From a virus: 28,050 nt of DNA. The DNA lies in the IMG/VR virus record IMGVR_UViG_3300028415_000021, positions 1-28,050 of that record; one strand, written 5' to 3'. The stretch's first letter is position 1. Each line of letters opens with the position of its first letter. Below are positions 1 to 28,050 of this stretch, in pieces. Made by a program: the position numbers and the translations under genes. The notes under the pieces are model-generated. The model was not told the origin of the DNA, ran no database searches, and saw only the letters and a program-made list of their open reading frames with translations.

Positions 1-1
1 C

Positions 2-100
2 GGGGTGACACGCGACTACCTGCGCCAGCTACGCCGCGGCGACAAGCGAATGAGCTACGCGCTGCAGCTGACCCTGGAGCGGATCGCCACCGGCGAGTAG
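2..100 (+). CDS. C-terminal end of a small helix-turn-helix regulator (5' partial)
   Basis: An open frame runs in from the left edge and stops with TAG at 98-100, giving 32 residues. The readable part contains GVTRDYLRQLRRGDKRMSYA followed by an LTLERIATGE end. The spacing of an LGV-type turn, a YLRQLRRG recognition helix and a leucine-rich closing helix resembles the second half of a Cro/CI or YdaS-like helix-turn-helix domain. The protein seems to end right after this domain, so it would be a small DNA-binding protein. It could be the factor that binds the repeated palindrome seen across the window, but nothing here proves that. Most of the gene lies outside the window and its start is unseen. 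Confidence 0.5.
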   Translation, partial: GVTRDYLRQLRRGDKRMSYALQLTLERIATGE

Positions 101-179
101 CCTGCTCCGTAGCGGGTGACTATCTGGCGCTGGAATACAAGGCCATGCTAACGGCCGCGCCAAAGCTGGGAGGTGAGTG

Positions 180-698
180 ATGAAAACCCATGAACTAAAG
201 ACGGACCCTGACGTGTTTTATGCTCTGATCTCCGGACGAAAAACATACGAGATTAGGCGTGATGATCGCGGGTTCCGAGTGGGCGATACGCTAGTTCTGC
301 GCAGGACCGTGCACTCGGGCGACGAAATGGCGCAAGGCGAGCCATTGCGCTACACCGGAGAGGAAGCCGTTCGGCGGGTTACTCACATACTCGAAGGGCC
401 TGCTTACGGGATCGCTGAAGGATGGGTAATCTTGTCAGTTAACGACACGGGGAGGGATGCCCTGGCGGCGCATGTGGAGCGGCAGAGCGCCGTGATCTTC
501 CAGACCATGGCGGCGGTAGATGAACGACTGCTACCCCTCCCTGCTCTCGAACAGAAGGTCGGCTTCAAACTCACCAAGATCCACGAACTCATCCGCGCCG
601 GCGAGTTTCCACCCGGTAAGCTCATCCAGGGCAAGCACCTGTGGCTCGAACGAGAGATCGACGACTGGATTCAGCATCAGTGGTCGTCCGCTTCCTGA
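180..698 (+). CDS. DUF3850 (ASCH/PUA-like) domain fused to an AlpA-type DNA-binding domain
   Basis: This 172-residue protein starts at ATG 180, with GGGAGG at 168-173 as ribosome binding site; a GTG lies one codon upstream. Residues 1-87 match the DUF3850 pattern: MKTHELKTDP at the start, an EIRRDDRGFRVGDTL core and a WVILSV final strand. This is a PUA-like fold of the ASCH group, usually linked to RNA or modified-base recognition. Residues about 118-167 look like an AlpA/excisionase-type winged helix: LPLPALEQKVGFKLTKIHEL, then a GKHLWLEREIDDWI wing and helix. AlpA proteins are small phage transcription regulators. A second candidate start, ATG 507, would give the AlpA part alone. The join may reflect an in-frame deletion between two neighbouring genes or a true fusion. 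The two domain calls are by eye; the DNA-binding role is inferred. Confidence 0.75.
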   Translation: MKTHELKTDPDVFYALISGRKTYEIRRDDRGFRVGDTLVLRRTVHSGDEMAQGEPLRYTGEEAVRRVTHILEGPAYGIAEGWVILSVNDTGRDALAAHVERQSAVIFQTMAAVDERLLPLPALEQKVGFKLTKIHELIRAGEFPPGKLIQGKHLWLEREIDDWIQHQWSSAS

Positions 699-836
699 CC
701 GCGAAGCCTGTCCAGGGTATGTAGAACTGGCAGTTGAACCGCGTAACGGCCATTATCTGGTGAGTGGTCAGCGGCTCAATCAGCTGCAGACCTTCGATGA
801 CATCGTGGATAGGTAGCCTATCCGGGGGAGAAGATA
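699..836 (+). other. Gap with possible coding remnant and a hairpin before the endolysin
   Basis: No complete gene is visible. One frame reads YVELAVEPRNGHYLVSGQRL and ends DDIVDR with TAG at 814-816. It looks protein-like but has no ATG, so it may be the tail of a lost gene. GGATAGG (807-813) and CCTATCC (817-823) form a 7-bp inverted repeat with a 3-base loop just before the endolysin ribosome binding site. This could be a small hairpin affecting translation or the scar of a deletion. Confidence 0.35.
722..738 (+). promoter_or_regulatory. Palindrome copy 0 (TAGAAC-N5-GTTGAA), upstream of endolysin
   Basis: TAGAAC TGGCA GTTGAA matches the recurring TTCAAC-N5-GTTGAA palindrome with two mismatches in the left arm. 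It lies in the gap ahead of the endolysin gene. It is the weakest copy; I see no clear sigma-70 boxes at a standard distance. Confidence 0.35.
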
Positions 837-1511
837 ATGAATATCGAATCTGCGCAGCGGGACATGCGGGCGCTGGGCGTGTACGGCGGGGCCATCGACG
901 GCCTCTGGGGCCCGCTCTCCGAAGCGGGCTACCAGCAGGTGCTGAGCGCCGCCCGGTCGGTGCTCGAGAAGACGCTGCACCCCGCGGCGGGCGGGCGCAC
1001 GGCGCTGGCCTGGGGGCAGAAGGTCGACGCGGCATTTCGCGAGAAGGTGCGGTCGATCTGCGCCCGGCTGGGGATTCGCGATCCCGACTGGTTGATGGCC
1101 TGCATCGCCTTCGAGACCGGCGAACGCTTTTCCCCCGACGTCGTCAACGGCGCGGGCAGCGGCGCGACCGGGCTGATCCAGTTCATGCCGCGCACCGCGC
1201 GCGGCCTGGGCACCACGACGCGGGCTCTGGCGAAGATGTCGGCGGTGGAGCAGCTGGACTTCGTCGAGCGGTACTTCCAGCCGTACAAGGGCCGCCTCAA
1301 GAACCTGGGCGACCTGTACATGGCGATTCTGTGGCCGGCGGGCATCGGCAAGGACAGCAGCTGGGAGCTCTGGGCGCGCGAGAGCCGCGAGATCACCTAC
1401 TTCCAGAACCGCGGCCTGGACGCCAACCGCGACGGCGTGATCACCCGCGGCGAGGCCGTCGCCAAGATCGAGGAGAAGCTGGAACGCGGACGCGAGTCGT
1501 TTCGCGGATAA
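837..1511 (+). CDS. Endolysin: lytic transglycosylase-like muramidase with EF-hand loop
   Basis: This 224-residue protein starts at ATG 837 behind a strong GGGGGAG site (824-830). Residues 5-35 (QRDMRALGVYGGAIDGLWGP) look like a short peptidoglycan-binding domain. Residues 80-170 resemble the SLT/lysozyme-like fold: IAFETGERF carries the likely catalytic glutamate E93, and GATGLIQFMPRTA (109-121) is the typical substrate-cleft motif. Residues 195-206, DANRDGVITRGE, fit a canonical 12-residue EF-hand loop (D195, N197, D199, G200, I202, E206), so calcium may tune activity. There is no signal peptide, so export should depend on a holin. The gene sits before the terminase, about 25 kb by sequence from the membrane-protein cassette at 26763-28050. 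Such distant placement is seen in circularly read or cos-ended phages. Family call strong, substrate bond inferred. Confidence 0.85.
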   Translation: MNIESAQRDMRALGVYGGAIDGLWGPLSEAGYQQVLSAARSVLEKTLHPAAGGRTALAWGQKVDAAFREKVRSICARLGIRDPDWLMACIAFETGERFSPDVVNGAGSGATGLIQFMPRTARGLGTTTRALAKMSAVEQLDFVERYFQPYKGRLKNLGDLYMAILWPAGIGKDSSWELWARESREITYFQNRGLDANRDGVITRGEAVAKIEEKLERGRESFRG

Positions 1512-1514
1512 ACA

Positions 1515-1531
1515 TTCAACTATTTGTTGAA
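1515..1531 (+). promoter_or_regulatory. Palindrome copy 1, perfect TTCAAC-TATTT-GTTGAA
   Basis: This is the cleanest copy, a perfect 6-bp-arm inverted repeat (7 bp counting the flanking A and T) with a 5-base centre, three bases after the endolysin stop. It serves as the reference for the family. No gene of certain integrity follows directly: the next frame is a methyltransferase remnant. No convincing -35/-10 pair was found here. Confidence 0.6.
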
Positions 1532-1589
1532 TAGACAGCCAGGGGTTGTTAGGCTGCGGGGACCATTACTCGACGAGACGGGCACCGCC

Positions 1590-1787
1590 TTGACCGCCTA
1601 CTACAACGAGAACGACCCCACGGCCGCCCAGTGGCTGCGCAACCTGATCGCCGCCGGGCTTATCGCGCCGGGGGACGTCGACGAGAGGAGCATCACCGAT
1701 GTTCGACCCGCTGATCTGCGAGGCTACGCCCAGTGCCACTTCTTCGCCGGGATCGGCGTCTGGAGCCGAGCGAGCGGGACGCGCTGA
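1590..1787 (+). pseudogene. Truncated N-terminus of a DNA (cytosine-5) methyltransferase
   Basis: The frame reads TAYYNENDPTAAQWLRNLIA and then, about 25 codons on, an aspartate-rich linker ending QCHFFAGIGVWSRA, followed by SGTR and TGA at 1785-1787. FFAGIG is motif I (cofactor binding) of C5 cytosine methyltransferases, and the preceding N-terminal layout is the one I know from phage and prophage Dcm-type enzymes. Everything after motif I is gone: the Pro-Cys catalytic loop, motif VIII and the target recognition domain. The start is also doubtful: only a TTG (1590) sits where an ATG would be expected, and the same frame runs back open to 1524 inside palindrome copy 1. A deletion joining motif I to a downstream zinc-ribbon gene explains the layout best. 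No enzyme activity is expected. Confidence 0.7.
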
Positions 1788-1893
1788 TCTGAGCGAGTGC
1801 CCGTTCTGCGACCACTGGTTCGACCAGGCGCTGCTCGGTCGCTACGGGTGTCCCAACTGTGAAGGCGAGGGGCTCGACGACGAGCTCATCTAG
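1699..1893 (+). pseudogene. Zinc-ribbon fragment or hybrid ORF downstream of the deletion scar
   Basis: An ORF from ATG 1699 overlaps the methyltransferase remnant out of frame, so its first 30 or so residues look like non-natural sequence. From CTG 1789 onward it becomes convincing: SECPFCDHWF, a short helix, then YGCPNCEGEGLDDELI. That is a two-knuckle zinc ribbon (C-x2-C and C-x2-C), like many 35-45 residue phage proteins that sit next to DNA-modifying or nucleotide genes. There is no good initiation codon at the natural boundary, where ATG may have become CTG. The fragment may still be translated as the hybrid or may be dead. It is followed directly by the dCMP deaminase, whose ribosome binding site overlaps its TAG. 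Confidence 0.5.
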
Positions 1894-1902
1894 GAGCGCA
1901 TC

Positions 1903-2352
1903 ATGAACGAGAAGTGGGACAGCAGGTTTCTCAACCGCGCGGTCGAGGTGGGGCGCTGGTCCAAGGACCCCTCGACGCGCGTCGGGGCGGTGATCGTCTC
2001 CGGCAAGCGTCAGGTCAGTGAGGGCTACAACGGCCCCCCGGCGGGGCTGCGTGATGACGACACGATGCCCCGTGAGGAGAAGCTGCGCCGCACGATCCAC
2101 GCCGAGGAGAACGCCCTGCTGTTCGCCGGCCGGGACGTTGCCGGTTGCACGCTTTACGTCACCCACCCGCCGTGCGGCTCCTGCGCGGCGAAGGTGATCC
2201 AGGCGGGCATCACCCGGGTCGTCTACCTGGCGCCAAGTGACGAGTTCGTGATCCGCTGGCACCCGGAGATGGCCAGCGCCCGTGCGATGTTCGAGGAGGC
2301 CGGCGTGCAGGTCGACATCCCTACAAGGCTGTCCCTCTGGGAGAGCGCATGA
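1903..2352 (+). CDS. Deoxycytidylate (dCMP) deaminase family protein
   Basis: This 149-residue protein, with start ATG 1903 and TAGGAG at 1891-1896, has the full zinc deaminase signature. H66-A-E68 in TIHAEENALL supplies one zinc ligand and the proton shuttle, and P90-C91-G-S-C94 supplies the two cysteine ligands. The N-terminal WSKDPSTRVGAVIV segment and the YNGPPAGLRDDD loop are typical of the dCMP/ComEB group, which makes dUMP from dCMP and feeds dTTP synthesis. It is shorter than the 150-190 usual for allosteric dCMP deaminases, and I cannot see the regulatory dCTP site clearly. It overlaps the next gene by ATGA, so the two are probably co-translated. Its place next to a broken cytosine methyltransferase suggests a nucleotide or base-modification island set among late genes. 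Confidence 0.88.
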   Translation: MNEKWDSRFLNRAVEVGRWSKDPSTRVGAVIVSGKRQVSEGYNGPPAGLRDDDTMPREEKLRRTIHAEENALLFAGRDVAGCTLYVTHPPCGSCAAKVIQAGITRVVYLAPSDEFVIRWHPEMASARAMFEEAGVQVDIPTRLSLWESA

Positions 2353-2594
2353 GCCCCACCGGGCGGCGTCCGCACCCCACGGGCTGGACGAAGTGGACCC
2401 ATCGCGAGCAGGGCGGTGACTACACCTTCCTGACTGTGGCGCGGGGCACCGGTGAGGACCACGGCGTCGAGTTCGCCTATTACCTGGGCCTCGACCAGGG
2501 CAGCGGTACGCTCCGCACGTTTGTCCGGCGTCTCGAGGAGTGGCACCGGGTCATGACCCCGCTCGATGACGACGGGCTAGACGATCTGATCTAA
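2349..2594 (+). CDS. Small conserved-looking phage protein, DUF1653-like
   Basis: This 81-residue protein starts at ATG 2349 inside the deaminase stop codon, so translation is likely coupled. The middle, from residue about 22 (GGDYTFLTVARGTGEDHGVE) through AYYLGLDQGSGTLRTFVRRLEEW, has the rhythm of DUF1653: short beta strands, a statement of exposure such as YYLGL, and a closing aromatic helix start like VRPLEEF. The usual N-terminal GxYxH of that family is replaced by HREQGGDYTF. The last ten residues are acidic (PLDDDGLDDLI), much like the acidic end of the zinc-ribbon fragment upstream (GLDDELI). Function is unknown; the family link is tentative. Confidence 0.6.
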   Translation: MSPTGRRPHPTGWTKWTHREQGGDYTFLTVARGTGEDHGVEFAYYLGLDQGSGTLRTFVRRLEEWHRVMTPLDDDGLDDLI

Positions 2595-2809
2595 GTCAGT
2601 GTACCTTTCAGTTGAGGTAACAACCGCCGGTGGGTCGGTGATAACCCGTTAGCCAGAGTGGCGTCCTTGCATTGGCGTCTTCTCCTTGTGCCGGTACGGG
2701 GGCCACCGGTGGCGAGATCGGCCCCCACCAGATTTCTCACGGCCAGCGCCGAAGGAGGTGGTCCTTATCTGCCAAGGGTCAGACGCCGCGAGGCGATAGC
2801 CGACACCAG

Positions 2810-2830
2810 CGCCCGGGCCCCACCCGGGCG
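2810..2830 (+). terminator. GC-rich hairpin terminator before the terminase promoter
   Basis: CGCCCGGG (2810-2817) pairs perfectly with CCCGGGCG (2823-2830) around a CCCCA loop and is followed by TCCTTGTCT. The stem is strong but the T run is broken, so efficiency is uncertain. It would separate the upstream accessory genes from the terminase transcript. Confidence 0.5.
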
Positions 2831-2833
2831 TCC

Positions 2834-2867
2834 TTGTCTCTGCGGTTTAATTCATCTATAAGTTGAA
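2834..2867 (+). promoter_or_regulatory. Candidate late promoter with palindrome copy 2 over its -10 box
   Basis: TTGTCT (2834-2839), a 17-base spacer and TATAAG (2857-2862) make a plausible sigma-70 promoter. The -10 box sits inside palindrome copy 2, TTCATC-TATAA-GTTGAA (2851-2867), one mismatch from perfect. A protein bound to the palindrome would cover the -10 box. This is the expected place for transcription of the terminase and head genes to begin. Confidence 0.55.
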
Positions 2868-2900
2868 AAGTCACCCACCCGTGAGCAAGAATGGTGACTT
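2868..2900 (+). promoter_or_regulatory. Leader stem-loop upstream of the terminase small subunit
   Basis: AAGTCACC (2868-2875) and GGTGACTT (2893-2900) are perfect 8-bp inverted repeats with a 17-base loop, directly after palindrome copy 2 and before the AAGGAA ribosome binding site (2908-2913). It may fold in the mRNA leader or be a second DNA-binding site. Confidence 0.4.
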
Positions 2901-2922
2901 CGTGTTCAAGGAAACCCACCCC

Positions 2923-3615
2923 ATGGCCAGGCCACGCAAGACACGCGATGACGACGATCTGATTGGCGGCCCGGGCGCCGGTGTCGAGATGGCACCGTAT
3001 CCCGGTGAGGGGGAGCCCCTGCCGCCGCCGGCCATGGACCTCGTCGACATCTATGGCGGCGTCAGCGCGAACTGGCTGGCGCAGATTTTCGGCAGCGATG
3101 TGAAGACCATCAAGAAGAAGCTGGCCCGCGCCGAGGGCGTGCGCGTCGGCACCGGCCGCGGCGGTATCGCGCTGTATAACATCGCCACGGCGGCGGCTTA
3201 CCTGGTCAGGCCGAAGATCGACTTGATCCAGTACGTCAAGGGGCTGCGCCCCAACGACCTGCCGCCGATCCTCAACGACAGCTACTGGGCGGCGATGCTC
3301 AAGCGCCAGAAATGGCAGGAGAACGCCGGCGACCTGTGGCGCACCGAGGACGTGGTCGCGGTGTTCGGCGACGTGGCCTTCATGTTCAAGACCACGGCCC
3401 AGCTGTGGGTCGAGGATTTAGACCGCCACCACGGCCTGAGCCCCGAGATGCGGGCCACCATCACCCATCAGGTCGACAATCTGCTCGAGCAGGTTCACGA
3501 GAAGATGATCGACCTGCCGAAGGCTCGCCACACGCGCAGCTCGGCGACGGAGGAGGGGGCTGTCCCCGACCAGCAGCCCAAGCCCGAAAGCCCGGAGGGC
3601 GTCGACATTGTATGA
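2923..3615 (+). CDS. Terminase small subunit, DUF1441/Nu1-type
   Basis: This is a 230-residue protein if ATG 2923 is used, with AAGGAA 9 bases upstream. An in-frame GTG 2881 and TTG 2863 lie upstream but lack ribosome binding sites, and the TTG is inside the palindrome. Residues about 38-75 (ANWLAQIFGSDVKTIKKKLA) form a helix-turn-helix like the DNA-recognition domain of lambda Nu1. The central VRPKIDLIQYVKGLRPNDLP and LKRQKWQENAGDLWRTEDVV segments are typical of DUF1441 terminase small subunits. The C-terminus is proline- and charge-rich and probably binds the large subunit. It overlaps the large subunit start by eight bases, suggesting coupled translation. Its role is to recognise the phage end site and hand DNA to the packaging motor. 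Confidence 0.88.
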   Translation: MARPRKTRDDDDLIGGPGAGVEMAPYPGEGEPLPPPAMDLVDIYGGVSANWLAQIFGSDVKTIKKKLARAEGVRVGTGRGGIALYNIATAAAYLVRPKIDLIQYVKGLRPNDLPPILNDSYWAAMLKRQKWQENAGDLWRTEDVVAVFGDVAFMFKTTAQLWVEDLDRHHGLSPEMRATITHQVDNLLEQVHEKMIDLPKARHTRSSATEEGAVPDQQPKPESPEGVDIV

Positions 3616-5749
3616 CTCCATTGAACAGATGGTCTCGGCGGCGGCCAGCGGCATCCGGCCGCCCGAGCGTCTGACGGTGGCCGAGGCCGCCGAACGCTAC
3701 CGCTACCTGAACAACCCGGGCTCTTACGTCGGCTATTGGGACAACACTTTCGCCCCGTACCTGGTGGAGTTCATGGACACGCTGACCAGCAGCGACTACA
3801 CCGGGGCGGTGTTCGCCGGACCGGCAAGGACAGGCAAGAGCGATGTGTTTTTTAACTGGTTGGCGTACACCGCGGTCTGCGATCCGGCGGACATGATGAT
3901 GGTCCACATGACCATGTCGGTCGCCCGCGACTGGAGCCAGAAGGACCTGCGGCGCGCCTGGCGCCATTCCAAGGCGCTGGGCAAGACGGTGGCCCCCGGT
4001 CGGCATAACCAGTCGACCCACGACATCCGTTTTCTCTCGGGCATGCACCTGCTGGTCAAGTGGCCGACGATCACCGAGCTCTCGGGCAAGACCGTGGGCC
4101 GCAACTGGATCGCCGACTACGACCGGATCAGCGCCAGCATCGACGACGAGGGGTCGGCGTTCAGCCTGACCTCGAAGCGTGCCGAGACCTTCCGCCGTTA
4201 CGGCATGACGGTCGCCGAGAGTTCGCCCGGTTTCGACATCATCGACCCCAAGTGGTCGCTGCCCAAGGCCCGGCCCCACGAGGCGCCCCCGGTAGGCGGT
4301 GGCGTACTGGCGCTCTACAACCAGGGTGACCGGCGCCGCTGGTACTGGCGCTGCCCGGGCTGCGCGAAGCCGTTTGAACCGGACTTCAAGTTGTTCCTGA
4401 TCCCCGACAGCGCCGACCTGGTGGAAGCCGCCGAGGCGACGGTGATGGAGTGCCCGCACTGCACGCATCACATCTGGCACGACGGCATGCACGGTGAGCC
4501 GGGCAAGCACGAGCTCAACCAGACGGTACTGGGCAACGCCAAGTGGGTGAAGGAGGGGCAGTTGTGGCTGCCCCGCTCAGGGGACGACGCCGCCGTGCAG
4601 GGCCGCCTCGAGGGCCGGGGGGTTCGCTCCGACCTGGCGGCCTTCTGGCTGAAGGGGCCCGCCGCCAACTTCGCGACCTGGCGCGACGTCGTGCTCAAGT
4701 ACTTGCAGGCACAAGAGGTCTTCCAGCGTACCGGTGCCCAGGAGGCGCTGAAGACCACCATCAACACCGACCAGGGCCTGCCCTTTCTCCCGGCAGGGAT
4801 GGAGCACGGGCGCCTGGCGGAGGACGTGCGGGGGATGGCGGAGGACGTCGGCGAGGGGACGGTGCCCGCGCATGTGCGGTTCCTGGTGGCCACCATCGAC
4901 GTGCAGAAATCGCGTTTCGAGGTGCAGGTCCATGGCCTCGGCTACGGCGGCGATGTGACCGTCATCGACCGCTTCGCGATCCGCAAGTCCCGGCGCCTGG
5001 ACGAGGACGGCGAGCGTGAACCGCTGCGGCCGGCGTCGTATGTCGAGGACTGGGACCTGCTGATCGACCAGGTGATGCTCAAGACGTACCCGCTGGCCGA
5101 TGGCTCCGGGCGTGAGATGCGCATGCGCATGGTCGGCTGTGACTCCGGCGGCTCGGCGAGCAAGAAGAATGACAGCAGCACCACCAAGACGGCGTATGCC
5201 TTCTACCGGCGGCTCAAGCAGGCTGACGGCGCGGAGATACCCGCGGGCCTGCACCGGCGCTTCCTGCTGCTCAAGGGCGGCTCGACCGCCACTGCGCCAC
5301 GGGTCAAGATCAGCTACCCGGACAGCGAACGGCGCGACCGCCATGCCGGTGCCCGGGGCGACGTGCCGGTGCTGATGCTCAACACCACGGCGCTCAAGGA
5401 CCAGCTCGACGCCATGCTCGACCGCGAGCGCACCGGCGGCGGGCGGGTGCGTTTCGCCGACTGGCTGCCCGACGAGTTCTGGGACGAGATGGTCGCCGAG
5501 GCACGCGGTCCGAAGGGCTGGGAGAAGCTGTCGGCGCGCAACGAGGCATGGGACCTGCTGGTCTATTGCCTTGCCGTGGCGCTCTACCGGCCGATCCGCG
5601 TGGAGACGCTGGACTGGGACGAGCCCCCCGGCTGGGCCGATCAGTGGGACGATAACAGCATGGTGTTCAACCCCGCGAAGGGCGAGAAAGCCGAGGAAAC
5701 CGTCGCGCCCAGGACATCGTTGAAAGACCTTGCGGCGGCTCTTGCTTGA
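3608..5749 (+). CDS. Terminase large subunit, GpA family (packaging ATPase and nuclease)
   Basis: A 713-residue protein, close to lambda gpA in length. The TTG at 3608 is preferred as start because GGAGGG (3594-3599) stands eight bases before it; the next in-frame ATG (3629) has no ribosome binding site. The Walker A-type loop is GPARTGKS at residues 71-78. Two CxxC knuckles, C249/C252 and C282/C285, form a zinc site as found in GpA proteins. The nuclease half holds TIDVQ (D431) and GCDSGGSASKKN (D512), which fit the acidic metal-binding positions of the RNase H-like terminase nuclease. The ATPase drives DNA into the prohead and the nuclease cuts at cos. The gene ends in the promoter region of the next block, and TTGACA overlaps its stop. 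Confidence 0.95.
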   Translation: MYDSIEQMVSAAASGIRPPERLTVAEAAERYRYLNNPGSYVGYWDNTFAPYLVEFMDTLTSSDYTGAVFAGPARTGKSDVFFNWLAYTAVCDPADMMMVHMTMSVARDWSQKDLRRAWRHSKALGKTVAPGRHNQSTHDIRFLSGMHLLVKWPTITELSGKTVGRNWIADYDRISASIDDEGSAFSLTSKRAETFRRYGMTVAESSPGFDIIDPKWSLPKARPHEAPPVGGGVLALYNQGDRRRWYWRCPGCAKPFEPDFKLFLIPDSADLVEAAEATVMECPHCTHHIWHDGMHGEPGKHELNQTVLGNAKWVKEGQLWLPRSGDDAAVQGRLEGRGVRSDLAAFWLKGPAANFATWRDVVLKYLQAQEVFQRTGAQEALKTTINTDQGLPFLPAGMEHGRLAEDVRGMAEDVGEGTVPAHVRFLVATIDVQKSRFEVQVHGLGYGGDVTVIDRFAIRKSRRLDEDGEREPLRPASYVEDWDLLIDQVMLKTYPLADGSGREMRMRMVGCDSGGSASKKNDSSTTKTAYAFYRRLKQADGAEIPAGLHRRFLLLKGGSTATAPRVKISYPDSERRDRHAGARGDVPVLMLNTTALKDQLDAMLDRERTGGGRVRFADWLPDEFWDEMVAEARGPKGWEKLSARNEAWDLLVYCLAVALYRPIRVETLDWDEPPGWADQWDDNSMVFNPAKGEKAEETVAPRTSLKDLAAALA

Positions 5750-5756
5750 CATACAG

Positions 5757-5806
5757 TTCAACTTGCGCTTTCACTTTCAACCAAAAGTGTCTACTATTTC
5801 GTTGAA
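5757..5806 (+). promoter_or_regulatory. Promoter and palindrome copy 3 before the gpW-portal operon
   Basis: TTTCAC (5769-5774), a 17-base spacer and TACTAT (5792-5797) form a good sigma-70-like pair. Around it lie TTCAAC half-sites at 5757-5762 and 5776-5781 and a GTTGAA half-site at 5801-5806, the last preceded by ATTTC as in the centre of copy 1. The arms are dispersed rather than at the standard 5-base spacing, so several protein units may bind. The gap from stop to start is only 82 bases, yet it is clearly AT-richer than its surroundings. Confidence 0.55.
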
Positions 5807-5831
5807 ATTCTCGATCTTCCGGGGACTCTGA

Positions 5832-6044
5832 ATGTCCGTGACCTTGCAAACCCGGCTCGATGAAGCCGAAACGGCATATCACCAGCTCGCCCTGGGGCAG
5901 AACATCGCCGAGTTTCGCGATCAGAATGGCGAGCTCGTGCGCTACACGCCAGCCAACCGTGGCGCGCTGTGGAGCTATATTCTCCGGCTGCGCTCCGAGC
6001 TTGGCATGGCGAACACCAGTCGACCCGGGAGGGCCACCTTTTGA
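5832..6044 (+). CDS. Head-tail joining protein, gpW-like
   Basis: This 70-residue protein starts at ATG 5832 with a GGGGA site at 5821-5825. The sequence LDEAETAYHQLALGQNIAEF, then RDQNGELVRYTPANRGAL and YILRLRSELG, matches the gpW family in length and layout: helix, beta hairpin with a charged tip, helix. In lambda, gpW plugs the portal after packaging so that the tail connector can dock. Position between terminase and portal is exactly as in lambda. The stop overlaps the TTG start of the portal by four bases (TTGA), pointing to coupled translation. The serine- and arginine-rich end (SRPGRATF) is longer than I would expect for the folded core. Confidence 0.85.
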   Translation: MSVTLQTRLDEAETAYHQLALGQNIAEFRDQNGELVRYTPANRGALWSYILRLRSELGMANTSRPGRATF

Positions 6045-7714
6045 CGCTACCTGAGCTTCAGGACGTTGACCCGCTGATCGCCGCACCGCCGCACGGGCGG
6101 GAGATGGCGCTGGGGGCGTATGACGGTGCCAGCCGGACGTCGCGGGAGCTGATGACCTGGGCGCCGCCGATGCGCAGCGCCGACATGGACCTGCTCCCGG
6201 ACAAGCAGATCAGCGATGTGCGGGTGCGCGACACCTTGCGCAACGACGCCTATGTGCAGAACGCCTCGCGGATCAAGCAGGACAGTGTGGTCGGCGAGAT
6301 GTTCCTGCTCAACGCCAAGCCGAACATCAAGGTGCTGGGCCTCGACGAGACCTGGGCACAGGAATTCCAGGAAGAAGTGGAGGCCAAGTTCACGCTGTAC
6401 GCCGAGTCGATCCGCAACTTCCCCGACGCCCAGCGCCGCAACACCCTGACCGGGCTGGTGCGCCTGGCGATGGGGATTCACTCGATGGCCGGCGAAGTGC
6501 TGGCCAGTGTAGAGTGGATGCGCAGCGGCTACCGGCCGTTTTCCACCGCGCTGCAGATGATCGACCTCGACCGGCTCTCCAACCCCAACGGCGAGATGGA
6601 CACCAAGTTTCTGCGCGGCGGGGTCCAACGTGACCGCTTCGGCGCGCCGGTCGGCTATTGGATTCGCAACGGCCACCCCACCGATTGGCACAACGCCGAC
6701 GGCCATCAATGGCGGTATGTGCCGGCCACCCGCGGCCAGGTCGTCGGCAATCCCGGCTGGGATAGGCCGCAGGTGATCCACATCATCGACCAGTGGCGGC
6801 CCGATCAATCGCGCGGCATCTCGTCGATGGTCTCGGCGCTGAAAGAAATGCGCATGACCAAGAAGTTCCGCGACGTGGTGCTGCAGAGCGCCGTGCTCAA
6901 CGCCTCCTATGCGGCCAGCATCGAGTCCGACCTGCCCGCTGAGGTCGCCTTGCAGCAGGCCGGCGGCGGCGATCCCGATGCGCTGTCCAACTACGCCGGG
7001 ACCTATCTCGACCAGGTCGCCGAGTATGTCGGCGGTTCGCGCAACATCCACATGGACGGCGTGAAGATTCCGGTGTTCTATCCGGGCACCAAGATGAAGC
7101 TGCAGAACGCCGGTACGCCCGGCGGCATGGGCACCGACTTCGAGGGCTCGATGCTGCGTTACATCGCGGCGACCCTGGGGGTCAGCTACGAGCAGCTGTC
7201 CAAGGACTTCAGCAAGGCCAACTACTCGAACCTGCGCGCGGCGATGGCCGACACCGAGCGACGCATGAAGGTGCAGAAGCGCCAGGTGGCCGACCGGTTC
7301 GCCGCCGTCTTCTACCGGCTGTGGCTGGAGGAGGCGCTGAACAAGGGCGAGATCACCTCGATGCCGAGCAAGGCGCCCAACTGGTACGACGGGTTGAACC
7401 AGGAAGCCTACTCGGCGTGTGACTGGATCGGCGCCAGCATGGGCCAGATCGACGAGTTGAAAGAGACCCAGGCCGCCGTGCTGCGGGTCAACAACGGCCT
7501 GAGCACCCGCGAGATCGAGTTGTCGCGCCTCGGCCGCGACTGGCGTGAGGTCTACAGCCAGCTCTCCCGCGAGAAGACGCAGGAGGAGAAGCAGGGTCTG
7601 CTGTTCGGCGCCGACAAGAACAGCCAGAACATGATGAACGCCGCCGGAGGGGCGCCTTCCAATGAGGGCGCCAACCCGCGTAGTGAAGTGGATGGGGAGA
7701 ACACCGATGAATAA
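6041..7714 (+). CDS. Portal protein, lambda gpB family
   Basis: I place the start at TTG 6041, behind GGGAGGG at 6027-6033, giving 557 residues; the open frame runs further upstream inside gpW but without a better start. The N-terminal ELMTWAPPMRSADMDLLPDK and RDTLRNDAYVQNASRIKQDS segments, the central SVEWMRSGYRPFSTALQMID and the QWRPDQSRGISSM segment are hallmarks of the lambda-type portal family. The later LGVSYEQLSKDFSKANYSNL segment is the usual clip/stem signature. Twelve copies should form the ring through which DNA enters the head. The C-terminus is hydrophilic and low-complexity. The gene overlaps the protease start by eight bases. Confidence 0.93.
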   Translation: MTLPELQDVDPLIAAPPHGREMALGAYDGASRTSRELMTWAPPMRSADMDLLPDKQISDVRVRDTLRNDAYVQNASRIKQDSVVGEMFLLNAKPNIKVLGLDETWAQEFQEEVEAKFTLYAESIRNFPDAQRRNTLTGLVRLAMGIHSMAGEVLASVEWMRSGYRPFSTALQMIDLDRLSNPNGEMDTKFLRGGVQRDRFGAPVGYWIRNGHPTDWHNADGHQWRYVPATRGQVVGNPGWDRPQVIHIIDQWRPDQSRGISSMVSALKEMRMTKKFRDVVLQSAVLNASYAASIESDLPAEVALQQAGGGDPDALSNYAGTYLDQVAEYVGGSRNIHMDGVKIPVFYPGTKMKLQNAGTPGGMGTDFEGSMLRYIAATLGVSYEQLSKDFSKANYSNLRAAMADTERRMKVQKRQVADRFAAVFYRLWLEEALNKGEITSMPSKAPNWYDGLNQEAYSACDWIGASMGQIDELKETQAAVLRVNNGLSTREIELSRLGRDWREVYSQLSREKTQEEKQGLLFGADKNSQNMMNAAGGAPSNEGANPRSEVDGENTDE

Positions 7715-8996
7715 CGTACTGGCGGCACGTTTCGCCGACAGCCCGGTCATGGTGGCCCCGGGTCACGAGGGCTGGCTGGCGAACTGTCTGACCTCGTTGC
7801 AGGCCAGGATCGACACCTTGCAGCCCGAGCAGATGGCCGAGTTCGCCAGGTCGGGCGATGAAGACTGGTGGGGTCGTGAGGGCTCGTTTCGTGCGATGCT
7901 GCGGCCCTACAAGATCGAGGACCGGGTGCTGCAGGTGCCGGTCAAGGGCATGCTGCTCCACGGCTTCCCGTGCGCCATCCCCGGCATGGCCACCGGCTAC
8001 GAGTACATCGTGCGGGCCTTCGAGCGCGGCATGGCCGACGACGAGGTGGACGAGATCGCCATGCTGATCGACTCCGGGGGCGGCGAGGTCGCCGGCAACT
8101 TCGACGCCGTCGACAAGCTCTACCGGATGCGCGGCACCAAGCCGTTCACCGCGCTGGTCAACGAACACGCCTACTCGGCGGCCTTCTCCCTGGCCTCGGC
8201 CATGGACAAGATCGTGGTGCCACGCACCGGGGGCGTCGGTTCGGTCGGCGTCGTCACCTCGCATATCGACCAGTCCAAACGCCTCGAGGACGCCGGCATC
8301 AAGGTCACGTTTGTCCATGCCGGCGCACACAAGGTGGAAGGCAATCCTTACGAGCCGTTGAGCGAAGATGCGAAAAACCGCATGCAAGCACGCATCGACG
8401 GGCTCTACACTATCTTCGTCGCAACCGTGGCGAGAAACCTGGGGGTGAGTGACCAGGCGGTACGGGACACCGAAGCGCAGACGTATAGCGCCGAGGAAGC
8501 CGTCAGCCTGGGCTTCGCCCACTCGATTCTCGCCTTCGATGAAGCCCTGGCCGCCCTCGGCGGTCGTCCCGCAGCAACAGGAGTTACGACCATGAGCCAC
8601 GAGCAGACCCCCGGAGAAGGTGCCAGCACCTTCCTCCAGGCAGACCTCGATGCCGCTCTCGCCGAGGGCAAGACCGCAGGTGCCCAGGCAGAGCGCGAGC
8701 GTATCAAAGGCATTATGTCCAGCGACGCCGCGAAAGATCGCGCTGACCTGGCTTTCCACCTTTCGATGAATACCGACCTGACGGTTGAATCCGCCGGTTC
8801 GATTCTCGAAGCGTCCCCAGTCGCCGCCCAGCCGCCCACCAGCAAGGGCCCTGAAGGCTCTCACTTCGAGAAACTGATGGCGAACGGCAATCCCGAGGTC
8901 ACGGGTGAGTCGGATGAGGACGGCGCAGAGGCCGCCACCTCAGACACCATCATGGCCGACTACCGTCGTGCCACCGGCCAGGCCGCCAAGCACTAA
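7707..8996 (+). CDS. Head maturation protease, S49/gpC-like, with C-terminal scaffold
   Basis: A 429-residue protein starting at ATG 7707, chosen because GGGGAGA (7694-7700) is well spaced; an ATG at 7662 lies inside the portal gene. Residues 60-260 are a SppA/ClpP-like S49 domain: AMLIDSGGGEVAGNFDAVDK, then NEHAYSAAFSLASAMDK with the likely nucleophile S157, then GGVGSVGVV and GAHKVEGNPYEPL with the likely general base K209. The 52-residue gap fits the Ser-Lys dyad of lambda gpC-type proteases. From about residue 290 the sequence becomes charged and coiled (QADLDAALAEGKTAGAQAER), the usual scaffold domain. The enzyme should cleave itself and the scaffold once the prohead is built. Confidence 0.93.
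   Translation: MNNVLAARFADSPVMVAPGHEGWLANCLTSLQARIDTLQPEQMAEFARSGDEDWWGREGSFRAMLRPYKIEDRVLQVPVKGMLLHGFPCAIPGMATGYEYIVRAFERGMADDEVDEIAMLIDSGGGEVAGNFDAVDKLYRMRGTKPFTALVNEHAYSAAFSLASAMDKIVVPRTGGVGSVGVVTSHIDQSKRLEDAGIKVTFVHAGAHKVEGNPYEPLSEDAKNRMQARIDGLYTIFVATVARNLGVSDQAVRDTEAQTYSAEEAVSLGFAHSILAFDEALAALGGRPAATGVTTMSHEQTPGEGASTFLQADLDAALAEGKTAGAQAERERIKGIMSSDAAKDRADLAFHLSMNTDLTVESAGSILEASPVAAQPPTSKGPEGSHFEKLMANGNPEVTGESDEDGAEAATSDTIMADYRRATGQAAKH
8592..8996 (+). CDS. Nested scaffold protein (Nu3-like), internal start in the protease gene
   Basis: ATG 8592 is in frame with the protease gene and stands eight bases behind an AGGAG site (8579-8583), so a 134-residue protein equal to the protease C-terminus can be made separately. 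It begins MSHEQTPGEGASTFLQADLD and contains one long predicted helix (QAERERIKGIMSSDAAKDRA), as scaffolds do. Lambda makes its scaffold Nu3 from the same kind of internal start inside gene C. The residues just before the ATG (RPAATGVTT) look like a linker between protease and scaffold. Shared stop at 8994-8996. Production of the short form is inferred. Confidence 0.7.
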   Translation: MSHEQTPGEGASTFLQADLDAALAEGKTAGAQAERERIKGIMSSDAAKDRADLAFHLSMNTDLTVESAGSILEASPVAAQPPTSKGPEGSHFEKLMANGNPEVTGESDEDGAEAATSDTIMADYRRATGQAAKH

Positions 8997-9010
8997 TTTA
9001 GGAGCTGATC

Positions 9011-9439
9011 ATGCCCACTATTGATTACCAGAACCTCGGCCTGGCAGACGTGCAGACCGACAGTTTCACGCAGACGGAGCTGTTCTTCGGTGATACCCCC
9101 GCGGTCGTCACCGAGGACGCCATCCTCCCCTCCGCCATCGCCGCCGATGGGCTTGCCGCCTGGACTCCGGTCTTCGTCGATCCGGCAACGCGGGTCATCT
9201 CGCTTGCCGACAATGACGCGGGTGGCACCGGCGTAAACGCCAACGCCGTGACCGTGGTTGGCGTCGATGCGGGTCAGTCCGTTTGGATCGATGCTTTCCT
9301 GTCGGTGTATACCGCGGGCCACTTCAACATGAACGCGCTGAACTGGCCCGCCGAGTACACCACCGACGCGCATAAGCGCGGGGCCTTTGCCGTTGCGACG
9401 GCGAACCAGATTCGCGTCAGCGTGCCCTACTACAGCTAA
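9011..9439 (+). CDS. Head decoration/stabilising protein, gpD-like
   Basis: A 142-residue protein with start ATG 9011 and TTAGGAG at 8998-9004. Features of the lambda gpD family are a mobile N-terminal strand, a mostly beta core with ATRVISLADNDAGGTGVNAN and AVTVVGVDAGQ, and a late FLSVYTAGHFNMNALNWPAE segment. This protein forms trimers that lock the expanded capsid from outside. It is somewhat longer than lambda gpD (110 residues). It sits between the protease/scaffold gene and the major capsid gene, as in lambda, with a 14-base gap on one side and 17 on the other, so it is part of one transcript with them. Confidence 0.88.
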   Translation: MPTIDYQNLGLADVQTDSFTQTELFFGDTPAVVTEDAILPSAIAADGLAAWTPVFVDPATRVISLADNDAGGTGVNANAVTVVGVDAGQSVWIDAFLSVYTAGHFNMNALNWPAEYTTDAHKRGAFAVATANQIRVSVPYYS

Positions 9440-9456
9440 GTCCAGGAGGACATGAG

Positions 9457-10506
9457 ATGGCTATCCAAGTACAGATGTATGACACGGCCACCCTGCTGGG
9501 CCTGTTTCGGGAGATGGAGCCGGCGAGCACCTACTTCCGCGACCTGACCAGCAACTCGGTCGTGACCTTCGAAGACGAGTACATCGACTTCGAGAAGGTC
9601 AGCGAGAGCCGCAAGATCGCTCCGCTGATCGTGCCGACGGCCCAGGGCCGCCCGATTTACTCCGAGGCGAGCACGGTGACCCGCTTCAAGCCGGCCTACC
9701 TCAAGCCCAAGGACCCGGTCAGCCCCGGGCGGGTGATCAAGCGTCGCCCCGGTGAGAGCCTGTTTTCGCCGAACACCCTGTCCCCGATTCAGCGTTACAA
9801 CGCGATCATCGGCGACATCATGCGCGCCCACCGCGAGGCCATCGAGCGTCGCGAGGAGTGGATGGTGGCCCGCGCGGTGATCGACGGCCAGGTGACCCTG
9901 AGCGGCCCGGACTACCCGACGCGGGTGGTGGACTATCAGCGTGACGCGAACCACACCGTCACCCTGTCCGGCACCTTCTGGGATAACGCCACGACGTACC
10001 CGATCATGGATGACATTCAGACCTGGATCGACAGGGTACGGCGCGCCGACTTCGGCGGCCCGGTGAACCGCCTGACGGTGGGTGACGAGGTGCTCGGCGT
10101 GATGCTCAAGAACGAGGGCGTGCTGGCTCAGCTCGACACCCAGCGTCGTGGCACCAACGCCGACCTGAACACCGGTCTGCGCAGCGGTGACTACGTCGAG
10201 TACATCGGCCGCTTGGGTCCGAACCTCGAACTCTGGGTCAACAGCGACTTCTACGAGACCCCGGCCGGGGCCGTCGAGAAGTTCCTTGACCCCAAGGAGA
10301 TCGTGCTGACCGGGCCGAACATCAACGTGGTGCGTGCCTTCGGTGCCATCCTCGATGACAAGGCGGGATTCAACGCCATGCCGGCGTTCCCGAAGATGTG
10401 GTCGAGCGATGACCCGAGCGTGACCTACGTCATGACGCAGTCGGCACCGCTGCCGGTTGTCGTGAACCCCAATAACTCGCTGAAGGCCAATGTCCTCGCG
10501 GGCTAA
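9457..10506 (+). CDS. Major capsid protein, gpE family (HK97 fold)
   Basis: A 349-residue protein starting at ATG 9457 with CAGGAGG (9442-9448). Length is close to the 341 of lambda gpE. The order of segments is that of the gpE family: MYDTATLLGLFREMEPASTY at the start, a DEYIDFEKV strand, IAPLIVPTAQGRPI, KPAYLKPKDPVSPGRVIKRR in the E-loop region, RREEWMVARAVIDGQVTLSG, and a C-terminal FPKMWSSDDPSVTYVMTQSA. The last segment is the usual P-domain/axis strand. No maturation cleavage site is evident at the N-terminus. It is followed by a strong hairpin at 10520-10539, as often found after abundantly expressed capsid genes. Confidence 0.95.
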   Translation: MAIQVQMYDTATLLGLFREMEPASTYFRDLTSNSVVTFEDEYIDFEKVSESRKIAPLIVPTAQGRPIYSEASTVTRFKPAYLKPKDPVSPGRVIKRRPGESLFSPNTLSPIQRYNAIIGDIMRAHREAIERREEWMVARAVIDGQVTLSGPDYPTRVVDYQRDANHTVTLSGTFWDNATTYPIMDDIQTWIDRVRRADFGGPVNRLTVGDEVLGVMLKNEGVLAQLDTQRRGTNADLNTGLRSGDYVEYIGRLGPNLELWVNSDFYETPAGAVEKFLDPKEIVLTGPNINVVRAFGAILDDKAGFNAMPAFPKMWSSDDPSVTYVMTQSAPLPVVVNPNNSLKANVLAG

Positions 10507-10519
10507 CAGCCGATAGGAA

Positions 10520-10539
10520 GGGCGGCCTCCGGGCCGCCC
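10520..10539 (+). terminator. Hairpin after the major capsid gene
   Basis: GGGCGGCC (10520-10527) pairs perfectly with GGCCGCCC (10532-10539) around a TCCG loop. There is no T tract, so it is more likely a partial terminator or an mRNA 3'-end stabiliser than a full stop. It would set the capsid mRNA level above that of the downstream neck genes. Confidence 0.5.
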
Positions 10540-10561
10540 GACCTTCACTGGGAGATACCCC

Positions 10562-10918
10562 ATGCAACTGATCGCTATCCATTCTATTCAGCGTCGCGGC
10601 GAGAACGACACACTCGTCGCGATTGCGCCCAAGACGGTGTTCGACGCCTCGGGCGACGAGGCCGCGTTCCTGATCGCCGCGGGGGCCGCGCGTCAGGTCA
10701 CCGGCAAGGCGGCTGCCACGCCGACCGCGCCTGCCACGGAGCCCGACGACACGACCCGGGCCACGCCGACCGCGCCTGACGAGCTTGCCGGCATGACCAA
10801 GGCCGACCTGATCAGGTTCGCTGCCGATAACGGCGTCGAGATCGACGAGAAGGCGTCTAAGGCGGACATCCTCGAGACCCTGCGCGCGGACCTCGCGGCC
10901 GGCGACGAGTTGGTGTGA
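10562..10918 (+). CDS. FI-like accessory head protein with C-terminal HeH/SAP-type motif
   Basis: This 118-residue protein starts at ATG 10562 behind GGGAG (10550-10554). Residues 1-50 read as a compact beta domain ending in FLIAAGAARQV, typical of small proteins following the capsid gene. Residues about 51-78 are a low-complexity Ala-Thr-Pro linker containing ATPTAPATEPDD and ATPTAPDE, encoded by a 19-bp direct repeat (10715-10733, 10760-10778). Residues 80-112 (GMTKADLIRFAADNGVEIDE, then KASKADILETLRA) match the helix-extension-helix/Rho-N-like motif used to bind nucleic acid. Lambda FI occupies this position and helps terminase-prohead interaction. Similarity to FI is by place and architecture, not by sequence identity. 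Confidence 0.65.
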   Translation: MQLIAIHSIQRRGENDTLVAIAPKTVFDASGDEAAFLIAAGAARQVTGKAAATPTAPATEPDDTTRATPTAPDELAGMTKADLIRFAADNGVEIDEKASKADILETLRADLAAGDELV

Positions 10919-10922
10919 GCCG

Positions 10923-11312
10923 GTGAGCTTTCGCGACGCCAAGCGCAGGATTCGTCGGCAGCTTCATGCCCATGCCGCCGAGCCTGTCTGGTACCTGGCC
11001 GCCGCCGGTAGTGATCCGGTAGCGGCCACGGTGCGTCTGCATCTCAACATGAGTGAATTGGGAGAGCTGCTGCGTGGGGGCTTCGCCGACCGGGCGGAGC
11101 TTACGCCACGCATCATCTTTCTGCGCAGCCAGGTCGTCCCGGTGCGTGACGCCATCGTGGTGACGCGCGACCTGGGCGCCTATTACGTCGACCATGACCA
11201 TGCGCCGGACGACATCACGGTGACCGCTGAGGTGGTCAAGATGACGCCCAGCCAGATCACCGAGCAGGGCCTGGACCCCAACGCCGATTGGCTGGGGCTG
11301 CCGGCACCGTGA
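10923..11312 (+). CDS. Head-tail connector, FII-like
   Basis: A 129-residue protein with GTG start at 10923, five bases after the previous stop; the ribosome binding site is weak, so coupling to the upstream gene is likely. It is mostly beta: EPVWYLAAAGSDPVAATVRL, then LTPRIIFLRSQVVPVRDAIV and DLGAYYVDHDHAPDDITVTA. A small hinge of basic helix (FRDAKRRIRRQLHAHA) starts it. Position after the FI-like gene and before minor tail protein Z corresponds to lambda FII, which forms the ring that receives the tail. Sequence alone does not prove the family. The final WLGLPAP is a short flexible end. Confidence 0.6.
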   Translation: MSFRDAKRRIRRQLHAHAAEPVWYLAAAGSDPVAATVRLHLNMSELGELLRGGFADRAELTPRIIFLRSQVVPVRDAIVVTRDLGAYYVDHDHAPDDITVTAEVVKMTPSQITEQGLDPNADWLGLPAP

Positions 11313-11359
11313 TGTCGTCCGGTATTCGAGCCGACCGTATTTGAGGAGGACGTCTTCGC

Positions 11360-11479
11360 ATGAGTCTCAACTTGACCACCCGCGCGGGCAAGGGGTCACC
11401 GCTCACGGCCGCAGAGTACGACGGCAACCTGGCCGCGCTGGAAGCCGCCGCGCTGGAAGCCGCCGCGCTGGCCGCATGA
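11360..11479 (+). CDS. 39-residue small phage protein with tandem Ala-rich repeat
   Basis: ATG 11360 stands behind an excellent GAGGAGGA site (11343-11350). The start (SLNLTTRAGKGSPLTAAEYD) has the pattern LTTRA-KG-PLT-AE-D-N seen at the N-terminus of phage fibre or tail proteins, which would normally go on for much longer. Here the frame then enters three copies of AALEA (15-bp repeat GCGCTGGAAGCCGCC at 11437 onward) and stops at 11477-11479. The 120 bases that follow contain another frame ending GLGIRLFTLDKE and TGA at 11595-11597, which looks coding but has no start. The locus may be a frameshifted remnant of a longer gene or a genuine micro-protein. Confidence 0.5.
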   Translation: MSLNLTTRAGKGSPLTAAEYDGNLAALEAAALEAAALAA

Positions 11480-11600
11480 CGAACCGCCAGCCCGGCGTGC
11501 TGCTGATCGTGGGGCCGGGGATCATCGTTTCCTGCGTCGGTTTCATACCGCGGCAGACGGCCTTGGCATCCGGCTGTTTACCCTCGACAAGGAGTGAGCC

Positions 11601-12188
11601 ATGAACGACGCCTATGTGGTGGCAGTGGATGGCCTGGACAGCCTCGATGACATCGCGGACCTGGCGCCGCAGATCGCGCGCAAGGCCCAGCAGGCGATCA
11701 ACACCACCACCCGGCGTCGGCGCACCAGCGCGGCGCGTGAGATGCAGCAGCAGGTCGCCTTCCCGGCACGCTATCTCTCGGGCAGCAGCGGCCGGTTGAA
11801 GATCGACAAGATGGCCAGCCCGCGCAGCCTGGAGGCACGGATTACCGGCCGCGACCGGCCGACCTCGCTGGCTCGCTTCGCTGCCAGCCGCAACCCGGCG
11901 GCCTCGCGCAAGGCCGGCGGCGTGAAGGTGACCGTGGCGCCGGGTGAGACCCAGTTCATGGAAGGCGCCTTCATCATGAAACTCAAGGGCGGCAACCTGG
12001 GGCTGGCGATTCGCCTCAAGGCCGGCGAGAGCGTGCGCAACAAGAAGCAGATGACCCGCGTCGGCAAGGGGCTCTACTTGCTCTATGGGCCCAGCGTGAA
12101 CCAGGTCTTCCGCGGGGTCGCTGAAGACGGTGTCCGTGACACCGCCGGTTTCCTGGCGCAAGAGTTCTTCCGACTGATGGAGCTGTGA
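11601..12188 (+). CDS. Minor tail protein, lambda gpZ-like
   Basis: This 195-residue protein starts at ATG 11601 after AAGGAGTGAG (11589-11598). The segments ARKAQQAINTTTRRRRTSAA (basic helix), QQQVAFPARYLSGSSGRLKI and the late LLYGPSVNQVFRGVAEDGV are characteristic of the minor tail protein Z family. In lambda, gpZ is needed for correct tail positioning relative to the DNA end and for joining to the head. The protein is rich in arginine in its first third and should bind nucleic acid or a negatively charged partner. The gene overlaps the gpU-like gene upstream region, with a stop at 12186-12188. Confidence 0.85.
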   Translation: MNDAYVVAVDGLDSLDDIADLAPQIARKAQQAINTTTRRRRTSAAREMQQQVAFPARYLSGSSGRLKIDKMASPRSLEARITGRDRPTSLARFAASRNPAASRKAGGVKVTVAPGETQFMEGAFIMKLKGGNLGLAIRLKAGESVRNKKQMTRVGKGLYLLYGPSVNQVFRGVAEDGVRDTAGFLAQEFFRLMEL

Positions 12189-12190
12189 CG

Positions 12191-12682
12191 ATGGCCGACC
12201 CGACCCGACTGCGCGTACTCAAGGCACTGACCGGTGTGCTGGAGACCATCACCCCGGCCAACGGCTACGCCCATGACCTGACCGGCAAGGTCTTTCGTGG
12301 GCGCGACATCTTCGGCTACACCGACCCGCTGCCGATGATCGCGATCCTCGAGCAGATCGAGGAGCAGGAACAGCAGCCGTCCCCGCAGACCAGCGCCAAG
12401 GCGCACGGTCCCTGGACGCTGCAGATTCAAGGGTTTGTCGCCGATGATCGCGACAACCCGACCGACCCGGCGCACCACCTCCTCGGCGAGGTGAAGAAGC
12501 GCCTGATCGAAGAAAGAATCCGTGACCGGCAGCGTGACATCCTCGGGATGGGCGATGTGGTGACGGAACTCCGGCTCAGCCAGGGCGTTGTCCGACCCGC
12601 TGACGAGATCAGCGACAAGGCATACTTCTGGATGAGAATCACCCTGGGCATTGTGGAAAACCTCAATGAGCCTTACGCTTGA
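12191..12682 (+). CDS. Tail terminator, gpU-like minor tail protein
   Basis: A 163-residue protein. ATG 12191 is preferred over GTG 12185 because GGAG (12179-12182) is eight bases from the ATG and only two from the GTG. The order LRVLKALTGVLETI, then FRGRDIFGYTDPLPMIAILE, and a later DNPTDPAHHLLGEVKKRLIE matches the tail-terminator/gpU class: an N-terminal helix, a central beta sheet and a conserved D-P-A-H helix near the end. It should cap the growing tail tube at tape-measure length and dock to the connector. The sequence after its stop contains palindrome copy 4. Confidence 0.8.
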   Translation: MADPTRLRVLKALTGVLETITPANGYAHDLTGKVFRGRDIFGYTDPLPMIAILEQIEEQEQQPSPQTSAKAHGPWTLQIQGFVADDRDNPTDPAHHLLGEVKKRLIEERIRDRQRDILGMGDVVTELRLSQGVVRPADEISDKAYFWMRITLGIVENLNEPYA

Positions 12683-12689
12683 CCCGGGT

Positions 12690-12706
12690 TTCAACATATA
12701 GTTGCC
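12690..12706 (+). promoter_or_regulatory. Palindrome copy 4 (TTCAAC-ATATA-GTTGCC) before the tail tube gene
   Basis: The left arm is perfect and the right arm keeps GTTG. The centre holds TATAGT (12697-12702), a good -10 box, but the sequence 17 bases upstream (TACGCT) is a poor -35. TTGACC at 12679-12684 is too close. An activator or an alternative sigma contact may be needed. The gap between the palindrome end and the following ATG is 25 bases, the same as for copy 3. Confidence 0.5.
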
Positions 12707-12731
12707 ATATCCACAGAAAGAGGTGAACGGC

Positions 12732-13505
12732 ATGAGCAATAACTACACGCTGGGCCGGGGTGAAATCCACTTCGGTCAGTACCGCACCGGGACCCAAGTG
12801 CCGCGCGGCGAGCGGTATCTGGGTAACTCTCCTGAGCTGGGCTTCAGTGCCGAGCAGGAGAACCTCGACCACTACAACTCGGATCGCGGTGTTCGCATCA
12901 AGGACGAGTCGGTCATCCTGCAGCTGGACTACAACGGCAGCTTCATCACCGACAACATCTCGCCGCAGAACCTGGCGATGTTCTTCCTCGGTACGCAGAC
13001 GCTGGAGAGCACCGCGGGCTCCACCGCGGACACCGAGTCGTTCGTCGACGTCGAGCTGGGCACCTCGTATCAGCTGGGCACCAGTACCACCCAGCCTTCC
13101 GGCGTGCGTGATGTCGAGAACGTGGCATTGACGGTCGGGGCGACCCCGCTGGTCATCGACGTGGACTACACCATCGACATGGCGCTGGGTCGCTTCACGC
13201 TGCTCGACACCGCGACGGTCGTGGCGGACACCGACACCGTCGACGTGACCTACGACGTCAAGGCCAGCACTCGCCAGCGGATCATCTCGAAGTCCGACAC
13301 CATCGAAGGCTCGCTGCGCTTCCTGGCCTACAACCCGGCCGGTGACGACATCGACTACTTCATGCCGTGGGTCAAGATCACCCCCTCCGGTGACTTCCAG
13401 CTCAAGAGCGATGAGTGGCAGCAGTTGCCGTTTGACCTCGAGGTCCTCAAGAAGGGCACGCTGGAGTCGATTTACATGGATGGTCGGGCTTACGTTCCTG
13501 CATAA
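12732..13505 (+). CDS. Tail tube protein
   Basis: A 257-residue protein starting at ATG 12732, with AGAGGTG at 12719-12725; an upstream in-frame ATG-like start at 12702 lies inside the palindrome and is rejected. The first part (YTLGRGEIHFGQYRTGTQVP, then ERYLGNSPELGFSAEQEN) and the later ISKSDTIEGSLRFLAYNPAG segment fit the tail tube fold: two antiparallel sheets with a long N-terminal arm. Between residues about 110-190 is an Ala/Thr/Asp-rich insert (TVGATPLVIDVDYTIDMALG) that resembles a small beta domain as in decorated tubes. Similar in length to lambda gpV (246). It has its own putative promoter, consistent with the high copy number of tube protein. Confidence 0.85.
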   Translation: MSNNYTLGRGEIHFGQYRTGTQVPRGERYLGNSPELGFSAEQENLDHYNSDRGVRIKDESVILQLDYNGSFITDNISPQNLAMFFLGTQTLESTAGSTADTESFVDVELGTSYQLGTSTTQPSGVRDVENVALTVGATPLVIDVDYTIDMALGRFTLLDTATVVADTDTVDVTYDVKASTRQRIISKSDTIEGSLRFLAYNPAGDDIDYFMPWVKITPSGDFQLKSDEWQQLPFDLEVLKKGTLESIYMDGRAYVPA

Positions 13506-13520
13506 ATGAGGTGATCCCCG

Positions 13521-13946
13521 ATGGGACTCAAGGACTTGAAAATCCCCGAGGCGATCATTGAGATTCCGGGCGGCAACTTTGCCGTCCGGGGCCTCAGCCT
13601 CGACGACCTGGCCTGGCTCGTGCGACGTCACGGCGAGGCAATGCGCAAGGTATTCAGTGAATTCACGGCGTCGGACACCGATCTGACGTCTGACAGTGTG
13701 GCGGGCTTCCTGCTGCCGCTGGTCGACTCGATGCCGGGGCTGGTCTCCGAGATCATCGCCTGCGCCGGCGGCGAGGCGGGAGAGGCCGATCTGGTGCGCA
13801 AGTTGCCCTTCCCGGTGCAGATCGACGCGCTGGAGAAGGTCATCGACCTGTCCTTCGATGCGGCGGGCGGGCCAAAAAAGCTCGTGGAAACCGTGGTACG
13901 GATGGCTCAGGGGACCACGGGGCTGCTGGAAAGCCTGAAGACCTGA
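13521..13946 (+). CDS. Tail assembly chaperone G-like (zero-frame product)
   Basis: A 141-residue protein with ATG 13521 and GAGGTGATC at 13508-13516. Typical chaperone features are an N-terminal beta segment (LKIPEAIIEIPGGNFAVRGL), a helix-rich centre (LAWLVRRHGEAMRKVFSEF) and a C-terminal region ahead of the stop. It lies between the tail tube and tape measure, as lambda G does. Near the end the frame passes CCA-AAA-AAG (13872-13880), which is a slippery sequence. Ribosomes that do not slip end at TGA 13944-13946. The short product coats the tape measure during tail assembly. Confidence 0.85.
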   Translation: MGLKDLKIPEAIIEIPGGNFAVRGLSLDDLAWLVRRHGEAMRKVFSEFTASDTDLTSDSVAGFLLPLVDSMPGLVSEIIACAGGEAGEADLVRKLPFPVQIDALEKVIDLSFDAAGGPKKLVETVVRMAQGTTGLLESLKT

Positions 13947-14182
13947 GCGACTGGGTGTGGGGGCTGCGCCGACAGGTCAGCCTGCTGCTCGATCACGGCC
14001 ACCACCAGGCCCGCCATTACCCCATCGGCATGGTCTGGGAGGAGGTGCAGATCGTGGTCGAGCGCACCAACCACCGGGACGTGAGTAGCACCACCCTGTT
14101 TCATGCCGCGGGCGCGGCCTTGCTATCGAAGAAGGGACACGCCGGGCTCAAAAAGTTGCTGAAGGAGCTCTCGAATGGCTAA
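13521..14182 (+). CDS. Tail assembly chaperone G-T fusion by programmed -1 frameshift
   Basis: The -1 frame opens directly after the slippery site and stays open to TAA 14180-14182, across the G stop. Joining 13521-13880 to 13880-14182 gives about 220 residues: 120 from G and about 100 new ones. The T part includes DWVWGLRRQVSLLLDHGHHQ, then HYPIGMVWEEVQIVVERTN and a C-terminal AALLSKKGHAGLKKLLKEL helix, the pattern of T-like extensions that bind the tube protein. There is no usable ATG or ribosome binding site for T on its own. It overlaps the tape measure start by eight bases. Frameshift rate is not knowable from sequence. Confidence 0.75.
13874..13920 (+). promoter_or_regulatory. Programmed -1 ribosomal frameshift signal
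   Basis: A_AAA_AAG (13874-13880) lies exactly in the zero-frame register needed for a -1 slip, the same heptamer as E. coli dnaX. Ten bases further, CCGTGGT (13891-13897) and ACCACGG (13914-13920) form a perfect 7-bp stem with a 16-base loop, a plausible stimulator. The purine-rich GGCGGGCGGG just upstream may act as an internal SD-like stimulator. Confidence 0.8.
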
Positions 14183-17100
14183 GGGTAATCGCGAGGTTTC
14201 GCTGGTCATTCGGGCTAAGAACGAGGCCAGCAAGGCGCTGGGCTCGATCACCGCCTCGCTTGATCAAATGCGCGAGTCTCAGCGCAAGACGCAGGACAGC
14301 GCGGGCGAGACGGGCTCCACCCTGCAGCAACTGGGCAAGACGCTCGGCACCCTTCAGCGCGCCATCTCCGGGTCAGGCGGGGCGGAGAAGTTCGCCGGTG
14401 ACCTGGCCGAGGCCAAGGCGGCCGCCGACCGGCTGGAAGCCTCGCTCGCCGCGCTGACGGCGGAACAGCGCCAGCTCAACACCGAGATGTCGCGCAGTGA
14501 CGCCACCGCCACCCGGCTGGCGGCGCGACAGCAACAACTGACGGATCGCCTGCGCAGTTACCAGCAGAACGCGGCCACCGCCAAGGCCCGGCTGGCCGAA
14601 CTTAACGCCGAGATTCGTCGCGGCGAGCAGGCCGGGGTGCAGACGGATCGCCTCTCCGGGCAGATGCGACAGCAGGCCACCGCCGTCGAGCGGCTGCGCA
14701 CACGCTACCGGGAGCTACTCGGTGAGCTCAACGCCGTCGAGCAGCCGTCTGCGGCGTTGCGCAAGGAGTTCGGCGACACGGTTCGCGCCCTGCGTCAGCA
14801 GGAGACCGCGCTGGCCAAGACCGGGGCCTCCTATCAGGAGCACACCGCGGCGACCCAGCAACTGCGTGCCTCGCTACCGCAGCTTCGCCAGGAGCAGCAG
14901 CAGGTCAACGCGACCTTCGAGCGGTCCAGCGGCGCGGTCAGCGAGACCCGGCGGGCGCTGGGCTACGTCAACACGGCGGTCAAGGAGACCGCGGCCTCGC
15001 AGTCCTCCTTGCAGCGTGCCCTGGCCAAGACCGACAGCAGCATGGACCGGCAGGCCAAGAACCTGGCCGAGGTACGCCAGGAACTCGGGCAGATGTCCGC
15101 CACCGGCGAGCAGGTCGACGCGACGCTGGGTAAGATCGGCGCCACCGTGCGCGGCGAGTTGTTGCGCAGCTTGCAGCAGTCCCGCCAGGAACTGGAGCGA
15201 TACCGGACCACCTGGCAGCAAGCCCAGCAGGCGATTCGTGCCTCCGCGCAGACCGGCGGCATGGCGCCTGGCGGCATGGGGCCGCCGACTGCCGACATGC
15301 AGCAGCAGCTCAACGTGGCCCGGGCGGCTAAAGAGGCGTATGACGAGCAGCGCGAAGCGATCCAGCGGATGCGTACCGCGTTGCGCGCTGCCGGCACCGA
15401 CACCACCGCGCTGGCCGCGGCGCAACAGACCTTCGAGCAGAGCCAGCAGCGGCTCGAGCAGCGCATCAAGGCCCTGGCAGCGGCACAGAATCAGCAGGGC
15501 GCGGCGGCGGCCCGCACGGCCTCCGCCTCGGATCGTGCGGCGACGGCGGCCACCCGGCAGGCGGCCGGTCATCGTGGTGTCTCGCAGGCGTTGCGCCAGC
15601 AGGCCGGGGCCTCTCGTGAGGCGGCCAACGGCATGGAGGTCTGGCTGAAGGGCGGGCGTACCTCGCTCTCGCTGTTCCAGCGCCTGCGTGGTGAGCTGCT
15701 GGCGCTGGCCGCGGCCTACGTCGGACTGTTCGGCGCCATCCAGGCGCTGGGCGGGGTGTCGCAGACCTTCCAGGACATCGAAGCCGCCAACAACAAGATG
15801 ATGGTGGCGATGCAGGGCGACCAGGCGCTGGCCGCGCGTGAGATGCGCTGGATTCGCGAGGAGGCCGACCGGCTCGGCGTGCAGTTCAACACGCTGGCGA
15901 TGCAGTACGCCAACCTGGCGACGGCCACCCGTGGCACCAACATCGAGGGCGCGCAGACCCGCAAGATATTCCAGCAGGTCACCGAAGCCGGGCGGGTGTT
16001 CCGGCTTTCCAACGACCAGTTGCAGGGCGTGTTCAAGGCCCTCGAACAGATGGCCTCGCGCGGCACGGTCTCGATGGAGGAGCTTCGCGAGCAGCTCGGC
16101 GACCGGCTGCCGGGTGCTTTCCGCCTGGCGGTCGAGGCCATGGGCATGACCTCGAAAGAACTCACCAAGATGATCGAGAACGGTGAGCTGGCCAGTGAGG
16201 ACTTCCTGCCGAAGTTTGCCCAGCGGCTGTCCGACGTCACCAAGCCACAGCTTCCCAAGGCCCTGGAGAGCTTCAACGCCGCGCTGGGCCGCTTCCAGAA
16301 CGAGATCGTCAAGGCCCAGGAGGCCGTGGCCAACAATGGCTTCATCGACGGCATGGCCGCCGCCCTGGAGAACCTGACGACGTTTTTCCAGTCATCCAGC
16401 GGGCAAAAGTTCTTCAAGGACATCGGCACCTCGGCGGGGAACTTCGTCGAGACGCTATCGCGCATCCCCGAGGCGCTGTCGGCGTACCTGCCGGCCATCT
16501 CGGGCGCCCTTAACGTACTAAGCGCCGGGTTCGAGACGCTGATCCGTCTGGCCGATGAGGTCATCCTGCTGCTGTCGCTGTTCGTTGGGCAGCGCATCCT
16601 GTCGGGCATCGCCTCGTTGGGCCAGCGGTTCCGGCAGGCGGCGCAGGCGGCCCTGACGCTGCCCCCGGCCGCGGCCGCCGCACAGGGGGCGACCCAGGGC
16701 ATGGCCGGTGCGCAGGCCACCCTGAACGCCCAGACGGCCGCGGCACCGCCGCTGATGGCGCGGATGCGTGCCGGGTTGACGGCGACCTCTATCGCCATGA
16801 CGACGGTCCAGGGTCGGGCGCTGGCCGCCTCACGGGCGCTGGCCGGGCTGCGCGCCGCGTATCTGCTGATCGGTGGGCTGCCGGGGCTGATCCTCACCGG
16901 GCTGGCCACGGCGGTTTACCTGTGGTCCAGCAACACCGAGAGTGTGATCGACGCCACGGGCGAGCACGAGAGGCAACTGCAGCGCCTGCTCGATGAGTAC
17001 GGGCGCGTCGAGGAGGCCGGCGGGGACTGGCTGGAGACGATCAAGGAGGGCATCGACGGCATCTCGCTGTCGGACTTCCGCAACACCTTGCGTGGACTCA

Positions 17101-19127
17101 GCCGGGAGTTCGAGGCCGAGCGGGAATCTCTCACTCGTCAGATTGCGGGTCGCATGGCGCCGCTGGCGGCCGCCCCAGGGCCTGACAGGCTGGACGAGAC
17201 GGAGCGCCGGGTCGTCGAGCTCAACAAGGCCCTGCAGGACGGGGGGATCACTGCCGCGAAGTACCAGAAAGAGATCGACGGCATCCTGGCCTCCGGCAAG
17301 GCGTCGAAGCGCCTGACCGAGCTCGTCGAGAGCTCAGGCAACTTCCGCCAGGCGCTGGTCGAGTCTGAGCAGAAGCTGCTCGATCAGGCGTCTGCCGTGC
17401 TGGCGCTGGGGGGCACCATTGACGAGCTTAGTGACGCCCAGCGAGAGGCGGTGCGGGATTTCGTGGAGCTGGCACGCGGCGGCGCCCGGTTCGTCAATGA
17501 GGTGGAGGGTCCGCTGGAGCGCATCACGCGCCAGATGGAGGAGATGCGCGGCGAGTTGCGCGGCGTGGGTTCCGAGATGCGCCGGATGGCCGCCCTGCAG
17601 GGTCTGGACGAGATCATCCGGGCGGCCGAGGCGGCCGACGATGTCGACCTCCTGCACCCCAAGCTGCAGCGTCTGTACTACATGCGCCTGCAGAACATGC
17701 GCGACATGCGCGCGATCATGGCGGAAGCCAACGAGATCAACGACCCGCTGGCGCGCGTCGAGTTCGACCAGCAGCGGCGCCAGCAGGACGCCCGGCTGGG
17801 TGACGACGTACCCCGCGAGGTCTTCGTCGAGCGCCGGGTCGAGGACCTGCGGCGCCAGCTGGTGGGCGGCGAGCAGATCGAGGACCCGGATCGCCTGGGC
17901 GAGCTGCTGGACAGCGAGCGACAGACCGCGAGCATGGAGTTCGATGCCGAGGCACAGAAAGACGCCGCCAAGGCCGCCGAACGGCGTGCCAAGGACGGCG
18001 AACGGGCCGCCAAGGCCATGGCGCGTGAGGCCGAGAAGGCCCGCGAGTACGTCGATGACCTGGACCGTGGCCTGGCCCGCCGGGCGGAGGAGCTTGCGGT
18101 CGGCGAGGAGCTGACCCGCGAGATCGCGATTCGCCGGGCACTGGAAGATGAGGGCCTGGCCGCGCAGCGTGCCGGCGTCGAGATCGACCAGCAGCGCCTC
18201 ACGCGGATTCGCCAGATCGTCGGCGCCGAGTATGACCGCCAGGCCGCGCTGCGCCAGCAGGCCGAGCGTGAGGAGGAGATCAACCGGCTCCAGCAGATGC
18301 GCCGTGACCTGCTCGAGATGATCGACGTCTACCAGCGGGACGGCAACGTGGAGGCGCTGGCCGCCACCCAGGCGCAGCTCGAGCAGACCAACGTCAAGCT
18401 GCTGGAGAGCGTCAGGGCGTGGATCGCCTACTGGGAGTCGGTGGGCGGCCCGGAGGCCGAGGCCAAGGTGGCCAGCTTCCGACTGCTGCTGGCGCAGATC
18501 GAGAACGACCTGGCGGCCGCGGCCAACCGCGGCAAGGTCACCGCCTTCGAGATCGGCGAGGCGTTCGGCTCCCAGCTCTCGATCGGCCTGGACAACTGGC
18601 TCTCGAAGATTCGCGATTCCGGCGATGTGTTCGGCAGCCTGCGCGAATCCTTCCTCCAGTTCGCCAGCGACTTCCTGCTGCAGATCGCCCAGATGATCGC
18701 CCAGGCGGCGCTGTTCAACGCCGTTCAGTCGGTCTCCAGTGGCGGCCGTGGCGGCGCCATCGGCCAGGGCATCCTGGCGGCGATCAGCCATGACGGCGGG
18801 ATCGTCGGCGCCGCAGGCCCTACGCGGTCGGTCTCGCCCGGATGGTTCAGCAACGCCATGCGCTATCACGGTGGCGGCATCGCCGGGCTGCGGCCGGGCG
18901 AGGTGCCGAGCATCCTGGAGCGCGGCGAGGAAGTGCTGACCCGCGACGACCCGCGCCATGCGGCCAACGGCGGCGGCGGCCAGCCGGCGGTGAACCTGAA
19001 GAACGTCAACGTGTTCAACAGTGCGGACGTGATGGAACAGGCCCTGGCCGACCAGACCGGGCAGAAGGTGATGCTCAACTGGGTCCGCAGCAACAGTTCC
19101 GCGATCCGCGGCAACCTGGGCGTTTAA
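14175..19127 (+). CDS. Tape measure protein
   Basis: The largest gene of the window, 1650 residues, starting at ATG 14175 (GGAG at 14165-14168). The first 480 residues are long Gln/Ala/Arg-rich coiled coils. Residues about 500-700 carry the tape-measure N-terminal-type domain (FQDIEAANNKMMVAMQGDQA, then GAQTRKIFQQVTEAGRVFRL and ASRGTVSMEELREQLGDRLP). A hydrophobic segment around 895-920 (AAYLLIGGLPGLILTGLATA) may enter the host membrane. Further coiled coil follows, with a conserved-looking C-terminal part (SHDGGIVGAAGPTRSVSPGW, then PGEVPSILERGEEVL) like the lambda-tape-measure C-terminal domain. At about 0.15 nm per residue the tail should be near 250 nm, an estimate only. Stop 19125-19127, then the next gene. 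Confidence 0.95.
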   Translation: MAKGNREVSLVIRAKNEASKALGSITASLDQMRESQRKTQDSAGETGSTLQQLGKTLGTLQRAISGSGGAEKFAGDLAEAKAAADRLEASLAALTAEQRQLNTEMSRSDATATRLAARQQQLTDRLRSYQQNAATAKARLAELNAEIRRGEQAGVQTDRLSGQMRQQATAVERLRTRYRELLGELNAVEQPSAALRKEFGDTVRALRQQETALAKTGASYQEHTAATQQLRASLPQLRQEQQQVNATFERSSGAVSETRRALGYVNTAVKETAASQSSLQRALAKTDSSMDRQAKNLAEVRQELGQMSATGEQVDATLGKIGATVRGELLRSLQQSRQELERYRTTWQQAQQAIRASAQTGGMAPGGMGPPTADMQQQLNVARAAKEAYDEQREAIQRMRTALRAAGTDTTALAAAQQTFEQSQQRLEQRIKALAAAQNQQGAAAARTASASDRAATAATRQAAGHRGVSQALRQQAGASREAANGMEVWLKGGRTSLSLFQRLRGELLALAAAYVGLFGAIQALGGVSQTFQDIEAANNKMMVAMQGDQALAAREMRWIREEADRLGVQFNTLAMQYANLATATRGTNIEGAQTRKIFQQVTEAGRVFRLSNDQLQGVFKALEQMASRGTVSMEELREQLGDRLPGAFRLAVEAMGMTSKELTKMIENGELASEDFLPKFAQRLSDVTKPQLPKALESFNAALGRFQNEIVKAQEAVANNGFIDGMAAALENLTTFFQSSSGQKFFKDIGTSAGNFVETLSRIPEALSAYLPAISGALNVLSAGFETLIRLADEVILLLSLFVGQRILSGIASLGQRFRQAAQAALTLPPAAAAAQGATQGMAGAQATLNAQTAAAPPLMARMRAGLTATSIAMTTVQGRALAASRALAGLRAAYLLIGGLPGLILTGLATAVYLWSSNTESVIDATGEHERQLQRLLDEYGRVEEAGGDWLETIKEGIDGISLSDFRNTLRGLSREFEAERESLTRQIAGRMAPLAAAPGPDRLDETERRVVELNKALQDGGITAAKYQKEIDGILASGKASKRLTELVESSGNFRQALVESEQKLLDQASAVLALGGTIDELSDAQREAVRDFVELARGGARFVNEVEGPLERITRQMEEMRGELRGVGSEMRRMAALQGLDEIIRAAEAADDVDLLHPKLQRLYYMRLQNMRDMRAIMAEANEINDPLARVEFDQQRRQQDARLGDDVPREVFVERRVEDLRRQLVGGEQIEDPDRLGELLDSERQTASMEFDAEAQKDAAKAAERRAKDGERAAKAMAREAEKAREYVDDLDRGLARRAEELAVGEELTREIAIRRALEDEGLAAQRAGVEIDQQRLTRIRQIVGAEYDRQAALRQQAEREEEINRLQQMRRDLLEMIDVYQRDGNVEALAATQAQLEQTNVKLLESVRAWIAYWESVGGPEAEAKVASFRLLLAQIENDLAAAANRGKVTAFEIGEAFGSQLSIGLDNWLSKIRDSGDVFGSLRESFLQFASDFLLQIAQMIAQAALFNAVQSVSSGGRGGAIGQGILAAISHDGGIVGAAGPTRSVSPGWFSNAMRYHGGGIAGLRPGEVPSILERGEEVLTRDDPRHAANGGGGQPAVNLKNVNVFNSADVMEQALADQTGQKVMLNWVRSNSSAIRGNLGV

Positions 19128-19139
19128 GGAGAGGCAACC

Positions 19140-20357
19140 ATGGTTCATGCCTGGCCGTTCGACCCCGCCTGGCCGCCCAGCGGTCAGGCCGTCGAGGATA
19201 CGTTCAGCTTCCAGACGGAGATTATCACCAGCCGCAGCGGGCGCGAGTCCCGGCGCGCGCGCCGTGAGGCCCCCCGGCGCGCCGTGCGCCATGGGCTGAT
19301 TCTCCACGGCGAGGACCTGCGGCTCTACAAGGACATCCTGTGGAACTGGCAGCCGCAGGACTTCGTGATGGCCGACATCGTCCGCCGGGTTACGCTGCCG
19401 GCGACCCTGTCGGCCGGCGCCAGCACCTTCACGCTGGGCAGCCCGCCGGGCTGGATGGTCGCCGGGCTGACGCTGATCCTCGGCACCGGTGAGGACCGTG
19501 AGGACCGTGAGGTGCTGACCATCGACAGCGTCGCCGGCAGTGTCGTTACCCTGACGACCGCCGCGCTCGCGACCTGGCCGGCGGACACGCCGGTCTACGC
19601 GGGCCTCTTGGGCAACCTGGCGACCAGCATGAGTGCCGACCGGCAGACGACCAACGTGGCCACGGCCGAGGTGTCGTTCACCGTCAGGCCGCTAAGCGAA
19701 CCGGCGCGTGCCGTATCGGCCGCCCCGTTGCTCCTCGACGACCGCGAGGTGTTTCTGCGTCGCCCCAACTGGCTGGAGCGTGTCGCCTCGGCGATGAGCC
19801 ACGAGGTCGACATCCTGGATTATGGCGTGGGCCCGATCTACCGGTATGCGCCGGTGCCGTTCGGCCAGGAGATCACTGGGGCGACCTACCTGGGGCGCAA
19901 CGTCGCCGAGGTGGACGACATTCTGGACGTCTTCTTCCGTATGCGCGGCCGCCAGGGCGAGCTGTGGATGCCGACCTGGGAGCCCGACTTCCTGCTGCGC
20001 GGCACGTCGTCCGCGGGCAGCAGCACGGTGCGCGTGAAGGGCCCGCGTGTGGCGGAGATGTACGCGGCCAGTGCGACCCACCGGGCCATCTTCGCGCTAC
20101 GCGAGGACGGCAGCGTGGCGCTGCATAGGACGGCCAGCATCACGGCGGTCAACGATGGCCAGGGCAACGACTCGCTGATCAATCTGATCACGCCGCTGAC
20201 CCAGGACCTGTCCAGCACGATCACCGTGATCACCGGCTGGCTGCTGCTGCGGCGTTTCGCCAGCGACTCGCTGACCGTCGAGTGGTTGACCCATTCCGTG
20301 GCCAATCTGCGGCTCAATCTGACCACTCTGGAGATGCGGCCGCCCGAGAGCCCGTGA
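19140..20357 (+). CDS. Tail tip/distal tail structural protein, gpM position
   Basis: This 405-residue protein starts at ATG 19140 behind AAGGAGAGG (19126-19134). It begins WPFDPAWPPSGQAVEDTFSF, then ITSRSGRESRRARREAPRR, a pattern I know from siphophage tail proteins following the tape measure (marks of a distal-tail-like beta barrel). Middle parts such as TFTLGSPPGWMVAGLTLILG and SFTVRPLSEPARAVSAAPLL are all beta, and the end (LTVEWLTHSVANLRLNLTTL) closes the barrel. The TGEDREDRE acidic loop is built on a 9-bp tandem repeat (GAGGACCGT, 19491-19508). Its place corresponds to lambda M, but it is about four times longer than lambda M, so it may combine hub and adaptor roles. Confidence 0.65.
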   Translation: MVHAWPFDPAWPPSGQAVEDTFSFQTEIITSRSGRESRRARREAPRRAVRHGLILHGEDLRLYKDILWNWQPQDFVMADIVRRVTLPATLSAGASTFTLGSPPGWMVAGLTLILGTGEDREDREVLTIDSVAGSVVTLTTAALATWPADTPVYAGLLGNLATSMSADRQTTNVATAEVSFTVRPLSEPARAVSAAPLLLDDREVFLRRPNWLERVASAMSHEVDILDYGVGPIYRYAPVPFGQEITGATYLGRNVAEVDDILDVFFRMRGRQGELWMPTWEPDFLLRGTSSAGSSTVRVKGPRVAEMYAASATHRAIFALREDGSVALHRTASITAVNDGQGNDSLINLITPLTQDLSSTITVITGWLLLRRFASDSLTVEWLTHSVANLRLNLTTLEMRPPESP

Positions 20358-20401
20358 GAATTGGCTTCCGCCTATGCGCCTATTCAGCTAGCATAGGAAT
20401 A

Positions 20402-20418
20402 CTAAACGAAAGGTTGAA
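20402..20418 (+). promoter_or_regulatory. Palindrome copy 5 (CTAAAC-GAAAG-GTTGAA) over the ribosome binding site of the gpL-like gene
   Basis: The right arm is perfect and four of six left-arm bases agree. It shares 13 consecutive bases (AACGAAAGGTTGA) with copy 6. Here it covers the AAAGG ribosome binding site and ends four bases before the ATG at 20422, in a 64-base AT-rich gap. AATACT (20398-20403) is a possible -10 box without a matching -35. Confidence 0.5.
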
Positions 20419-20421
20419 CGC

Positions 20422-21252
20422 ATGTTCGAGGTCTTTCACACCAGCCGGTCCAAGTCGCGTCCGGTCTACCTGTACGACATCGCCTTCGCTGCTGGTGAGC
20501 CGGGGCGGCTGCGCGTGACCTCGGCGAGCCAGACGCTGACCGTGGGCGGAAACGCCTACGCGCCGGCGCAGATTCGCCACGGCGAGATCGTCAGTTCGGG
20601 CTCGTTGGACAAGACGACCCTGGAGCTCAAGGTGCCGCGCACCAGCCCGCTGATCGAGATTTTCCGGGTCTACCCGCCGGAGCAGGTGGTCAACCTGACG
20701 ATCCTTCAGGGCGAGCTGGACGACCCGGATGGGGAGTTCACCCCGGTTTGGTCGGGACGGATTCTCAACCTCGGCCTCGAGGGGTTGGAGGCGACGTTTT
20801 CGTGCGAGCCCATCGCCACGGCCGTCCGCCGGCCGGGCCTGCGCCGCACGTATCAGTACGGGTGCCCGCATGTGCTCTATGGGCCGCAGTGCCGTGCCAG
20901 CAAGGCGGCCGCGACCACCACGGCGACCGTGCAGGCGATCAGCGGCTCGACAGTGACGCTCAACAGCGGCTGGAACGCCCAGGCCACCAGCAAGTACCTC
21001 AACGGGTTGCTGGAGTGGACCGGGCCGAGCGGCGGCTTCACCCGCACCGTGCTGCAGGTCCCCACCGCGACGCAGGTGCTTATCGGCGGGCTGGTGCGGG
21101 AACTGGACGTCGGCGACAGCGTGAGCCTGGTGCTCGGCTGCAGCCACGGCCTGCCCGACTGCCGTGATCTGCACGACAACATCTTGAACTACGGCGGCCA
21201 GCCGTGGATTCCGCTGGACAATCCGCTGGGCACCAAGACCCCCTTCTACTAG
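20422..21252 (+). CDS. Tail tip protein with four-cysteine iron-sulfur motif, gpL/BR0599-like
   Basis: A 276-residue protein starting at ATG 20422. The N-terminal half (VYLYDIAFAAGEPGRLRVTS, then GNAYAPAQIRHGEIVSSGSL) is a beta domain shared by DUF2163/lambda L-like proteins. The C-terminal half ends NILNYGGQPWIPLDNPLGTK, a hallmark of the phage BR0599 family. Four cysteines sit as C148-x8-C157 and C240-x6-C247 (GCPHVLYGPQC and GCSHGLPDC). These spacings match the [4Fe-4S] ligand pairs I recall for lambda gpL. An 80-residue beta insert lies between the pairs. The protein should join the tape measure and tube to the central tip. Cluster presence is inferred from the motif. Confidence 0.8.
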   Translation: MFEVFHTSRSKSRPVYLYDIAFAAGEPGRLRVTSASQTLTVGGNAYAPAQIRHGEIVSSGSLDKTTLELKVPRTSPLIEIFRVYPPEQVVNLTILQGELDDPDGEFTPVWSGRILNLGLEGLEATFSCEPIATAVRRPGLRRTYQYGCPHVLYGPQCRASKAAATTTATVQAISGSTVTLNSGWNAQATSKYLNGLLEWTGPSGGFTRTVLQVPTATQVLIGGLVRELDVGDSVSLVLGCSHGLPDCRDLHDNILNYGGQPWIPLDNPLGTKTPFY

Positions 21253-21262
21253 GAGACCGCGC

Positions 21263-21508
21263 ATGTTCCTCGCCGCGCTTACCAGTTTCGCCATCCAGCT
21301 CGCCATTGCGGTGGTCATCGCGCTGATCGCCTATGCGCTGATGCCGAAGCCCAAGAGCCGCACCGCCGACATGGCGCGGGACCTGGAGATGCCCACCGCC
21401 GAGGCCGGCCGCCCGGTGCCTGTGGTGTTCGGTAACGGCACACTCAAGAGCCCCAATACCCTGTGGTATGGCGAGCCAAACACCGTGACCGTCGAGATCG
21501 ACGCATGA
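21263..21508 (+). CDS. Small membrane-anchored tail protein
   Basis: An 81-residue protein with ATG 21263 and AGGAGA at 21251-21256. Residues 4-25 (AALTSFAIQLAIAVVIALIA) are strongly hydrophobic and should span a membrane once. The rest (ADMARDLEMPTAEAGRPVPV, then VFGNGTLKSPNTLWYGEPN) is conserved-looking and resembles a short stretch found near the N-terminus of J-like proteins in other phages. It may therefore be a split-off tip subunit or a DNA-entry channel part. It is translationally coupled to the following small gene (ATGA overlap at 21505-21508). Confidence 0.7.
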   Translation: MFLAALTSFAIQLAIAVVIALIAYALMPKPKSRTADMARDLEMPTAEAGRPVPVVFGNGTLKSPNTLWYGEPNTVTVEIDA

Positions 21509-21723
21509 CGGGCACACGTTTCACGACCGATGACGTGATCCGTGCGGGGGGCTGCCCGGCGGGCATCCGCCACTGGTTCACCGCGAGAGGCGACGCCCTG
21601 CCCGAGGGCGTGACACTGCGTTCGTTTATCCGCGAAGGCATGACCCTCGAGCAGGCGCGCGCCTGCCGGGACGGCTTCATCGAGCGGGCGTTGAGGATCA
21701 AGGAGGCTCGCCATGGGGGGTAA
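21505..21723 (+). CDS. Small tail-module protein of unknown function
   Basis: A 72-residue protein from ATG 21505, overlapping the previous stop by four bases and the J-like start by eleven. It begins MTGTRFTTDDVIRAGGCPAG, then IRHWFTARGDALP and SFIREGMTLEQA. This pattern (D-V-R-A-G-x-C-x-x-G-x-x-x-W-F) recurs in small proteins just before J-like genes of many siphophages, so it is probably a tip assembly factor, but its role is unknown. One cysteine, no membrane segment. Start chosen by ATGA coupling. Confidence 0.7.
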   Translation: MTGTRFTTDDVIRAGGCPAGIRHWFTARGDALPEGVTLRSFIREGMTLEQARACRDGFIERALRIKEARHGG

Positions 21724-24700
21724 GAGCGGCGGCAAGCCAAAGATGCGGGTGACTCGCTACTACCTGGCGATGCACCTCGGCATCTGCCACAGCGTCGAGG
21801 CGATCAAGGCAATCTGGGTCGGCGAGAAGAAGGCGTGGTGCGGAAACGCCGCCGAGAACGGCGCAATCGGCGTCGGCAAGGAGGGGCTGTTCGGTGGCAT
21901 GCAGAAAGAGGGCGGCGCCTCCGGCCGGATCACGGTGATGCTGGGCGGCGACACGCAGACCGCGCCGCCCTCGTTGATCCAGCGTTTGGGGACGACGGCG
22001 TCCACCACCCCGGGGTTTCGCGGCATCACGTCGCTGTTCTTCTACGGCGCGGGGGAGAGCGCGCCGGCGGACTTCAATTGGGGTGGGATGTTCGGCGCCG
22101 TCGGCCTGTTCGGCCTGGTGTTCTACAAGGGCCGCAGCTTCTACTGGGGCACCCAGCCGTACCTCAAGCCGGTATGGGTTACGGTGCAGCGTATTCCCGC
22201 GAGAGAACTGGCACCGGCGACGGCACCGATACCCCGCGGTTCGAGTAACTGCGGCAGGATCAGTGTCTACATGGAGCTGGACGACTCCGGGTCGATGGAC
22301 GACTCCGGGTCGATGGGTGGCTCCCGCCTGACCAACCTCAAGTCCGCCGTCAACATACTGCTCGACGCCATCGTAGAGCAGATCGGCCAGGGGCGGGGCT
22401 TCGATGTTGGCCTGTCCCGATTCAACGGAGGGAAGATCGAGCGGACGGGGGTCAATGCCTCCGATATTCAAGATCTTCGGAACTTCGTCGGGGCGATGGT
22501 CGCGTCGGGTTTTACGCGGTTCGATGACCCTATCGCCGACGCGGTGACCTGGTTCGAGGCGTCACGGAATAACGTCGACCTGGTGCGGAGGGTAAACTTC
22601 TTCATTACCGACGGTCTCCCTAGCTTCGGCAGCGACGACACAGCCGCGAGTATCGCCTCCGAACTGCTCGACCGCACTATTCCCGTCGATATGTACGGTA
22701 TCAACATCGACCTGCAGGACACCTCAGCCACCGCCAAACTCGACAACACCCCCGAGGACGGCGTACCTGTGGTCTCTGGTGGCGACGCCCAGGCGCTCGC
22801 CGACATTTTTGCGGGCGCGCTCCTCGACATCTTCGAGGCCAACCCCGCGCACGTTATCTATGAGTGCCTGACGGATACCGACTGGGGGATGGGCGCCGAT
22901 CCGGCGGGGATCGACACGGCGAGCTTTCAGGCGGCGTCCGTCACGCTCTATGACGAAGTCTTCGGCGTGTTCCTGCAATGGCAGGCGCAGAGCACGATCC
23001 AGGAGTTCGTCAACGACGTCCTCGATCATATTCGCGGCGCTACCTACCCCGACCCACGCACCGGCCAGATCGCCCTCAAGCTGCTGCGCGACGACCTGGA
23101 CGTGCCCAACCTCAAGACGATCACCCCGGATAACGCGACGCTGATCAGCTTCGCGCGCAAGGGTTGGGGCGAGACGGTCAACGAGGTGGTGATCACCTGG
23201 ACCAACCCGGACACCGAGAAAGAGGAGACCGTCTTCGCCCAGGACCTGGCCAACATCGCCATTCAGGGCGGGGTCGTCTCGAGCAGCAAGAACTACCACG
23301 GCATCCGTACCCGGGCGCTGGCTGCGCAGGTTGCCGAACGTGACCTGCGCGAGGAGAGCGCACCGCTCAGTAGCTGTGAGGTCGAGGTCAACCGGGAGTT
23401 CTGGGACGTCACCCCGTTCGACGGCATGAAGGTCACCTGGCCCGAGTTCGGCCTGGATGAACTGGTGATGCGCGTGATGAAGGTCGACTACGGTGACAGC
23501 CAGTCCTCTGTGATCAAGCTGTCACTGGTCGAGGACGTGTTTTCGCTGGCCATGGCCACCTACGTCGAGCCGGCCGCGGGCGAGTGGGTCAACCCCTCGG
23601 CCCCGCCGATACCGGTCACTCAGGCGCGCCTGATGCCGCCGCCGGCCTATGCGGTCAGCAACTACGGCACCGACCCCGCGGCCGTGGTGTACCCGTCGAC
23701 CGGTGCCGTGCCGCTGGCCACCAACCCCACCACGGACGGCTCGGCGCAGTATGACGTGCTGCGTGAGGTCGCCACGCCCTCGGGGGGCACTACCTTCCAG
23801 ACCTCGGGCAGCACTCGTGACTTCCCCGCGCGCGCGACCCTTCCTGCGGAGTTGATCGCCGCCGTGACCTCGACCGGGGTGCTGCTCGATGGGCTCACGG
23901 GCATAGGCCCCGTGGTCGAGGACCTGCTGCTGATCGGTGACGACGCGCTGCCCAACGAGGAGATGGAGCTGGCGTTGGTGACCGCCGTCGACGGTACTAC
24001 CGGGGCGCTGACGCTGCTGCGCGGCGCGCTCGACACGGTGCCTGTGACCTGGCCGCTGGGAACGCTGGTGCAGGCCACGCCGCTGGCTATGTGGCAGCCG
24101 CTGCCCATCGAACTGATTGACGGGCAGACGGTCACGCTCAAGTTCTTGACCAGCACGGGCCAGGGGATGCTGGAGGACTACGACGCGCCGGAGTTCATCG
24201 GCACCGCACAGGCACGGCCGGACAAGCCCACCCGGGCGGCCAACGTCAAGATCAACGGCCAAGGCATCGAGACGCCTGACCTCGTGCTGGATAGCCCCGA
24301 GGTGGTACTGACCTGGTCGCACAGGAACCGGCTGCTCGAAGACGCGGTGATGTACGCCTGGGACGCGGCGTCGCTGCCGGTCGAGGCGGGCACGACCTAC
24401 ACCGTCACCTTGTTCGACGAGACGGACGCCCAGTTCGCCCAGCAGGCGGGCCTGACCGGGGAGACCTGGACATCGCTTGCCGCCGATGAGCTGGCGCTGG
24501 GCTTCCTCGAGGCCCCCTACAGCGGCATCTTCACCTACAGCGGCACCCTGCCCACGCCGGGAGCCCGGTTTGGCTCCACGGTCACCGCGCGTCTCGCGAC
24601 GCACCGTGACGGCGTTGACGCCTGGCAGGATTTCGAGATCACCGGTGAGCGTGCCGGCTACGGCTACGGCTACGGAAACCATTACGGAGGACCGGCATAA
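21713..24700 (+). CDS. J-like tail tip protein carrying an inserted vWFA (MIDAS) domain
   Basis: A 995-residue protein with ATG 21713 and AAGGAGG nearby (21700-21706). Residues 1-165 (MRVTRYYLAMHLGICHSVEA, then LKPVWVTVQRIPARE) and 377 onward (ANPAHVIYECLTDTDWGMGA) are the usual tail-tip scaffold. In between, residues about 183-376 form a von Willebrand A domain: strand ISVYMELDDSGSM, helix RLTNLKSAVNILLDAIV, T268 in SGFTRFDDP and D300 in NFFITDGLPSFG. These give the complete MIDAS set DxSxS, T, D. DDSGSM occurs twice in tandem (190-195, 196-201). The insert uses ATA, AGG, CGA and CGG codons far more than the flanks. The C-terminal half is a chain of beta domains and ends in a Tyr-Gly-rich tail. 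It should face the host cell; the vWFA may bind a metal-dependent surface ligand. Confidence 0.85.
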   Translation: MGGKSGGKPKMRVTRYYLAMHLGICHSVEAIKAIWVGEKKAWCGNAAENGAIGVGKEGLFGGMQKEGGASGRITVMLGGDTQTAPPSLIQRLGTTASTTPGFRGITSLFFYGAGESAPADFNWGGMFGAVGLFGLVFYKGRSFYWGTQPYLKPVWVTVQRIPARELAPATAPIPRGSSNCGRISVYMELDDSGSMDDSGSMGGSRLTNLKSAVNILLDAIVEQIGQGRGFDVGLSRFNGGKIERTGVNASDIQDLRNFVGAMVASGFTRFDDPIADAVTWFEASRNNVDLVRRVNFFITDGLPSFGSDDTAASIASELLDRTIPVDMYGINIDLQDTSATAKLDNTPEDGVPVVSGGDAQALADIFAGALLDIFEANPAHVIYECLTDTDWGMGADPAGIDTASFQAASVTLYDEVFGVFLQWQAQSTIQEFVNDVLDHIRGATYPDPRTGQIALKLLRDDLDVPNLKTITPDNATLISFARKGWGETVNEVVITWTNPDTEKEETVFAQDLANIAIQGGVVSSSKNYHGIRTRALAAQVAERDLREESAPLSSCEVEVNREFWDVTPFDGMKVTWPEFGLDELVMRVMKVDYGDSQSSVIKLSLVEDVFSLAMATYVEPAAGEWVNPSAPPIPVTQARLMPPPAYAVSNYGTDPAAVVYPSTGAVPLATNPTTDGSAQYDVLREVATPSGGTTFQTSGSTRDFPARATLPAELIAAVTSTGVLLDGLTGIGPVVEDLLLIGDDALPNEEMELALVTAVDGTTGALTLLRGALDTVPVTWPLGTLVQATPLAMWQPLPIELIDGQTVTLKFLTSTGQGMLEDYDAPEFIGTAQARPDKPTRAANVKINGQGIETPDLVLDSPEVVLTWSHRNRLLEDAVMYAWDAASLPVEAGTTYTVTLFDETDAQFAQQAGLTGETWTSLAADELALGFLEAPYSGIFTYSGTLPTPGARFGSTVTARLATHRDGVDAWQDFEITGERAGYGYGYGNHYGGPA
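22280..22315 (+). repeat. Perfect 18-bp tandem duplication of the MIDAS codons
   Basis: GACGACTCCGGGTCGATG occurs twice back to back (22280-22297 and 22298-22315), giving Asp-Asp-Ser-Gly-Ser-Met twice. The duplication is in frame and silent in neither copy. The first copy is placed right for the preceding strand, the second for the following helix. Confidence 0.95.
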
Positions 24701-25593
24701 TGCCCTCATCACAATCCCCTAACGTGGGGCTCAATCATAGCTGGGACCTCGGCGAGTCCGGCTGGAACCTGCAGATGGACGAGAACCTGCGGGCGCTTGA
24801 CGCTCTGCTGTTCCTGACCGTGGCCTCGATGACCGCCAGCATCCCCGGATCGCCGGCCGCGGGGGACCGTTACATCGTGCCCGCAGGCGCCACAGGTGCC
24901 TGGACTGGCCACGGGGGTAAGGTGGCCCGTTTCGACGGCACCGCCTGGGAGTTCTACACGCCCAAGAACGGCTGGATCGCTTACGTCACTGACATCGCCG
25001 TTCATAAGAAGTACAACGGCACGTCATGGGCGGGTAGCGTCTCCACGACGACAGCGGAGAACCGCGGCGGGGCGGTCAACGTCTTCCTGCAGAAGGTCGG
25101 GGCGGTGTTGCGTTTCAGGACGTTGGAGGCCGGGGACAACGTGGCGTTTGATACCACGACCAACCCGGACGTTATCAAGATAAACGCCTCAGCCTCGGGC
25201 GGAAGCGGCGGTATCCCGGAAGCCCCCAACGACGCTTTTGCCTATGTGCGCAAGGCGCTAGGCTGGGTACGCGGTATCACTCAGGGCGGCGACACCCTCC
25301 TTAACGTCCGCGAGACCGTGCAATCCGTCACCACCGGCAGCGTCGATGCCAACCTGGGGGCCATCGCTAACATGACGCTGAGCGCCAACGCCACGCTGAA
25401 CGTGACCAATCTGGACAGCGGGCAGTCGCTGCTGCTGATCATCAAGAACGGCGATACCTACACGATGAACTGGACGACGAACCACACGATCACCTGGATC
25501 GGCGGAGGTGTGCCGACACTAGCTGCCGAGACACACATCGAGCTGCTACAAAATGGCGCCACGCTCTACGGCTATAATGTGGGGGATGCCTGA
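24700..25593 (+). CDS. Tail fibre / receptor-region protein with DUF2793 N-terminus
   Basis: A 297-residue protein; ATG 24700 shares its A with the preceding stop. The start (PNVGLNHSWDLGESGWNLQM, then DENLRALDALL) and the PGSPAAGDRYIVPAGATGAW stretch match DUF2793, known in phage tail-fibre and tip proteins, often in DUF2793-type tailspike adaptors. The middle (VFLQKVGAVLRFRTLEAGDN, then TTTNPDVIKINASASGGSGG) resembles a collagen-like or beta-helix hinge. The C-terminal half (ANLGAIANMTLSANATLNVT) is a repetitive beta domain typical of short fibre knobs. It probably binds to the J-like tip and holds the fibre. Stop at 25591-25593 shares its last base with the next start. Confidence 0.8.
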   Translation: MPSSQSPNVGLNHSWDLGESGWNLQMDENLRALDALLFLTVASMTASIPGSPAAGDRYIVPAGATGAWTGHGGKVARFDGTAWEFYTPKNGWIAYVTDIAVHKKYNGTSWAGSVSTTTAENRGGAVNVFLQKVGAVLRFRTLEAGDNVAFDTTTNPDVIKINASASGGSGGIPEAPNDAFAYVRKALGWVRGITQGGDTLLNVRETVQSVTTGSVDANLGAIANMTLSANATLNVTNLDSGQSLLLIIKNGDTYTMNWTTNHTITWIGGGVPTLAAETHIELLQNGATLYGYNVGDA

Positions 25594-26132
25594 TGCTACA
25601 TCATCGACTGAGAGCAGTAACAACAGCCAGTGGCTTGGTGCCCATCGTCCCGACCAGCATCGCTGGCGGACGGGACCACTCGTTGGCGCTCAAGGATGAC
25701 GGCACGGTTGTCGCCTGGGGCAGTAACTCCTTTGGCCAGTCCTCGGTGCCGGGTGGCTTAACTGACGTGGTGCAGGTCGCTGGCGGACGGCGCCACTCTC
25801 TAGCGCTCAAAGACGACGGCACGGTTGTCGCCTGGGGCAATAACTCCTATGGCCAGTCTTCGGTGCCGTCCGGTTTGACCGGCGTAGTACAGGTCGCTGG
25901 CGGCGGGTACCACTCGTTGGCGGTCAAAGACGACGGCACGGTTGTCGCCTGGGGCCATGGGGGCTATGGCCAGTCCTCGGTGCCGGGTGGCTTAACTGAC
26001 GTGGTGCAGGTCTTTGGCGGCGAGTACCACTCATTGGCGGTCAAAGACGACGGCACGGTTGTCGCCTGGGGCTATGACTACTTTGGCCAGTCTTCGGTGC
26101 CGTCCGGTCTGGTGGCCTACGTGCCAGACTGA
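25593..26132 (+). CDS. RCC1-type repeat protein in tail-fibre position
   Basis: A 179-residue protein from ATG 25593, overlapping the DUF2793 stop by one base (TGATG). Four 39-residue RCC1-like repeats (24-62, 63-101, 102-140, 141-179) each read HSLA(L/V)KDDGTVVAWG-xxxx-GQSSVP-x-GL. Repeats of this kind form beta-propeller blades; a full propeller needs more blades, so the protein may oligomerise. Blades differ mainly before HS (RD, RR, GY, EY) and after WG (SNSF, NNSY, HGGY, YDYF). Repeats 1 and 3 share PGGLTDVVQV, while 2 and 4 share PSGL, so a 234-bp unit was probably doubled. No signal peptide or membrane segment. Receptor binding is inferred from position and variation. Confidence 0.8.
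   Translation: MLHHRLRAVTTASGLVPIVPTSIAGGRDHSLALKDDGTVVAWGSNSFGQSSVPGGLTDVVQVAGGRRHSLALKDDGTVVAWGNNSYGQSSVPSGLTGVVQVAGGGYHSLAVKDDGTVVAWGHGGYGQSSVPGGLTDVVQVFGGEYHSLAVKDDGTVVAWGYDYFGQSSVPSGLVAYVPD
25662..26129 (+). repeat. Four tandem 117-bp near-identical repeats
   Basis: Repeat units begin at 25662, 25779, 25896 and 26013, each exactly 117 bases on. The core GACGGCACGGTTGTCGCCTG recurs in every unit, with variation clustered in two short windows per unit. Units 1/3 and 2/4 are closest, implying a doubling of a two-unit block. Such DNA can lose or gain units by homologous recombination. Confidence 0.95.
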
Positions 26133-26159
26133 TATCACATCACATAACGGAGAACTGCT

Positions 26160-26675
26160 GTGTTTATACTGAAAGAAACAGGCGAACGACTAAACCATCG
26201 CCAGGCACAGAACCAACTCGGCATCAGCTTCCCGCGTGATAACCCACCGCCTGGGCTGACGATTATCACGCCCGCGCCGCCGCCAGAGCCGACGCCTGAC
26301 GAACTCAAGCAACGCCAGGGCGATAGCGTGCGCAGGGACGCCAACACTGTCCACGAGGCGCCTGTCACCGACGCTGCTGGTGTTGCGTGGAACGGCGGAT
26401 TCGACTCGGCACTGAAGATCAAGAGTGCCGCCGACATGGCCGAGTTCGCGGGGCTGGCCGACATCACGCTCTACGACCTCAACAACGACCCGCACACGGT
26501 CACACTCCCCGAGGCCAAAGTGGTCGCGGCGACCATCGGGGCTGCGTATCAGCAGCAGCTCGGAGCCAAGCAGGCGGCGTTGCGGGCGTTGCGGGACATC
26601 GACCCTGACGCACCGGATGCCAAGTCGCAGATCGAGGCGGTCAGTTTTTCAGGCTTTCACTCAACGAAAGGTTGA
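26160..26675 (+). CDS. Tail fibre assembly-type protein, DUF4376-like
   Basis: A 171-residue protein starting with GTG 26160, seven bases after GGAG (26149-26152). The N-terminal region (LKETGERLNHRQAQNQLGIS) resembles fibre-attached proteins. A proline-rich hinge (TIITPAPPPEPTPDELKQRQ) leads to a DUF4376 domain, residues about 60-165: NTVHEAPVTDAAGVAWNGGF, then ITLYDLNNDPHTVTLPEAKV and a closing helical part LGAKQAALRALRD. DUF4376 is common in proteins after tail fibre genes and probably helps fibre folding or trimerisation. Its last codons overlap palindrome copy 6, so gene end and regulatory site share bases. Confidence 0.75.
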   Translation: MFILKETGERLNHRQAQNQLGISFPRDNPPPGLTIITPAPPPEPTPDELKQRQGDSVRRDANTVHEAPVTDAAGVAWNGGFDSALKIKSAADMAEFAGLADITLYDLNNDPHTVTLPEAKVVAATIGAAYQQQLGAKQAALRALRDIDPDAPDAKSQIEAVSFSGFHSTKG

Positions 26676-26677
26676 CA
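26660..26677 (+). promoter_or_regulatory. Palindrome copy 6 (CTCAAC-GAAAG-GTTGAC) with a TTGACA -35-like box before the lysis genes
   Basis: The arms TCAAC and GTTGA pair around GAAAG. The right arm continues into TTGACA (26672-26677), a perfect -35 consensus, but the base run 17 positions on (AGTTTT) is a weak -10. AACGAAAGGTTGA is identical to copy 5. The adjacent CTTTCACT (26654-26661) also recurs next to copy 3. The site overlaps the stop of the DUF4376 gene and precedes an 87-base gap. Confidence 0.55.
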
Positions 26678-26762
26678 ACTCAACATAAGCATGAAGTTTT
26701 GCTGCACTGCTGCTACCCTGTGAGCGCAGCAAAATTAGGGGATGCCGCGTGGAGACCGTCAC

Positions 26763-27134
26763 ATGATCCAGACGCAGGAAACGATGATCCCCGCGACAGG
26801 GGCGTCGGCCGTGGTCATCTCCGGCGTGGTCACCGGCCTGGACTACAGCGTGCTGATCGCCGGGTTCGCAGGTGGCCTGGTGTCGCTGAGCTTCCTGCCG
26901 CCGATGGGCATGTGGCGGCGCATCTGGACCCCGGTGACGGCGACCCTGACGGCAGGCTACCTGACGCCTGTGGCGATGCCCTACCTCGCCGGCCTCGCCG
27001 GTGAGGGGGTCGTGCAAAGCTCACTGCAGGCGGCCGCCGGGTTCGCGACGGGCCTGACCGCTCAGGTCCTCATCCCCCTCGTGATCCACATGGCGCGCCA
27101 ACGATTCGCCCCCCAGAAGCCCCCCGGAGACTGA
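26763..27134 (+). CDS. Holin-like small membrane protein
   Basis: A 123-residue protein from ATG 26763, chosen for GGAG eight bases before (26751-26754); an in-frame ATG 26742 has its AGGGG directly abutting it. Three to four hydrophobic segments are visible: about 13-24, 28-48 (YSVLIAGFAGGLVSLSFLPP), 54-74 (TPVTATLTAGYLTPVAMPYL) and 85-108 (AGFATGLTAQVLIPLVIHMA). A basic, proline-rich tail (ARQRFAPQKPPGD) should face the cytoplasm. Length and layout fit a phage holin, and it stands at the head of a cassette of small envelope proteins. The matching endolysin is at 837, on the other side of the packaging region. Holin role is inferred from architecture. Confidence 0.65.
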   Translation: MIQTQETMIPATGASAVVISGVVTGLDYSVLIAGFAGGLVSLSFLPPMGMWRRIWTPVTATLTAGYLTPVAMPYLAGLAGEGVVQSSLQAAAGFATGLTAQVLIPLVIHMARQRFAPQKPPGD

Positions 27135-27135
27135 C

Positions 27136-27450
27136 ATGGCAGCACAGACGATCCTTACCTCGTTCAGCCTGGTGTTTGCGCTCGCCGTGCTCTGGATGTG
27201 CATCTGCACTCTCAATTACATGACCCCCAGCACCCCCCTCCTGCACAGACTCTCGTTCATCTTACTGGGCGTCGGCGCCGCGTCGATGCTCATTGCGCCG
27301 CTGTACTTCGACACCTTCCCCACGGTGGGCGGCGTCACCCTGGCGGGGGGCACCGCCTTACTGCTGACCACCGAGCGGCTGTACGCCATGAAGTTTCGCC
27401 GCAGGTACCGCCGCCGCGCGGACGACCCGCAACGCCCCTGGTGGGCGTGA
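27136..27450 (+). CDS. Small three-helix membrane protein, possible antiholin or second holin
   Basis: A 104-residue protein with ATG 27136 one base after the previous stop; GGAGA at 27125-27129 is its ribosome binding site. Hydrophobic segments run 5-25 (TILTSFSLVFALAVLWMCIC), 38-58 (LSFILLGVGAASMLIAPLYF) and 66-84 (GVTLAGGTALLLTTERLYA). A strongly basic tail (RRRYRRRADD) follows. I do not recognise the family. In lambdoid phages a second small membrane protein next to a holin often modulates lysis timing, so an antiholin role is possible, but a membrane exclusion protein is also possible. Confidence 0.7.
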   Translation: MAAQTILTSFSLVFALAVLWMCICTLNYMTPSTPLLHRLSFILLGVGAASMLIAPLYFDTFPTVGGVTLAGGTALLLTTERLYAMKFRRRYRRRADDPQRPWWA

Positions 27451-27473
27451 GCACATAACCGGAGGACTACCCC

Positions 27474-27881
27474 ATGAAATACACGACCCTCATTGCCATC
27501 CAGATCGCCCTGCTGCTGTCGGCCTGTGGCATGTCCCCTTCCTCATCACCCATCGCGGGCACCGATACCCCGGGCTACCAGTTCGGTGACCTGACCGGTG
27601 GGGCGGTGGGCTCTGTGAAAGCGCAGCAGCAGGACTACTGCGCGACGGCCAACCCACTACTGAGGGCGGGGCTGCTGATCGCCATCCGGTCTCGGGTGCC
27701 CGATTATCCGCCGAGTGGCCTCTGCACCGACGCAGACAAGCCGTTGGCCCAGGCCATCGCTCGGCGCCTGGCGGAGCTCCCAGAGGGCGCCGTCGTGACG
27801 CTCGAGCAGGCCCGTGAGGACCAGCGTCGCTTCCAGGCGCTCGACGCCACCGATCCAGAGACCGAAGGAGATGACTTGTGA
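27474..27881 (+). CDS. Outer-membrane lipoprotein of the lysis region
   Basis: A 135-residue protein from ATG 27474 with CCGGAGGAC upstream (27461-27469). The N-terminus is a lipoprotein signal: MKYTTLIAIQIALLLSACG, with the lipobox LSAC and modified cysteine C18. Gly at +2 does not retain it in the inner membrane, so outer-membrane sorting is expected. The mature part has two cysteines, one in QQDYCATANPLLRAG and one in PPSGLCTDADKP, which may form a disulfide. A helical, charged end (RLAELPEGAVVTLEQAREDQ) follows. By place it could be an outer-membrane spanin or an entry-exclusion lipoprotein; no inner-membrane spanin partner overlaps it, so I leave function open. Confidence 0.7.
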   Translation: MKYTTLIAIQIALLLSACGMSPSSSPIAGTDTPGYQFGDLTGGAVGSVKAQQQDYCATANPLLRAGLLIAIRSRVPDYPPSGLCTDADKPLAQAIARRLAELPEGAVVTLEQAREDQRRFQALDATDPETEGDDL

Positions 27882-28050
27882 GCAAACTCAAGCTGGTGGA
27901 TAACGCCGACCAGGCGGCCAAGATGTGGTCCAACCGGGGGGCGGCCAGCGCGGCCGTGCTGGCGCTGCAGGAGACCCTGCCGGTCTGGGAGGGGATCGTC
28001 CCCGAGAATGTGTTTGCCTACCTGGCGGCCATCGTTGCCACGGGCAGCAT
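27878..28050 (+). CDS. Holin-like protein, DUF7940-type, cut by the window end
   Basis: GTG 27878 overlaps the lipoprotein stop by three bases and follows GAAGGAG (27864-27870) at seven bases. The readable 57 residues begin VSKLKLVDNADQAAKMWSNR, then a helix with AASAAVLALQETLPV and a second hydrophobic start (VFAYLAAIVATGS). The S-K-L-K-L-V-D start and two-helix layout recall the small DUF7940 holin-like proteins found near phage endolysins. Only part of the second membrane segment is inside the window. With the upstream membrane proteins it forms a four-gene envelope cassette, all spaced or overlapped within 25 bases. Confidence 0.65.
   Translation, partial: MSKLKLVDNADQAAKMWSNRGAASAAVLALQETLPVWEGIVPENVFAYLAAIVATGS

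Follow-up and report, generated by a model that had tools for sequence, protein, structure and literature searches.

The systems closest to the gene examined here are the DUF3850 family (PF12961; PDB entry 3iuw) and the AlpA, TorI, GIsul2 Xis and RdfS excisionases. For AlpA of the Shewanella prophage CP4So, the accessible portion of the published account reports that excision has been demonstrated (PMC5148205). Phages also carry ParB-CTPase-DUF3850 fusions, which the part of the source available to us describes as frequent and as adjoining parA (PMC12704722). Finally, the YqfB-type ASCH amidohydrolase is characterized, again in the accessible part of its report, by the triad Lys21-Thr24-Glu74 acting with Arg26 (PMC6972931).

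The window, by which we mean the whole 28,050-nucleotide stretch of viral DNA that was analysed (IMG/VR record IMGVR_UViG_3300028415_000021), carries near its left end a frame that starts at GTG 177 or ATG 180 and reaches its stop at 698 on the plus strand. The initial annotation had claimed that DUF3850 and AlpA domains are joined in this frame, and the open frame, in which Pfam names both domains, bears this out. Comparison with relatives makes it probable that the gene is a mosaic, in which a DUF3850 cassette was joined to an excisionase-type AlpA gene and then to an unrelated phage backbone. The relevant features, each with its basis, are as follows.

180 to 698, plus strand: DUF3850-AlpA fusion gene, 172 aa (open frame and Pfam matches for both domains)
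186 to 437, plus strand: DUF3850 (ASCH/PUA-like) domain, residues 3-86 (PF12961 and structure model)
525 to 671, plus strand: AlpA winged-helix domain, residues 116-164 (PF05930, structure model, Foldseek matches to excisionases)
159 to 466, plus strand: DUF3850 cassette in common with locus L001, 95.8% DNA identity (DNA alignment)
454 to 483, plus strand: linker encoding (E)RDALAAHVER, a DNA stretch conserved among coiled-coil early genes (DNA identity to coil genes)
507 to 698, plus strand: AlpA gene proper, probable ancestral start Met110 (comparison with locus L207)
677 to 719, minus strand: integrase stub of ~14 3′-terminal codons (TLDRLRGQEADDH, stop), truncated at 719/720 (C-terminus of the L207 integrase)
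719/720, no strand: joint of the temperate-phage module (to 719) with the L047-like backbone (720 on) (comparison with locus L047)
722 to 738, no strand: palindrome copy with 2 mismatches, TAGAACTGGCAGTTGAA, in the backbone part (also at L047 3149-3165)

Both domains are recognized by independent profile collections. Specifically, Pfam assigns residues 3-86 to DUF3850 (PF12961) at 83.4 bits and E 1.3e-23, which passes the cut-off of 22.9. Phage_AlpA (PF05930) passes marginally when the whole protein is scanned (21.3 bits, cut-off 21) and scores 24.2 bits against the same cut-off when residues 101-172 are scanned alone, and HTH_17 falls under its cut-off (23.8 versus 27). In PHROGs, the N-terminal part matches phrog_986, 'RNA-binding protein' (E 5.7e-31), and the C-terminal part matches phrog_66, 'excisionase and transcriptional regulator' (E 1.6e-5). 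Because both collections match both parts, the two-domain frame is truly present in the sequence. A match to phrog_597 across both halves (E 0.0025) was set aside as hardly better than that of the AlpA half alone (E 0.012). An HTH-like scrap at 2-97, considered as a partner, has no match in Pfam, PHROGs or phages.

Structure prediction, proposed earlier as a check on the gene, yields an ASCH-like fold for DUF3850 and a winged helix for AlpA. The DUF3850 part is modelled at pLDDT mostly 72-92 and matches the ASCH-like protein 3iuw (Foldseek E 6.4e-8, TM (target) 0.87-0.89), in agreement with the PUA-like nature that the initial annotation had given it. The AlpA half was poor in this first model (pLDDT 42-56) and for this reason was modelled apart, on the C-terminal part alone and from four sequences, which gave a winged helix with core pLDDT 82-88. 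When this second model is submitted to Foldseek, the excisionases TorI, GIsul2 Xis and RdfS take ranks 1, 2 and 4 with prob 0.99-1.00, at E values of 0.005-0.04, none of them at or below 0.001. A profile built from these four sequences matches 8c3t, a GIsul2 excisionase entry, at E 1.8e-9 and TorI at E 8e-4.

The window protein thus resembles the described DUF3850 proteins in sequence family, conserved residues and fold; the MKTHEL start and K21, E24, R26, D29 and R30 are conserved in 12/12 rows of the alignment. It departs from its DUF3850 relatives, which are mostly short or carry other tails, in having a linker and an AlpA domain. Against the YqfB residues given in the accessible part of PMC6972931, and with positions equated by the K21/+3/+5 spacing rather than by alignment with YqfB, the spacing of Lys21 and Arg26 is preserved, but the position of the Thr24 nucleophile is Glu in all 12 DUF3850 rows and that of Asp27 is Arg in the window protein. 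YqfB-like catalysis was rejected for DUF3850, since the triad is incomplete when Thr24 is missing. The ParB-CTPase-DUF3850 proteins, as far as the accessible part of PMC12704722 describes them, are alike in using DUF3850 as a phage fusion partner, but the partner there is a domain other than AlpA, and the DUF3850-AlpA combination was met once. The AlpA half shares the winged-helix fold and phrog_66 with the known excisionases, and its closest relative adjoins an integrase; it differs in sitting behind DUF3850 and in having a mere stub for its integrase.

The DUF3850-AlpA order, which the initial annotation had suggested seeking in other phages, was not found in those covered here. In all relatives inspected each domain occurs as a gene of its own, which, as far as the searches reach, is the first of the outcomes that the initial annotation had named as counting against its proposal; entries that closely resemble the window record may lie outside the scope of these searches. 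No ORF holds both domains among 82 DUF3850 ORFs on viral contigs (from the best 80 of 538 confirmed loci, a profile-based set in which several look near-identical), nor among 60 AlpA ORFs from 58 AlpA loci on viral contigs. Twelve of the first 13 DUF3850 loci lack AlpA in frame, and the other, L001, stops too early to judge. DUF3850 occurs in 3 of 369 gammaproteobacterial genomes, as frames of 91-136 aa, and whole-protein matches in the same genomes include no frame that spans both domains. Of the phage records matching the query protein, 0/407 cover 80% of it; among plasmid records, 1/167 does so, spuriously. This Cupriavidus plasmid match (H89, 98% of the query covered) was rejected, as its alignment crosses two stops and the next gene lies in another frame. 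A DNA search with window positions 1-719 gave no match in phages or plasmids, and a whole-protein scan of genome contigs returned one relative, of the DUF3850 part only. Because no second complete copy was found, the exact joint of the fusion is known from one contig. One 3.2-kb locus, L152, holds a 298-aa DUF3850 ORF and an AlpA-profile ORF that are not joined in one frame.

The strongest single piece of evidence for where the AlpA half probably came from is its closest relative among the 58 AlpA loci, L207, in which AlpA is a stand-alone 61-aa gene that is 72% identical in the matched stretch. The L207 protein begins MANNRLLPLP, and its window counterpart reads MAAVDERLLPLP from residue 110 on. 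In L207 a coil-type gene is followed by AlpA and then by a convergent integrase. Window positions 525-714 are 79% identical to this locus at the DNA level, and the likeness extends beyond the AlpA stop, whose region in the L207 match overlaps the 3′ end of the convergent integrase gene. The L207 integrase ends in YVDSLRGQEAEAH, stop; the window reads TLDRLRGQEADDH, stop, and then the likeness is lost. No match to the PF00589 integrase was found in the window record, which may itself be a fragment, so the partner integrase expected beside an excisionase is a stub here and intact in L207. Together, the L207 match and the stub indicate that the AlpA half derives from a gene of the excisionase type that closed the early operon of a temperate phage.

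The DUF3850 half points to a different relative. L001 is the sole relative that matches the DUF3850 part at high identity; left of position 159 the window and L001 differ, and the L001 contig ends three bases past the alignment. Directly before DUF3850, L001 has a short gene that is similar to the N-terminal portion of the L029 coil gene (51% over 59 aa, E 5e-18). The linker DNA is identical to the coil genes of L031 at 28/28 bases and of L027 and L034 at 29/30. Seventeen contig stretches carry the back-translated linker motif; by our judgement 12 of them are such coil genes, whereas the remaining 5 encode unrelated proteins. Judged by this identity, the linker is a leftover of a coiled-coil early gene of the kind often found upstream of AlpA-type genes. 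The last bases of L001 differ slightly from the coil consensus, which counts against the mosaic reading. In a separate part of L001, a single ORF at positions 924-2525 combines a YqaJ exonuclease domain with a C-terminal one that resembles the RecBCD inhibitor gp5.9 of T7 (PF25708, 45.5 bits, cut-off 24.5).

Gene order around the coil genes is in keeping with that of L207. In all six loci examined for order (L016, L017, L027, L029, L126 and L207), a coil-type gene leads to an AlpA or HTH_17 gene, either directly or with one or two small genes between. An integrase comes next in L017, L027, L029, L126 and L207, and the L016 contig ends at that point. In L029 and L126 the gene after the coil is of the HTH_17 type, and none of its PF05930 scores passes the cut-off. 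No PF05930 match was found in the coil-bearing records G004, G006, G008 (the record of L029), G009, G010 and G011, and the negative results for G004, G006, G009, G010 and G011 mean that the coil-AlpA neighbourhood is not universal.

A second discontinuity lies at 719/720. Window positions 720-1875 are 99.65% identical to L047, which lacks the fusion gene upstream and has another gene at the matching place. Upstream of its 720-equivalent, L047 encodes the end of a DNA polymerase, an endonuclease-like gene and a SNF2-type helicase, as read from the translations; for the helicase, the only matches are to DEAD and ResIII, both under cut-off. Since the sequence from 720 onward follows L047 while the upstream sequence does not, the stretches to 719 and from 720 differ in origin. 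Third-position GC accords with the joints, at 0.58 for DUF3850, 0.76 for linker plus AlpA, 0.93 for the endolysin and 0.89 for the terminase, and we attribute these steps to pieces of different origin. A C5 cytosine methylase is represented at window positions 1591-1787 by its N-terminal part, which an out-of-frame internal deletion at ~1763 interrupts. The same methylase joint is found in L047, the C-terminal part is present in L037 and L038, and an HNH-like frame adjoins this C-terminal part in L038. Elsewhere in the window, positions 21713-24700 presumably encode a large tail-region protein, with a VWA-like stretch (YMELDDSGSM...) in its translation, and positions 25593-26132 encode what we take to be an RCC1-like repeat protein (HSLALKDDGTVVAWG...) that adjoins the tail genes.

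From this synteny we infer the following course of events. Bases 159-719 would stem from a temperate phage, as the right-hand end of its early operon, with a DUF3850 cassette, coil-gene remnant, excisionase-type AlpA and convergent integrase tail. The single frame would have been made by loss of the tail and stop of the coil gene, along with whatever separated the conserved RDALAAHVER codons from the AlpA start. The whole piece would then have been joined to an unrelated phage backbone at 719/720, a joint that is read from the sequence. If produced, the AlpA half would be a small DNA-binding protein with a winged helix, of the excisionase (recombination-directionality) type; it would bind near the att site and steer the integrase, and DUF3850 would be a tethered, probably passenger, ASCH-like domain that binds nucleic acid or nucleotides. 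No intact integrase appears to remain in the window record for AlpA to steer. By analogy with AlpA of CP4So, for which we draw on the accessible part of the report (PMC5148205), the AlpA half would most likely act as an excisionase-type DNA-binding protein. Two normally separate pieces that meet at a seeming recombination joint probably constitute a one-off mosaic, rather than a purpose-built regulator.

It is not certain that the fusion frame exists in a living phage, because it lies within the first 720 bases of the contig and because its high-identity relative, L001, ends after the alignment. A contig-end chimera, in which amplification or assembly attached the first ~720 bases, or the stretch between ~466 and 719, to the rest and the fusion or its placement therefore occurs in no phage, is unlikely but is the most serious rival of the mosaic. 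It would explain why the 719/720 joint truncates an integrase gene and falls close to where the contig begins, why the same backbone has other upstream genes in L047, and why the L001 contig stops at conserved coil DNA, a stretch nearly identical in other phages. However, the sequence in common amounts to just ~28-30 bases at the coil and ~2 bases at 719/720, and the fused frame remains open through the joint. Moreover, the methylase deletion, another odd joint, recurs in L047 as a separate contig, which argues that such unusual joints are genuine in this group of phages.

Another reading retains the sequence but divides the product. DUF3850 and the coil tail would be translated from ATG 180, and AlpA from Met110 or GTG 492; with a separate internal start for AlpA, the fusion would have no meaning of its own. 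Met110 coincides with the start of the stand-alone L207 AlpA, and a GGAG lies 12 bases upstream of GTG 492, but inspection of the sequence reveals no good ribosome-binding site directly before Met110, and we consider the two-product arrangement improbable. We give about the same small weight to a fusion that is both real and selected, as an excisionase gated by its ASCH-like domain. Excision or early transcription would then respond to whatever DUF3850 binds, be it a modified nucleotide, RNA or DNA base, and temperate phages of the L001 type would be expected to carry this gene together with a complete integrase. Such a gene would tie the sensing of nucleotides or RNA to the excision of a prophage.

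The TTCAAC-N5-GTTGAA palindromes are enriched in the window, with 27 sites at up to 3 mismatches versus 3.9 expected and with as many in 0/100 shuffles; an exact copy lies at 1515-1531. Copies also occur in L047 (1305, 3149 and 3942), L037 (1241) and L038 (1952), and in these fragments of 4.3-5.6 kb the fusion protein has no match, so that sites and gene do not co-occur there. By this comparison the palindromes appear to belong to the backbone of the second phage, in which they are possibly an operator or promoter element of the phage group. Within the backbone, sites that fall in intergenic regions or close to them include window 1515-1531, 2851-2867 and 12690-12706 and L047 1305-1321. The initial annotation had placed the gene just before a palindrome copy and had read this as a sign of regulation. 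The copy at 722-738 is there, but it is backbone sequence right after the joint, and the closeness is therefore a product of the joint. The regulator proposed on these grounds, in which DUF3850 would sense a modified nucleotide or RNA and AlpA would control the palindrome sites, is very improbable: it draws on the two domains being in frame, on the palindrome enrichment and on the DUF3850 fusions to a ParB-CTPase fold in phages (PMC12704722, accessible part), but the fusion was met once and its domains are separate elsewhere, the backbone fragments have the sites without the gene, and AlpA relatives adjoin integrases. A link between the fusion and palindrome control accordingly has no support.

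A practical consequence is that fused frames near contig ends should be checked against relatives before they are called regulators. If the mosaic reading is correct, this case shows the birth of a new two-domain phage protein at a module border, where a cassette from elsewhere would have met an excision gene, with a stretch of conserved coiled-coil sequence as the joint.
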